Shown here piece after piece: positions 1 through 64,000 of a stretch of DNA of 64,000 nt (positions are counted from its first letter, which is position 1; every line of letters starts with the position of its first letter). Location of the stretch: NCBI GenBank assembly GCA_002786025.1, contig NHNW01000016.1, forward strand, positions 496,001-560,000. Direction: 5' to 3'. This stretch comes from Zasmidium citrigriseum (Eukaryota; Ascomycota; Dothideomycetes; Mycosphaerellales; Mycosphaerellaceae). The position numbers were made by a program, and so were the translations under genes. The notes beneath the pieces are model-generated. The model saw only the letters and a list, made by a program, of their open reading frames with translations. It made no database searches and was not told the DNA's origin.

Positions 1-174
1 ACAGCCCCATCTCCATGTTGAATAGAGTCCAGGCCATCGACCAGAACCATCTTCTATAGTTACAGTAGTGACAACTGTCCTATGTACTCCCTCCTCCTCG
101 CCATCTCCACCAACCCCAGCAGAACGCTCTCCCAGAGCAGCGACCTGCATTTCTTGGCCTCCTTGACCCAGCGT

Positions 175-983
175 TTAGAAGAAGTTCGGGAAGCCCTGGT
201 TACCAAAGTTGTTAAAGCGGCCAGGGCCGCCCAACAACTGGTTGCCGAACGGGAAGCGGTTCTGCTGAGGGAAGAAACCGCGGTTCTGGTTAAGGAGCCA
301 CGGTGGGATGTTGCCGTTGTTCCCCCAGCCATTGTTGCCGAAGCCGTTGTTGCCGCCTGGGACTTGTTAGAGGTGATGGAGAGGCTTATGGGAGGGTGAA
401 TTTGGAATTACCGGTGAGAGTGACGCCTCCGCCGCCGAAACCGCCGGCGGTGATGCCATTGCCGTTGTTGCCGAAGCCGTCGGGGTCGAAGCCGTTGCCG
501 AATTGGTTGTTGCCGAGGCCGGGGAAGATCTTATGGTCGCCACATGAGCCTTCTCATCCTCATTGTATCGTGGTGTTATGTCAAGTAGCTTACCTGCTTG
601 CCTTGCTCCGCCTGCTCACCACGCTTGAACAAGCCATTGTCGAAAAGGTCATCGTTGTTGGAGAGCAACGCAAGGAGGCTTGGATCGAAGTTGTTGTTGC
701 CGCCGAAGCGCGGGTCGGTCTGCCAGAGCTGGAGGTTCTGGATGCCACCGCGGCCGAATTGGCCGGGGAGCTGGTTGAGCCTGTTCGAAAGGTCAGGGCA
801 TTACATTCTTTGCGGTGGTAGATGTTGATGGGTGAGGACATACTGTGGGTTAACCCACTGCTCACCCGCCTCCTTCTGTTCAGCCTGCTCGCCACGGCGA
901 ACGGGAGCCTCTTGCTCAGGGGCGGGGAGAGCGACCGCGGAGCCAGCCGCGGCGAGGAGGAGTGCGATGTCCTTGAACTGCAT
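175..983 (-). CDS. small secreted Gly/Asn-rich protein, 4 exons
   Basis: I read four exons: 983-844, 780-594, 529-412 and 356-175. The introns are 63, 64 and 55 bp, all GT..AG, and the splice phases join into one 208-residue frame ending in TAA. The N-terminus (MQFKDIALLLAAAGSAVALP) is a typical signal peptide, followed by a short charged stretch with RR (possible Kex2-type site near residue 30). The rest is rich in Gly, Asn, Phe and Gln, with many FGNN/GNNG steps and few cysteines. The composition suggests an extracellular or wall-associated disordered protein. I do not recognise a family; a secreted effector-like or wall protein is possible but unproven. The exon structure is well supported because every junction keeps the same low-complexity composition. 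Confidence 0.72.
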
Positions 984-1940
984 GTTGATTGAAGAAGAAT
1001 GTAGAATGGGGACTCTGGTGTGTCCGAAGCTTCGAAGCTGGAAAAGAGTGTGGGTTGGATCCGTCTCTTTGAAGAAAGGAGTGGTAGCAGCTGCTGGCTG
1101 TCGCTTGAATGAACGAAGAACAGAAGACTTGTGGATGAAGATGTCTTTCTTTATATTCGCGGATGCTGACGATCAGATGGTGGTACCTTACCGCCAATGT
1201 TGGTTCTTGTTTCGCTGCTACAGCCTTCATCCATTGCGCGAGAGATTGCTTTGGCTGTTCTACCATGCAGGCGCATCCTCCTAGCATCTGATGTGTGGAG
1301 CCTTTTGTAGACGAGGTCGACCACGATCGAGTGCAAAGCGAGGCGGCGAAGTCCAGGTGCTCCCGTCAGCAAAGGCTATCCAAAGCCTTCCGACCTACTG
1401 GACCTAGAAGAAGATCCAACTGAGCAAAGGTCAGCATGTTTCGCAGTGAAACGTAGAATCCGCTTGGCTCGAGCGGCTGTCGTCTGGATATTCCACGTGG
1501 AGCGAGCGTGGCTAACGTCTGCCGTGCGAAGTCCGACATTGGGGTGCATGGATGGCCCTGTTAGAAGTCAGGTACCGAAAAGCTACAAGAACATGTTTGC
1601 TTATAGGCACTGTGTTTCAGACAGGCCTTGAAGGTTCGCATCCTGTAACAGATGGGCGCGAAGGGAACGGTACATCGCTCCGAGTAGAGATTTGCCAGAT
1701 CGAGGCAACACTAGGCGAATACGCCATCTGCCCTCTCGCTGTTGTGAAACACGAGGTGACCACGAGCCAGGCGTCGGCCATGGAACGATCTCATTGAAAT
1801 GAATGTTCGTGAAGTGGTTGGTGAGGTCTTTCGAATGCCAATGTGAGATCTGCATGGTATCGTTAGGGCGCGGTGTGACGAATGGTCTGGCCATAGACTT
1901 TGATGCACGCCGAGTCGATTGCGTTATGCCGCGCGCCATA
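984..1940. other. intergenic, no supportable gene
   Basis: This holds the leader and promoter of the secreted Gly/Asn-rich gene. Open frames here are short, overlap on both strands and have no recognisable composition or motif. Confidence 0.5.
1150..1155 (-). promoter_or_regulatory. TATA-like box of the secreted Gly/Asn-rich gene
   Basis: TATAAA is read on the minus strand about 170 bases before the start codon at 983. It is a plausible core promoter but is only a six-base match. Confidence 0.3.
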
Positions 1941-2455
1941 TCACGCTTGCCATGGCTTGCAGTCCAAGGCATATGCTTCGAGGAGGCGTAAGCGTTTGCC
2001 AACGTATGCTACGATCCGGTTCTCAACACTTGCCCTATACATCTCCAGCATCTCATCCTCGTTGTGAGAGGATTGCGTGAAACGGCAGTATTCGCTTGTC
2101 TCCAGGTCGTCGCTCTGGGCACTGTGAGGAGTACTTGAGTGCGCTCGTAGGTGATCCGAACTTCCCTTGTCAAATAGTGGAGTCGTAATAATTCGATTGC
2201 CGCAGTCATGTCTAGACTGTACAATTGCACATCGAAAGACCCACGGCTGCGAAACGCTCGGAGCACGCCTGGCGAAGCATCCTTCTCTTGGCTGGATGTC
2301 TCCCCCAGGATCAGAGAGTGGTCGTCTGGATCAACGATAACTTTCCCGGGGCCACCGCTAGTACCTGAAAGCCAATATGGCGTCCTATCCAATGACTGTG
2401 CCTCGATCCCATAGTTCGTCGAGAGTTCTGTCGCAAGAGCAGCATTGCAGTTTCG
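1941..2455 (-). other. unresolved coding-like stretch, possible gene or remnant
   Basis: Two minus-strand frames look protein-like. One is open from 2455 to 2009 and includes a segment reading YWLSGTSGGPGKVIVDPDD. The other is open from 2330 to 1941 and ends in a helix-like tail containing EDEMLEMYRASVENRIVAYV before a TGA. Neither has a convincing ATG. I could not find one GT..AG intron that joins the two in phase without being unusually short. It may be a small gene with introns I failed to place, or a frameshifted relic. No family is recognised. Confidence 0.22.
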
Positions 2456-2600
2456 TCAAGCCTTATGCCCAGATCATCAGTGCATCAACGTCGAGATCGA
2501 CAAGTCGCCGAGAAAGCAAGCGTATGAGAAGTCGGACAATCGGGAGGTCTACGTGCCGTCCAGCAAATCGAATCATCCATTGGGGTATCTCATTTGATTA

Positions 2601-4661
2601 TCATGACGAGGCCTCCTCGTCGCTGTCCTCGGGGTCTATCTCAACGCCGCCTTCGGCCTCAACATCGTCCGCATCCTCATCATCGAAGCCCTCGAAGTCA
2701 TCTTCGTCTTCGCTCTCATCTTCGTTCTTCTTGCCCTTCGAAGCAGCTTCATCCTCCTCTTCAAGCTCCCTCTTACGCTTCTTGTGCGTGAAGCCGAGTT
2801 TCTCATCTCGACCCTCCTCCTTGCTGTCCTCCTGTTCGGCGGCAGGCGGCGGACTGAACCAAGGAATCTTGCCTCGCAGAAAGTCGTTCAGTACCATCTT
2901 CGCGACGCCGTCCAAGTCAGCCTCGCCGCCTCTCAGCAGCCTCCCACCTTTTCGCGCAAGCATCTCCAAAAATTTGATGCTTTCCTCTATTCGCTCTTTC
3001 TCGGGCTTCTCTGAGAAGTCTTTATCGTCTGTCGACCACCCTTTGATCTCGTACGTCCGCTCCAGATGATGCTTCTTGCATCTCGCCAGTACTGCCGGAA
3101 CATACTGTGCTGGATGCTCGACGTTCTCCACACGCACGACACCTCTCAGAAGAATATCTTCGGGGGTGTCGGTCATGGAGGGTGGTACGATTCCAGGGCA
3201 GTCGATGAGATAGATTCGCTTCATGAGTGTGATGTACTGCCATACCTTGGTCTCGCCCGGAATGGGTGCTGTCGTGCATACTTTCTTCTTGCGAAGTGTG
3301 TTGATGATTGACGACTTGCCGGTGTTGGGATAGCCGATGAAGCCGACCGAGATTTGCTTGCGCGAGCTGTGAAGGGAAGAGAATTGTCGCAGTAGGGAGA
3401 TGAGAGTGCCTTTGCCGAAGCTGTTGGTCATGCTTGCGTGGAATGCGAGGGTCGGATATTCTTGGGATAACAGCTTGACCCATCTTGCCTGAAAAGACGT
3501 CAGCAATGATTCTTTCAATACGAGATCCACGTGTTGAGACGAAAGAAGACGTCTGTGTGTCCCGTAACTAAGCTGTCCATCACGGGTGTATTCCGGATCG
3601 CTACTCAAACAAGACACGAAAGCTCCAAGGTGACCATGCCAAAACGGCAGAGAGTCGGGCGGAGCAATTCGATCTTCCAGAGTCGTAACAGATTAAGTCC
3701 ACTGACCGCCAACGAGGGCTGGAAGAAACCTTGACTTGAAGCTCTGGTGTGTTCAAACACAAGGAGGGGGTAGAAAAGTGAAAAGAAGGCCATAACGTAC
3801 CGCTACACTGGTTGGCACCAGATCGCACTTGTTCAACAAGAATAGCAAGTGCTTGTGAGGCGCCTCTTCCCGGATGTACTTCTCAACACTTCGACATCGT
3901 GTCCCGAGAGGATCTCGCGCATCCAGGACGTGTATGACAACGTCTGAACTGTCGATGACCTTGTAAAGCTCGTTCCATATCCGCTTGCTCTGGCCTTTCG
4001 AAAAGACAGGTTCTCTTGCAGTTGTGATCTCGCCATCAGCGTTGATCGACTCGTCGACAGTGCTCGCCTCTTTATCTTCGCCTAAGCCAGCCAGTATTCG
4101 AGCCTCTGCTTGCCTCTCTTCGTATGTTGAGTAGTCCTGCGTGGTCGCAGTCGCGAGGTCTTCCAAATTTGACACAGCTAATCGCGGTCGCTTTCGCTGT
4201 GCCTTGGGTCCGAAGGTGTCGCCGAACTTCTCGCTCTCGATCTTGATCTTGGCCTTGTGCTGTATCAAGCCGTCTTTTCGCTCCTTGTCCTTGTTGTCAT
4301 GGATCAAACTCATGGGCAGCTTGTTCTGCTTGAGCAAGTAGCTGTATGGATCCTTGCTCTGAGCTTCAACAGCGCCACGGAAAGCGTTCAGTGCGTCCTG
4401 CGAGATGACTCTGGTGTTGGTGAACCACTTCCGGTTCGGCTCTATCCGCGCAACAGGTGCATCTCTGCTCTGATATGAAGCGGCCTTGGTGATGTCTCCT
4501 CTTGCATTCCTCTGCGCCTTGCCCTCCTTGTACATATTGAGCGTCTTGACCCGCTTGGCATCGCGGTAAAAGTTCTCGCCCTTGGTGCGGACGTTGCTCA
4601 TGCCATCGCCGGTCTTGCCCTGCCGCTCACGGCGGGTGGCCTCTTTCTTGCCGGTACCCAT
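2601..4661 (-). CDS. NOG2: nucleolar GTPase Nog2/Nug2, 60S pre-ribosome assembly
   Basis: Two exons, 4661-3801 and 3488-2601, are joined in phase across a 312-bp intron to give 582 residues. The N-terminus ([20 protein letters not shown]) and the region after it are typical of Nog2/NGP-1. The GTPase domain is circularly permuted, as expected for this family: the G4 motif NKCD (about 277-280) comes before G1 GYPNTGKSS (about 339-347) and G3 DCPG (about 383-386). The tail is acidic and Glu/Asp-rich (from about residue 500). The intron splits the conserved segment after CDLVPTSVA and resumes with ARWVKLLS, matching the uninterrupted family sequence. Nog2 acts in the nucleolus and nucleus on late pre-60S particles. 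It is head to head with the mS26 gene. Confidence 0.95.
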
Positions 4662-4857
4662 ATTGGCGGTGGGGTGTTTTCGTGGTGGGAATTGGGAGTT
4701 GGTGTCGAAGAAAAGTTCAAGGCCCGGCTTTTTCGAGATGGCAGGTTCGCCAAGATTTTGACGTCCAAATTGGGCAGGTGCGGCGAAGCGGGAGAGACTC
4801 GTGGGAAGGAACTCTCGACGACATTGGAATAACACTGAACTCCCACATACCTCAGTG
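4662..4857. promoter_or_regulatory. bidirectional promoter between NOG2 and PET123-like gene
   Basis: Only 196 bp separate the two divergent start codons, so both genes must share this interval. One gene serves cytosolic and the other mitochondrial ribosomes, which would fit co-expression, but no specific site is recognised. Confidence 0.5.
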
Positions 4858-5781
4858 ATGCCTCCAAGAACAGCGTTATCATCAGCGTTGGGCTGGAGAT
4901 GTCCCCAATGCACCATTCGGTCGTTCGCCACGTCGTCAAAACAACTCGCCGTCGGCCCAGAACACCCGCGATACGTCGAAGTCCCTGAACCGCCCCAGCA
5001 GACCGTCCCATACAAGCCTCCAGTCAAGGGTGTCCTCCCAGTGCCACGCAACATCTTTGCAGGAGCGGGCGATTCCAAGAAGGATGACGAGAGAATAGCA
5101 CTGTCGACACAATCGCCCAAGCATGCCAAAACACCGGTGAAGGGCAGCAGAGAGGAGTGGAAGGCCAAGATGAGCGAGATCAGGAAGCGCAATCTGCGGG
5201 AAGGAGTCAAGAGTTTGCGAGCACGCCAAGTATACGAGCGAAGGAGTCTGAGCGAGCGACAGGCCGCGAAGCAGGCGGAGCGGGAGGAGCTGTTGGCGCG
5301 GCCAGAACGCGAAGACGAGCGATTGACAGCCCCGAGCAACAACATGGATCTGGATGCACTCTACAACAAGCCCGTCCCAGATCCGACACGAGAAGATCGC
5401 ATCCGGACGAAGCAGCTCAACATCCAGCGCCACGAAGAGATGAAACGCGAAGAGCGTATGAACGCCATCCACACCCTATACATGAACGCCCGAGACTTCA
5501 TCGTCACGCCCGAGCAGCTTGACAAGGCCGTCGATGCGGCCTTCGGTACGCCCGAGCTCCCTGTCAAATTTGGTGTTGATGGTGTTACGGGTCGCTCCAT
5601 TTGGGCTGAGGGCCGGCCTGAGCGTGTGCAGGACATGCTTAACAGAGCCAATAATCAATCCACTGGATACGCCGTCAGTAGTGCTAGCAGCCCAAGCCAG
5701 ACCAACGAAGAACGGATCAGAAGGATTGCGGAGGCTTTTACGGGTGGCAAGATGGAGAGGAAGAAGAAGGAGGCGAGATGA
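4858..5781 (+). CDS. PET123: mitochondrial small-subunit ribosomal protein mS26 (Pet123-like)
   Basis: A single exon of 307 residues when started at the ATG at 4858. The N-terminus is Arg/Ser/Thr-rich with a run ending near IRSFATSS, typical of a mitochondrial targeting peptide. The middle (about 85-215) is highly charged and coiled-coil-like. The segment LYMNARDFIVTPEQLDKAVD resembles the part of yeast Pet123 with the pattern LY..A..FIVT..QL...D. That match, the length and the targeting peptide support mS26. An upstream in-frame codon at 4801 exists but is non-ATG and would remove the targeting signal from the N-terminus. It is divergent from NOG2. Confidence 0.75.
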   Translation: MPPRTALSSALGWRCPQCTIRSFATSSKQLAVGPEHPRYVEVPEPPQQTVPYKPPVKGVLPVPRNIFAGAGDSKKDDERIALSTQSPKHAKTPVKGSREEWKAKMSEIRKRNLREGVKSLRARQVYERRSLSERQAAKQAEREELLARPEREDERLTAPSNNMDLDALYNKPVPDPTREDRIRTKQLNIQRHEEMKREERMNAIHTLYMNARDFIVTPEQLDKAVDAAFGTPELPVKFGVDGVTGRSIWAEGRPERVQDMLNRANNQSTGYAVSSASSPSQTNEERIRRIAEAFTGGKMERKKKEAR

Positions 5782-6104
5782 GAGCTGGGGATTCCGTATG
5801 TGTAATTTGTATCATTCATGGCTCTGCTTGCCTAGGGTCTCTCACCGTTTCGTCCATTTCTCCTCTCGGCCATGTCACATGTTGGCAAAGCTGCTATACT
5901 CACTTGCCTTGGCGCGTCACTTTTGCTATGCTTTGCGGCTTGTTTGGAGGCAGGTGCTCACTGTCGCGGATTTTTTGGCCTCAGTTCACCACCTATATCT
6001 ACAGTCGAATGTCAGCTTCCACCAACATCGCCAACATTCCAACTAAGAACTTTGACCTTCACACACGACAACGAGACAACCTAACGCACCACCCGTTCCG
6101 CGCG
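5782..6104. other. intergenic, promoter of first array paralog
   Basis: The interval holds the 3' end of the mS26 gene and the leader of the first fork-head-like/2EXR gene. No other feature is seen. Confidence 0.5.
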
Positions 6105-7307
6105 ATGGCCAACAACGGCGTCAAAGCGGCCATGATCAGTGGCGACAGCGCTGGCAATGCAATCAGCGCCGAACCTAACCACATTCAAGCACGTGCATCC
6201 CTAAGACAAGAGGTTGAGGCCCTCATCAAGCCATACCGAGACTCAAAGCAGAAGCCGCCGTTCTCAGCAGCAGAGATGATCATTATGGCCATCATTTGCG
6301 GAGAACAAGCATCCTACAACATGTGGCAGCTACTCCGCATGCTCTTCGCGACTTACCCCTACTACGAGCGAAGGGCTCTCCGACGCTTACTACGTGAGGT
6401 CGACGACTGGGGGAGACTCCATTATGATCACGATTTCGAAGACGGCCTTCATACGTTTATTCCTGGATTCCATGAAGCATTCTGCAGCCACGAGGTCCCT
6501 ATCGCCAGACATTCAGACTCGGATCTCAAGGCAGACCGGGGCTGTATGAAGGATGTCATGTGGACCGTTACGCCCACAGCGGCGCGGATCTTTCTCGAAA
6601 CCCGGCTGTACGGTCCAAGACAAGGCACTTTCCCCTTCTTCAAGCTCTCCGCAGAACTGCGCAACACCATATATGAGATGGTTCTGTGCTTTCATCAAAC
6701 GAGCATCGCCATTTGTTCAGGAGAATCAGGGATCCACCACCATCCCGAAGACAAAGAGCCACAGACGGACAATTCCGACCCGTGCGAGGAGGACTATGTC
6801 TACCAGAGGGTCCTGCACTTCGATACCACAAGCACGACTTCTCTGCTCCATGTCTGCAAGCAGACGTACTCAGAGGCGATGCCCATTTTGTACGGTCAAA
6901 ACGTCTTCAACATCTCCTCTTTACCCCGATTCCATGCCATGAGCACAGCCCGCAACCCATCCGCAATCAGCCAAATCAGACACCTCCGACTGTCTCTTCC
7001 CACCAGTCTTGACAATCTTCTGTTTCTCGAAGATGTGGCCAGCAGCCTTGCTTCTCTCGAGAAACTCAAGAACCTTTCCCTGTCCATGTACCGTGAGAAG
7101 GACTTTCTCCACCATCTCAAGCGTGAGAGCAAGTTCAGCAAGATCAAGCAGATACCTGGGTACTTGGATCTGGCGAATGCGGCTGCCAAGGCGGAGGAGT
7201 TTGAGATTGAGGGTGATTGCCCCAAGACTCGAAAGTTTTTCGGTAAGGAGATCGAGAAGATCAAGTCCGGTGGGAAGCTGAAGTTAAATGAGAGCAAGAA
7301 GCGATGA
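6105..7307 (+). CDS. fork-head-like/2EXR paralog A
   Basis: A single exon of 400 residues from the ATG at 6105. Residues about 40-90 (KPYRDSKQKPPF, then MAII, then FATYPYY) follow the spacing of the first half of a fork-head winged-helix domain (KPPY, MAI, WI, FPYY). The second half, with the DNA-recognition helix, is not recognisable. Residues about 175-194 (FFKLSAELRNTIYEMVL) are the F-box-like 2EXR signature. The segment SLLHVCKQTYSEAMPILYG matches the usual follow-up of 2EXR proteins. The C-terminus is Lys-rich. It is the most divergent of five tandem copies and lacks the CxxC..HxxxC cluster seen in copies B, D and E. Function unknown; a substrate-adaptor or nuclear role is only inference. 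Confidence 0.8.
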   Translation: MANNGVKAAMISGDSAGNAISAEPNHIQARASLRQEVEALIKPYRDSKQKPPFSAAEMIIMAIICGEQASYNMWQLLRMLFATYPYYERRALRRLLREVDDWGRLHYDHDFEDGLHTFIPGFHEAFCSHEVPIARHSDSDLKADRGCMKDVMWTVTPTAARIFLETRLYGPRQGTFPFFKLSAELRNTIYEMVLCFHQTSIAICSGESGIHHHPEDKEPQTDNSDPCEEDYVYQRVLHFDTTSTTSLLHVCKQTYSEAMPILYGQNVFNISSLPRFHAMSTARNPSAISQIRHLRLSLPTSLDNLLFLEDVASSLASLEKLKNLSLSMYREKDFLHHLKRESKFSKIKQIPGYLDLANAAAKAEEFEIEGDCPKTRKFFGKEIEKIKSGGKLKLNESKKR

Positions 7308-7843
7308 AGGAAGTCGAAGCAGAAGGCTATCGAACACGAGTAGGGCGTGGGAGGAACTTCTGAAGTGAGGGAGACGGGTCGATGGAATTTGGGAGATGTT
7401 TTGGCAGCTTTTACACTGAGACTGCATTTGCTGCTTTCCATTCACAATGATACTCCGGCTTGGACTTGAGAAGCTGGTAAGTCTAGAACTAATATTAAAG
7501 TGGGTTTCCAGAGAGTTCGAGACGCCATTCGTCCTCTCCTTCCATTCACTTCCTGCGCGAGTTAAGCTTTTGGGAAGTGACTAGCGCTCTGGCACTTTCC
7601 CGCGTCGCACTTCATCCTCTCCACCTTAACTAGACGCGAGCATCCATTGCTCTTGCACTTCGTCTTGCCACCCCACACGAGGGGCATCAATCATGCTTCA
7701 GCACATCGCCTCTTTTCCGACCTCGAAGCACTCGGCACCCCTCTCGGACGTCTGTCATCTCGTTCTGCTCAAGTCGGCAAGCATCTTCGAGCAAGGGAGT
7801 CCATTCAGCTGAGTTCCTTGTGCAGTGTTCTGGGGTCTCCGCC
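7308..7843. other. intergenic between paralogs A and B
   Basis: No gene is seen. The stretch is pyrimidine-rich towards 7530-7640 (repeated cacttc steps), as expected of a fungal promoter and leader for copy B. Confidence 0.5.
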
Positions 7844-9073
7844 ATGACGGACACCAACTCATCAGACCTGCCAGTGGCAAAGGCCGGCAGCGGCGATAAG
7901 AAAGCAATCGATCAGAAAACGGACAAGGAAATCGCAAAGAAGAAGCTACAGAAGTCCAACCGTCTTCTTCGAAAGGATGTCACCGATGCGATTGCACCGT
8001 ATGTCAACAGCCGGAAGAAGCCACCATTCACTGCGGTCGAACTTGTGGTTATGGCTATCGTCAGCCATCCTGACAAGTACGTCAGGGACAATGAGATTCT
8101 CGAGTGGATTGTCGACAAATTCCCGTTCTACACCAGGCTGGCTGCTTTCGAGTACGCCAGGAACTATCTTGAAGTCGACAGTCCGAACCGTCAACAGGAG
8201 CTATGGCCTCTCGCCATGATTCTCGATGGAGCTGAGGAAGGATTCAGCAAGCTCTTCGAAGACTACGACATACCCATCACCTCGATGACCGACTTCATGA
8301 GCAACGAGTACCCGGAGCCCGTGCTTCGCACTATCTACCCCGACGCTGCCCGAGTGTACCTGCGTCGAAGGCTCGAGCCTGAGAGACAGGGCACTTTCAG
8401 ATTTCTCGACCTGCCAGCGGAGCTTCGCAACCGGATTTACAGCTTTTCACTGGTATTTCCCGAATCGAATGTCCATTTCGTGGACCAGCTTGTCTTGACC
8501 TGCCCTTCGTGCGACGAAGAGAAGTGGGGACAGGGGCATGCGTGGTATTGCACCCAGGGGTCATCTAGTCGAGAAGCGCACATGGTGGGATCTCTCTTCC
8601 GTGTCAACCGACAGATCTTCAGCGAGGCGATGCCCGTCTTCTATGGTATGAACAACTTCATGTTCCCCGAACTCGCTCTGTTCTGCCTTACGAGATCCAT
8701 GTCTGCTCGTGAGCTGAAGCACGTGGAGAGGCTCACTGTGCGCTTAGACTGGCGGACACTCTCTTACACCATCAAGTCACTGCAGTATGTCAAGGCGCCA
8801 CTTCACAATCTCTCCTCGCTCAAAGAATTCACTCTCATCATCGATGACGAGGATTGGATTTCAGATCGTCGGTTTCAGTCGTACGAAGAGATGACCGAAC
8901 TGCAGTGTTTCTTCAAAGCCGCAGCGGCCGCCAAGAGTCTCAACGTGCGCACAAGTGACCGCGAGAGCAGCTGCAAGAAGTTCGAGGCCTTCATCCAAAA
9001 GGGAATCAAGCAAATCAAGTCTCAGTCCCAGAGCAGCATCACAGAGGAAGCGGATAAGGTTGAAGGAGATTGA
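7844..9073 (+). CDS. fork-head-like/2EXR paralog B
   Basis: A single exon of 409 residues from the ATG at 7844; an earlier in-frame GTG is ignored. This copy shows the family best. Residues 59-96 read KPPFTAVELVVMAI, then NEILEWIVDKFPFY, closely following the fork-head consensus for helices 1 and 2. Residues 183-199 hold GTFRFLDLPAELRNRIY, the 2EXR core. Downstream, CPSC and GHAWYC (about 218-238) form a possible CxxC..HxxxC metal site. RVNRQIFSEAMPVFYG and a C-terminal Lys/Gln-rich helix end the protein. No transmembrane segment or signal peptide is seen. It lies on the same strand as copies A and C, with about 0.5 kb spacing. Confidence 0.82.
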   Translation: MTDTNSSDLPVAKAGSGDKKAIDQKTDKEIAKKKLQKSNRLLRKDVTDAIAPYVNSRKKPPFTAVELVVMAIVSHPDKYVRDNEILEWIVDKFPFYTRLAAFEYARNYLEVDSPNRQQELWPLAMILDGAEEGFSKLFEDYDIPITSMTDFMSNEYPEPVLRTIYPDAARVYLRRRLEPERQGTFRFLDLPAELRNRIYSFSLVFPESNVHFVDQLVLTCPSCDEEKWGQGHAWYCTQGSSSREAHMVGSLFRVNRQIFSEAMPVFYGMNNFMFPELALFCLTRSMSARELKHVERLTVRLDWRTLSYTIKSLQYVKAPLHNLSSLKEFTLIIDDEDWISDRRFQSYEEMTELQCFFKAAAAAKSLNVRTSDRESSCKKFEAFIQKGIKQIKSQSQSSITEEADKVEGD

Positions 9074-9722
9074 AAGATCAACTGAATGCCGGAGATCTTG
9101 CGGTGTGTGGAGAGAGGACCGAGAGCGACGAACACAACTGCGGACAGAGGTGGAAGGGAAAGGCGCAGCAAATACTGTCGAACGTGGTCGTTTCACGACA
9201 TGAAAACATCAAGCGTATCCGCAAGTGTGTTCAAATGCCAGAGATCGTACGATTCTGTTTGCACTCTGTAAGGCTCAGAGGGCAATGTTCGAGCTACCTT
9301 GACAAGCAGATCAGACGCAGGGCTTCAGCATGAACACAATTGAAGTCGTACGGCCATGCTTTCATTCTAGTCTTCACTTAATTCTAATCTTCAGATGTAA
9401 TTTGGTGTAGTCTGTGAGTCACTCGTACCTGCCTTGTTTGTCGTCCGCTCCGACTTAAGCTTTCTTCATGTGACTGCCAAGCCGCGGCCGTTTGACTCGC
9501 GGCTTCCAAAGCCCACTTCCACCTCCTTCCACCACTTCTTCCACGCAAAACTCCAACTTCTTCTGCCAGCCGCAGCGCCTTCGATCTGCTCATCCGTCAA
9601 ACAACACCGCTGGTCGCACCTCATCGCCGACCAACGACACACCACTGGCGCTCGACTGCGACCGCTCAAACTAGCTGTCGACACGAGATCCACGACAGAC
9701 GTCCGCCACACTTCCAACTATC
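9074..9722. other. intergenic between paralogs B and C
   Basis: No gene is seen. The last 200 bp are C- and CACTTCC-rich, resembling the leaders of other array members. Confidence 0.5.
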
Positions 9723-10934
9723 ATGTCTTACGCCGACTCTGGCATCGAATTGGCGTCTGATGATGCCGACGCACTCGACAAGGCCGAGTTGCAAGCCGTC
9801 ATCGAGGCCCGCCGGCCGCTGGAAGAGGAGATCCAAGCAGTCATCGCGCCATATCAAGATTCCAGAGAGAAGCCACCTTTTACAGTTTTGGAGCTGGCTG
9901 TCATGGCTGTGATATGCAGTTGCAAGGAGTTCAACTCCGCGACCGAAGTTCAAGCATGGATTGTGCGATCCTTCTACCACTACAAAAACCTTGCTGCGGA
10001 AGAGTACCTCCAAAAATTCGTATCCTGTTCCGACTACGAAGATGGTCTCGACATGGTCATCGTGGGACTGCTCGGCGCATTCGAGCACTTCGATGTGCCT
10101 TTTGTCACGGGCCTGCGCCACTCCGATGACGGATCACAGTGTACGCACTATTCTATCAAGCCGAGTGTAGCTCGCCTGAGTCTGAAAAGACTACTGGAGC
10201 CACAGCGTGACGGCGAGTTCAGATTTCTCGACCTACCAGCAGAGCTTCGCAATCGAATCTACGAAATGACTGTCAACTTCTCTGACGCCGACTCCGACCT
10301 GGTCGTCAGAGACAGACGCCAAAACCCGAACCACGTCTTGGTTCATCACCGAGCATGTGGAAGATCTCGTCTTGAGCATCAGCAGCATTGGCCCGATTGG
10401 AGAAAGTGCCATAGGGCGTTCTCTCGAATAGGTCTGTCGGACGTTCATTCCCTCTTCTTGACTTGCCGGCAAATCCATCGCGAGACTGTACCGATATTCT
10501 TCGCAGAGAACTTCTTCAGCTTCGACAGTCCAAACTCTTTGGATGTTGCCTTGAGACGCATGTCTAGTCGGCGAACGCGATTTTTGAAGAAGATAGCTGT
10601 CGACATGCGTTGTTTCTACGCCTCTTCGCCGTCAACGGAGTACGCCAAAGGCTGGGATAACTTACCACCGCTAGATGAGATGTTCATCATCTGTGATGAA
10701 TGGTCTTCGGTCGCTGAAGAGATGAGGTTACATCGCTACAAGTCTTGCGAGGATATTCCCGAAGTGATGATGTTGGTGAAGCATGCAGCGCGAGCGAAGA
10801 AGCTTGTGCTATGCTCAAAAGACATCGAGGAAGCGGAAGACATCGAGGACGCAACCAGGTTTGAAACCGTTCTTCGGGATGCAGTTGAGTGGGAAAAGAT
10901 GCTGCTTGAGGACGAGAAGGAGCAATTCGAATAG
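9723..10934 (+). CDS. fork-head-like/2EXR paralog C
   Basis: A single exon of 403 residues. It begins with a short acidic leader, then ARRPLEEEIQAVIAPY and KPPFTVLELAVMAV (about 50-63), with VQAWIVRSFYHY (about 76-87) in the fork-head-like position. Residues 166-180 (FRFLDLPAELRNRIY) are the 2EXR core. The CxxC..HxxxC pair of copy B is replaced by a His/Arg-rich stretch (about 195-225), so the metal site, if real, is lost here. A second conserved block reads LTCRQIHRETVPIFFAENFF. The C-terminus is acidic. Third of five tandem copies. Confidence 0.8.
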   Translation: MSYADSGIELASDDADALDKAELQAVIEARRPLEEEIQAVIAPYQDSREKPPFTVLELAVMAVICSCKEFNSATEVQAWIVRSFYHYKNLAAEEYLQKFVSCSDYEDGLDMVIVGLLGAFEHFDVPFVTGLRHSDDGSQCTHYSIKPSVARLSLKRLLEPQRDGEFRFLDLPAELRNRIYEMTVNFSDADSDLVVRDRRQNPNHVLVHHRACGRSRLEHQQHWPDWRKCHRAFSRIGLSDVHSLFLTCRQIHRETVPIFFAENFFSFDSPNSLDVALRRMSSRRTRFLKKIAVDMRCFYASSPSTEYAKGWDNLPPLDEMFIICDEWSSVAEEMRLHRYKSCEDIPEVMMLVKHAARAKKLVLCSKDIEEAEDIEDATRFETVLRDAVEWEKMLLEDEKEQFE

Positions 10935-12029
10935 CGAGTGACGCTTCCCCTGGAGGAACCGAGCCCGTCTCGATGCAGCGAGGATGCTGTTTGAAGTTGG
11001 CACTACGGACGATTACGTCAAACTTGGTCGACTCGTTTGATATCAAGCACACATGTCACAGGGCCGACTTTGGGATCGAAAGGCTCATGTGGTCTGAAAA
11101 GGAACGCACATGCGTGATATTGGAGTCGCATGCCACGAAAGGCGAACGCTTCGCTCGATGAATGTGGCGGCTTCTATACTGGGTTGAAGCAGGCTACAGA
11201 AACAGAGAAGTATAGTACAAGCTCAGACAACCTTACTCTCCACCTTACATCGTCATGGACATATTAGCAATCCAGAGATGGGATAAGTACGCTACGTAAG
11301 GCTGCGCCTTTCCGAGTGGGCCTCACCAACCGAATCCGTGCTCTACAAGATCCACAAATAAAGCTTGACCGTGCACGGCAGAACTTTGGTCAAACGTCAG
11401 ATTCTGAAGGCCGTTGTTCATCCAGCAATCTTGACTACGCATCTTGCGTGACGGCTTGCGTGCCCCTTGAAAGCACTGGTCCGATGAGCACGTATGCCTG
11501 TACGTTTCCAACGAATGCCAGCAAAGTGGTTGCTTGAATGGAAGTGACTGCTAGCAGAAAGGTGCTTGAAACAATCGTACTGCTAGATACTGAATACAAT
11601 TCAATCTTCCTCTCGATAAGGATAGCTTTACTGCAAGGACATCATTGATGCATTTCCGAGTTCCAAAATCATGGAAAGGACGCATATCTGGACCGCAGCT
11701 TGATGCAAGGCTACAGACGACTGAACTCAACTAAAGAGGCGGAGCATTCCAGAATAGCCCCTAGGCCGGAGCCCCGTCGTCGGTAAGACGACTACATGAT
11801 TGCAACACAATGCCAAGACGGGTATCATGGAGCTTCATACGTTGACAGCGTCGTACACACCTCCACGAGCAGCTGACCGCCGAGCGGAGGGCAAAAAGTG
11901 CAAGTATAAGTTATAGCCCTCCATCGCACGAGATTTGTCTCAAACAATCACAACACTCATTGATCTCTTAACACCTTCATCGACAAAACCTTCTTCTAAT
12001 ACATTCTTTGTTTCCACAAAACATTCACC
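10935..12029. other. intergenic, about 1.1 kb without a supportable gene
   Basis: Only short open frames without motifs are present. The right end is the promoter of the secreted proline-rich gene, with a TATA-like site at 11905-11915. Confidence 0.5.
11905..11915 (+). promoter_or_regulatory. TATA-like element of the proline-rich secreted gene
   Basis: The sequence tataagttata lies 115-125 bases before the ATG at 12030. It is a plausible core promoter in an otherwise GC-balanced region. Confidence 0.35.
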
Positions 12030-12671
12030 ATGAAGCTCTCCGCCCACGCCATCGCCGCGATTCTCGCCTTGAGCCCGGTCTTCGCCTCTCCCATCCGCGC
12101 TGGAGTTGGAGCTGATGTCGGACTCGACGACGGATCTCTTTTGAGAAGAGACGTCCCCGCTCCTGGACTTCCTCAGAAGAACGATGGCCCAGTGCCTCCA
12201 CCACACAGTCCTCAAGCCAGAGACGTTCCACCACCCCAAGACGACAAAAAGCCGATTCCGCCACCAGGCCCTCAAGCCAGAGATATTCCGCCGCCAAAGG
12301 ACAACAAGCAGCCACCTCCACCTGGACCACATGCGCGCGACGCTCCACCGCTCAAGGACGACAAGAAGCCGGTCCCGCCTCCTGGACCCCAGGCGAGAGA
12401 CCTGCCGCCACCTAAAGACGACAAGAAGCCCGTCCCTCCACCTGGCCCCCAAGCTCGAGACGCTCCACCACCAAAAGACCCAAAACCTTCGATTCCAAAG
12501 GCACCATTGCCTGGTCAACCAGAGGCTCGAGACGTCCCACCTCCAAAAGACGCTCCCAAGCCGGAGCAGCCACCTGTTGGCCGACCGCAAGCTCGTCAGG
12601 TCAAAGGTGGCGAGCCGTTGCCTGCTCCCAAAGGTCCAGCACCTGGAAAGGATGCTCCAAAGGGTATTTAG
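12030..12671 (+). CDS. secreted proline-rich tandem-repeat protein
   Basis: A single exon of 213 residues. The first 20 residues (MKLSAHAIAAILALSPVFAS) are a signal peptide. A dibasic site, LLRRD, follows at about residue 40 and could be cut by a Kex2-type protease. The rest is six to seven copies of a roughly 20-residue unit of the form PPPKDDKKPVPPPGPQARD, with the residue after ARD varying (V, I, A, L). It contains no cysteine after the leader. Such a protein should be extended and extracellular, perhaps wall-associated. The gene interrupts the 2EXR array between copies C and D. I do not recognise a named family. Confidence 0.75.
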   Translation: MKLSAHAIAAILALSPVFASPIRAGVGADVGLDDGSLLRRDVPAPGLPQKNDGPVPPPHSPQARDVPPPQDDKKPIPPPGPQARDIPPPKDNKQPPPPGPHARDAPPLKDDKKPVPPPGPQARDLPPPKDDKKPVPPPGPQARDAPPPKDPKPSIPKAPLPGQPEARDVPPPKDAPKPEQPPVGRPQARQVKGGEPLPAPKGPAPGKDAPKGI

Positions 12672-13243
12672 ATCCGACATTGCGCTCGGTCAGGAGGGAC
12701 CGTTCAGGGAGGAGGTCGTATGGATGATGGTTGTAGGAATAGCAATTGGGGTTTCATTCTGTATGTAGTCACTCGCTTATAATTCAAACTTCAAGAGTTC
12801 AGTATCGCACTGGAATATCACAATGGTAGAAGTTCCGGTCAATGTTGTTTCGTTGTGATGTTGTGCTCCGCAAGAAGTCTGACGAACATTCACTCGCCAT
12901 GGGCGGGTGACTCCGCGGCAGAATTTCGGCGATCCTGGGGGTCACTTCCACTTCCCTCGTCTTTGAGAAGCTTCCAGGTTCGCACTTCCACTCACTGAGC
13001 ACCAAAGTTCTTTCAAATCTCGCGCAACAAGCCCGCTCCAGTTCTCTGCTTGTCGCAAATCAGTCGGCCGTTCGACACTCACTCGAGCGCCCTTAATTCG
13101 TCGCCACACACTTACATCCCAATCTACCACCCGTGAGCAGCGGTTTGAGAAAGCCAGCCTCCACAAAAAAGATGCCTTGAATACTTACCGGAAACAGCCC
13201 AAACAACTTCTCAGGCTCGGCCTCGACTGAAACGCCCGACAAC
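12672..13243. other. intergenic, promoter of paralog D
   Basis: It carries the conserved element at 12914-12949, described separately, and no gene. Confidence 0.5.
12914..12949 (+). promoter_or_regulatory. conserved upstream element, copy before paralog D
   Basis: A 36-bp block beginning cgcggcagaatttcggcgat and ending gtcacttcc recurs at 15056-15091 upstream of paralog E, with 33 of 36 bases identical, including the first 20. It lies 330 bp before the start codon of D. It could be a retained promoter element or leftover of the duplication. Confidence 0.5.
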
Positions 13244-14629
13244 ATGGCTTCCCAGTTGGCCCAGAGCATTCTCGAGGATCCTTCACAAGCAACAGCGCAG
13301 TGCTCCAATGATGAAATTCGCGCAGACATCGACTTCAGTCAGGGCTCGGCGGCAGAAGGAGCAGCGTGCGACCCAGACTACATCGACTCCGATCATGAGC
13401 CTGATCGAGATTTCGAGTCAGACGGTGACGCCAATGAATTATCATTCGGCCGCGAGGAGATTGGGGCTGATGTACGGACATCTGAAGCTTCCGAAGAGAA
13501 CGAAGGTGTAGACTCCGTCGAGTCGTCCAGCCAGGCTCAAAACGCACTTCGACAAGTTCTCGAAGCTCGACGGCCGTTGAGAGAAGAGATCGAAGCTGCA
13601 ATTGATCCTGACTTCGACGACGCAAATGCTATCGTCTGCGAGGGGACCGCTATTGCGGCTATCATTTGCAGCGAAAAGGAGTTCATCACCGAGAACGAGA
13701 TGTTGCAATGGATATCTCGGACGTTCCCTTGCTTCCACGACATACCAACGGACTTGAAGCTACCCGATGATGCACAGGAAGGATCAAGAATCTCTCCGTT
13801 TGGCCCAGGGTTGAACTACGACGCTCCGTTCATCATCAAAGATGAGACTGAAGAGGGGGGAGAGAGAACATATTCCATCGACCCTTCCGCTGCTCGTATA
13901 TGCTTGCGCAACATACTCGAGCCTCCAAGAGAAGGCACCTTCAGGTTCCTGGATTTGCCAGCCGAGCTCCGGAATCGAGTGTATGAGCTTCTACTCAATT
14001 TCTCGGACTCCCAGATTGTGTACTTCAGTCACGATTGCTTAGTCCTAGCGTGCCGCGCATGTGCAATCAAGGACGACAAGTCTATGAACCACGCTCTGTG
14101 CTGTCCGGACAACTACAGCAGCGGGTGCGCAGCTGCGACAGCACCTATGTTGGTATCCCGGCAGCTCTACAACGAAGCCATGCTGATCTTTTGGGGCATC
14201 AACCGATTCACCTTCACCGTTGTGGAATTGGGTCATCTGTTGACAGCTCTGTCCAACGATACGGCTCGGAGGATCAAGACATTGCATGTGGCGATTGACT
14301 GGGCCAAGACCAAGGAGCAGTTTAGTGCTGGCTTTGCAAAGCTCGAGAAGGTGCTCCATAAGCTGAGTTTGCTCGATGAGCTTGCCTTTACACCCTATGT
14401 CAGCGATGTCAATCCAGCGTGCGTTGAGGCACCGGGATCGGATTGCTTGGTCAAACTCGCCGCGGGGGCAAAAAGCATCAACTTCTACAAGTGCAGTGGG
14501 CAAGAAGGCGAGCAACTCCAGAAGTTTATCAAAGATGGTCTTGGGAAATTGGAATTGGATGGCCGGATGGCCGAGGGCAGATCGGAGAAGGAGGAGACAG
14601 GAAAGGCCGAAGATGAGGGCACTGAATGA
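13244..14629 (+). CDS. fork-head-like/2EXR paralog D
   Basis: A single exon of 461 residues. It has an acidic, disordered N-terminal extension (about 1-100) not found in A-C. ARRPLREEIEAAI (about 108-120) begins the shared domain. The KPPF motif is lost, but AAIICSEKEFITENEMLQWISRTFP (about 138-162) keeps helix 1/2 spacing. FRFLDLPAELRNRVYE lies at about 233-248. CRAC and NHALCC (about 268-287) give the CxxC..HxxxC cluster. SRQLYNEAMLIFWG follows. It is closest in architecture to copy E. Function unknown. Confidence 0.8.
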   Translation: MASQLAQSILEDPSQATAQCSNDEIRADIDFSQGSAAEGAACDPDYIDSDHEPDRDFESDGDANELSFGREEIGADVRTSEASEENEGVDSVESSSQAQNALRQVLEARRPLREEIEAAIDPDFDDANAIVCEGTAIAAIICSEKEFITENEMLQWISRTFPCFHDIPTDLKLPDDAQEGSRISPFGPGLNYDAPFIIKDETEEGGERTYSIDPSAARICLRNILEPPREGTFRFLDLPAELRNRVYELLLNFSDSQIVYFSHDCLVLACRACAIKDDKSMNHALCCPDNYSSGCAAATAPMLVSRQLYNEAMLIFWGINRFTFTVVELGHLLTALSNDTARRIKTLHVAIDWAKTKEQFSAGFAKLEKVLHKLSLLDELAFTPYVSDVNPACVEAPGSDCLVKLAAGAKSINFYKCSGQEGEQLQKFIKDGLGKLELDGRMAEGRSEKEETGKAEDEGTE

Positions 14630-15336
14630 CTTGTTAGACTTTGGTATCGTGGGCGAGTGTTGTGCAAGTCAAGTCAGAGCATTGAAGAAAGAATCGGGTC
14701 AAACAGGGTCAAGTTAGAGGAGAAATCCCCAGAAGCTCGTGGTAATAGTCACATAGGGCTTTGTGGTCATTGCTCCGAGAGCTATGTTGGTTATTCCTTA
14801 CCGTATCTTGATGTTACGCTTCCTTAAATGTCTTCGTGACGATATCGAGGAGGGCTGATCGTGCATTTGCGCTAGCATGTGATTCGTACAGGCGAGTGAA
14901 TGAAAGCGATCCGGACACAAGATCCTTGCATCCATATTTAGTTGCATTCGTCACTGGCCACGCATCTGGTAGAATACGAATAGATGTCACGTCCCGAACG
15001 TGATATTTGTTGACACGTCCTTTGTTCATCACCTGTGACGAGTGTCAAGTAACTTCGCGGCAGAATTTCGGCGATGCCGGGCGTCACTTCCCGCTCCTGC
15101 GCCGTTCATAACTCCAACTCCCCTCTCAATCGCACGCCCACATTCCCGTCAAGGCTTCACGTCGACAAGCTCACACTTCCCACTCTGGTCATTCGTCCTT
15201 CCAAGTCCCAGCATAATCGGCGCTCGTCCTCCACTGTTGGTGCCAGATTCAAGGCATTCTTGTGGGCTCTCGACTGCAGCTTGTGCTCAAAACCAAAGTC
15301 ACGGCCATCTCAACACCTATTCGGCCTCGACCCGAC
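14630..15336. other. intergenic, promoter of paralog E
   Basis: It contains the conserved upstream element at 15056-15091. Frames open into the start of E use non-ATG codons and are not annotated. Confidence 0.5.
15056..15091 (+). promoter_or_regulatory. conserved upstream element, copy before paralog E
   Basis: Second copy of the 36-bp block found at 12914-12949. It sits 281 bp before the chosen ATG of E. Confidence 0.5.
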
Positions 15337-16827
15337 ATGGCCGATCTCCACGCCTTGCGGTCTCTTCAGTCAGAGACAGCGCTTTCTGGAACTGATAGTC
15401 GCACGAACGACTACCCTATTCAGACTCTCGAGATGGACGATGACTCTAGAGACCACCGTCAAACAGCCATAGTAGCCAACGAAGGGTCCGGAGAGGATGA
15501 GACTGAATCCGCGGCCGACGCTGGCCAGTCCTCGCCCGAAGTCGACGAGATTATGGATCAGTCATTCGCCGAGGACGAGCCCGGGAGTGAAGACGAAGAC
15601 GCCTCTGGGGATGGTGATGTGGACCTCGAGTCGAGCCAAGATTCTGCCAGTCAAGAGGCAGACGATACAGATGGCTCGAAAGAAGCGCCTCTGGAGGCCG
15701 CTGTCGCTAATGAGGCTGCACTTCAGGCAGAGAAAACACTCGCAGCACTAATCGAGGCTCGTCGCCCGCTCAGAGAAGACATCGAGAATGCCTTGGAACT
15801 TCATCGCAGCGAGGGCTGCGAAGCTTGGTCTAACAACTCACTCATTGTTATGGCGATCATCTGCAGCTCTAATGAGTATGTCACGGAAAGCGAAATACTG
15901 GAATGGGTGTCGGAAAACTTCCCATTCGAGGAAGAACCACCTCTTGGAAGAACTCACTTGCAGATGCCACCACCAAACTACGACATACCAATTTCTGCTA
16001 AGATCAACCACAGTACCGGAGACCGAAGCTACACGATAGACCCTAAAGCGGCTCGTGTAGTACTACATCATGAACTCGAGGCCGAAGCGACAGGACCATT
16101 CAGATTCCTTGACTTGCCGGCCGAGCTGCGTAACCGAGTCTACGAGATGTTGTTGCACATTTCGGACTCGCAAATCGAGCCGCTCAACTCCATACCGAGC
16201 TCCGTTTCTTTGCTGGAGTGCCGCTCATGTGCTCGTGGATACACGCCGGAAGAGCAGAGGACAGAGTCCAAGGGACACGCATGGTACTGCAATCGAGATC
16301 CGTACGCAACGACTTTCTGTCGTGAACTGGTCGCACCCATTCTGGCTTGCCGTCAGATGTACTCCGAGGCAATGCCACTGATGTACAGTATCAATCAGTT
16401 CCGCTTCAAATTGAGGGATCTCAATCTGGCCTTGTCTGGAATCACCGAGAACCAGTCAAAACATCTCAAGAAGTTTCACATAGACCTGGGAGGAATGTAT
16501 CGTATGGACGAGTCGAGAGCCAGCCTTCAGGTGAGCCACACGAAAGTTGACAAGATCTCGGATCTTGACGAGCTTGCTCTTGCCGTAGCAGAATATGACT
16601 GGCTAGTCATGATCGGGTCTTACGAAACGATTCCAGAGCTGGTATGCTTGGCCAAGATGGCAGCCGCGGCCAAGAGCTTCAAGGTCTACGGACTTGATGG
16701 AAGAGATTGCCCCAAGTTTGAAGCTTTCATCAGCAACGAGGTGGAGAAGCTGAAATCGCAAGCTTCAGTTCGGGCAAGCGGCCCAGCAGATGGAGCAAAA
16801 GGGGATTACCACCAGATTGCTCTGTAG
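15337..16827 (+). CDS. fork-head-like/2EXR paralog E
   Basis: A single exon of 496 residues from the ATG at 15337; the frame is open further upstream but has only a GTG there. The N-terminal 130 residues are very acidic. ARRPLREDIENAL (about 141-153), VMAIICSSNEYVTESEILEWVSENFPF (about 171-197) and FRFLDLPAELRNRVYE (about 255-270) mark the shared domains. CRSC and GHAWYC (about 287-310) form the CxxC..HxxxC cluster. CRQMYSEAMPLMYS and FEAFISNEVEKLKSQ complete the family pattern. Last and longest copy of the array. Confidence 0.82.
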   Translation: MADLHALRSLQSETALSGTDSRTNDYPIQTLEMDDDSRDHRQTAIVANEGSGEDETESAADAGQSSPEVDEIMDQSFAEDEPGSEDEDASGDGDVDLESSQDSASQEADDTDGSKEAPLEAAVANEAALQAEKTLAALIEARRPLREDIENALELHRSEGCEAWSNNSLIVMAIICSSNEYVTESEILEWVSENFPFEEEPPLGRTHLQMPPPNYDIPISAKINHSTGDRSYTIDPKAARVVLHHELEAEATGPFRFLDLPAELRNRVYEMLLHISDSQIEPLNSIPSSVSLLECRSCARGYTPEEQRTESKGHAWYCNRDPYATTFCRELVAPILACRQMYSEAMPLMYSINQFRFKLRDLNLALSGITENQSKHLKKFHIDLGGMYRMDESRASLQVSHTKVDKISDLDELALAVAEYDWLVMIGSYETIPELVCLAKMAAAAKSFKVYGLDGRDCPKFEAFISNEVEKLKSQASVRASGPADGAKGDYHQIAL

Positions 16828-17313
16828 CCTTTCAGGTTTGGCGGGAACCTTTCGAGAGGCAGGTCTTTAAGGCTGGACATGCAAGGGGCTACTAGCATGC
16901 ACGATGTGTTTGCCCCCATCAGTGAAGGAGAACCAAGGGCTCTAGAGCAGCAGACGGGGGACGACATCGACGGAGCGATGCAAGCTCTAGTTGCTTGGTC
17001 CTCAGCCTTTCTTCGGCAAATCTTGAGAGAAGACAAGACTGGATGGGGGCTTGGAAACTGAACAAGCCCTTCACATGTAGCTTTCAAGATACGAATTTTG
17101 TGATGGCACTAGTCTTTTCATTCCACACTAACATGTGATCGATGCTGCCAAGTGAGTAAGTTCCCTGTGCCCCAAGCTAATCCCAACTAGGGTCCAGACC
17201 CACTCAGCCGAATTCTCCCATCTCAAAGCTGACAGGCATAACTCTGAACAAAAACAACGTATCCCGCTCATCCATCGCCACATCTTGCACATGACTATGA
17301 GGAAGAATAAACA
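16828..17313. other. intergenic
   Basis: Separates the 2EXR array from the next gene. No supportable feature is seen. Confidence 0.5.
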
Positions 17314-17860
17314 ATGCTCCATCACGAAACCCCAGCTCAGCACATGCCCACACCTCAATCCAACCAAGACCCCACAACAATAACAGCCTACACCCTCCGC
17401 ACCCTCTCCCACGCCCTCATCGACGCCCTCAACAGCATCCCCTCCCGCCCCGCCTACGCTTTCCTCACAAAACACATGGCCCCCCAATTCGCCATGTACA
17501 ACGTCGGCGGACACGAATGCGTCCTGCCTCACGTCCAAACCCGGCAGCAGCAGATCGATAATATTCTCGCGCTACGAAAGGTCCATCCGGAGTGGAAGCT
17601 GAAGGAGTTTCATTTGAGTGCGTTGGTTGGGGAGGGGGGTGAGAGTGGGGAGGTTATGTATACGTCTAGGAGTGATGGGGGGCCGGATGAGGAGTTTAAT
17701 CCTAGGCAGGAGATGGTGGGGAAGTTTAGTTGGAGGAGGGGCGGCGGTGGGGTTTGGTGAGTGTTTTTCGTTGGGATGGGTGAGATGATTGCTGACGTTT
17801 TGTGTTAGGGAGTGTTACATGCATGAAGGTATTCGAGGCGGTGGCGACCTTTACTCTTGA
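17314..17860 (+). CDS. small NTF2/SnoaL-like candidate protein, 2 exons
   Basis: Exons 17314-17756 and 17809-17860 are joined across a 52-bp intron (gtgagt...ttag, with a gctgac branch site) and give 164 residues. The splice restores VWECYMHEGIRGGGDLYS at the C-terminus. The protein has a long N-terminal helix (LRTLSHALIDALNS), then MAPQFAMYNVGGHE and RQQQIDNILALRKVHPEWK, a layout like a small cone-shaped NTF2-like fold. That assignment is tentative. It is convergent with the GPI-protein gene, 120 bp away. Confidence 0.62.
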
Positions 17861-17980
17861 GCTTCTGTGGAAGACAATCCCATACCAAGCCTTGTTATAC
17901 ATTACTACCCGAGCGAACTACGTTACATGAATGAGTGGCTTTCGAAATCATCAATTCGGATCTTGGCATCAATTTGCTTC

Positions 17981-19076
17981 TCACATGAAGAAGCCCAAGC
18001 CCAAGAGAGCCAACCCGCCAACGGCCCATCCAGCAACTTCACCTCGGACGCCAGCGCTATCGGTCTGCTGCGGCGCTGGATACCACGGAACAGTACCATT
18101 GGTGCCGTTTGATGGAGCCGGCACAGTTGGGTAGACCGGCGGGATGCTTGGAGTCGAAGACCAAGAATCTGTAATGACGGGAGGATAGCCCGTTGGCCCC
18201 GTTGAAGTCGACGACCAGGAATCCGTGATGACTGGTGGATAGCCAGAAGGACTAGTTGGAGGAGAAGACCACGAGTCTGTAATGACGGGAGGATAGCCGG
18301 ATGGGTGGTCTGGAGGGGTTGCCGACGAGTCAGTGACAACGGGAGGATAGCTAGGCGGTCCACTTGGAGAAGACGGCTCTGGAGGGTAGCTGGGCGGCCC
18401 GTTTGGAGAAGAAGACTCTGGAGAATAGCCGACAGGGCCGCTTGGAGTGGAAGGCCAAATCTCGCTGGTCCCTGGAGGAGAGTATGGCGGTGGAGCAGGA
18501 GGCGATGAAGTGGTAGACTCCGAGGAGACTGAGTCGTACGGCGGCGGCGGAGGAGGCACGGCCGAGGACGAAGGACCATATCCAGCAGGAGAGCCAGGAG
18601 CGCTTGAAGGGCTCTGTGGAGGAGTCGTGGCCACTGGACCCGACACCGGTGCTTCTGAAGCATTAGCGCCACACTCGGACAAAGTCGAGTCAAGGGCGCA
18701 GCAGCCGACGTCAGTGCAGTAACTGTCGGCAGGGCAGATATCTATCGACGCAAACAGATCAGCGATCGTTGCTGCTGTCATCAGTCGTAGCACACATACT
18801 TCCGCTTGGGCAGCATTGTTGGCCTTGGCCCTGACCGAAGCAAGTGATTTCGCCTTCCTTGTCAGTAGCTGGTTGGCAGAGGTTGAATCCAGGTCCGCAG
18901 GAGGCCTCGCAGAAGTTGGGGGCGCTGGTCGGAACTGTCGTACGAGTGCAGAATACTGGAAGTGTGTAGACGGGATCCTGGCGCGGGAGCAGAACGTCCA
19001 TGCGCTGCCCGTAGAGCTGCTGGGAAGCGAGTGCCGCTGGTAGAGCCGCAAGTGCAATGGAAGCTAAGGATCGCAT
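17981..19076 (-). CDS. GPI-anchored Cys-rich/Pro-Ser-rich cell-surface protein
   Basis: Exons 19076-18800 and 18741-17981, with a 58-bp intron, give 345 residues. MRSLASIALAALPAALAS is a signal peptide. Residues about 40-125 hold a cysteine-rich head (patterns FCEASCGPGFNLC, QQCCPSG, then CTDVGCC), and the intron falls inside it. Residues about 140-300 are Pro/Ser/Thr-rich, with about four repeats built on GYPPVITDSWSS. NGTNGT gives N-glycosylation sites. The C-terminal hydrophobic run (GWAVGGLALLGLGFFM) fits a GPI-anchor signal. It is likely a cell-wall or plasma-membrane surface protein. The cysteine head is not one I can name. Confidence 0.78.
18130..18400 (-). repeat. coding tandem repeat, about 57-60 bp units
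   Basis: Within the GPI-protein gene, units containing tgacgggaggatagcc recur about every 57-60 bp, with small changes. They encode the GYPPVITDSWSS-type repeats. Confidence 0.65.
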
Positions 19077-20571
19077 CTTGCTGCCGAGTGTTGGAATTTT
19101 GCAGCAGAGAAGATGTGTGAGATTGAAAAGCAAACGCAAAGCGAATGTGGAAACGAATGTGCTTGAAAGAAGAAAATCAACAAAACCCAACAGCGAGGGA
19201 CATACCTTCAAAATATGTTTTCTCGCCCCCAGCCAAATCAGGCACCCAGGCGCATGCTGTACTCTCAAAGCTGAAAGAACCCCCAAATTGCCGCCCCTCT
19301 TGGCATCAGCCCCCGTACCACCATGGCTCACATCAGGAAATGCTTTCTCGCAAAACGTATGGCTACGAGTCACAGCCTTCTGGTTCCTGAAACTAGGGCG
19401 CCAGAGCCGGGGTATACGTAAGATGATGTATTCCGTGGTCGGAGGTCTGGTTGGACGGAGGAGTTGTACGACAGGGTTTTGTCCGTGGTTGGGGAGATGC
19501 CATGTGGCGGGAGCGAGCGTTGTGGAGTAGAGTGATGTGATCGTGGGAAGTTCTGGGCCAGTAGAGTGAGCCATTCGAGGGCTCATGCTGAGGGGCGGAT
19601 AGAGGCGTTTTATTGTTTCGGGGTTGTGTTTATGGACATAGCTCATCGTGAAGCGCTTCTGTGGTGCTACTATTGACTGAAACCTTCTCTGCCTCAGTCT
19701 GAGGCCCTCAGGCATGAGAAGCAAGACTTCGCAATTAGAAGCTGGTCAACCACAGCGACTGACTTGGGAGTCAGCTTTGGCGGAGCCTTAGCCACATTGT
19801 ACCTTTGATCGAGAACGACGGCTCTCTTCCTTAGAGGAGGTAGCTGGTGGCACTGTGCTCGTTTCTGAAAGCTTCATCCGACGGTCGTCTCAAGAAGCAT
19901 GCTGTCCCCAAGAGCCTACTTCTTTTCCCAAGACTTTGCTTGTCTCGAAGTTTGTCCAGCTGAACGTAGGCCCAATTGGTTGATTTGAAGATGTCTCTAC
20001 ATCTCGCAGTCGGTAAGGACCTCGCAGTGATTCCAATTCAACCTGCTGAGGACCCAACGTCAATCCGGCGTTGGCGAATGATCCATGAAGATGCAAGTAT
20101 GCCGATTGCACGTTCTCGAGAGAGTTGCGTATCCCCTGGCTACCTCTACAGTGCGTCGTGGTCTTGAGACAGTGCATTGTCGAGGGGATCGTCTGCCCAA
20201 AGCCGACGGAACTGGAGGAAAATGGACGTCATTTGCATGTGAAAGAAGAAAGGCCGGGGCGAGGATCTTTGGGTGCTGGAGAAGTAGATGCAAAGGATTT
20301 GTGGTGTTGCTAGGGAAGATCAGATGTTCTGTAGATTACTGTGGTGTCGATCAAGGCAACTTTCACTCACCTACTTGCCAAGACCACTGTCCACGTCACC
20401 ATGTCGGACCGTTATTCTTCCCGCCCGCTGCTGCTGCTTCTACCACTTTCTTCAAAGCTCTGAGCTTCTGTCATCCGCACCAAGGTCGCCGGCGCAAGCC
20501 TGATATCGAGCGCCTTCTTCACAACAGACGGACCATCATATCGCTCTTGGCGGCGACAGGCCAAGCACAAC
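19077..20571. other. intergenic, about 1.5 kb, no supportable gene
   Basis: It contains the divergent promoters of the GPI-protein gene and the RBR ligase gene. Frames here are short or lack family features. Confidence 0.45.
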
Positions 20572-21753
20572 ATGGCGGCATTGGTCGCTGCTCTCGACGG
20601 CATGAACGACGCCACCGCCTCCATGTTCATCAAGCTGCAGCTGCTCGACATCCACACTTCAGAAGCCGAGAACCAAATCATCCAAAATGCCGGCCAGTGG
20701 GACAACATGATCGCCATGCAGGAGTACGCCAACGAGCTCCAGCAGTACCGCACTCGTCGTGGTCTCCCACTTGATGAGTTGCCCGTCCCGAAGCCACCGA
20801 CCAAGAACGCAACTCCGCCAGCTCCCGAACCCGTTCGCATCCCGCAAGGAGTCTGCCTGGCATGCTCGGATCAGATGCCACTCGCCGAGCTGTACGAGTG
20901 TCCCTGCCCCCGAGATCCCGCACCTCACCGCTGGTGTGAAGAATGTCTGGAGCATCTCCATCGAGCTGCACTCACCGACGAGACACTCTATCCTCCACGT
21001 TGCTGCCAGCATGAGTTTCCCTTCGGTTACATCAAGACGTACTTGACTCATCGGCTCATCGATGATTTTGAGGACAAGAAGGAGGAACTTGATGATACCA
21101 ACCGCATCTACTGTCATGTGCCGACCTGCTCGGCATACATTGGTGCGGAGCATCGGGAGGGTACGTTGGCTCATTGCCCGAATGAGCATGAGCCCACGTG
21201 CATTATGTGCAAGGCCGTCAAGCATGAGGGTGATTGCAAGGAGGATGCTGGTCGATTGCAGGTTGAGGAGACTGCGGCCCAGGAGGGCTGGCAGGCGTGT
21301 AGTGATTGCAAGGCGATCATCGAGCTGAACACCGGCTGCAACCATATCACGTAAGTGATAAATTCCGAATCCGAAGCAAAGCTCAATGCTAACCACATGA
21401 AAAGGTGCCGCTGCAGCCACGAATTCTGCTACGTCTGCGGCGCAGACTGGATACCGAAGACCTGCCCGGAAGCCTGCCCCTGCCCTCAGTGGAACGAGCG
21501 TCGCCTTCTGGATCGGGCTGCAGACGTCCACCAGCGGGAGGGAGGTCGAGCTGGAGATCAGCGCGCTGTGGACGAGATGGCTCGACGTCTTCGTGCCAAC
21601 CATGGCTGCCCTCGGGGTCGCCACGGCTGGCAGTGGACGAACCAGGGCGAGTTCCGGTGCGATGGATGCGGCGATATGCTCACGCGATTCATCTTTCGCT
21701 GCCGCGAGTGCCACACCCAGAACTGCTATCGGTGCCGGTACAACCGGAACTGA
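20572..21753 (+). CDS. RBR-type E3 ubiquitin ligase
   Basis: Exons 20572-21350 and 21405-21753, with a 54-bp intron, give 375 residues. RING1 spans about 95-145 (CLACSDQ to PPRCC). The IBR domain spans about 181-222 (CHVPTC, HCPNEHEPTCIMC, GDC). RING2 starts at about 243 with CSDCKAIIELNTGCNHITC. Its Cys at about 256 sits where the catalytic cysteine of RING-HECT hybrids lies, and the intron splits this motif. After RING2 comes an extra Cys-rich tail (FRCDGCGDMLTRFIFRCREC to the end). RBR ligases pass ubiquitin through a thioester intermediate. Substrate unknown. This two-exon form is a common layout in filamentous ascomycetes. Confidence 0.9.
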
Positions 21754-22294
21754 GCAGCTCGCATCGACCCGATTGAGGAGAAGGCAGCATTCTTTGCTGG
21801 TTTTGACTCAGTCTTCTCGTCCGGATTCCGCAGCTTGTTCACCAAGCAGGGCTATCTGGAAGAGAAGTGGGCGTATCGTAATTTCAGCGCATTGAAGGTC
21901 CGCCTTCATGCAACATCAAGTTGGTACGACTTGGAGCTCGTGTCTCCAGTTGTCCGGCAATGGCATGGCCAGTATCGAGCTTCATCGCAGGATTCGTCGA
22001 GTCCAGTGCGTAGGTAGCAGGCGGTATGGCATGCATCAAACCAAGAACAAATCCACCATTGCTCTGTTCTCTCAAATCAATCTCGTGTGCGTCTTGTGTT
22101 GATGATGTAGGTGAAATAGGAGTACATGTGAAAACCGAAGTGAGGTGAAGTCAACCCCATCGGCTCCACACAGCCCCGCCCTCCCGATCCGTGCGTCACA
22201 GCAACAGGCAAGCTCCCTGCTCCGCCAGATGACCAGCAATCTACCACTCTCACCAAACACATCCGACCCCCTTCCACAACAACACATCACCAAC
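21754..22294. other. intergenic
   Basis: No gene is seen between the RBR ligase and the BSD-domain gene. Confidence 0.5.
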
Positions 22295-23557
22295 ATGGAC
22301 ATCGCCTACGACCACATAACCGAAGAAGCCCTCGACCCGCAAGACCCCAACGCCAAACCCCGCGCCCCGGAAACCCAGCACAACCTCAACGCCGAATTCC
22401 AAGAAGCTTTTAAAGCCGTACAATCGTCGCCCTGGGGCGCGAAGTTGGGGGGATGGTTCTCGCAGGCGAGGAAGCAGGGGGAGGTGTTCGTGGAGGGGTT
22501 GCAGAAGGAGGCTACAGAAGCTGGGAGTAAAGGGTACGAGGCGTTGGTGTCCAGGACGACGGGGATGAGTTTGGGTGTTGCTGAGGGAGGTGGGGATGTG
22601 CCCGGGGAGGAGAAGGTGCCTGGTGTTGATGAGGGGAAGAGGGGAAAGGAGGTGGAGGGTGGTGAGAGAGCGGAGAATCTGAGCGCGGATATTGTCAAAG
22701 AGGCGGGGAGTTTGGTTGCGAGTTTGAGGAGTACAGCCGCTGCGAAGCTCAAGGATTTACAAAAAGCGGAAGACGCGGCTGATGAGGCCCTTTTGCGGTT
22801 TGGTACAAACGTACGAAACTTCCTCCGAGACGCCGTCACCATCTCCGCGCCGGACGACGACGATAAGACGGAAGTGCTCTTCGAAACCCGCGAGCCGGGG
22901 AGCGGGAAGAAAGTCATTCATACGACGAGGCTTGATGCGCAGCTGCACGCGATTCATACGAATACGGGGAGTTTCACGGAGGATCCGACGGGTGAGGAGT
23001 GGGTTAAGTGGAAGGAGGGGTTTGATGTGGAGGGACAGACGGGGGCTATTGCGGGGGATTTGGAGCGGTATGGGGAGTTGAGGAGGGTTATGGAGAGGCT
23101 TGTGCCGGAGAAGGTGGAGTATGGGGTTTTTTGGATGAGGTATTATTTTTTGAGGAAGGCGATTGAGGAGGAGGAGAGGAGGCGGAAGGAGGTGTTGAAG
23201 GGTGAGTATCCAGCGGTGTTCGAGATCAAAGTCTGTGCTAATGTTGTTGTAGGTGCTTCAACCGAAGAAGAGGTCGGCTGGGGTGATGACGACGATGAAG
23301 ATGAAAACGACAAGTCTTCCACGCCGCAGCCTCACCACAAGGCCTCCGAATCCACGACTACCCTCAACGCATCAACCCCCGCAAAAGCTGACCTTCTCAA
23401 GCCGAAAGAGTCTCGTCGGAGCGAAGACGAAAGCAAGTCAGTTGCGGACTCAGACGCCAGCTACGATATGGTCTCAGGCGCAACGAGTCGAGCTACCGGT
23501 AGTCCGAAGGAGGCCACCAAGAAGGCTGATGAGGACAGCGATGATGACTGGGAGTGA
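22295..23557 (+). CDS. BSD-domain protein
   Basis: Exons 22295-23201 and 23253-23557, with a 51-bp intron that happens to be open in frame, give 403 residues. I remove the intron because it has gtgagt, a tgctaat branch-like site and a ttgtag end, and because removal joins the helix to the acidic tail. The BSD domain is at about 240-300 and includes RLVPEKVEYGVFWMRYYF, with the Phe-Trp pair typical of the fold. The N-terminal part (PWGAKLGGWFSQARKQGEVF) resembles the region found in SYAP1/Dos2-type BSD proteins. The C-terminus is acidic and ends DDDWE. Cellular role in this organism is unknown. Confidence 0.85.
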   Translation: MDIAYDHITEEALDPQDPNAKPRAPETQHNLNAEFQEAFKAVQSSPWGAKLGGWFSQARKQGEVFVEGLQKEATEAGSKGYEALVSRTTGMSLGVAEGGGDVPGEEKVPGVDEGKRGKEVEGGERAENLSADIVKEAGSLVASLRSTAAAKLKDLQKAEDAADEALLRFGTNVRNFLRDAVTISAPDDDDKTEVLFETREPGSGKKVIHTTRLDAQLHAIHTNTGSFTEDPTGEEWVKWKEGFDVEGQTGAIAGDLERYGELRRVMERLVPEKVEYGVFWMRYYFLRKAIEEEERRRKEVLKGEYPAVFEIKVCANVVVGASTEEEVGWGDDDDEDENDKSSTPQPHHKASESTTTLNASTPAKADLLKPKESRRSEDESKSVADSDASYDMVSGATSRATGSPKEATKKADEDSDDDWE

Positions 23558-24238
23558 AGTAATGTGTCTAATGATTCGATTTTAGCAGTTGGCGTTTGGA
23601 GGACTCTTTGGATGGAGGGCGTTTGAGGATGGCCTGATGATTATACCCGCTGTGGTAGATGAATTGAAACTATTATGTCCTAGGATATGTCTTCGGATTC
23701 GGACAGGCTTTCACAGCCCGGCTCTTGGAAGGTCGGGGTTCGTAGTCGCACAAGGATGTGGTGCAGCGCGTCATCGCCTCCATGCAGTAGTCCAGACTTC
23801 ATCGGCTGATCAAGCAAGCGATGAGGCACTTTCTCCCTCATCATCACTCGAGACACTCCTGTCACGCTGTTATACTTCTCCCATTCCCTGCTTGTACGCG
23901 CAAGACCGGCTTAATGAAAGCTCGTTTAGACTTCAATCAAATTACTGCGTAAAGGTTACGCGAATTGAGTTTTGGCGCTCGGGCGCCGATCCTCCCGCCA
24001 TCCATCAACGACAATACGCCAGCGACGTCAAGCTCGAGGTGCTCAACACTTTCTCACTGCGGATCGAGAGGAGAAGAAGAGCTTTCTTTCTTTGTTTGAC
24101 AGAATTGAAGAGACTTAGTGTGGTTGTGGGCGACTCTGTCCGTTGTCTTCGGCTCGTATGTCTGCGTCGCAGAGAACAGCAGCACGACCACGAACTCACC
24201 ACCCCCGAGCTGGCCACCGCAACAATGCCTTCACCGCG
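23558..24238. other. intergenic
   Basis: Promoter region of the CNNM/MAM3-like gene. No other feature is seen. Confidence 0.45.
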
Positions 24239-26534
24239 ATGAGACCCGCCGTCCTCACCGCCGCCCGCCTCCTCCTCCTCCCCCTCGTCTCCGCCGCACC
24301 CTTCACCCGCTCCTTTCTCGCCTCATCCGACGATGACGACCTCCCCAAAGACCCCGAAGACCCCTCGCTATGGATCTACCTCGCCGTCGCCATCGCGCTC
24401 GTCCTGCTAGGCGGCGTCTTTGCCGGTCTGACGATTGCTCTGATGGGCCAGGACGAGACGTACTTACAAGTCATTGCGACGAGTGGTGATGGCAGTGAGA
24501 GGCGACATGCGGAGAAGGTGCTGAAGCTGTTGAATAAAGGCAAGCATTGGGTTTTGGTGACGTTGCTTCTGAGTAATGTTATTACGAATGAGACTTTGCC
24601 GATTGTGCTGGATCGGAGTCTGGGGGGTGGGTGGCCGGCTGTTGTTAGTAGTACGGTTTTGATCGGTGAGTTACGATATTGTTTGTGGTGAGAGGATAGG
24701 GATGCTGATGTGTTTGCCAACAGTCATCTTTGGCGAAATCGCGCCTCAGTCCGTCTGCGTACGATACGGCCTTTCGATCGGTGCTTTCATGGCGCCTTTC
24801 GTCCTGCTGCTGATGTGGATTATGTGCCCTGTCGCCTGGCCTACCGCGAAGCTGCTCGATTGGTTGCTGGGCGAAGATCACGGCACGATGTACAAGAAGG
24901 CGGGACTGAAGACTCTGGTGACGTTGCACAAGACGCTGGGTACAGGCGCTGGGGAGAGACTGATGGAGGACGAGGTCACGATCATCAACAGCGTGCTGGA
25001 TCTGAAAGAGAAGCCCGTGGGAGATATCATGACGCCGATGCAGGATGTCTTCACTATGAGTGCGGACACCATCCTGGACGAACGCATGATGGATACCATT
25101 CTCTCGCAGGGTTATTCGCGGATACCGATCTATGCGCCGGAGAACCCAAGGAATTTCATTGGCATGCTGCTTGTTAAGATTCTGATCACCTATGATCCGG
25201 AGGATTGCAAGCGGGTGAGGGACTTCGCTTTGGCGACGCTTCCTGAGACGGCGCCGCATACGAGCTGTCTGGACATTATCAACTTCTTCCAGGAGGGCAA
25301 GAGTCATATGGTGCTGGTTTCGGATTTTCCTGGTCAGGACAAGGGCGCGCTTGGTGTGGTCACGCTGGAGGATGTCATTGAGGAGCTGATCGGTGAGGAG
25401 ATCATTGACGAGAGTGACGTCTTTGTTGATGTGCACAAGGCCATCCGGCGAATGGCTCCCGCGCCCAAGACGAGGTTCAACAGTCGGCAGTGGCTGTCGA
25501 ACGCCCCTGAGCGAGACCAGGCGCTGGTAGACGGAGAAGAACCGAACGAGACTGAGCCCTTGCTGAAGAAGGAGGAAAATGGCAGCCGGAAACCTTCTCT
25601 TGCCAATGGTCAGACGACGTTCTTGATGCGGAGGAAGTCGAGTGCCGCTTCGGATGCTCCACGGGATGGATCGACTGTGCCTGTTAGGACCAGGCCGGCG
25701 GATATGAAGGAGCATCTGAAACATCTTGGTCCCTCGAACGCGGCGAGCCATCCTCGGCAGACGAAGTATACGTCGGTGAAGATCAAGCCTGGTGTTGGGA
25801 CGATTCCGGAGAATAAGGCTACGACCAAAGGTGCGGAGTTGGATCAGACGAAGAGCAATTCGACTGTCACGCCTGCGACGACTGCTGCGGTTGATCATGC
25901 AGATAAGTCTGATGTCAACTCGTTACGAGGAAAGGGAGCGAGTGGTGGAGCGGCGGCTGTGTATGGAACTATGGGCACGCCAACGCAGAGCGCACGGCGG
26001 ATGTCTGCTGATGATAAGAGGCCGATGAGCGCACACGAAGCATGCCAAGTCGCCAAGGCGAATACAGTCGAAGACGGCGCTGCAACGAACGGCGACCGCC
26101 AACCCACCTCACCCCTCGAACCCCTCCGCCTCCCGGACAAACTCGTCGTCGGCGACTCCGTAACCGAAGAACCCACCGGCGGCGCAGACGACGACACAGT
26201 CGGTGAGTTGGGAGGCAGTTCCTTCTCCACCGACCGCTCGAAGAAACGGCTCGCGGCTCGCTCGGGTAGTATCACCGAGACGATGGTCGACGCGGGCGGG
26301 ATGAAGAAGGTTGTGCTCGAGACTACGAGTAGTAGTGAGGAGGGGGAGAGGAGTCCGAAGAGTGCGAGTGCGGGAGGGAGGAGTCCGATGTTTTTTGGCA
26401 TGGGGAGGAGGGAGGAGGAGCAGGAGGAGGAGGAGAGTGAGGGGAAGAGTGCGGAGGGCGGGGAGGGGAAGGCTGGTAGTGAGGGTGGGAAGAGGCGCAA
26501 GAAGAGGGGTAAGAGGAAGAAGGGTGGTCAGTAA
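24239..26534 (+). CDS. MAM3: CNNM/MAM3-like DUF21-CBS membrane protein
   Basis: Exons 24239-24665 and 24724-26534, with a 58-bp intron, give 745 residues. The first 20 residues are a signal peptide ([20 protein letters not shown]). The DUF21/CNNM transmembrane domain runs from about 44 to 190, with [25 protein letters not shown] and [14 protein letters not shown], the classic motif set. The intron lies just before FGEIAPQ. A CBS pair follows at about 240-385 ([41 protein letters not shown]). The last 340 residues are disordered and basic at the very end. Family members act in divalent-metal handling at the vacuolar or plasma membrane (yeast MAM3). Location here is not proven. Confidence 0.9.
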
Positions 26535-26779
26535 GAAAAGAGTGTGTGGTGATGTGGGAAGGGAAAGGGTAGGGAGAGGGGGGATAGGTGGTGTATGTAT
26601 ATGTTATGTATATCAGGCAACGAGGAGGATGAAAGTTTTATGATTTCACTGCAGGAGCAGAATCAGATGCGAGTTTCAGAAAAGGTAAGTCTTTCTCGCT
26701 CTCGCGTGGTTCTCGTCCGGTCCTGCTGCCGATGGACCTAGCACAGCGCCGACATGCGTGGGTATTTCTCCAATTTCCG

Positions 26780-26879
26780 CCCCCCCCCCCCCCCCCCCCC
26801 CCNNNNNNNNNNNNNNNNNNNNNNNNNNNNNNNNNNNNNNNNNNNNNNNNNNNNNNNNNNNNNNNNNCCCCCCCCCCCC
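26780..26879. other. assembly gap flanked by poly-C
   Basis: A run of 23 C (26780-26802) is followed by 65 N (26803-26867) and 12 C (26868-26879). The real length of the homopolymer or gap is unknown, so any frame crossing it is meaningless. Confidence 0.95.
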
Positions 26880-28373
26880 TTGAACCGCAAACGACAACAC
26901 TGCTCTCTTCAGTCTTGCGCAAGACTTCTTGACTGAGGTGGGGAGCGTAGTCGGCCAGAGCTCAGGTTGATATACTCTGCGAGAAGAGGCTGGATTGTCA
27001 TTTCAGGAATTTGGGGAGCGAAGGGGGGATCTTTCTGCGGTTTCTTGAGAATAGGAGTTGGTTGTGATGAGGTGGTGAGGGGGTGTTCTTGGGTTGCACC
27101 TAGAAGATGAGGTGGTTGTCTTTGCGGGCTGTGGAGGTCGCTGCTAAGGGGAAGAATTTGGTGGTTGGAGGCGAGGGGAGACGATGAGATGTGTTTCATT
27201 TCTGCTTTGGCATTGGGGATGTGCGCTTAATTCGTTGGTTGAAGTGTGGTCTGGAAGGGGAGTGTGTTGGTCAGGCGTAGAATGCAGGCAAAGCGCCCGT
27301 GGTGTGGCTTTTGCGCTTCCGTACCGAGTTGGGAGTTTTGAAATTGAAGAGAGATCATGGATGGCTGGTGATGTATTTCATCGAATGATTGTGCGGAAAC
27401 AGAGGGCTTGAAGAGTTTGGCTGTGCTGTGGTGCGTGAGTTTCTAGCGCTTTGAGTAGTGCTTCTTTGCATTCAAGCGCTCAGAGGATGCTTGCTACAGC
27501 CTACCCTGCGGGTTTCAAAGTTGAGAGTCTATGCTTAAGCGCTTTGGCAATTTGCAAGGAGAGAGGGTCTACGGCGGCTGCGCTAAGGCTGTGGAAGCAC
27601 GGCTGTGAAGCTCTCAACCTGGTAGGGATATGTAGGAGAAGACAGCGCAAGGCACCTGCAAGGCGGCAGCTGTGATAGTCGGAGCACAGCGCCAAAGGCT
27701 TCAATGGAGGCCAATGCGGTTTCGAGAGTCAGAGCTGAGAAAGCGATGTGTGGCTTTCATGGCTTTTCATATCTGAGTAGAGAGATGCGCAAAGAGATTT
27801 GAAGCGAATGTCTATTACGCTGCTTTTTGGGAAGTCAAGAGCCTTGATTGACTTTGATAGAGATAATCTCGAGGTGTGGCGTAGAAGCGCTGGTTGTGTT
27901 GTGAGGTAAGTTCTAGGTGTGTGCTTGTGGCGAGCCTGGTGAACCTGTGTTCGTATTATCATGGGATCTTGTGACTATAGCTTCGCAGCCTTGCGATCCT
28001 AGCGCAGCCTTGAGGGATTCATACCGCCGGCGAATTCAAACGGTGAATGTCAAGACATACAAGTGGACCCATAAAATGATTGGTGAACGGCCTCTGCGCA
28101 GCGATGTAAGCGCTTCGCAATCGCAAACCTTAATCTCGCGAACATTCACTTGCCCCCGACGTGCACGGGTCTTGGCACATGGCCCGAGCGTCAAAAGTCG
28201 TTCACCTTGCTGCCTCGAATCTCTTCCGACGACGCACCCTTCCGCCGACTTCTTTTCCTGTCGCACTTTTGCCTTTGCACGACGACGACGCTGCTGCTGT
28301 GTGAGGTGCTTTCTTTTGCTTTGCCGCTGCCGACTCGCAGTCCTCGACCAGTCTCCGCCGCCGCGAGATTCAG
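26880..28373. other. intergenic beside the gap, no supportable gene
   Basis: A minus-strand frame of 96 codons at 26909-27199 has a Pro/Ser-rich composition but no partner exon that I can place. The rest shows only short frames. A gene partly lost in the gap cannot be excluded. Confidence 0.4.
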
Positions 28374-28690
28374 CGCTGCCGCTGCGACTTGCTGATAACA
28401 GAGCGTCCGACCATACTCCTCAGCTCGACTGCGTCGAGGAGTCTAGCAAGCTGCGCGCCGCCTTTACACCTCGCCGCCGCCGCTGCGACTCGCCGATACC
28501 AGAGCGTCCGACCACCCTCTCCAACCCGACCGCCTCGGACACTCTGCTCTTTCGCTCAAGCTGCGCCGCATCTTTACACCTCGCCGCTGCCGCTGCGACT
28601 CGCTGGTATCAGAGCGTCTCTTCTCTGCCGCCCAAGCTGTGCGCCGCCTTTACACCGCTTCGCCGCCGCCGCCGCCGCCGCCGCAACGCA
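28374..28690 (+). repeat. GC-rich direct repeats in the leader of the 29-kb gene, about 105 bp
   Basis: Three imperfect units share gctgcgact, a cgat/ggt-type variable step and cagagcgtc, at about 28374-28413, 28481-28515 and 28591-28618. The intervening tttacacctcgccg blocks also recur (28463 and 28573; shorter near 28650). The last unit ends in a CCG trinucleotide run (28671-28683). All lie upstream of the ATG at 29079. Confidence 0.6.
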
Positions 28691-29078
28691 TACCACTACC
28701 GCGCGCCTGCCTGACCCCAGCGACATCAGTCCTCGAGGCCGTAGGCAGTCTCCACCCCGAGTCCTCGACGAGCGCCAACTTCTCGTCTCGGACTTGTTGG
28801 AGGCTGCTGCTCACAAGAACATCCTCCAGTCACTGGATTCCATCAACCTCAAGGCGCCGCTGCTCTCTGATACGCCTTCCAAGTGCGACTTTAGCGCTTC
28901 CGCCCTCGATTCGAGTCGACTAGAATACGCACTGGCTTCGCCACTGGACGGGTAACTCCTCAAGGCCTGACTGGTGGACTAGGACCTCTCTTCGCCCATT
29001 TTGACGCAGACTTGCCTGTCTTCAGATCACTCCAAAGGCACTACACCTTGTACATGGGCAGCTTTCGCGCCTGGCAGC

Positions 29079-30950
29079 ATGGCTAAGCGTCAGCACGAGG
29101 ACATATCCGATGGCGATGATAGCGCCGGCGTACCATCGCCCCCACCAACTCCCGGTGCCAAAAAGGCAAAGAAAAACAATCAGCCACGCAATGAAATCAA
29201 GCATACCGTCGAGTTCTCAAACCAGGTCATCTACAAGCTCCTGTGGATATTGAACAACCCAACTATGTCCGACGAAGCGAAGGTGAGGGCCATCAGCAAC
29301 GCGCTAGTGCCCGCGGACTGCGACGGAGGTCCTCATACTGTCCGGCTCGAATGTGGAATGTGCCACAAGAAGGCACTCTACAAACTGGGATTTTCGGTGC
29401 AGACATCTCAGCCTCTGGTGGCCGAATTGTTACTCCGGAATTCAAGATCACCCAAGACACAGAAGCAGCTCCGAAAGTATCTCATGAGCTTGGGTATCAA
29501 CTGCCCACAATGCTGTCAGAGGCCTTCAGGCAATGCATCACCTACAAAGCAGTCTAATCGACTTAGAGACGGCTATCCGAAGAAGTTAGTGAAGATGCGG
29601 ACGGTTGGTGAGGCGATCACCGCAGCTCTTCCGTTCTTTGAAATCGTCATCAAGAACTCGGACGTTGTCAAAGCCTTACAGGGCGCCGCACAAGACGACA
29701 CCCCGATTGACACAGATGAGCTATTTGACCTCACTGAAGAGCGTCAAGATGCCCTCTACATGTTTTCGAAGAGTCTGAAGTCGATGACTGACAGATGCAT
29801 GCGCCAGCACGACGACTTATCGAGAGACGAAACGAGGAACCAGCAAATGGCGCGGCAGTACCACGTGTTGTGGATGGAGAGTTCGTTTGACCGATCACAG
29901 GAGTCAGACTGGGAGGACCACAAGAAGCCTGAAGAATCGGACTACGACACCACGCGCTTTGCGGAAAAGGTCAACAAGCTTCGACCATACGGCGTACTCA
30001 GCTGCGGACCCACATCTTTTCTTGCTTTTCGGATGCTCACCTTCCACGGCAAGGGAAACGAATCTCAGCCCGTAGATCGTCAGAATCGCTCACTTACAAC
30101 GCACGCCATTTCTGGGGATGAAACACCAGGTGAGGCCGATGGGAGAGTGCTGGTGCAGGGAGATGATATGAAAGATGGCACCATCTGTGTGGTACCCGAG
30201 ATACGATACTACCACGAGGCGATGAAGCCCGCCGATGGCACTTTCTATCCCGAGAGCCAGGCGCTGCTACTTTCATACGGTAGAAAGTACTGCGAGCGCA
30301 TGTGGCAGGATGCAGAGTCGCAGTTGCTGTCGGGTGGGCTGGCACAAGATGTTCTTGATAAGATATCATCTGAAGCTACACAGATGCTTGTCAATGCGAT
30401 GGGACCGGCCCAGACCTTGACGAGCAGCAGCCAAGTGCCAGAATCGGCGCTTCAAACGAACCAAGACCATACCCAGTATCGATCGTCCGACACCAGGGAT
30501 CCCATGTTAGGGATGGACATCGCCGAAGTAGTCAGCGACAACGCCATGGCCGACCCATTTTCTTCTTCTAGCGACTCCGAAGGTGGTCTTCAGTGCCCAG
30601 GCGCCGAATCCAGCGACACCTCTTCAACAACTTCGGATTCCACTGCTACGCCCCCTATTTCCCCATCTCCGTCGCACAAGGCTCCTACAGCAACTGGAAT
30701 GCAGCCAGGCTCAGGCGCAAATGAGACGATTTCGACTCAGCAGAGAACACACGAAGCACCAGCCTTAGTTGTCGAGAACAGGGCACCAGCACACCGGAGC
30801 CTCATGCCATTGGAACAGTTGAATGGCGGAGGCAGTAGAGCAGCCTCGTCACAACCGCACATCCAGCTGCCACAGAAGAGCCGCGACGGCCGACTCTACA
30901 AGACACCCGCATCAGCATTGGGCAGTGTTATTCGTGGGCTTGGTCGGTGA
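29079..30950 (+). CDS. nuclear-type protein of unknown function with CxxC pairs
   Basis: A single exon of 623 residues from the ATG at 29079. A basic, nuclear-localisation-like stretch, PGAKKAKKNN, lies at about 26-34. Two CxxC pairs (C92/C95 in ECGMCHKK and C142/C145 in INCPQCCQ) could bind one zinc and frame a helical segment. A second structured region lies at about 255-420, and the C-terminal 200 residues are Ser/Thr/Pro-rich and disordered. No known family is recognised. The leader upstream is GC-rich and repeated. A putative 5' intron with a gtaact donor at 28952 could end at an AG near 29027, but no coding exon joins it in phase. Confidence 0.72.
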   Translation: MAKRQHEDISDGDDSAGVPSPPPTPGAKKAKKNNQPRNEIKHTVEFSNQVIYKLLWILNNPTMSDEAKVRAISNALVPADCDGGPHTVRLECGMCHKKALYKLGFSVQTSQPLVAELLLRNSRSPKTQKQLRKYLMSLGINCPQCCQRPSGNASPTKQSNRLRDGYPKKLVKMRTVGEAITAALPFFEIVIKNSDVVKALQGAAQDDTPIDTDELFDLTEERQDALYMFSKSLKSMTDRCMRQHDDLSRDETRNQQMARQYHVLWMESSFDRSQESDWEDHKKPEESDYDTTRFAEKVNKLRPYGVLSCGPTSFLAFRMLTFHGKGNESQPVDRQNRSLTTHAISGDETPGEADGRVLVQGDDMKDGTICVVPEIRYYHEAMKPADGTFYPESQALLLSYGRKYCERMWQDAESQLLSGGLAQDVLDKISSEATQMLVNAMGPAQTLTSSSQVPESALQTNQDHTQYRSSDTRDPMLGMDIAEVVSDNAMADPFSSSSDSEGGLQCPGAESSDTSSTTSDSTATPPISPSPSHKAPTATGMQPGSGANETISTQQRTHEAPALVVENRAPAHRSLMPLEQLNGGGSRAASSQPHIQLPQKSRDGRLYKTPASALGSVIRGLGR

Positions 30951-31340
30951 AGTTACGCCATATAGAGGATTGCAAGGTGTACACGCATGGACTGAGGGAG
31001 TTTCTTGGATGATTTACGGTGGAGTATGGATGGCTAGTGTCTGTACGACATTCTTGCTTGAGATGCAGTTACTGTTCGGGCTGGGGACATCCATAGTGAG
31101 ACTCCTGTGTAGATAGTGTGCGTGTTGTCATGGGCGATTGCAAATGAAAGAAACTCAAACGTCAGTGCATGTCTCACAAATCAACAAAGAAATTTGCTGA
31201 AAGCAGTCAACGGCTTCACGTCTACAGGACAAAGCCCGAAGCTGGAGTACTCCGCAATCCTTTTCTATCGCTTGATCGAACTTCATCAGTGCGATAGCAC
31301 TGTTATCAGACTTGATTCGTTGACGTACCGGTTATCAGTA
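30951..31340. other. intergenic before the coiled-coil array
   Basis: No feature is seen apart from the presumed promoter of the first array gene. Confidence 0.45.
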
Positions 31341-33166
31341 ATGGCCTTTATCATACGAGCATTGTCGGGTCTGTTCTGGACGGCACAGCAAGAGACTACA
31401 CTTCCCCAAGAAGATACCTCAGGCACTGCAAATTTACCGCCAGGTCCTCCTCGCTCAGGCCACGAAAGCACGAATCCTACGGAGCCCGAAGACTATCCCA
31501 AAGTATTCAAGCCTGATCGGACCAAGCTAGTATCGAAGAAATGCTATGTCATTCCTAGGTCTCGCTTTCCGCCACATGAGCTTCGAGACCCCGAGAGGTT
31601 TGTTGCTGCTCTACAGCAAGCCGCCGAGATTTGCACGATTGCAGAAAAGGTCGAATCAGAGATAAAGGATCTCCACGAAGGTATCATGTATCACCAGTGT
31701 CTTGAAGGTCTTGCCCAGACCGAGGTACGTGTGCGAATATTTCAGATCGTTGCGGCAAAGTTCTCATGCATAGACTAGCTAAGACGTCTTTCTGACAAGT
31801 CCTGTCCCGTACCAAAAGAGGCCATTCAAGGTCTCGAATCCGAAATTCAAGATCTGCAAGAAATGATCGAGGGCGGAGATGGCCTACTCCAGCACTTGGA
31901 TGAGGCGAAAGCCAGACACAAAGAGATCAAGGTGGCCCAACTCTTGCTCATGCGCAAGATTCTTCGGGGCAGCCAAGAGCACATCGACCGAAGTAGAGTA
32001 TCTGGGATGATTGGGACACTTCATGTTACACCAGCGCTCTGTCGGGAATTTACATATGCACTCGACTGTAAGCCTCAAACAAGTGCTTCTTTATGTAGCT
32101 GTTGAACGCTGACATTGCCCCCCCAGTCGCTGTTCGTACAGAACGTGCTGCCAGAAGGCGCCAAGCCGCCTGGGCTCAATACCGCAGAATCCGAGACAGT
32201 CCTGTGCCGACAAGTTCCGGGAGATTTGGCCGGCAAAGGGACCTCGAGCATCTGGGAAGAGAGAAGAGAGAAGCAGAAGCCGAATACAAGCGATCGATGT
32301 ATCTGCAAGGGGTTCATGAACAGATCGAACAACAAAAGCAAGCATCCTTAGTGAGAGACAGAATTCTGCCAGCCTTATCAGACGCCGACCTGCTAAACAC
32401 CGTCCTGATATCACCATCGCTCGTGTCGCCCGCAAAAGCTTCGTCGGGTGCCAGCCTTTCCCCTATTCAAAGACGGTCTGACGGCCAAAGTCAGAATACC
32501 ACAGAAGACATCGGTAGGGAACAACAGCTCATAGCGGATCTAAATGGTGCCCAGGACGAATATCAACAAAACGTTGACAGACTCGAGACTTTCCGAGACT
32601 CGCATGAAACGGAACAGGTACATTACTTGGCTACGTACACAACCGCGACTATGGAGGATTTTGAGGCATACGCAAACCAAATGTATGGAGCGCCTTACGA
32701 GGAGCTTTGTGCCATGGGAGAGCAACGTATCGAAACAGCTAGGCAATCGTTGGAGCAGGCAACTACTCGCGCCCTTGAGGCTGGCCTTCAGCTTCCAACC
32801 ATACCACCCCCCGAAGTCGAGAGGCCAGAGTTCAATGAGAAAGCAGGACGTCGGATACGAAAATACCTGCGAGGCGTCGCAAGAGGGAAAGACCAGTCGT
32901 ATGCGCGGGAATCAGCCTTGCTACCTTCTGGTAGTCCTGTCCGTAGTCAACGGAGCGGCATTTCAGATGACAGATCTGCACGCGCAGCCTTGATTAGGGA
33001 GTATGAGCCCAGGAGAGCCGCAATGCGTGTCGAAGCCGTAAAGGAGCAGAGGCGACGGAAGAGCAAGATGTGGACGGATCGTATCAAGTATTCCAGGAGG
33101 GTATTAGCATTGCGAAGCCCGACTCAGGATCTTGTGCCAAAGAACCCCTGGGCGGACGATGATTAG
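31341..33166 (+). CDS. coiled-coil tandem-family protein, copy 1
   Basis: Exons 31341-31724, 31779-32067 and 32127-33166 (introns 54 and 59 bp) join in phase to 570 residues. The intron positions match copy 3, which supports the model. The N-terminus is MAFIIRALSGLFW. The family motif DPERFVAALQQAAEI lies at about 88-102. Long charged helices follow, then SLVSPAKASSGASLSP. A basic C-terminal region includes RRIRKYLRGVARGKDQSYA, LLPSGSPVRSQR, LIREYEPRRAAMRVEA and LRSPTQD. It is predicted mostly coiled coil and is not membrane bound. Neither the family nor its function is recognised. It resembles copy 3 more than copy 2. Confidence 0.75.
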
Positions 33167-33418
33167 CTTAATCGCAGACGTTGTAGGACAAGCAGGATCG
33201 TTCAACACGCACTTGTGTCTCAAATGCTCTGATGATTATCGGAAGTCCAGTCTCGTCCTACCCATTTCCGCGTACCTGGATGAGACGCCCCTGTTCTTTG
33301 CTTCATCCACGCATTGGTCGTTCTGCTTTGTTTTCGATCATATCCTAGCAAAGAAGTACGACGCAAGCACCATCGTAGAAAAGGCCACAAGATTTCCGTG
33401 AGTAACATTCTAGAAAGA

Positions 33419-33720
33419 TGTCCCGGTCTCCGGAGGGAGCGTCGTCTCCCCGTCTGGAGTATTTCGTCAGGAGCGAGAGGCATGGATTGCGCCTTTGGCA
33501 ACGTTCCTCGCCAACCTTACTCGACTCCGCAGATATCGAGACGCCCTTTGAAAGCCCCAGTCCAGAGGATCACGCAGGAATGACCCAGAAATTATGTTCC
33601 CAAATCCACTAGAGTCTAAACGAAAAAGGAGACTCGTCTGGGTTCGAACGATGCATTTGTCGCAGCCTTGCAGCGCCATGCTTTTCTGGAAGCGTGAGCT
33701 GTTAGTGGCTTTATCCGACC
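33419..33720 (+). pseudogene. decayed N-terminal relic of the coiled-coil family
   Basis: Between copies 1 and 2, a short frame starts with an ATG at 33418-33420. A later segment in another frame reads SNDAFVAALQRHA, the N-terminal signature of the family (FVAALQ followed by a helix), and then stops. No C-terminal part is found. It is best explained as a truncated, frameshifted copy. Exact limits are uncertain. Confidence 0.5.
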
Positions 33721-34000
33721 TTTGTGGATGCCGAAAAGGTGGTGGCTTGGATCTGAAATCTCAAGTTACCTTGTCATTGTCTCACAAGGGAGGAGAACGC
33801 AATAAGACAAAGCATGAGCCGCAAGCATCGTGATCCAAATCGCGTGCGTGTCCAGGGCTGCATCTAGGTAGATAGATAGAGACACTACTGTGTTCATGTT
33901 AACCCCTCCCCCGCTTCATATCATTCTCATTGGACAAACATCGCCATTAAGCAGCGCAGTGCGGTTTGGAAGTTTGGCAAGCCCTGGCGTCGATTCGCGA

Positions 34001-35728
34001 ATGGACTACTTTGTCCGACCGGTGGCACGATTCTTCGCCTCGCTCGCTCAACCGATCTACAATGCACCGTCGGAGATATCGAACGCGGAGTCCACTGTCG
34101 GGCGTGATGCCACGGTGGAGAATCAGCCAAGCAATGTCACTGCACATCTACCACCTAGAAGGCCGGACGTTTCGTCCTCTTTGAGTGACCCAGGCAAGTT
34201 TGTGGTTGCCTTGCAAAGAATCGCGGAGCTCTGGTACATCATTCGCTCTATGCAGACTGAGATTGACAATCTCGTGCATCGTATTCGATACAACTACGAA
34301 CAGTTGGATATGCTGTCTGTTACTGTAAGTCACAGTGAACGAAGTCGAAGAGAAGCACTGACGCGAAAGCAGTTACACCGAATAAGTCGAAGAACAAATG
34401 CCATCTTGGAGCAGGAGATGAAGTCGACAGAATCTAAAATCAGAGAACATGAATCGACTTTGCGGGGTGAAGATGGATTGATCGCCAGGCTGGAAAAAGC
34501 AGAGGTCAAAAAGAGGCGCACAACGATATCAGCGCAGACTCTATTTCGGAGCATTTTTCAATCTAGCCAAGCGATCATTGAGGCACAACGAGAGAAGGAC
34601 ACAGCTCCCCAGATGACTATCGATCTCCAGACTCCATTTTGGCTAACGCTGATCAACGTAAGAGAATGCGCCCTCCGACTCACGAGGGAAGAGGACAGAT
34701 ACACTGCACTTCTTCGGACGTGGTTGAACCTAAGCAGTGAACTGAGAGCTGCAAAGAGGCATGGCGATGGCCACAACGACATGCAGGAGATCACGAACCT
34801 TGAAGAAGCGGAAAGGACAGCAGCGAATGAATTCAAACAGTGCGAGGGGACAATAAAACTACTTCGCAAAAATCAGGAGGCAAGGCAATGGGCCTGGGTG
34901 CGTTTAGATGTTGTTCCTGCTCTTTACGGAAGCAATCTGCTAAATACCACGTTGATACCCTTATCCGTGGTAGTGCCGCCGCCGGCTTCATCAGTGGCAG
35001 ATGTATCACCAATTGCAAAAGCTCATGAGCAAGGGACTGCTCAGAACAATGACACATTGTTGAGCGCAGCCCAGCGAGACTACGTTCGCCTGCGTGATCG
35101 GCATCACAAGATTGCGGATGAATTGCGAGCAGTGCCACAAAGGTATCGCGAAGGTCTTTCGAACTATGTGTACATCTACGAACGTGTAAGGCCGGAAGAC
35201 TTCGACAAGGTCTTCAAGAATTTCAGGGGGGAGAACTACGAGCAGATATGTGAACGGGGGAGACGAGTAAGCCAGAAGAGGGCCAGAGAAATGGAGGAAG
35301 CGAGGGATCGAGTCATCGCCGCCGGTCAGGAAGTGCCCCTGAGTCCCACGCTCGACAGCGATGACACAGGCCCAGACGATAATCTCCGTCGACGAGTGCG
35401 TAGGTACCAAAGGGATGTGGCTCGGGGAAGAGAGCATCACACAGCTCCGCGCACAAGTCCGTTGATTCGAACCAGCAGCTCCGTGCGGGATCGACGTAGC
35501 GACAGGAGCCCAAAGGCAAGCGCACGGGCGGATGAAATGAAGAGGAAATGGCATCCAAAACAAGAAGCTTTACGGACTGAGGCGATGAAGGAGTATAGGA
35601 GGCGGAACTTTCTGACTTGGCAAAGACGAATGAAATATCCGAAGAGGGGTGGTAAGCTAAGAAGTCCAACTCAGGATGCCCAAGCGGAGCAGTTGGAGCG
35701 GTTTAGAAGGTTTAGAGATGAGCCTTAG
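34001..35728 (+). CDS. coiled-coil tandem-family protein, copy 2
   Basis: Exons 34001-34324 and 34373-35728 give 559 residues. The 48-bp intron (gtaagt...gcag) is a multiple of three and open in frame, but its position matches the first intron of copies 1 and 3. The N-terminus is MDYFVRPVARFFASL. The motif SDPGKFVVALQRIAEL lies at about 61-76. A long helical region, NLLNTTLIPLSVV at about 285-300, RRVRRYQRDVARG at about 450-465, then EMKRKWHPKQEALRTEAMKE and LRSPTQD end the protein. The second intron of copies 1 and 3 is absent here. This copy is the likely source of the downstream pseudogene. Confidence 0.74.
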   Translation: MDYFVRPVARFFASLAQPIYNAPSEISNAESTVGRDATVENQPSNVTAHLPPRRPDVSSSLSDPGKFVVALQRIAELWYIIRSMQTEIDNLVHRIRYNYEQLDMLSVTVSHSERSRREALTRKQLHRISRRTNAILEQEMKSTESKIREHESTLRGEDGLIARLEKAEVKKRRTTISAQTLFRSIFQSSQAIIEAQREKDTAPQMTIDLQTPFWLTLINVRECALRLTREEDRYTALLRTWLNLSSELRAAKRHGDGHNDMQEITNLEEAERTAANEFKQCEGTIKLLRKNQEARQWAWVRLDVVPALYGSNLLNTTLIPLSVVVPPPASSVADVSPIAKAHEQGTAQNNDTLLSAAQRDYVRLRDRHHKIADELRAVPQRYREGLSNYVYIYERVRPEDFDKVFKNFRGENYEQICERGRRVSQKRAREMEEARDRVIAAGQEVPLSPTLDSDDTGPDDNLRRRVRRYQRDVARGREHHTAPRTSPLIRTSSSVRDRRSDRSPKASARADEMKRKWHPKQEALRTEAMKEYRRRNFLTWQRRMKYPKRGGKLRSPTQDAQAEQLERFRRFRDEP

Positions 35729-36308
35729 TATTCGCAATGAGAGACTGGCATGAGTTCCTGCCCAGTCTCGTTCTCAATATCTGCCTGTAGCCGGAGATGT
35801 CTGCTCGCTCGTTTGAACGTGTCAATAATCGAATCTTGGCCCCGAAGGTCTGATTCTCGGTGCTGATACCCGACGCGGCCTGACTTTTGAGATGTGCTCT
35901 CCGACAGATGGCCGATCTGCAAGCATTGGGACGACGGTGAGCGGATGAGCCCGAAGAAACGAGACGCCAGGAATGATCTCAACTTCAACAAGTTCATGGC
36001 GTTTACACATGAGAGGTATCGAATTGATTATTGTACAGTGTCGGAGCTCGTGCACATTGAGAACTAGGTTGACAATGCTGCTCGAAAAGTTTTGTTGCGT
36101 AAAGGGTTGTTTCTTTCGTCGCTGGACTGGTAGTCTTACATTGAACAAAGGAGCGGCTGCAAACGGCAGCCTGGTCACACCATTCCGAAATTCCTCGACT
36201 TTTCTCGTCTCCTCCACCGAAGAATCGTGTCTACGATGCCTGTCGGTCGGGTCATTATCAAGAAGGCTCTTAACCCAGTATTGGATCTATGCATACGGGA
36301 TACCTGAT
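35729..36308. other. intergenic between coiled-coil copies 2 and 3
   Basis: The frame of copy 3 is open further upstream, but residues before the ATG at 36309 show no family similarity. No other feature is seen. Confidence 0.45.
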
Positions 36309-38078
36309 ATGGCGTTTCTATTCCGGCACTTGACTGACCTCTTCTCATTCAACCGCACTCCGGCGCCTCCAGCTCTTGATGACAGGAACTCCTCGCTTGA
36401 TTCTCGCTCGAACGTAAGTGAGCATGAGCTCAGTCTCGACGAGCCCAAGAACAGTGGCTCAAGACCTCCCAAGTCGCACTCATCCACTTCCGCCCGGGCA
36501 GACCGCCGAGGACCAAAGCCCCGACACGCCCGAACCACACTTGTCACTTCGAGAAAGAGATCACATGCGCTGTCGCCACAACATAGCAGGAGTTACTTCA
36601 GAGATCCCGACAGCTTTGTGGCGGCGCTTCGTAGGGCTGCTGAGCTCTGGGTAGTCAGAGACAGCCTGGACTCGGAAATCGAGCGGCTGAATGCAAACAT
36701 CTTGTTCTACCAGGTCACGCTTGATCACAGATCTGCGGAAGTACGTGAGAGCAGCCACATACCACATCTGCCAGCGGAGCTGACATGACTACGTAGTTGA
36801 AGCGACTTCGCCAGAGATCTCGACCCGAGCCAGAGTTAGCAGCTCGAATTGAAGACCTTCAAACGCTCGTAGCAGAGCTTGAGGAGAGATTAGAAGGCGA
36901 TGAGGGCTTGCACCAGAGCCTAGAAAGCGCGGAAATGAAGATACGAGAGGCGCGGACGAATGAAGATCTCTTGTTCCGAAAGATTTTTCAGTCTGGACAG
37001 AAGTTCATCAATGAGAGACGTCTATCAGGCAGGATCGGGGGGTTAAGAGTTACCGAAGAGTTCTGTGCCGACTTCATCTACACCTCAGAAGGTATGCGAC
37101 GAAGTAATATGAAAGATGGGCATACTTAGAGACTGACTTCAACTTGCAGGCGCACAGAAGCTCAAGCGTACGATAGAACGGTACCATGCTGCCGAAAGAG
37201 AGTACCGGGATGCGGATAAGAGGTTCAGGACAACGCAACACATAGACTCAAGCCCTGAACATCGCCAATTGAAGAAGGCGAAGCTCGACGCCGGAGTGTA
37301 TCAAAGGAGAGCAAAGCGGCTCAAAGAAGTGCAAGAAAAGATTGAGAAACATCAACGCGAGGCGCTGGTAAAGGATCGAGTCATTCCCGCTCTGTCGGCA
37401 TCGGGGCTTCTGGACACTGTACTCATACCGCCATCCGTTGCATCTCCGGCACACGCCTCGTCGGGCGCTAGCCTGTCGCCGTTAAACAAGGCTCCCGCGG
37501 CAAATGCTCCCCAGCCTGAGGCCGCTCGCCAGCTTCTCGCGGATTTTGATCGCTGTCAAAAGCAACATCAGCAGTACATCAACGAGCTGGAAACTTTCAA
37601 GAAGGACTACAACAGCGACCTCATTAAGTATCTAGCAACATACACAGACGCAACCGTCGAGGACTTCCAAGAAATGTCCTTCGAAATGTGGACTCTTACT
37701 TACGAGGAGGTGTGTGATCACATGAACGGCAGCGTGCAGTCCTCTCGTCAAAGGCTCGAAAGTGCAATTGATCGGCTTATAGCAGCAGGTTTGCCACTGC
37801 CAACAATAATACCACCCGAAGACGAGCTCCCGAACTTCACCGAGAAGGCAAGACGACGGGTCAGGAAATATCTAAGAGGCGTCGCAAGAGGCAACGAACG
37901 CTCCTATGCTCGAGAGTCACCCCTGTTGCCATCGGGCAGTCCGTTTCGCAGTCAACGAACCGACAACTCCGGCGATTCAGCTCGAGTGGCGTTGATTAGA
38001 GAATACGAGCCGAAGAGGGACGTCATGCGGGCGGAGGCTGAGAAAGAGAGGAGACAGAGGAAACGAGACCTGGACTAA
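36309..38078 (+). CDS. coiled-coil tandem-family protein, copy 3
   Basis: Exons 36309-36740, 36797-37091 and 37150-38078 (introns 56 and 58 bp) join to 551 residues. The N-terminus MAFLFRHLTDLFSFN parallels copy 1. The family motif RDPDSFVAALRRAAEL is at about 97-112. Exon 2 encodes a coiled coil and FRKIFQSGQKFINERR. Exon 3 holds SVASPAHASSGASLSP, YLATYTDATVEDFQ, RRRVRKYLRGVARGNERSYA, LLPSGSPFRSQR and LIREYEPKRDVMRAEA, all shared with copy 1. The terminal LRSPTQD block of copies 1 and 2 is missing because of an earlier stop. Function unknown. Confidence 0.76.
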
Positions 38079-38526
38079 TCGCTTGAAGTGTGGATGTACG
38101 ATCTGCGGAAAGGGGCAAGGGTGAATGGCGCTTCTACGAACACTCACGATCGTAATTTCATATCGACGCCATTGAATCGCCCCATGGTTTTTAGTAAAGT
38201 CGATTCACGATCATACGAAGAATACAAGAAGGGCTCGTCATGTCTCCCTTTCTACAATTATCTGCAAGCCTGTCCGAAGAGAGGCGAATCACTCGCGCCT
38301 ACGCAAAAGAATCAGAGCATATGCCTATCTGACTCATGTAGACAACTTGCAAGCTCCTTGTTGCAGCCCCTTGTGTAAAGTGTACCAAAACGGCACAGGA
38401 ACGGAGCAAAGAGATGTCGCAAACGACAACCCGTAATCTTGCGAAGCAGCGCGCATCTACAATCGAACCGACCTAGCAGCGAACTTGGAGCACAGGATTG
38501 ATATTCCGATCTGCGAGACGTTGCCC
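38079..38526. other. intergenic before the pseudogene copy
   Basis: No supportable feature is seen. Confidence 0.45.
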
Positions 38527-39322
38527 ATGGCGTGGCTCTTGCAGCTATTTTCAAGATATTTCGAAACAGTCCCGACGCCTACACCCATTGACCTAGTTTC
38601 AGAAACACCAAGCCCTTCCATCGCATCATCCATAGACGCACCCGTCCACTCATCACGATCTCACGATGCGTCGGCTGCCAGAACTAAGGTTGAAGATCAA
38701 TCTGACACTAAAATCGCATCAAGAAGTGTCGCGAGTCGACAATCGCCCTAAAGAATGATCAAACAGCAAACAGCAAGCCTTTAGACTTCGTCAACCCAGC
38801 ACAGTTCGTCGCTGCATTACAACGAGCCGCAGAACTTTGGTCGATAATCGAGCATACGGAAGCGGAAATCAAGGACTTGTATACGTCCATGCAGCAATGC
38901 CTCCTCACCATCACGAACGAGAGCGTTGATGTAAGTAGACCAGATACTAGATGAGGTAACATCTAACGTCTCATCTCGCAGCTAGACCGAGCGTCTCCCA
39001 AAGCCAACGCCTCCCTACAGCCGAATCTCGAAGCTGCCAGACTCGCGATCAAGGAAGCAAGACGCTGGATCGATACGCACGAGAAGTTCAGTCTGTGATC
39101 GTCGAAGTAATGCATCGGTAGTAGACCCTTTCAAAGAGTGGAGAGCGGAAATGAAGAAGAAGTGGCATCCCCAGCAAGAAGCCCTTCGTCTGGGCGTGAT
39201 GAAAGAGTATCGGAAGAGAAACGAGCAAAGGCGTTGGGAGTACTCGAAGAGACGATTCCCGTTGCGAAGTACCACGCAAGACGCAACTTAAAAAGTTTAG
39301 GAGGTTTAGAGAAGATCCATAA
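38527..39322 (+). pseudogene. coiled-coil family copy 4, internally deleted and frameshifted
   Basis: It starts with MAWLLQLFSRYFE, then hits TAA after SRQSP. The family motif resumes in another frame (NPAQFVAALQRAAELW). A typical intron (gtaagt...tcgcag, about 38932-38982) follows, then a short helix. The sequence then jumps, in another frame, to a C-terminal block (DRRSNASVV, EMKKKWHPQQEALR) that matches copy 2. About 300 residues of the middle are missing. The last bases still encode FRREDP-like residues before a TAA at 39320-39322, where copy 2 has FRRFRDEP. It is clearly a dead copy of the copy-2 type. Confidence 0.75.
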
Positions 39323-39354
39323 GAGTCAACATACACCAGAACGCGGCAATTCAA

Positions 39355-40242
39355 CTACAACTCCGGGCTCTCCTCAAAATCACAACTCCTCGCCACCCCT
39401 TCAAGAGCAGCCACATCCCCCCTGAGCATTTCCATCTTCCCCTCCAACCGTCCCAAAAACTCCCTTCCCAGCGGCAATCTCAAGTATCCCTGCATCCCAC
39501 CCTTCGGCCACCCTTCCCCTTTACCCCCATCGATCGCCTCCACAATCCTCCGCGCACACTTCTCGGGATCGAGACCTTGTTTCCCGTCCATGGCTCGAAT
39601 AGCTTGCATGACGAAGTCCGCGGGGGTGTTTTCGTAGTGCGAGGATAAGGGGGAGGCGGACATCCGCGCAGGATCCATGAAACTCGTCCGAATCCCGCCG
39701 GGCTGGATGATCAAGACCCTTATGTTGAAGGGCGCGAGTTCACCGGCAAGGGCTTCGGCGGCGCCTTCCAGGGCGTGTTTGGCGGCGGAGTAGAAGGTCA
39801 GAGCTGGTTGTCCCGTAATCGCCTCCGCGCTCGAGATATTCACTACCATCCCGCCGCCTTGCGCGCGGAAATGTGGGATGAGGACTTTGGTTGCGAGGAT
39901 GGGACCCCAAAACAACGTCTCGACCAATTTTCTCGACTCCTCCACATCGCAATCTTCGAGCGGTCCGCCGTAGCCGTAGCCGGCGTTATTTATCAGCACA
40001 TCGATCCGGCCGAAGATGGGGATGCAAGCCAAGAGGTCCTGGGCGAGAGTTGGAGAGGTTACGTCTAGGGGGATGACTTTGCAGTTGTCGTCTTTTTCGA
40101 GGGTGGTGATGAGGGTAGGGTTGGCGGAGGGGTTACGCATTGTGGCGAGGACTTTGTGGCCTGAGGCGAGGGCGGCGTGGGTTAGGGCGAGGCCTAGGCC
40201 GGAGGAGGCGCCTGTTATGAGGAGGACTTTGGGGGTGGACAT
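39355..40242 (-). CDS. short-chain dehydrogenase/reductase (classical SDR)
   Basis: A single exon of 295 residues. TGASSGLG (10-17) is the nucleotide-binding motif, NNAG (85-88) the structural motif, NISS (about 135-138) holds the catalytic Ser, and YSAAK (151-155) holds the Tyr/Lys pair. PGGIRTSF follows, as is usual. The length and C-terminal extension fit fungal oxidoreductases of the 1-acyldihydroxyacetone-phosphate-reductase-like or retinol-dehydrogenase-like group. The substrate cannot be told from sequence. The basic residue after the first strand (TMRNPS) suggests NADP(H). It is convergent with the pseudogene, 32 bp away. Confidence 0.88.
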   Translation of the reverse strand: MSTPKVLLITGASSGLGLALTHAALASGHKVLATMRNPSANPTLITTLEKDDNCKVIPLDVTSPTLAQDLLACIPIFGRIDVLINNAGYGYGGPLEDCDVEESRKLVETLFWGPILATKVLIPHFRAQGGGMVVNISSAEAITGQPALTFYSAAKHALEGAAEALAGELAPFNIRVLIIQPGGIRTSFMDPARMSASPLSSHYENTPADFVMQAIRAMDGKQGLDPEKCARRIVEAIDGGKGEGWPKGGMQGYLRLPLGREFLGRLEGKMEMLRGDVAALEGVARSCDFEESPEL

Positions 40243-40650
40243 GTTCCTTGGTGGGTTGGTTGCTTAGCGATCATCACCGGCAAGAAACCACCGTTGAAGA
40301 ACGACTTCGTCGCACAGAAGTCTTGCCCTAGATATCGCCATAGCAGCTGACAGCGGTATCCGTGGAACGCGAGAATGCGAGCAATCCTTCAGGCTGTGGG
40401 CGGGCCGAACGTTCTGCCGAGTCGGCTTCATTAGTTGGGGAGGCCTCGGTAGAGACATCGAGAGCGTTTGCTGAGATCTTTAGGTGTTGTGATCGCTGCC
40501 TCGTTGCGACGTTGGTTTGAACGATACTAACAAGTCTCGGGAGTCTCAGCCAGGGAAGTTTTGTTGGGCCACGGGCTTCATACCAGGTCTTCAATTGATA
40601 CAGATCGTTTCTCGTTCCTCGCCTGTTCAGTACTTCCTGATACTGCCCAC
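40243..40650. other. intergenic
   Basis: No feature is seen between the SDR start and the PRP17 stop codon. Confidence 0.5.
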
Positions 40651-42159
40651 CTAATCCCAATACTTGACAACACCATTCAAGTCACCAGTAACCACTTTAC
40701 TGCTCTCCCTCGGATGCCACGCCACACTCACCACCGCACCGTCACTCGCCTTGATCTTGTGCCACATCTTGCACGTCTTCCAATCCCAGAAGCACACAAA
40801 ACCTCCAGAGTCACCACTGCATACAATGCCTCCATCAGGCGAGACATCGACGTCAATAGCATATCCAGCGTTGTTGTGTCCTCGGAAGTCTTTCTTGCGG
40901 TTCTGCCGGATCTTCTCGCCGGTGTTGTAGACTTTGATGGTGTTGTCGCTGCTCTGGAGCAGAACGCTGTTTTTGGCGGGGTGGGCGGCGGACTTGACCA
41001 TGGGGAACATGTAAGGTTCGGCGATAAATTTGATGGGGACGGGGATGTTGTATTCCCAGGCGCGGAGGGATTTATCATCGGAGGTGGTGACGAAGCGGCG
41101 GTTTTCGTCGCAGAAGGTGATGGTGTTGACGGGACCCAAGTGGTGGTCGTACTCTTGGACGGGGTTCTTCTTGTCGCCGTCGGGCGGGAGTCGGGTGTCG
41201 AATTGCACGATCTTGTTGTCGTGCATGCCCGCGAGGAACTCTTTGCCGGAGGGATCGTCTGGTTGCCATCGCACGACGTGAGGGGTACTACCGGTGGAAT
41301 ATCGTCCGAGGCAGGATCCTGTTTCTGTATCCCACACCTTCATTTGGCGGTCGTACGAGGCAGTGAGGAAGCGGGTGCCATCTGGGGAGTAGTCGATGTC
41401 GACGACGGATTTCGTGTGGCCTGAGTAGGAGCGTAGTAGTTCCCGATCGTGGTAGACATCCCACAATTTCACCTTGCCGTCCGCACCAGCACTGAGTAAT
41501 AAGTGACCAGACGAAGGGAAGAATTTGAGGGAGGTGAGAGATTTTTCGTGCGCACTTTTCGCTTGCTGGCCCTTGAAGGTGTGGATCAGCTTCTTGGGGT
41601 GGTAGCACTTCAAGTTGAGATTCTCGAAGTCGCCGACCAGGTCCACGTCTAGGTCCTGAGGTACGTGCATGTAGGTCCGGCCCTGGTAGTCGTACTGCTG
41701 GCTGCCCTCGAACACGCTGCTCTCCTTCTCCGTGCCCACTTCATCGTACGCCGTGCCCTTCAGGCCTCCACGTGTAGGATTAGCCACCAGCGCATCCTCC
41801 TCGTATACCACCTCCTCCTCACCGCTCTCGTCATCCGTCACCTCCACCTCGACCTCCTCGCCGCTGTCGCTGTCGATCCTCCGCTCGTCATATTTGGCCC
41901 ACGGGCCCTTGTATGCGCCGGCTCCATAGACCACACTGCTGTCACCCTTCGTCTCACGCTTCCGCTTTTTTCCCGCTGCCTGCTGCTTCTGCACGTCGCG
42001 ATGAAGATTTCGAAAGCTCTGCTCTGATATGGCGATTTCCTCAGCGTATCCGGTGGGCACTTTGCCCTTGGTCGAGGTCTTGAACGGCTTGTCGCTGACC
42101 AGGTCGGCGGATCGAGTCGGCGGCGCATTCGCACCGTTGCGCGCGGGGACGAGCGACAT
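40651..42159 (-). CDS. PRP17: pre-mRNA splicing factor Prp17/Cdc40
   Basis: A single exon of 502 residues. The N-terminal region has the conserved GPWAKYDERR block (about 85-95) and an acidic stretch. A short motif, QGRTYMHVPQDLDVD, precedes seven WD40 repeats from about 195 to the end (SAGADGKVKLWD, TASYDRQMKVWD, VVTGDLNGVVKYWD and others). Prp17 acts in the second catalytic step of splicing. The order of motifs and the terminal VKYWD fit the family. It shares a 206-bp promoter interval with mitochondrial EF-G. Confidence 0.93.
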   Translation of the reverse strand: MSLVPARNGANAPPTRSADLVSDKPFKTSTKGKVPTGYAEEIAISEQSFRNLHRDVQKQQAAGKKRKRETKGDSSVVYGAGAYKGPWAKYDERRIDSDSGEEVEVEVTDDESGEEEVVYEEDALVANPTRGGLKGTAYDEVGTEKESSVFEGSQQYDYQGRTYMHVPQDLDVDLVGDFENLNLKCYHPKKLIHTFKGQQAKSAHEKSLTSLKFFPSSGHLLLSAGADGKVKLWDVYHDRELLRSYSGHTKSVVDIDYSPDGTRFLTASYDRQMKVWDTETGSCLGRYSTGSTPHVVRWQPDDPSGKEFLAGMHDNKIVQFDTRLPPDGDKKNPVQEYDHHLGPVNTITFCDENRRFVTTSDDKSLRAWEYNIPVPIKFIAEPYMFPMVKSAAHPAKNSVLLQSSDNTIKVYNTGEKIRQNRKKDFRGHNNAGYAIDVDVSPDGGIVCSGDSGGFVCFWDWKTCKMWHKIKASDGAVVSVAWHPRESSKVVTGDLNGVVKYWD

Positions 42160-42365
42160 GGTGCTGCTGGAGGATGAGAATGTGGTGGTGGAGGGTGTTG
42201 ATATCGCGACTTACCTGCATTCTATAATTGAAGATTCACTGAAGCTTGCACGTGATCCCCCGCGGCGAGCGTCCGAATCGGGACAGTCTCCAACAAAAAG
42301 TTGACGAGCGCTCGATTGCTCGATTGACTTGACTTCAATCAAATCCATTCATTCGCTCCATCAAA
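42160..42365. promoter_or_regulatory. bidirectional promoter, PRP17 / mitochondrial EF-G
   Basis: 206 bp lie between the divergent start codons. A ctcgattgctcgattgact direct repeat sits at about 42311-42329. No known factor site is recognised. Confidence 0.4.
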
Positions 42366-44762
42366 ATGCGCGGGCACGCTCTGGTCCGCACGAGCCTGCG
42401 GACGGCGGCCTTTCGCCGTGCCAATGCCAGTGGATGCGGTCGGAGGGCATTCACGGCTGCAGCGCTCCCTATTGCTCGACGATCCATCAAAGGCCAGAAC
42501 CACAACAGAATAGCGAACGTATCGCGGAGATGGAACGCCACCGCAGCTGCTGTCCAAGAAGCCGCCGTTCACGATCCTACATCCCTCTCGCAAGAGGCCA
42601 TCGTCGAAAGCCTGGACCCGAAAGAGGCAGCACGCTTGGACAAGGTGCGGAATATCGGTATTGCGGCGCATATCGATTCAGGAAAGACGACAGCAACCGA
42701 AAGAGTCTTATTCTATACCGGCCGAATCAAGGATATTCATGAAGTCAGAGGCAGGGATGCTGTGGGCGCAAAGATGGACAGCATGGACCTCGAGAGGGAA
42801 AAGGGCATCACCATTCAGTCAGCAGCGACTTTTTGCGATTGGGTCAAGAAGACGCCAGATCCTGTCACCGGACAGTTGAAAGACGAGAAGTATCATATCA
42901 ATTTGATTGATACCCCTGGACATATCGATTTCACCATTGAGGTTGAGAGAGCGCTGCGAGTGCTGGATGGAGCTGTCATGATTCTGTGCGCCGTCAGTGG
43001 TGTGCAGAGTCAGACAGTTACCGTGGATCGCCAGATGAAGCGGTACAATGTTCCCAGGATATCTTTCGTCAACAAGATGGACCGTGCTGGAGCCAATCCC
43101 TGGAAAGCTGTTGACGGTATCAGCCAAAAGCTGAGGTTGCCCGCTGCAGCAGTACAAATACCTATCGGTGTGGAAGATGAGTTTAAGGGTGTGGTGGACT
43201 TGATCAGGATGAAGGCAATCTACTCGGAAGGCTACAAGGGCGAGGAGGTCCGAGAGGATGAGGTTCCAGCAGATTTGAAAGAACTCGCCCAAGAGAAGAG
43301 GAATCTCTTGATCGAGACCCTGGCCGATGTGGATGAGGAGATTGCGAATATCTTCCTGGAGGAGCAGACTCCATCAATCGATCAGATCAAGGCTGCCATC
43401 CGCCGTGCCACCATCTCGCTCAAGTTCACGCCTGTTCTCATGGGATCTGCGCTGGCCGACAAGGCCGTACAGCCCATGCTGGATGCCGTGGTCGACTACC
43501 TGCCAAATCCATCCGAGGTTGAGAACTTGGCCCTGGACCGCAAGCGAGAGGAAGCCCCAGTCAAACTCGTCTCGTACAACTCCTTACCCTTCGTTGGTCT
43601 CGCTTTCAAGCTGGAAGAATCAAACTTCGGCCAGCTCACCTACGTCCGTGTCTACCAGGGCTCGCTTCGCAAGGGACAAAACGTCTTCAACGCTCGAACT
43701 GGTCAGAAGGTCAAGATTCCACGTATCGTACGGATGCACTCCAACGAGATGGAGGAAGTGCAGGAGATTGGCGCTGGAGAAATTTGTGCCGTCTTTGGCG
43801 TGGACTGCGCATCTGGAGACACATTCACCGAGGGTGGCCTGGGCTACTCTATGACGAGTATGTTCGTGCCTGATCCTGTCATTTCGCTCTCCATCAAGCC
43901 CAAGAACACCAAGGACACTCCAAACTTCAGCAAGGCTATCTCTCGTTTCCAGCGAGAGGATCCCACTTTCAGAGTCCACGTCGATACCGAATCCGGCGAG
44001 AGCATCATCAGTGGTATGGGTGAGCTTCACCTGGATATCTACGTCGAGCGCATGAAGCGTGAGTACAAGGTCGAGGTTGTTACCGGCCAACCCCAAGTCG
44101 CCTACCGCGAGACCCTCCAACAACACGTACCCTTCGACCACCTCCTCAAGAAGCAGACCGGAGGTGCCGGTGACTACGCCCGTGTCGTCGGCTACATCGA
44201 GCCAACCGGCCAACTCGGCGACAACAAATTCGAATCCCAAATCGTCGGCGGCACCATCTCGGAAAAATACCTCTTCGCCTGCGACAAAGGCTTCCAAGAA
44301 TCTTGCAAAACCGGTCCCCTCCTCGGCCACCGCGTCCTCGGCGCCAGCATGGTCATCAACGACGGCGCAACGCACATGACGGATTCCAGCGAAATGGCCT
44401 TCAAAAACGCCACCCAACAAGCCTTCCGCAAGGCCTTCCTCGCCGCCCAACCGCAAGTCCTCGAGCCCCTGATGAAAACCACCATCACCGCCCCCAACGA
44501 ATTCCAGGGCAATGTCGTCGGACTCATGAATAAGCGTAACGCTGTCATCAACGATACAGAGATTGGCCCTGAGGAGTTTACGCTGCAGGCGGATTGTTCG
44601 CTTAATGGGATGTTTGGTTTCAGTTCTCAGTTGAGGGCCGCGACGCAGGGGAAGGGCGAGTTTTCGATGGAGTTTTCGCATTATGCGCCCGCGCCTATGC
44701 AATTGCAGAAGGAGTTGATTGCGAAGCATGAGAAGGAGCGGGCGGAGAAGAATAAGAAGTAG
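42366..44762 (+). CDS. MEF1: mitochondrial elongation factor G
   Basis: A single exon of 798 residues. The first 60 residues are Arg/Ala/Ser-rich without acids, a mitochondrial targeting peptide. G1 is AHIDSGKTT (101-109), the switch motif [14 protein letters not shown] follows, G3 is DTPGH (182-186) and G4 is NKMD (236-239). Domains II-V continue to the C-terminus, with [14 protein letters not shown] and [10 protein letters not shown]. It catalyses translocation on mitochondrial ribosomes. Length fits Mef1 rather than the recycling factor Mef2. An in-frame open stretch follows the TAG stop (see findings). Confidence 0.95.
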
Positions 44763-45636
44763 GAGGATGATTCTTCTTATGATGGCTCTGTGAGGTGGTT
44801 CAGCAGGGCGAGACGGGTGAGGTCTGCGACGAAGAGCTTCAAAGCGGGTGTCAAAGTCGCCGCGAAGAGCGCCCAGGTTTTCAGTGGAGGTCTGGTCAAG
44901 GGCTTCAAGCTTCTGGGAGCGACGCTGGTATACCTGCACTTCAATGACCGGAGAAGGGAGAAAAGACGAAGGACAAAATCAGAGGAGGAGGATGACAGCG
45001 AGACCGAATTCGTGGAGGACGAAGAAGACAGTGGATGATCGATCCTCTTCTTGCAAAGTATTACTATACCTGACATGGTGGGAGGCTGTAAAAAATGCAT
45101 TTGCGCGGCGTTGGTTGCATGGGCTATCAGGGCCCTGGGAGGATGGAATCCTGTTAACTAGCATCTCCCCTTCGAATGTGTACAGATAGATGATGTATTA
45201 AAGAGCTCAAGAGTGTCTTGGGTCGAGAAGGCCTTTCTGTTGACCACCTCAGCGATGCTTCGAGGCAGTGATGAGATCGATCGGCCTCATTCGTGGATCT
45301 CAACATGGGAGGGGCGGATCAAGGTCGCTCGAGCCTATCTCATCCGCTTTAAACGTACCGCTATCGGCTTCAAACAATACCTTGGCCTATCCGTACATGT
45401 CTCCTCTTTTCTTTTGATCAATCGAGCAGCGGCAAGATGAAGCATACCCTTTCACGGCGAAGACGGACGGAACAAAGATCTTCCAGATCTCTTGGCACCA
45501 ACAACACCTCCTCTTCTCGGCTCTCGTTCTATCAAACGCCGGCGCGGCATCTGCCATTCCATCAGCAGCGACGTACTACTTTAATGATCACGATGCATTA
45601 CAGCCACTCGAACTGTCACTTATTGAGATTTCTAAC
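44763..45636. other. intergenic, with an open in-frame tail after EF-G
   Basis: The EF-G frame stays open for about 92 codons after its TAG (to 45038) and has a basic then acidic composition. It has no ATG start of its own. The rest is the promoter of the Zn2Cys6 gene. Confidence 0.4.
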
Positions 45637-47511
45637 ATGGAGCCTGCCGCGGACTCGCCACCACTCGCAAAGAAGCGACGCATCCCCAAGGCCTGCGCCA
45701 GTTGTCGTCGATCCAAGCTAAGATGTGACGAACAGCGGCCTTGTAGTCGCTGCATCGCTACAGGGAATACTTGTATTTACTTCGAGAAGCCTAAGGATCT
45801 GACTATTGAGAGGTTTGAGAGGATTGAGACCGCCATCTCCGGGATTCAGGAAAGGCTGGGTATTGGTCATGGACAGCCGTCTCCTGTGGCGACGCATTCT
45901 TCGATATCTCTGGAAGAGGAATCGATGCCTGTGGCACCGAGGTCATCAGGGCTTTCCGACTTCGTCTTGAGAGAGCCTTCAGGCGTCGATTTGGTCACTT
46001 CGGGCTTGTGTTCAGAGCAGGATGCAAGAGTGTGGTTTGCGACGTTCTTCGAGGGATGCGACAGATTCGTGCCCGTTTTCGATCTGGCTGTGGATACCTT
46101 TGAGTCAGTCAGAGGTGATGCTACCATTGAAGTGATTGGTCTACCTGTTCTGATATCCAACAGCGCGATCGAGCATCCTTCTCGATATCATTGTCTCCTA
46201 CGGCTGCAGAGCTGCGACTGGAGTGCTTTCTCGACAATATCAGATTCTCTATGGACTTCTGAGGAGACATACTTCTGATCTGAGCCTTCGATTCTCGTCT
46301 AGTCAGGATCGACAGGCGTCTCTTGAGGATATTCAAGCACTTCTGGCTATTGCTTCGTATTCTGATAGTGGTGCAGTACTCACAGACATCGCTATCAAGG
46401 CAGCAGTACAAGCTGGTCTTATGAGAAGTCTTGATGAGCTTTATGCTTCACTGCTTGACACGAGAGCGGAAGCAGCAAGATCGGATACTACTTCTTCCAG
46501 GCTCCTGAGGGAAGCTAGAGTCTGGTATTCGCTATTTGTCCTGGACCAGATGTGAGTCAAGTTCCTCCTGGAATTCCTGATAGCTGACTCCTGTGCATCA
46601 GACTCTCGCTTGATGGCGGCAAGTCAGCTAGTGTATACATCCAATCGTCACCTCGACGGGTACGAGCTCTCATCAAACACCCCGAACGTACATCAACAGA
46701 TCTGCGCCTACTTTCCCAAGTGGAATTGAATGCCATACGATCCACAGCACACACAACTCTCACAAGCGGCAACGCAAGATCAGCGCTTTCAGCAGACTAT
46801 ATCTCCAGAACAATCAACGGTACTCTCATCGACCTTCAACTTTGGCTCTCAGAATGGCAAACCATCGAATACAACGACGCAAGCTCCACTTCCGAGCATC
46901 CAACGCTTCTCCTGAACCTCCGCATCCAACACGCCTGGGCAACCCTCACCCTGCATCTCTGGGCTCTCACAGCCTCCGGCGTCGAAAACATCGCCCTAAT
47001 GTCCGACTCCCAACGTTCCATCGCCCTTGCCGCAAAGTCCGCCGCCGAGCAACACCTACAGCTCCTCCTTACGAACATCGAAATCCCCGGCGACGAACCC
47101 TCAATGCCCTACGTCGGCAACCTCCGCTATGCCATGGAATTCGTCTGGGCGAAAAACGCCTTCTGCATCCTGATCGTCCTCCGTCTGGGCATCCTTCTCG
47201 GCGACCCACCAAATGCCCTCATTAGCCGGCTCGCCGAAGCTCACCAATTCCTGCATGAGCTGGATAAAGCCGGCATGGGGGCGAATATCAGCTACATGCG
47301 GATTCTCGCTCAGACGGTCGACAAGTGTGAGCGGGCTGTCCGAGCGTCGATGCGAGCTGAAGAGCGAAACTTGGGGGAGTCGAGTGATACCGACTTTCAG
47401 AGCTTTGTCCCCAAGGAGTTCATGTTTGAGTGGGACTTCCCGGGGTTGAATCTGTGCTACATTCCGTTTGATTGGCAGGACCTGTTTCTGGATTTTGGGG
47501 CGACTGCCTAA
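45637..47511 (+). CDS. Zn2Cys6 fungal transcription factor
   Basis: Exons 45637-46114, 46164-46551 and 46602-47511 (introns 49 and 50 bp) give 591 residues. The zinc cluster is at residues 20-46 (C-x2-C-x6-C-x5-C-x2-C-x6-C), preceded by AKKRRIPK. A short coiled-coil linker follows (about 55-70). The middle homology region starts at about 120. Splicing the first intron restores SVRARSSILLDIIVSYGCRA, the typical start of the fungal-specific regulatory domain; the unspliced frame would stop early. It is convergent with the MFS gene, with 62 bp between stop codons, which suggests a role in controlling the transporter and the neighbouring glycosidase. This is inference only. Confidence 0.9.
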
Positions 47512-47573
47512 CCTTCACCGAACATGACACAACGCCGCACACATGCCATCATGGCAATCATTCAAAGTCGATA

Positions 47574-49415
47574 CTAATACACGTAAATGAAGTCCTCATT
47601 CTTGAGGTCCGTCACATCATCGAACGCCTTGTCGCCCACGCCCGTGCCTTGGACATCGTTGACGACTTCGTCGTTCTTCTTCAAAGCGGTGTCACTCTCC
47701 ATGGACAAATCTACAACTCTGGCCGACTTCCCAACACGTTCTCTTGCTGCGGCGTGGCGGGCGTTGAGGAAGCGGATCCAGGCTGCTCCGATGGCGACCA
47801 GGATAATGATCAGGATGAAGAGGATCAGGTTGCTGACCAGACCGCTGGTGTATCTGGGGGCTTGTTCTGTCGTGTACAGGTTGGGACTGCATGGTCGTCA
47901 GTCACTGCTACGACAGCAGCGAAGGATGTGGAGAAGACTTACCCGATGATATTCCCAGCAGATGCGCCGATGAAAAGCACACCCGTTGTGACCTTCCTTT
48001 TGGTATCACCTCCGGTATTCTGGCCAGACCATGAGTAGATCATGGGGCTGATGGCGGGATACACAGAGGTGATATAATAAGCAAAAAGCAACACGCCCTT
48101 ATTCTGCGGCGTATGCTCAATCTTCAACAGCAGCGAAATCCCAATAATCGGCGGCACACAAAGCGCAGCCAGGAACGGCGACTTCATCTTCCACCTAGTA
48201 GCAGCCCACGCACCACCCAGCGTAGCCACGAGCTGGACGGCGCCGAAGGGCATATTAAACAGAATCGTCGTGAAAGAGTCAAACCCGAAGGACTTGACGA
48301 TCAACGGACCGAAGGTCGTTATTCCGCCACTGGGGATCGATACCGCCGTCAACATGGCGAACCAGATCCAGGTTTTGACGTCGAGGAGACATTCCTTGAC
48401 ATGATCCCATCGCCATACACCGGAGGAGATACCCATCTGATTCATGCGGACTCTTTCGACGGCGAGAAGCTTGTCGTCGCCTTTGAGGAAACGGGCTTGC
48501 ATGGGCGAGTCGGGGAGGAAGAGGAAGACGATCATGCTGAAGGCTACTGTGAGGCAGCCGCAGAAAAGGAAGATTGTCTACAAATGTCAGCAGGATACTC
48601 TTCTCCATCGGACTGGTATGGCCTACCTGGAAGGGACGAAGAGCGCCATTGATGTGAGCAAGACCATAGCTCAGCAGGCTGCCGAACTGCGAGATTGTCA
48701 GTCAGGTTCTGATTGTCCGGGTTGTCTATCTTACGATGTTGACAATGCCCAGCATCGAGTACCACGCTGCATTTCGATTCGTCTGTTCGGAACGTCGATA
48801 CCACATTTGAACGAGGGCGATGAAGGTGGGTGCAACAGAGGCTTCGAAAGACCCAAGGATGAATCTCGCGGCCATGAGACCACCAAAGTCTTTGGCTGCT
48901 GTCATGCCGCAGAGCGTCGCACCTGAAAATGTCAGCAGTAGTCGTCAAGCAAGGAACGACTCGATCTTACCCCAGCAGAAGACCATCGTGGCACAGAACT
49001 TCCCAAGCGGCAACTTGACCAGGAAATATGCAATGACAGGCTGCCACACCAGCTGAGCGACATAGACAATTGCTCCCGACCAGCTGTATTCCTGTCCCTC
49101 AAGATGGAGGTCCTCGATAATGCCGAATACAGAAGCGTACGACAACGCCGTCTTGTCGAGACTCTGAAGGCAATAGATCACCAGAATGATAGGCAAGATA
49201 TGCCAATCAATCGATCTGAGAATTCTCTTGTTCTCCTCCGGCGTGACGACGACAGAATGTCCAGCGGCCTTGAGCAGTTGAGCAGCCTTGTCTTTTCCAC
49301 CAACCTGTGTCTCGAGAGCCTCAATCGTCTCGGTCTGTATATCAATCGGCTTCGATGCATCTGCTCCATGAGCCACCATCTCAACATCAGTCTCGTCTCG
49401 AACAGTGTACGCCAT
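47574..49415 (-). CDS. MFS transporter, anion:cation symporter (Dal5/TNA1-like)
   Basis: Five exons: 49415-48971, 48922-48735, 48686-48627, 48577-47943 and 47886-47574. The introns are 48, 48, 49 and 56 bp, and all phases agree, giving 546 residues. The start of the first membrane span, DWHILPIILVIYCLQSLDKT, is the hallmark of this subfamily. MAARFILGSFEASVAPTF is the conserved loop after span four. About 12 spans are expected, with a cytosolic 70-residue head and a charged tail. Members import allantoate, nicotinate, biotin or other small organic anions. The substrate here is unknown. It is divergent from the GH31 gene. Confidence 0.9.
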
Positions 49416-50053
49416 AATGGGTTCGGTTTCCTCAGGCAAAGCAGGTGGAACAGTGGAACTCCTGTGGATCAGCCGTCTCCAGATGGGCCCTCGTCGTGCT
49501 TTATCAAAGGTCTGCCGTCGGATAAGCAGGACCATGTCGCGTCGCCTTCTCCACCCATATTTCCCCAGACGTGGTGAGACATTCCCCGTGGGCAGCGATG
49601 CCGATCGTTCAGGCTTTCCCCACTTGGCCTCTCTCCACGTTGCGTTGCGCGCGGCCTCGGAGATGTCACCTTGCAACGCCGAAGGATGCTTTCGTCTCCG
49701 CAACCAATTGCAGGATGGCGGTGGACGACTTTGCCTGATGAGGTTGGTCGAGGTTCGGATTTCGGTTGAGAAGGCCGACGGAGAGCTCAACGGCACTTCA
49801 TCCAACCTACATTTGTGGCCGGACTGCGGCATTTGGAGGTGTTTGCTGGCTGCTGTACCACGTTCGCCGATGCTTGGCTAATATATCACCAGACGTCCAA
49901 GGAAGACGGCAAGAGCCATTCGGCTGTCATTGCCGCGAGTCGAGGACATGGTGCATTGTTCTTGCTTGGAGCTCATCAATCTTTGATATATATCACACCA
50001 TCTACCAAGACCTAAGACGAGAACGAAAGGGCTTGGACAATTCATCCGCAGCA
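49416..50053. promoter_or_regulatory. divergent promoter, MFS transporter / GH31
   Basis: 638 bp lie between the two start codons. It is long enough for shared regulation, and the Zn2Cys6 gene is next to the transporter. I see no clear CGG-spaced palindrome. Confidence 0.35.
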
Positions 50054-52603
50054 ATGCCTCAGCAAGAATTCGTTCCGAAGGCATACACTCTGAAGAACAC
50101 CTCATCGTCATCACTCCATCTCCAGAGCAACGAGAGATCAAAACCCATCGACTTCACCTTCGATGTCATCAGGCCTGGACTCTTTCGAACTACCTTCACA
50201 TCAGAAACACATCCTTTGCCACCATTCCCAAGTGCACCACGCTTAGCAGCTGCAACCTCATCTTTCACCGCTACCAACTCAGGCCCCAGCAGCAAGACCT
50301 TCAACGTCGGCGATGTCGAAGCCAAAATCGAATGGAACGGCGTCCCAATCGTCTCGGCGGGATACACCGGCCAGGAGCCCCTCCATTACGATTTGCCATT
50401 CCGCTCATATGCCATCGATGGACCTGGTATCGCACACTATACTCGCTACTTCCGTGGGAGCCTTCACGTAGGCCTGGGAGAAAAGCCAGCGCCGATGGAT
50501 CTTTCGAATCGACATTTCACTCTCTCGGCTACGGATTCTTTCGGATACGATGTTCACCGGACAGATCCCATGTACAAGCACATTCCCCTACTTGTGCGGA
50601 TGACGCCTGAAGGTGTCGTGGCGACATTCTCTACATCTCATGCTAGAGGTTACTACTCCGTAGGAAGTGAGATGGATGGCATGTGGGGCTTCTTCAAAGT
50701 TTACCGTCAAGACCATGGTGGACTCGAGCAGTACATTCTCATTGGAAAAACGATTGAAGAAGTCGTCACCATCTATGCCGATCTCGTTGGATATCCAATG
50801 CTGGTGCCCAGATGGGCATTTGGATACCTCGGTGGAGGCATGAAGTACTCCATGCTGGATGAACCACGAGCCAGCGAAGCGTTGATGAAGTGGGCCGGGC
50901 TTGTTGAGAAACATGACATCCCTTGTTCTGGATTTCAGATGTCGTCGGGTTATACTGTCGCGGAGACGGAGCCCAAAACGAGGAATGTCTTTACGTGGAA
51001 TCGACATCGCTTCCCGGATCCCAAGGCTTTCTGCGACGCATTTCATAAGAAAGGCATCAGGCTGATCGCCAACATCAAGCCTTACATTCTTGCTAATCAC
51101 CCTGAGTATGAGAAGCTGGTCAAAGCCGGTGCACTATTCAAAGATCCAAACACAGGGAAGACGGGTATCGCTCGACTCTGGAGCGCTGGCGGGGGCGAGT
51201 CTGGCGAAGGCGGCCACATCGACTTCACCTCCAAAGCAGGTTTCGACTTCTGGTACAACGGCGTCAAAGAGCTTCGAAAGGTCGGCATGGACTGCATGTG
51301 GAACGACAATAACGAATACGTCCTTCCAAGTGACGACTGGCAGCTAACACTTGATCATCCATCTGTCAAACAGATCAAAGAACCACGCAATGACCTTGGT
51401 CTCTGGGGCCGGGCGATGCACACTGAACTCCACGGCAAGGCCTCCCACGATGCCCTCCTAGAAGTCTTCCCGAACGAACGCCCCTTCGTCCTAACCCGCA
51501 GTGCCACATCCGGCACCATGAAGTACGCCTGCAGCTCTTGGTCTGGCGACAACATAACCTCCTGGGACGGGATGCGCGGCGCCAATGCACTTTCTCTCAC
51601 TGCGGGAATGTGTCTGATGCACTGCTATGGTCACGATATCGGGGGCTTCGAAGGTCCGCAACCTTCCCCTGAGCTCCTCCTCCGCTGGGTGCAACTAGGC
51701 TGCCACAGTCCGCGGTTTGCGATCAATTGCTTCAAGACGGGAGAGGATAATAAGGTCGGGGATGTGATTGAGCCTTGGATGTATCCGGAGATCATCCCGC
51801 AGATCCGAGCTGCGATCAAACGCCGGTATGAGATGATTCCTTACCTCTACGCTCTCAGTCTTCACGGCCACTTCACCGCCGTGCCTCCTCAGCGCTGGGT
51901 TGGCTGGGGATATGAATCCGATCCTGAAGTTTGGAGCTCTAAGATCTTGAAAGACGGCGAAACGCAATACTGGCTCGGCGACACTCTTCTTGTCGGTGGC
52001 GTCTACTCCCCAGGTGAATCCTCTGCAGAGATCTACTGTCCCAAGAAGTCTGCTTCGGATTCAGGATTCCTCAATCTGAACGCACCATATCAGTACCTTC
52101 CCGCAGGTGCGTGGCATACTATCTCCTCCCCTTGGAAGACCCATATTCCCCTCCTGGGTCGCATCGGCGGTGCCATTCCCGTCGGCAAACCTCTCCAAAC
52201 CGTCGCCCCCGGGGACAAAGTCAACGAAGCCAACCTGCCAGTCGATGACTACCGCGGCATCGAGATCTTCCCCCAACCTGAAAACCTCGCGGACGGGACA
52301 ATCTTCACAAACTCCTGGCTGGAAGACGACGGGATCTCGCCTCCTCCGGCGAAGGTGGCGAAGTTAACGGTTGTGTACTCAGCTACGGCGACGGAGGTCA
52401 AGGTAGGGTTTGAGAGTGATATCAGGGCTTTTGAGCCGCCTTGGATCGGGAAGGGGGTCACGGTGATTTTGCCTGTGGGTAATGAGAGGAGGGTTGTTAG
52501 TCTGGATGGGATGGGCGTTGTTGAGGGGAGGAGGGTTGATGAGAGGGGACGGAGACGGTGGCAGATTTTGGGGGAGAGGGGTGTTGTGGGGAGTAAGCTG
52601 TAG
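50054..52603 (+). CDS. GH31 family glycosidase (alpha-glucosidase/alpha-xylosidase type), cytosolic
   Basis: A single exon of 849 residues from the ATG at 50054. No signal peptide is present, so it should be intracellular. The catalytic nucleophile is Asp418 in MWNDNNEY, and the acid/base is Asp499 in SWSGDN. GHDIGGFEGPQPSPELLLRW is the conserved block that follows. The N-terminal beta-sandwich carries LGEKPAPMDLSN, typical of the family. GH31 enzymes release alpha-linked glucose or xylose. The exact linkage cannot be fixed by eye. The open frame extends upstream, but the first plausible ATG is the one used. Confidence 0.9.
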   Translation: MPQQEFVPKAYTLKNTSSSSLHLQSNERSKPIDFTFDVIRPGLFRTTFTSETHPLPPFPSAPRLAAATSSFTATNSGPSSKTFNVGDVEAKIEWNGVPIVSAGYTGQEPLHYDLPFRSYAIDGPGIAHYTRYFRGSLHVGLGEKPAPMDLSNRHFTLSATDSFGYDVHRTDPMYKHIPLLVRMTPEGVVATFSTSHARGYYSVGSEMDGMWGFFKVYRQDHGGLEQYILIGKTIEEVVTIYADLVGYPMLVPRWAFGYLGGGMKYSMLDEPRASEALMKWAGLVEKHDIPCSGFQMSSGYTVAETEPKTRNVFTWNRHRFPDPKAFCDAFHKKGIRLIANIKPYILANHPEYEKLVKAGALFKDPNTGKTGIARLWSAGGGESGEGGHIDFTSKAGFDFWYNGVKELRKVGMDCMWNDNNEYVLPSDDWQLTLDHPSVKQIKEPRNDLGLWGRAMHTELHGKASHDALLEVFPNERPFVLTRSATSGTMKYACSSWSGDNITSWDGMRGANALSLTAGMCLMHCYGHDIGGFEGPQPSPELLLRWVQLGCHSPRFAINCFKTGEDNKVGDVIEPWMYPEIIPQIRAAIKRRYEMIPYLYALSLHGHFTAVPPQRWVGWGYESDPEVWSSKILKDGETQYWLGDTLLVGGVYSPGESSAEIYCPKKSASDSGFLNLNAPYQYLPAGAWHTISSPWKTHIPLLGRIGGAIPVGKPLQTVAPGDKVNEANLPVDDYRGIEIFPQPENLADGTIFTNSWLEDDGISPPPAKVAKLTVVYSATATEVKVGFESDIRAFEPPWIGKGVTVILPVGNERRVVSLDGMGVVEGRRVDERGRRRWQILGERGVVGSKL

Positions 52604-52662
52604 ATTGAGAAGGGACTGTTACAAAAACACATTGCCTAAGGACATTGAAATGGCAAAAGGGA

Positions 52663-52819
52663 TGGCTCCACTCCGATTCGAACGGAGATCTTCCAACCAC
52701 GACGCATCCGCGACGATACAACCGGCAGCCTGAGTGGGCGCGACCATCTCAGACTTACGATCCAGTGATTACTGGGCCTCCTCGCTCGTTGGATGTGCTG
52801 ACCATTGTACCATGAAGCC
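52663..52819 (-). tRNA. tRNA-like element with about 85-nt intron-like insert
   Basis: On the minus strand the acceptor arms GGCTTCA (52819-52813) and TGGAGCC (52670-52664) pair over 7 bp with one G-T. A T-arm, CTCCG-TTCGAAT-CGGAG, follows the usual pattern and includes a good B box (GTTCGAATC). An A-box-like TGGTACAATGG is present. The anticodon stem TCCAA/TTGGA pairs fully but is split by 92 nt, leaving about 85 nt beyond a normal loop. TTTT lies five bases after the discriminator. However, the base at position 33 is G, not T, and one D-stem pair is A-C, so the anticodon is unclear. It is either a tRNA with an unusual intron or a pseudogene. Confidence 0.42.
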
Positions 52820-53052
52820 TTGATACATTCATGATTGGAGAGGCGTTGGGTTTCCATATCAAGGTTGATCGAACCTCCCGGTGAGTCGTGCGAAGACCAA
52901 GGGACATTGGTGAAGTCGAGCTCGTTCAAAGGGGGCTATCCCGATTATTCTTTTCATCATGGCAGTGCGGCTCTCGCTTGAAACTTAAGTGACTGTGCTA
53001 CTGAGCACTCTTCGACCACCCTAGAACATCTCAATTGTCTCGAGACATTTAA

Positions 53053-53596
53053 TCAATGTCGCCCTTCGTCCTTCTGCTCTCCCTCGTTCGGCCTCTTCTC
53101 CTGCTCCTGCTGCTTCAACTTCTCAATCAAACTCTCCAACCGTGCAATCAAGCCCGTCGACCGGGGCATCAAAACATCGTTGCCAGCGCCAACGCCCTTA
53201 ACTTGCTCATCAATCTCTTCATCCCACTCAGTCCGGCGGGCTCGCGCCACATCCAAGCGGGAAGCGTGCTGCATCCTCGCGCGCGTGCTCTCAAGGGCGT
53301 GGCGAACTTGAACCTCCTCGAGGGTATTTCCAAGCACATCCGCCCACTCCTTGTCGTACTTCGCACCCGCTGGATTGCGGGAGGATGGGAGGCTGTTCTT
53401 GATCTTTAGCGCTTGACAATGTTTGCAAAGCTCTTTATCGTCGGCTTGGAGGAAGTTGGGGCAATAAGGGCATCGACGGCTTATGGGCGGCGGTGGACGG
53501 TATCCGCGTGGACCGGTTGGTGGGTTGAATGGTGCTGTTTGCGTGGGATTAGTTCGTGTTATGTTTGAAAGAGCATTTAGACTTACGGGAAGACAT
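53053..53596 (-). CDS. small zinc-ribbon/coiled-coil protein, 2 exons
   Basis: Exon 1 is only 10 bases (53596-53587, MSS plus one base). A 52-bp intron (gtaagt...acag) leads to exon 2 (53534-53053), giving 163 residues. PFNPPTGPRGYRPPPP is followed by RRCPYCPNFLQADDKELCKHC (about 22-42), a CxxC..CxxC zinc ribbon. The C-terminal half is a charged helix (ARLESLIEKLKQQEQEK). The tiny first exon rests on phase: other upstream ATGs do not join the frame. Family not recognised. Confidence 0.65.
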
Positions 53597-53839
53597 CTTC
53601 GAATGCGAAGGTCATGATGTGTGTGAAGCTCAGATTTTGAGAGCGCGGGCCTGCAATTTGTGTTTACAGCGGCGTTTGCTAGGTAGCAGCGCTAGCGCCG
53701 GAAAGTGAGCTTGGCATTCACATGCAGGCCTTGATTTTCTTTGGCTGTCATACACAGTACATTCCTTCATAAAGATACGCAACTTCAAGTACTTTCTGGA
53801 AACCTTAAGCACTGTCTTCTAGCCCTATTCATCTGCGTC

Positions 53840-54520
53840 TCACTTCTCATATCTCTCGATCCACATCTGGAGCGCCTCACGCAAAATGACCTCCACTGCA
53901 GGCACAGCCGCAAAGTCTCTTCTCCTATGTACAGTATGTTGCCACCGAGCCTGCAACGACTGGGCTAGTTCTAGCTGAGATTCTCCCGACAACGTCGAAG
54001 ACAGAATCTTCAGTGCTTCATGGAGCTGCTGCATGCCATCTGCGGTCGACGCCTCCGCTACTTGAGTTCGATTGGCGGCAAGTGCCTGGTTGAGTAGAGC
54101 CTCTGCATGTTTCTTTTGTCGTGCCTCTTCCGCAAGTCTCTCTCTCTTCGCACGTTCCTCCTCCATGATCTTGCGGTCGAGCTTCTTGACGAAGTCTTTA
54201 CGAATTGAGACGGTAGATCGCTTATAGTGGCCGCAGTCTGCGAGGCGGTGGGTGTGTGCCATGTGTTTCTTGGCATTGTCGCGCATACACCATGGGCAAG
54301 GCTGCTTGAGTAAGGCTCGTGGATGTTCATCTTCGAAGTACTCGCTGTCGGATGGAGGCTCGGTTGGTGCGTCTTTGGCGCTGGGCATTCGGCCGCGAGG
54401 CGATAGAGATCGGTCTCGACGACGTAGGTTGTCGTCACGTTGGCGATACTGTCGGATGTCTTGGCCTGGCATGTTTTGTTGGTATTGATCAGATATCTTT
54501 GGACGGTGTGGAAGAGACAT
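53840..54520 (-). CDS. CxxC/H-containing coiled-coil protein of unknown function
   Basis: A single exon of 226 residues. The first 60 residues are Arg-rich and disordered (RRRDRSLSPRGR). CPWCMRDNAKKHMAHTH and ADC (about 75-96) form a possible CxxC..H..C zinc site. A long Glu/Lys/Arg helix follows (about 105-145), and the C-terminus is helical. The promoter carries a 23-24-bp inverted repeat (54537-54629). The neighbouring gene also has a zinc ribbon plus coiled coil, but sequence similarity between them is not obvious. Confidence 0.65.
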   Translation of the reverse strand: MSLPHRPKISDQYQQNMPGQDIRQYRQRDDNLRRRDRSLSPRGRMPSAKDAPTEPPSDSEYFEDEHPRALLKQPCPWCMRDNAKKHMAHTHRLADCGHYKRSTVSIRKDFVKKLDRKIMEEERAKRERLAEEARQKKHAEALLNQALAANRTQVAEASTADGMQQLHEALKILSSTLSGESQLELAQSLQARWQHTVHRRRDFAAVPAVEVILREALQMWIERYEK

Positions 54521-54536
54521 TTCTAGCTATCTCCAA

Positions 54537-54629
54537 CTTCAGACCCGCGCACGGATCAACGCCAAGAAGCTAAACAGCCAGCCAATCACAACACCACCCA
54601 CCCCCTTGATCCGCGCAGCGGGTCTGAAG
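54537..54629. repeat. imperfect inverted repeat upstream of the 54520 gene
   Basis: Arms cttcagacccgcgcacggat (continuing caa; 54537-54559) and ttgatccgcgcagcgggtct (continuing gaag; 54606-54629) are reverse complements except for a few central bases. The loop is about 46 bp. It lies just before the start codon and just outside the decayed repeat DNA. Confidence 0.55.
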
Positions 54630-54639
54630 CCAAAACGCC

Positions 54640-57600
54640 AGCTTTAGTCAAAACGCTCCTCGCAAAAAACTAACTTCACAACCACTGGTCGTATACATAT
54701 TAAAATACTTCGAGGCCATAGAGCGGGCAATTGCGAGTTCAACCGTGTAAAAATCGTATTAATCTAACGAGTAGTTGTCGTATAACAGCCCCTATCGGAA
54801 GCCTACTTGCGGCTAGCTATAGGCTAGCAAACACACCTATTTACCAACCTTCTAGAATCACCTACGCGACGCGTAGCGGAGGGTAACTAGACGCGTCCGA
54901 ACATATTACCGTAAGTCGCGAGCTCTTAATCCTTATCCTTCTTCCTATATAGACCTAGAGGGCAAATCGATAGCGACAGTAAGGTACCCCAACTACTTCT
55001 AAAGGCATCTAGGCATACTTTCTAACCTAATTTAGTATCCCTTACTAAGTTTAAGCTGCTATTATTACCTAAGTTCGAGTACTAGGAGGTCGGATATCCG
55101 AAGGCTCGAGCTAGCTATATTAAAACTACTAAATCGACACTAAACTAACCCTAAACTACTACTAATACACCCGAGTCTATCTAGTAGCTACTAGCAATTA
55201 TAGTATAAGACGCGGATATGCCTAACTAGTCCGCGCTACTAGATAATCCCCTCGGAGCGGCGGCGGCTACTAATCTAGAGCCTAGATCCGAGCTCGAGCT
55301 ATTTAGTAATATATTAGAGGGCTTCCTTAATATATTAGGAGAGGAGACTTAGTAGTAGCGGGGCTAGCAGCCTAAAGGAGAGGAGTCCGACGATAAGGAT
55401 TAGGGTGCCGAGGATTAGGGTACCAAGGAGTAATTACTACGCTAACGTAACCGTCTCCGACGTACAGTAGCCGAGTCTATATCGTATTAAGAATAAGAGA
55501 CTGACGAAGACGATTTCGAGAGCGAGTCCGACCGTAGACTAGGTAGTAGTAACGACGATAGCGACTAAGAAGAAGAAGATGCCGAGGACTATAAGACTAA
55601 AGATAACGACGACGATAATAATAACGAGGACGACGACGACGACGACGACGATACCGCCGCTACAACTACTGCTCCAACTCCTCGCAAGACTCCTCGGAGT
55701 CGCAAGCGTAAGACTACTCGCAAGTCTTTAAAGTCAAGGCCTTAGAAGTATATCGATATTCGCTAGCTTATAAGGGATAAGGATATCACCCCGCTAGACT
55801 TTATCGAGATGTGGGTTAGCGAGCTAGGCACACGTATATATCGTAACCATGTAAAGAAGTTGGTTACTACTATACTACGAGAACAGCTCGTAAGCATACG
55901 GACACTCCGCTCTAAGTTAAAGGCCCTCGTACGCCTGTAGAAGCCCTTCTTCTAGAAGTATAATCTAGAATAGGCTATCGAGAAGAAGAGCTTATCTAAG
56001 ATAGACGAGATTATCCAAGAGACCGCTCTAGAGTAGTACCGCCTTCTTTAATGCTTGCTACCGTATTACAAGGTAACCGCTAAGGACGCTAAGATAGGTA
56101 CCGGTATAGCTAACGACAAGCATAAGCGTATCTAGAAGCGTATCGCTATAATAACTTAAATTGTGGTACGATCTATCGCCTTAAAGAAGTCGTCCTAGTA
56201 GTCTAAGTCCCTTAGCCTATAGCTGTACACCTCTAGCGTAAAGCGGAGGGTCGTCGATATCTTTAGCAGTATAGGGCTCTATAGCTTATATCGTACCCTT
56301 CAACGCCTAGCAAAGAAGACGGCCTAAGCTAACCGTAAGCGTATAGCAGACATCGCGAAGTTAAGCTACTAGTAGACCTTAACGTATAACAACTTCTACG
56401 TGTCTAAGAATCGCAAGGGAGTCTAGGAGATCGGCGGTGGCACTAAGTAGCAGAACATAACGACGTCGTATCTAGCTATTTATAATTCGATCCCTAAAGG
56501 TGGACTAACTAAGGACATACTCGATCTAAGGAAGTATCTGTCGCCGAGGGATATTATTAAATTAATCTTAGGTGACAGGTTCCGGAAGAAGACGACCTTG
56601 TACTATATAGAGTAGGCTATTAACGTGCTGTTCGGTAAGGAGCTTAAGGAGCTATTCAAGAAGTTCAACTTTAAGAAGACTAACTATACCTTCTATAAGA
56701 TATTCTAGGGTGGCAATGCGAAGGAGCGCTTTGTCTAGCTAGAAATTAAGATTAAACCCTTAAAGAAGACTAAGATTATCTCGCTACTAGTCTTAATACA
56801 CGACGAATCTTCGATTACTAGTACGTACGAGGTCTACAACGATATCCTCTAGAACTTCCTCAAGCTAGATCTAGACGACGACGCCTTCTAGGAGGAACTA
56901 TATATCTTTATCGGTAACTAGATAACAGTTAACCGCAACCGAAGCGTTAAGGCGGAGAGTGTTGAAAGCAAGAAGGCGTATAACCGTAAGGAGTTTATCG
57001 TTCCCTACCTAGTACTCTTCTATATCGAAGTTAACCTTTGTAGGATAGTTATGAAGACGCACTATAGCACTAACAGTAATAGAGAGTTGCTTGCCTATTC
57101 TTTAAAGGAAGATACTCGCTACTTCGGTATCTAGGGGTTATCGAAAGACAGGCTAAAGCACTACCTACTTCGTAACCTCCTTAACCGTACGTATCGCTCT
57201 CGTATAGGTGCCCTCTTTATGCAAGAGCTCGTCGACATAGGTAAGCTCGACTTTGCGGCTACTACTCGCGATGCCCGGGCTAACGATAGTAACGGTAACG
57301 GTAAAGCCGGTTCTAGTAAGATTAATATTATTAAGGGGGTGATCTTAAAGCTAAAGCTATTTAACTACTTTACTATTATAGATAATATCTACTAGAAGGT
57401 GTTTACCTAGGAAGCGTAGCGTAGCAAGCAGGCCGCCGCCGCCGCCGGTTCGTTAAGTTAAGCCGGTTCGTTAAGTTAAGCCGGCCTAGAGGTAGAGGAT
57501 CTAGCCTTTACTACTATAGCCCGAATAATAAAGGAGATCGAGAACACTATAACTATCTACACGGCTACGCGGAAGATAGATACTAGCTAGGTTAGCCGTA

Positions 57601-58440
57601 TGATCGACTACTTAATCCTAGCCTTCTTCGGAGCCAATATACTTAACTACGGCCGTAAGATACTGCATTTGAAGTATTTGCTTACCACTTCGAAGAAGCC
57701 ACTTCGAGAGGCTATTCTAAACAGCTCTATCGTCAATCTAACTAGTAAGAAGGGTAGGGGACTAGCGGCCGATAAGCTTAACGAGCTACACAACCTAGAT
57801 TACGCCCTCGATATTAAGGCTCGTAGTAACTCGACTCATAATCTCGTAGCTACTATAGAGCTTATCTCTTAGAATTGTAAGCTAGCTCGTATGATAAGGG
57901 ACATGTTTAAAGCGCTTAGTCTAGTAGAGACCAACTACTATACCGAGAAGAAGGTAGTAAGCAACGTCTTCGTATACGCTAAGAAGTTGCAGAGCGAGGG
58001 ACTCGTTAAGCCATAGAACCGTGCTATCGGTTAGAGCTAGGACTAGGGCTAGAACGGCCTGTTAGACGACATCTAGTCTCTTAGAGCCGTAGAACTCGTC
58101 GACGCTATTAACAAGCTAAATGTCTCTAACTAGCGCCTCGTTAGCCGTATTACTACTAGTAGCAACGACGCTATTATCGAGAATCCACTAGATAGCGACG
58201 CTGTCGAGCGTATCTCTAGCACCGATCGTAGTAGCACTACTACGGGTATTATCGACAACGACTCTACTAGCGTTTACCTACTATACATCGATATAGATAG
58301 CTACGAGCATATCGAGTTAGCGATAATAGATCTCACCGAAGATAGCAGCGCTAGAATCGGAGCTGGAATTGCAGGTAGACTAGGCGGAGTAGGGGATATA
58401 TTATCGAGTAAGTTCTAGGCGTAACTAAGAGGTTATCTAT
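54640..58440 (+). mobile_element. RIP-decayed repeat element encoding a DUF6589-type protein
   Basis: The stretch is rich in CTAG/TAGC and poor in intact genes. One plus-strand frame can be followed from about 56.3 to 58.4 kb, broken almost only by TAG codons, with two TAA in a small duplication. The only uninterrupted part over 60 codons is 57600-57872, with FFGANILNYGRKILHLKYLL, REAILNSSIVNLTSKKGRGL and LHNLDYALDIKARSNS. This order resembles the DUF6589 domain of fungal repeat-encoded proteins. An acidic (GAC)n run lies at 55628-55650. A 10-bp direct repeat (caaaacgctc at 54649-54658 and 58567-58576) may be a target-site duplication. The family call is tentative. Confidence 0.6.
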
Positions 58441-59302
58441 TTGCCTAGCATAAATAACTAGAAGAAGGTTTTGTACGCGGTAGTCTGACTAGAAGAAGGT
58501 TTTGTGCGTAGCGGTTTAACTAGTAGATAGATAGTAGGGTTTGTATTTAACAAGTGTAATCGCGTACAAAACGCTCGATAGACGTAGAGTATTAACGTAG
58601 GCTAGTATTCAAATAAATTCGTTTCATTACTTCTTCTCTTCTTTACTTTAGTAGCAATATAGTATACGCCCTCGGCGCCGTCGTTATTATATCCGTCGTT
58701 ATTGCTGCCACTGCCGCTGCTATCTTTTACAAGTCGTTTGCTTGTGCTAGTCGTAGCACCCTTGAGCCCGTTACTATCGAGCCAGCCAACGTGGTCGAGC
58801 TAGCGATAGTCGAGCCGGAGAGAGATCCTTAGGTAGATAAGGTGCTTGCTCTTGTTAAGCTACTGTAAGTGATTCGAATTGTATACCGTCCGTCCATTAG
58901 CACTAATATAGATACAGTATTGCCGATTCATCGCCACCGTCGCCGTCATCGCAAGAACAGTAGCGGCGGCGGCTTAATTAGCTCTTCGCTTGCTTTGATT
59001 CGAATAGAGAGCTATCGCTAGCGCTACAAGCAACACGTCCTGCCTTCGGCCGTCTGCGCCGTGTTCCGCGTCCGGTAACATCTGTAGTGCCTACAGCCGC
59101 TCCTGTCGACGTCTACGATGTACCTGAAAGTGATAGTAAGGCGGTTCTAGCACCAGCTCCAACTCCAGGTCCAACACTAGCTCCAACTCCAGCTCCAACT
59201 TTGACACGAAGCGGTGGGCCATTTCGTCCTCGTGTCTAGTATTACCGGCCTGTCGTTCAAGGGCGTTATTATAGGATTCTGAGTCAAGCCCAGTTCGACA
59301 GC
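58441..59302. other. repeat-derived DNA, partly decayed
   Basis: Two copies of actagaagaaggttttgt, about 25 bp apart (58467 and 58492), begin this stretch. Further right are Arg/Pro-rich open segments and short CCAGCTCCAACT-type repeats (59153-59205). No intact gene is seen. Confidence 0.45.
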
Positions 59303-59520
59303 TTGAAGGAGGCTAAGAAGCGCCGCTATTCTCATGTTGGCAGGATTAAGGAAGTAGAAGGGGTCTCACAAGTTCGTACGGTTGCTTGTCGACGGTGCCA
59401 TGGCCAGCAAGATAGCTCGCAATGTGTTGAATATACGCCTGCTGCTGCCCGGCAGTATGAGGGCAAAAAGGGTGTTGGCAAATGTGCCCGTTGCCGCTAG
59501 GCTCGCAAGCCGTGCGAGTA
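59303..59520 (+). pseudogene. relic with CxxC..C..CxxC cluster
   Basis: A 65-codon open frame encodes VACRRCHGQQ, then C, then GKCARCR before a TAG. After the TAG the frame continues ARKPCE, so the TAG likely replaces Gln. The spacing is like a small zinc knuckle found in repeat-encoded fungal proteins. The frame upstream also has a single TAG. I treat it as a repeat relic. Confidence 0.4.
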
Positions 59521-59568
59521 GATCGCTGTCATCGAAAGAGCACTCAGCTCGCTGTCTTGCCGCCCTTG

Positions 59569-59676
59569 TCCGGTCCAGTCTTCCAGTCCGGTCCAGTCTT
59601 CCAGTCCGGTCCAGTCTTCCAGTCCGGTCCAGTCTTCCAGTCCGGTCCAGTCTTCCAGTCCGGTCCAGTCTTCCAG
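59569..59676. repeat. minisatellite, six exact 18-bp units
   Basis: The unit tccggtccagtcttccag is repeated six times without change and followed by a partial unit. It is a multiple of three, so all six frames stay open through it, which creates spurious long frames on both strands. Confidence 0.92.
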
Positions 59677-60219
59677 TCCAGTCGACCGTCAACGCCCCCT
59701 TTATGCCTCCACCCCCTGCACCCCCTCCACCTCCTCGAGCACCTCCACCCTCCAAACACCCCCTCTTCATGCCCTCCAGTTCCCAGACGCCGCCGCCGCG
59801 GCCATGTTCCGCTGCGGGAGCTCCCGCCTATTGTCGCCTTCACTCTGATATTGTCGCCGCCGCCAATCTCACCTGCGCTGACGTCATCGCCGCTGCTGCC
59901 TGCGCGAGATCAAAACTTCGTCGCTCGCGCTCTTCCTTCTTCTTCCTTTCATCCACCTCCGCACCTCCACAATCTACCACCATGAGCCTGCAACAGCGTG
60001 TCGCACAGAAGTCGGGCGTGGCGGTGGTGACTGGCAGGCATGCGAAGAGATCCGTCCAGCTCAACGACGTAAAACCGAGCGGCAGGCCAGCTACTGTCTG
60101 CCTTATCAAACAACCGAGCACCCGCAGCGGCCTATCAGTCCAGCCAACGACGTAAAACTGAGCAATTGGGCCTATCTCGTCCTTGCGAATGACGTTAAAC
60201 TGAGCCGTGATGCTGAGGT
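59677..60219. other. low-complexity repeat-flank DNA
   Basis: Pro/Ser-type low-complexity sequence, then scattered gacgtaaaac(c/t)gagc motifs (about 60065 and 60149) related to the 28-bp repeats that follow. No supportable gene. Confidence 0.4.
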
Positions 60220-60380
60220 TCGTCAAACTCAGCCGTCTTGCCGGGTGTCGTCAAACTCAGCCGTCTTGCCGGGTGTCGTCAAACTCGGTCGCCTGCCAGG
60301 GCGATATCTGAGCCGTCTTGACTGAGTGCCGTCAAACTCAGCCGTCTTGCTAGGTGCCGTCAAACCCAGCCGTCCTGCTC
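60220..60380. repeat. 28-bp tandem repeat (cgtcaaactcagccgtcttg)
   Basis: Units start at 60220, 60248 and 60276 (the third diverged), and related units occur at about 60330 and 60358. The core is cgtcaaactcagccgtcttg followed by ccgggtgt or variants. Reverse-related gacgt(t/a)aaactgagc motifs flank both sides. Confidence 0.75.
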
Positions 60381-62250
60381 ATGACGTTAAACTGCGCGCC
60401 TTGATGCTGCCGCTGCCCACCGGAATCGATGAGATTCTAATGGATAAGGTGGCATCTTGGTCTTGTTGTTTAGTCTTCTTCGCCCGCCTGGGTCCATCTC
60501 TTCAGTTTCACGGCTGCTGTCGAGGTGCTTAGCGAGGCACCTCTCTCACCTGCGCGGTCGCTCCAAGCAGGCCTGGCATGAGGGTCGACTGGTTACTTGG
60601 CCGGCCTTCTGAGAGGCGTGGGGTTTGGGGGCTCGTCTTGAAGCGTCCTTAAGGGAGGCTCTTGCGGCGCAAGGTATGCGATACATCCACCACCAAATGT
60701 CGAGCCACGACACCAAACTGGCGGCTGGCTGCCCTGCTTCAACGGCCCTTGGCTGTTGAGGGTGTGGTATCCAGTCTTACGTCCCTCAGCGTACTTCGGT
60801 AGGCTCTTGGACTCTTTCATCAAACCACACGGTCTCACTCGGCCACAAAAGAGGCGTCATGTGTCAGTCGTTATCTGACATCGTCGGTTACAGAGTTCTG
60901 ACTCTTGGGCTTGTCCCTTGAGATACCTGAGGCTCGTGAGATCAGACAGATTGAATCTGCTTCTGGTTGTTGACAACCGGCGCCGTGTATATCCTCAGCC
61001 CTTTCATGCCTGAACTGGCTCGAAGGTCCACTGTGGGTTGCCGGTCTGCTTGCGGAACTGACACTCCTGGTTGATGAGATTGGCACTTCACTTGCTTGCA
61101 TTGCACAATGCCTGCAAGAATGCTGCCAAACCTCATCCTCCACGGTGTACTGATGATCTACACTGCCCTTCTCGGCCTCTGGCTTCGGTCACTGGCTTGT
61201 CGCGGCGAAGGGTGTTGTTTCCTGGCTCCGGCTGGTCGACACGATACCTGGTAGAGAAGAGGATCTTGTGCTGAACCTTGGATCCCTGTATCCTCATGGC
61301 CTGCATATAAGGTTCCCGTTCCGCCTGCCTGCTCACTTCGGTGATGACAGGCAGTAGTGCTGTACATGTTTCTCTGGGCCAGCCTGGGGCGATGAGTGCA
61401 CCTTCTGGTGATGAGGGCGATGGATTCGGTGATGAGATGAAGTCGGCTTCGTGCAGGTGGATTCGGCGGCTTCGTGCAGTCGACGAGGAAGTGGCGGGCG
61501 GGCGGGCGGTGCTGGACGCGAGTGGAGGGCATTGATGGACGTTGGCGATGGATTGGCGATGGATTCGGTGGTGTGTTGATGATATGTTGACGTTGAAGTA
61601 AGTTGATGATGGAGAAGCTGGGATTTGGTGGGAGCGTGATCAAAGCTACGCGCAGAACCGCGCTTTCTACGCAGGCACGTCGACCTCGGCTCCCTTAGCT
61701 TCCCAAATCCTCCCCAAGACAACAACACCCTTCGATTCATCACCAACGCTATCGAATCCATCACGAACCCCATTAAACCTATCACGAACGAAGATTAAAT
61801 GCTACGAGGGAGGTTCTCTGAGACTAGAAACATGCCATTTGCTATCTACGAGCCTTTGCCAACCTCTGCAACAAGCCATCTACTGTCTACCAGCGTCTAT
61901 TCCAGTCTCGCCATGGACCTGTATATCCACCGTCTATTCAAGAGTTACGAGCCCCAGGCAGGTGGTCTTTGAGCAAGAGGCAGAGAGCACGTCAAGGTCT
62001 GGGGATGCGGTTTAGCATACAATGGCAGCTCTGTGCGCAATAAGATGGATTGCGCACAAAACCGATCCTCCTCAACGCCGGCCACCTCTCAGACTGCCCA
62101 AACCCTCGGCCAGGCCTGCCTCCTGCTAGCGGATCTTCTGTGACTTCTGCCGGTCACGCTTTGCACGCCCAGACGGGCTCAGCATCTCAATCTCAGAGGA
62201 TGTCGGGCTGTTGTTGCCAGCAGCACCACCAACAGGCGTCTGTGGACGGC
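60381..62250. other. about 1.9 kb without a supportable gene
   Basis: Base composition is near normal here, not RIP-like. Only short frames without motifs are seen. A 9-bp inverted repeat, tgtgcgcaa/ttgcgcaca, lies at 62032-62058. Confidence 0.4.
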
Positions 62251-64000
62251 GAGAGCTAGATCGTGGTAGCCGGACTACCTTCTTGCCCTTCTCTCTCTTC
62301 TTCTAGGCTAGCCGAGCTGAGGGACTGCTAGCATCCAGACGCTCCTCAAGCAACAGATCACCGTCACCGTCGTCGTCGTCCAGATCGATATTAGACAATC
62401 CAGCTTCAATAGCAGCCCAGTTCTCACGCTCCTTGCGAGACGGCGTGCGACTGCGACCGCTCGGCGTACGCTAAGGAGACTCAATCTCTTGGTTCAGATT
62501 GCGGCGAGCGGCTCTTAGGTACGCTTAAGCCTCCTCGTTAGTAACTAGAGTCCAATCTGGATCGTCGGTAGCACCACCACGCCAGCCGGTTAGAGTCTAA
62601 CCTAGCTTAGCAAGACGCAATCGACTACTAGCTCGACCTGCTAATTCCACTTCGTCCATTCTACTTACTCCACGCTTATTACTAGCTCTACCTAGACGGT
62701 CGTCGGTTGTGCTTACGCCTACTTAAGAAGACGATACGCTTAAGCCTAGCTTAAGCTTTCGATAAAGACCGAGGGTAGCCTTCGCAGACTTCTAGTTGCT
62801 AGTATTAGCTTTAGATTGGCGCTCTTCTAGTGTCTAGCTAGCAGGCTGCTCTTTACTCGGCGTAGTAGTAGGCTCCTCCTCCGTTCTACTAGCCTCCTTA
62901 GCTATATTCTTCTCCTTGTTACGCTTCCTCTATACTACTAACAGCTCCTAACGTATTCTAAATACCTCTAGTATAATACAGTTCATCTTAGCTATTAATC
63001 TATCGAGTAGAATCTCCTATCTTCGGTTTCCGTCGTTTAGCTAACGTATGAATTCGATAGCCTTCTCGTTCATGCGCTCGCGGTTAACTGTGCTAAACTT
63101 CTTAATAGTCTTCGCGTAATTTGGATTGAAGATATCGCGAAGGAGCTACTATAGGATACGATTAGGTACTAGAACGTTAGATAGCATGTTAAACAGCCAG
63201 TTACTATACGGATCCGTAAATACCTAGTTAGCCCGACGAGTAACCTATACCTAGATATCTAGTAAGGCGAGTGCTAGTATTGTTCTAGCGATTGGCTTCG
63301 TCGGCTTCTTCTTACGAGTAGGTAGTTCCCGCTAAAATAGCAGCTCGAGTAGCTTTAGGTTACATATACTATAGCACTCTAGTATCTACACGACCTTGTC
63401 TAGCTCGTACATACGCTCCTGTTCGCAGAGGTACTTATTAATAATCTTACGCTAGTAGCGACGCTTCCTCGGATTAGTACTGTACCGGGTATTCTAAGCA
63501 GCTCGCTAGATGTCTAGAATACTATCGCGGGCCTTTATTTCCTTCGCGTTCTAGTCCTTCTTAGACGTATTGTTTGTAATAGCGTCCTCAACAGCCTAGG
63601 TAGTATCGCTATCGGCTAGGGCTAGGGCCGTATCTATAAGATCTAGAACGAAGTCGAGGGGGTTATCCTAGATATTATCGAAGACTAAATTATCGACACT
63701 ACTAAAAAGAACATCGTCCTTATCGACGTCCTCGTTATTAATACCTATAATTTGTCGTAGGTTACTACGACGGGTAGGGACGTACTCTCGACGGCTATAC
63801 GTTAGCTCTTCGATATCGCCCTCTTCGACTTCGACGACCCTTGGAATAAGTAACTTGTAGCTAGAACCTGCTAGCAAACGCCTCTAGCTGTCGTCGATAT
63901 AGTACGGGATATAGAAGACTACTAGCGCCTAGAGATCCTTCAAACGAGCAGCACGACTAGCCTTCTAGAGACCGTTATCGATGTCCTTAGTAATAGGCTA
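62251..64000 (-). mobile_element. second RIP-decayed element, minus strand, runs off the window
   Basis: Minus-strand reading from the right edge gives protein-like stretches broken mainly by TAG. The longest intact piece, 63877-63668, contains SYKLLIPRVVEVEEGDIEEL and SRREYVPTRRSNLRQIIG. Downstream are Lys/Arg/Glu-rich helical stretches and a Ser/Arg-rich tail. The 5' part lies beyond position 64000. I do not recognise the family; a repeat-encoded protein is inferred from decay and location. Confidence 0.5.

Follow-up and report, generated by a model that had tools for sequence, protein, structure and literature searches.

What kind of protein results when a fork-head-like segment stands directly in front of an F-box-like motif, and did an array of five such genes arise by local duplication? 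The window, i.e. the whole stretch of DNA analysed, comprises 64,000 nt (496001-560000 of contig C57) of a genome of 44.4 Mb in 148 contigs, and its gene content is fungal. The five same-strand genes reported in an earlier note were all recovered as uninterrupted open reading frames (ORFs) of 400-496 aa on the + strand, namely copy A (6105..7307, 400 aa), copy B (7844..9073, 409 aa), copy C (9723..10934, 403 aa), copy D (13244..14629, 461 aa), and copy E (15337..16827, 496 aa). Copies D and E have a long acidic N-terminal extension. An unrelated proline-rich ORF (12030-12671) separates copies C and D.

Copy B contains the motifs as originally claimed, i.e. KPPF, MAI, EILEWI, and FPFY, followed by FLDLPAELRNRIY. 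The alignment of all five copies starts with an N-terminal helix LRxEIxxxI, followed by KPPF-S/T-xxEL-x-VMAI, E-I-L-x-W-I, and FPYY. After a variable stretch come (D/E)-V/I-P and Y-T-I-x-P-x-AAR-x-x-L, which lead directly into FRFLDLPAELRNRIYE. Copies A, C, D, and E are 29-34% identical to copy B. The motif block had been described as common to the five copies; KPPF is indeed found in A, B, and C, but it is replaced in D (DANA) and E (CEAW).

The fork-head-like winged-helix block lies on the + strand in each copy. For copy B its limits (8012..8377, residues 57-178) were taken from the predicted model, and the putative limits in copies A (6246..6608) and C (9864..10199) follow from alignment, to copy B in the case of A. 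Copy C scores 150 bits with the family block hidden Markov model (HMM), in the training set of which it was included. The candidate block of copy D (13616..13924) was placed with the same HMM, copy D being likewise in the training set, and from its sequence; it has lost KPPF, and its recognition-helix stretch is shorter and contains a proline. The block of copy E (15811..16080) has predicted elements H1, S1, H2, S2, and S3.

Is this block related to fork heads? Copy B was the only copy to exceed the cut-off of the Pfam Forkhead model (PF00250), with 27.2 bits versus 27 (E 4.4e-6). Copy A (19.2 bits, residues 49-90, E 0.0013) and copy E (E 0.0018) matched below the cut-off, and a Forkhead search up to E 10 gave no match for copies C and D taken singly. 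A PDB search with copy B retrieved fork heads in 31 of 32 rows; the remaining row, 5a5u_B, carries the label eIF3B, but its matched chain coordinates are those of FOXA1 8vfy_O. With a profile of 24 family members, searched up to E 10, fork heads made up 42 of 48 rows (best E 3.7e-8), and the others were 5a5u_B, again at the coordinates of FOXA1, and five rows with E values no better than 0.33. Chains with the names Genesis, AFX, S12, hepatocyte nuclear factor 3, and interleukin enhancer binding factor are counted as fork heads here. The proposed match of the KPPF arm, H1, and H2 was borne out. An independent protein, P0013, scored above both cut-offs, with 28.7 for Forkhead and 48.5 for DUF7730.

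In a comparison of profiles with hhalign, the first half of the family block scored 72.9 against seven fork heads, compared with 17.1 for the best of 50 column shuffles. A chance match of motifs is ruled out by these shuffles together with the Pfam and PDB searches, and it is well supported at the level of sequence that the arm, H1, and H2 retain fork-head character. The second half by itself was placed on the wing strand (YWTLDP in fork heads) with a score of 16.9, whereas 200 column shuffles averaged 7.2 and none exceeded 12.3; its probability, however, was only 14%. The wing strand-like motif in front of the F-box-like segment had not been part of the earlier account. S3 is about as variable as H3, with entropies of 3.08 and 3.02 bits, respectively.

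The predicted structures extend the comparison. The model of copy B has the order H1-S1-H2-H3-S2-S3, and that of copy E has the same topology minus H3, the corresponding stretch having a pLDDT <50. In VIA-align searches, FOX structures accounted for 44 (copy B) and 47 (copy E) of the 50 best matches listed. A winged helix had been expected in all five copies; the two that were modelled, B and E, are both predicted winged helices with FOX DNA-binding domains as their best VIA-align matches. In the models, the S2-S3 hairpin continues into the F-box-like helix. The idea that the resemblance is limited to the first half was revised in view of these models and of hhalign, in which the profile of 33 members was aligned with that of seven fork heads (98.6%) over fork-head positions 3-94 of 96. 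The claim that the recognition-helix half is not conserved holds for the DNA-reading motif, which is lost, but not for the resemblance as a whole, which appears to continue past the first half in hhalign and in the models.

The DNA-reading motif is lost in every copy examined. The patterns N..RH.LS, RHNLS, S[IV]RH, and RH.LS, which we take to represent the fork-head recognition helix, are absent from all 44 block-bearing proteins among the 68 database proteins examined and from all 14 copies of this genome. As a control, each of seven true fork heads contains at least two of the four patterns. Among the helices, conservation is lowest in H3 (3.02 bits of mean entropy, compared with 2.53 for the H2 region and 1.90 for H1), and the distance from FPYY to the conserved proline ranges from 19 to 48 residues among 33 members, the shortest stretches being those of copy E (19), Zasmidium P0012 (22), and copy D, P0003, and P0004 (30 each). 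Counted from the arm onward, 27 of the 33 members have a negative net charge, one is neutral, and five are positive, whereas the seven true fork heads range from +1 to +6. Whether H3 is diversifying was examined by comparing identities within 11 close pairs, which gave no clear signal either way. Because the DNA-reading part is gone, the block may grip proteins instead. The earlier suggestion that the winged helix may have turned to protein binding agrees with the lost motif, the predicted absence of H3 in copy E, and the mostly acidic block.

The C-terminal half had been assigned to 2EXR (PF20150). This assignment is ruled out: although the LPAELR segment gives a weak 2EXR match in every copy, the values (16-23.6 bits) are below the curated cut-off of 24.8 in all five. 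DUF7730 (PF24864, cut-off 27 bits) fits instead. It is exceeded in copies A (6627..7001, residues 175-299, 62.4 bits), B (8393..8782, 41.7 bits), C (10215..10604, 39 bits), and E (16105..16482, 35.8 bits), and copy D has a match below the cut-off (13946..14305, 20.7 bits), all on the + strand. Among the 24 aligned members, 24 match DUF7730 at E ≤0.05, 21 match 2EXR, 11 Forkhead, and nine F-box-like_2. We thus consider a fork-head-type winged helix directly N-terminal to a DUF7730 domain to be the well-supported layout of the family.

A true F-box is unsupported by sequence. F-box-like_2, the only F-box model listed, remained below its cut-off (<21.6 bits) in copies B, C, D, and E, no F-box model was listed for copy A in the Pfam search, and the 24-member profile search found no F-box PDB chain. 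F-box structures were also absent from the 50 best matches listed per structure search, which are mostly taken by the fork-head part. Five block-less proteins (P0031-P0035) are named "F-box domain-containing" in UniRef and were matched over the LPAELR segment. In the models of copies B and E, the F-box-like helix is followed by four beta-alpha units, which suggests that together they form the body of an adaptor. The Foldseek matches listed include, in weak rows, LegL7, NRC3, and tropomodulin, presumably all leucine-rich-repeat proteins; given these rows and the four predicted units, a leucine-rich-repeat-like reading of the DUF7730 body is a lead only.

How widespread is the family? A search of the genome with residues 1-195 of copy B gave 17 places, corresponding to 14 genes (two of them matched twice) and the genome's true fork head, on contig C72 (E 1.8e-4). 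The 14 genes are the five of this array, five on C102 (two pairs plus a single, distant copy), and four in a row on C73. Two weaker or broken traces, L040 and L051, are on C94, and L051 has two TAG stops inside its DUF7730 match. The block is also carried by proteins of Cercospora zeina, C. kikuchii, Zasmidium cellare, Recurvomyces mirabilis, Teratosphaeria destructans, Elasticomyces elasticus, Hortaea werneckii, Meristemomyces frigidus, and Saxophila tyrrhenica. All nine species belong to the Mycosphaerellales, to which the family is confined so far among sources with a species name; its true range may be wider. DUF7730 itself is far more frequent than the block: 21 of 30 DUF7730 loci examined, out of at least 113 matches (matches, not genes) in this genome, are not matched by the block HMM at E 0.1.

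The tree calculated here has 56 rows, namely the 14 copies of this genome and 42 database proteins with the block; of the 44 such proteins, P0042 and P0061 were left out. The C102 and C73 copies each form a group against the other clusters (100/99 and 98/98), with the database rows P0053 and P0064 nested within these groups, one in each. Copies D and E are paired (100/93), and Zasmidium P0012 is placed weakly beside them (95/30). Copy A is outside the branch (99/97) that unites copies B-E and the C102 copies. The five array copies require two changes on the tree, and a single origin was found in none of 200 bootstrap trees. One recent tandem burst is thus unsupported, in view of the bootstrap trees, the position of copy A, and the 29-34% identity to copy B. 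Local duplication, as originally proposed, is well supported for the D/E pair alone, but not for the array as one burst, and the C102 and C73 groups hold nested database rows. These groupings indicate that the layout is old and that local duplication explains the clusters only partly.

We propose that a fork-head domain and a DUF7730 protein became fused in an ancestral member of the Mycosphaerellales; one fusion event is the simplest reading because the aligned block-bearing members all have the same layout. The fused fork head would then have lost DNA recognition and become a protein-contact surface beside the F-box-like body. In such an adaptor, the fork-head part and the beta-alpha repeats would bind client proteins, and gene duplication and loss would multiply the clients. 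The LPAELR helix might be the part that joins a partner, for instance Skp1 of an SCF ubiquitin ligase; this SCF step is the least certain. Taken as a whole, this explanation, i.e. fusion, loss of DNA recognition, and a role as protein-contact adaptor, is the best available, and we rate its chances at close to even.

Alternatively, the block could serve the DUF7730 body merely as a structural cap or spacer that was retained for stability while H3 drifted. This would agree with the distribution of conservation, which within the block is highest in the arm, in H1, and in the AAR helix next to the F-box-like segment, whereas H3 and the loops drift; in the models, copy E also appears to manage without H3. 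The DUF7730 body, however, seems not to need the block, as many DUF7730 proteins lack it (the 21 loci above) and residues 1-195 of copy B find just 14 block genes, so we regard a simple cap as rather unlikely. A winged helix that still binds DNA, via another surface or sequence, and takes the DUF7730 body to chromatin is unlikely. It would be compatible with the predicted retention of the fork-head fold, with the five blocks of positive net charge, and with a nuclear localisation signal-like pattern in the last 70 residues of nine of the 33 members, including two from this genome's C73 cluster. Against it are the absence of the DNA-reading motif in all 44 block-bearing database proteins and all 14 own copies, the missing predicted H3 of copy E, the 27 net negative blocks, and the absence of the localisation-like pattern from all five array copies.

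A winged helix of other origin that became fork-head-like through convergence is very improbable. PadR, Sir3, and MukF, which we take to be other winged helices, are also found in the structure match lists, and the signal of the second half by itself is weak. In contrast, the first half is fork-head-specific, the first other row of the profile search, 5a5u aside, being at E 0.33, and copy B retrieved the true fork head of its own genome.

For the preferred adaptor reading, the closest parallel in the literature considered is the Caenorhabditis F-box A2 family. These proteins acquired a transposase (Mariner-derived) helix-turn-helix (HTH), for which a role as protein-binding platform was proposed; binding to Mariner-like repeats was undetected in gel shifts, a nuclear location was not seen for two tagged members, a transcriptional role was not found, subtle ones not being fully excluded by the authors, and the HTH parts tend to bind more proteins than the C-terminal parts (PMC12062965). 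Both families thus combine a helix-turn-helix fold with an expanded F-box or F-box-like family and proposed protein contacts; the nematode proteins have a transposase HTH and a true F-box in animals (PMC12062965), whereas the array family has a fork head and an F-box-like segment in fungi. By this analogy, the fork-head part may be a protein-contact module. A more far-reaching version is that, across a fungal order, an expanded family of F-box-like adaptors turned a fork head into its variable module for protein recognition, as an independent parallel of the nematode HTH capture, and that the recognition helix was discarded in one sub-lineage (D, E, and perhaps Zasmidium P0012); we put this forward tentatively, as a possibility short of even chances.

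Few DNA-binding domains of eukaryotes have been studied as thoroughly as fork heads. The family shares with them the KPPF arm, the H1 and H2 sequence, and, as predicted in the models of copies B and E, the winged-helix fold, but differs by the recognition motif missing from all copies examined, the variable length of the H3-S2 stretch, the mostly acidic block, and the fusion to DUF7730. A natural set of copies in which the fold persists but its DNA-reading helix is lost would reveal which elements of the fold are still required after DNA binding has been given up. Together with the nematode case, it would suggest repeated uptake of helix-turn-helix folds by F-box-like families for protein contacts, and it offers a concrete lead for the large uncharacterised set of DUF7730 genes.

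Among the papers listed in the literature searches, we found no description of the fork-head/DUF7730 pairing and none mentioning "DUF7730"; the one paper that mentions 2EXR together with fungi is unrelated, judged on its title and the start of its abstract. The statement that no family with this pairing has been described thus holds for that literature, but the pairing is already visible in databases through machine labels, either fork-head or DUF7730. Relatives named "Fork-head domain-..." in UniRef are Teratosphaeria destructans P0042, Saxophila tyrrhenica P0054, and Elasticomyces elasticus P0059 and P0063; their names are machine-made only, and all four have the block by the block HMM as well as a precomputed DUF7730 match.

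Besides the blocks fused to DUF7730, the genome contains what is, judging by its sequence, a second worn fork head. A separate frame of 216 aa on contig C86 (locus L013, positions 1318-1965, + strand) carries a fork-head domain with a score of 40.2 bits, the second half of which is likewise strongly altered and is devoid of RHNLS. A DUF7730 match was not found in this frame. On contig C94, the DUF7730 match of locus L051 (G000:C94:89030-89440) is interrupted by two in-frame TAG stops, and the locus carries just the later portion of the block; it looks like a decayed copy.

A double layout was found in the relative P0042 from Teratosphaeria destructans (849 aa), i.e. a single predicted protein with two fork-head-like blocks, each of which is followed by a DUF7730-like part. 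The doubling may be genuine or may stem from a fused gene model.

The C-terminal 70 residues of the 33 aligned family members were scored for the NLS-like pattern K[KR]x[KR]. It is present in nine members (the database proteins P0006, P0007, P0008, P0011, P0015, and P0021, and the copies at 19.5 kb of C102 and at 40.5 and 44.2 kb of C73) and in none of the five window copies A-E, suggesting that members of the block-bearing family may differ in their location within the cell.

The interval between copies C and D harbors a proline-rich ORF of 213 aa (12030-12671, + strand), for which a Pfam search up to E 0.01 gave no match. Its start is signal-like, and it contains some six proline-rich repeats (ARDxPPPKD...PPGP). 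A serine/proline-rich ORF (17981-18781, − strand) with GYPPVITDSWSS repeats and a hydrophobic tail resembles a surface protein. An ORF (20572-21354, + strand) at a distance of about 3.7 kb from the array of F-box-like genes has an IBR domain above the Pfam cut-off (25.3 versus 24.3 bits), and its product is perhaps a piece of an RBR-type ubiquitin ligase. Two adjoining ORFs (32297-33166 and 33896-35728, both + strand), without a Pfam match up to E 0.01, have an R[RK]YxRxVARG stretch in common and may be diverged tandem copies.
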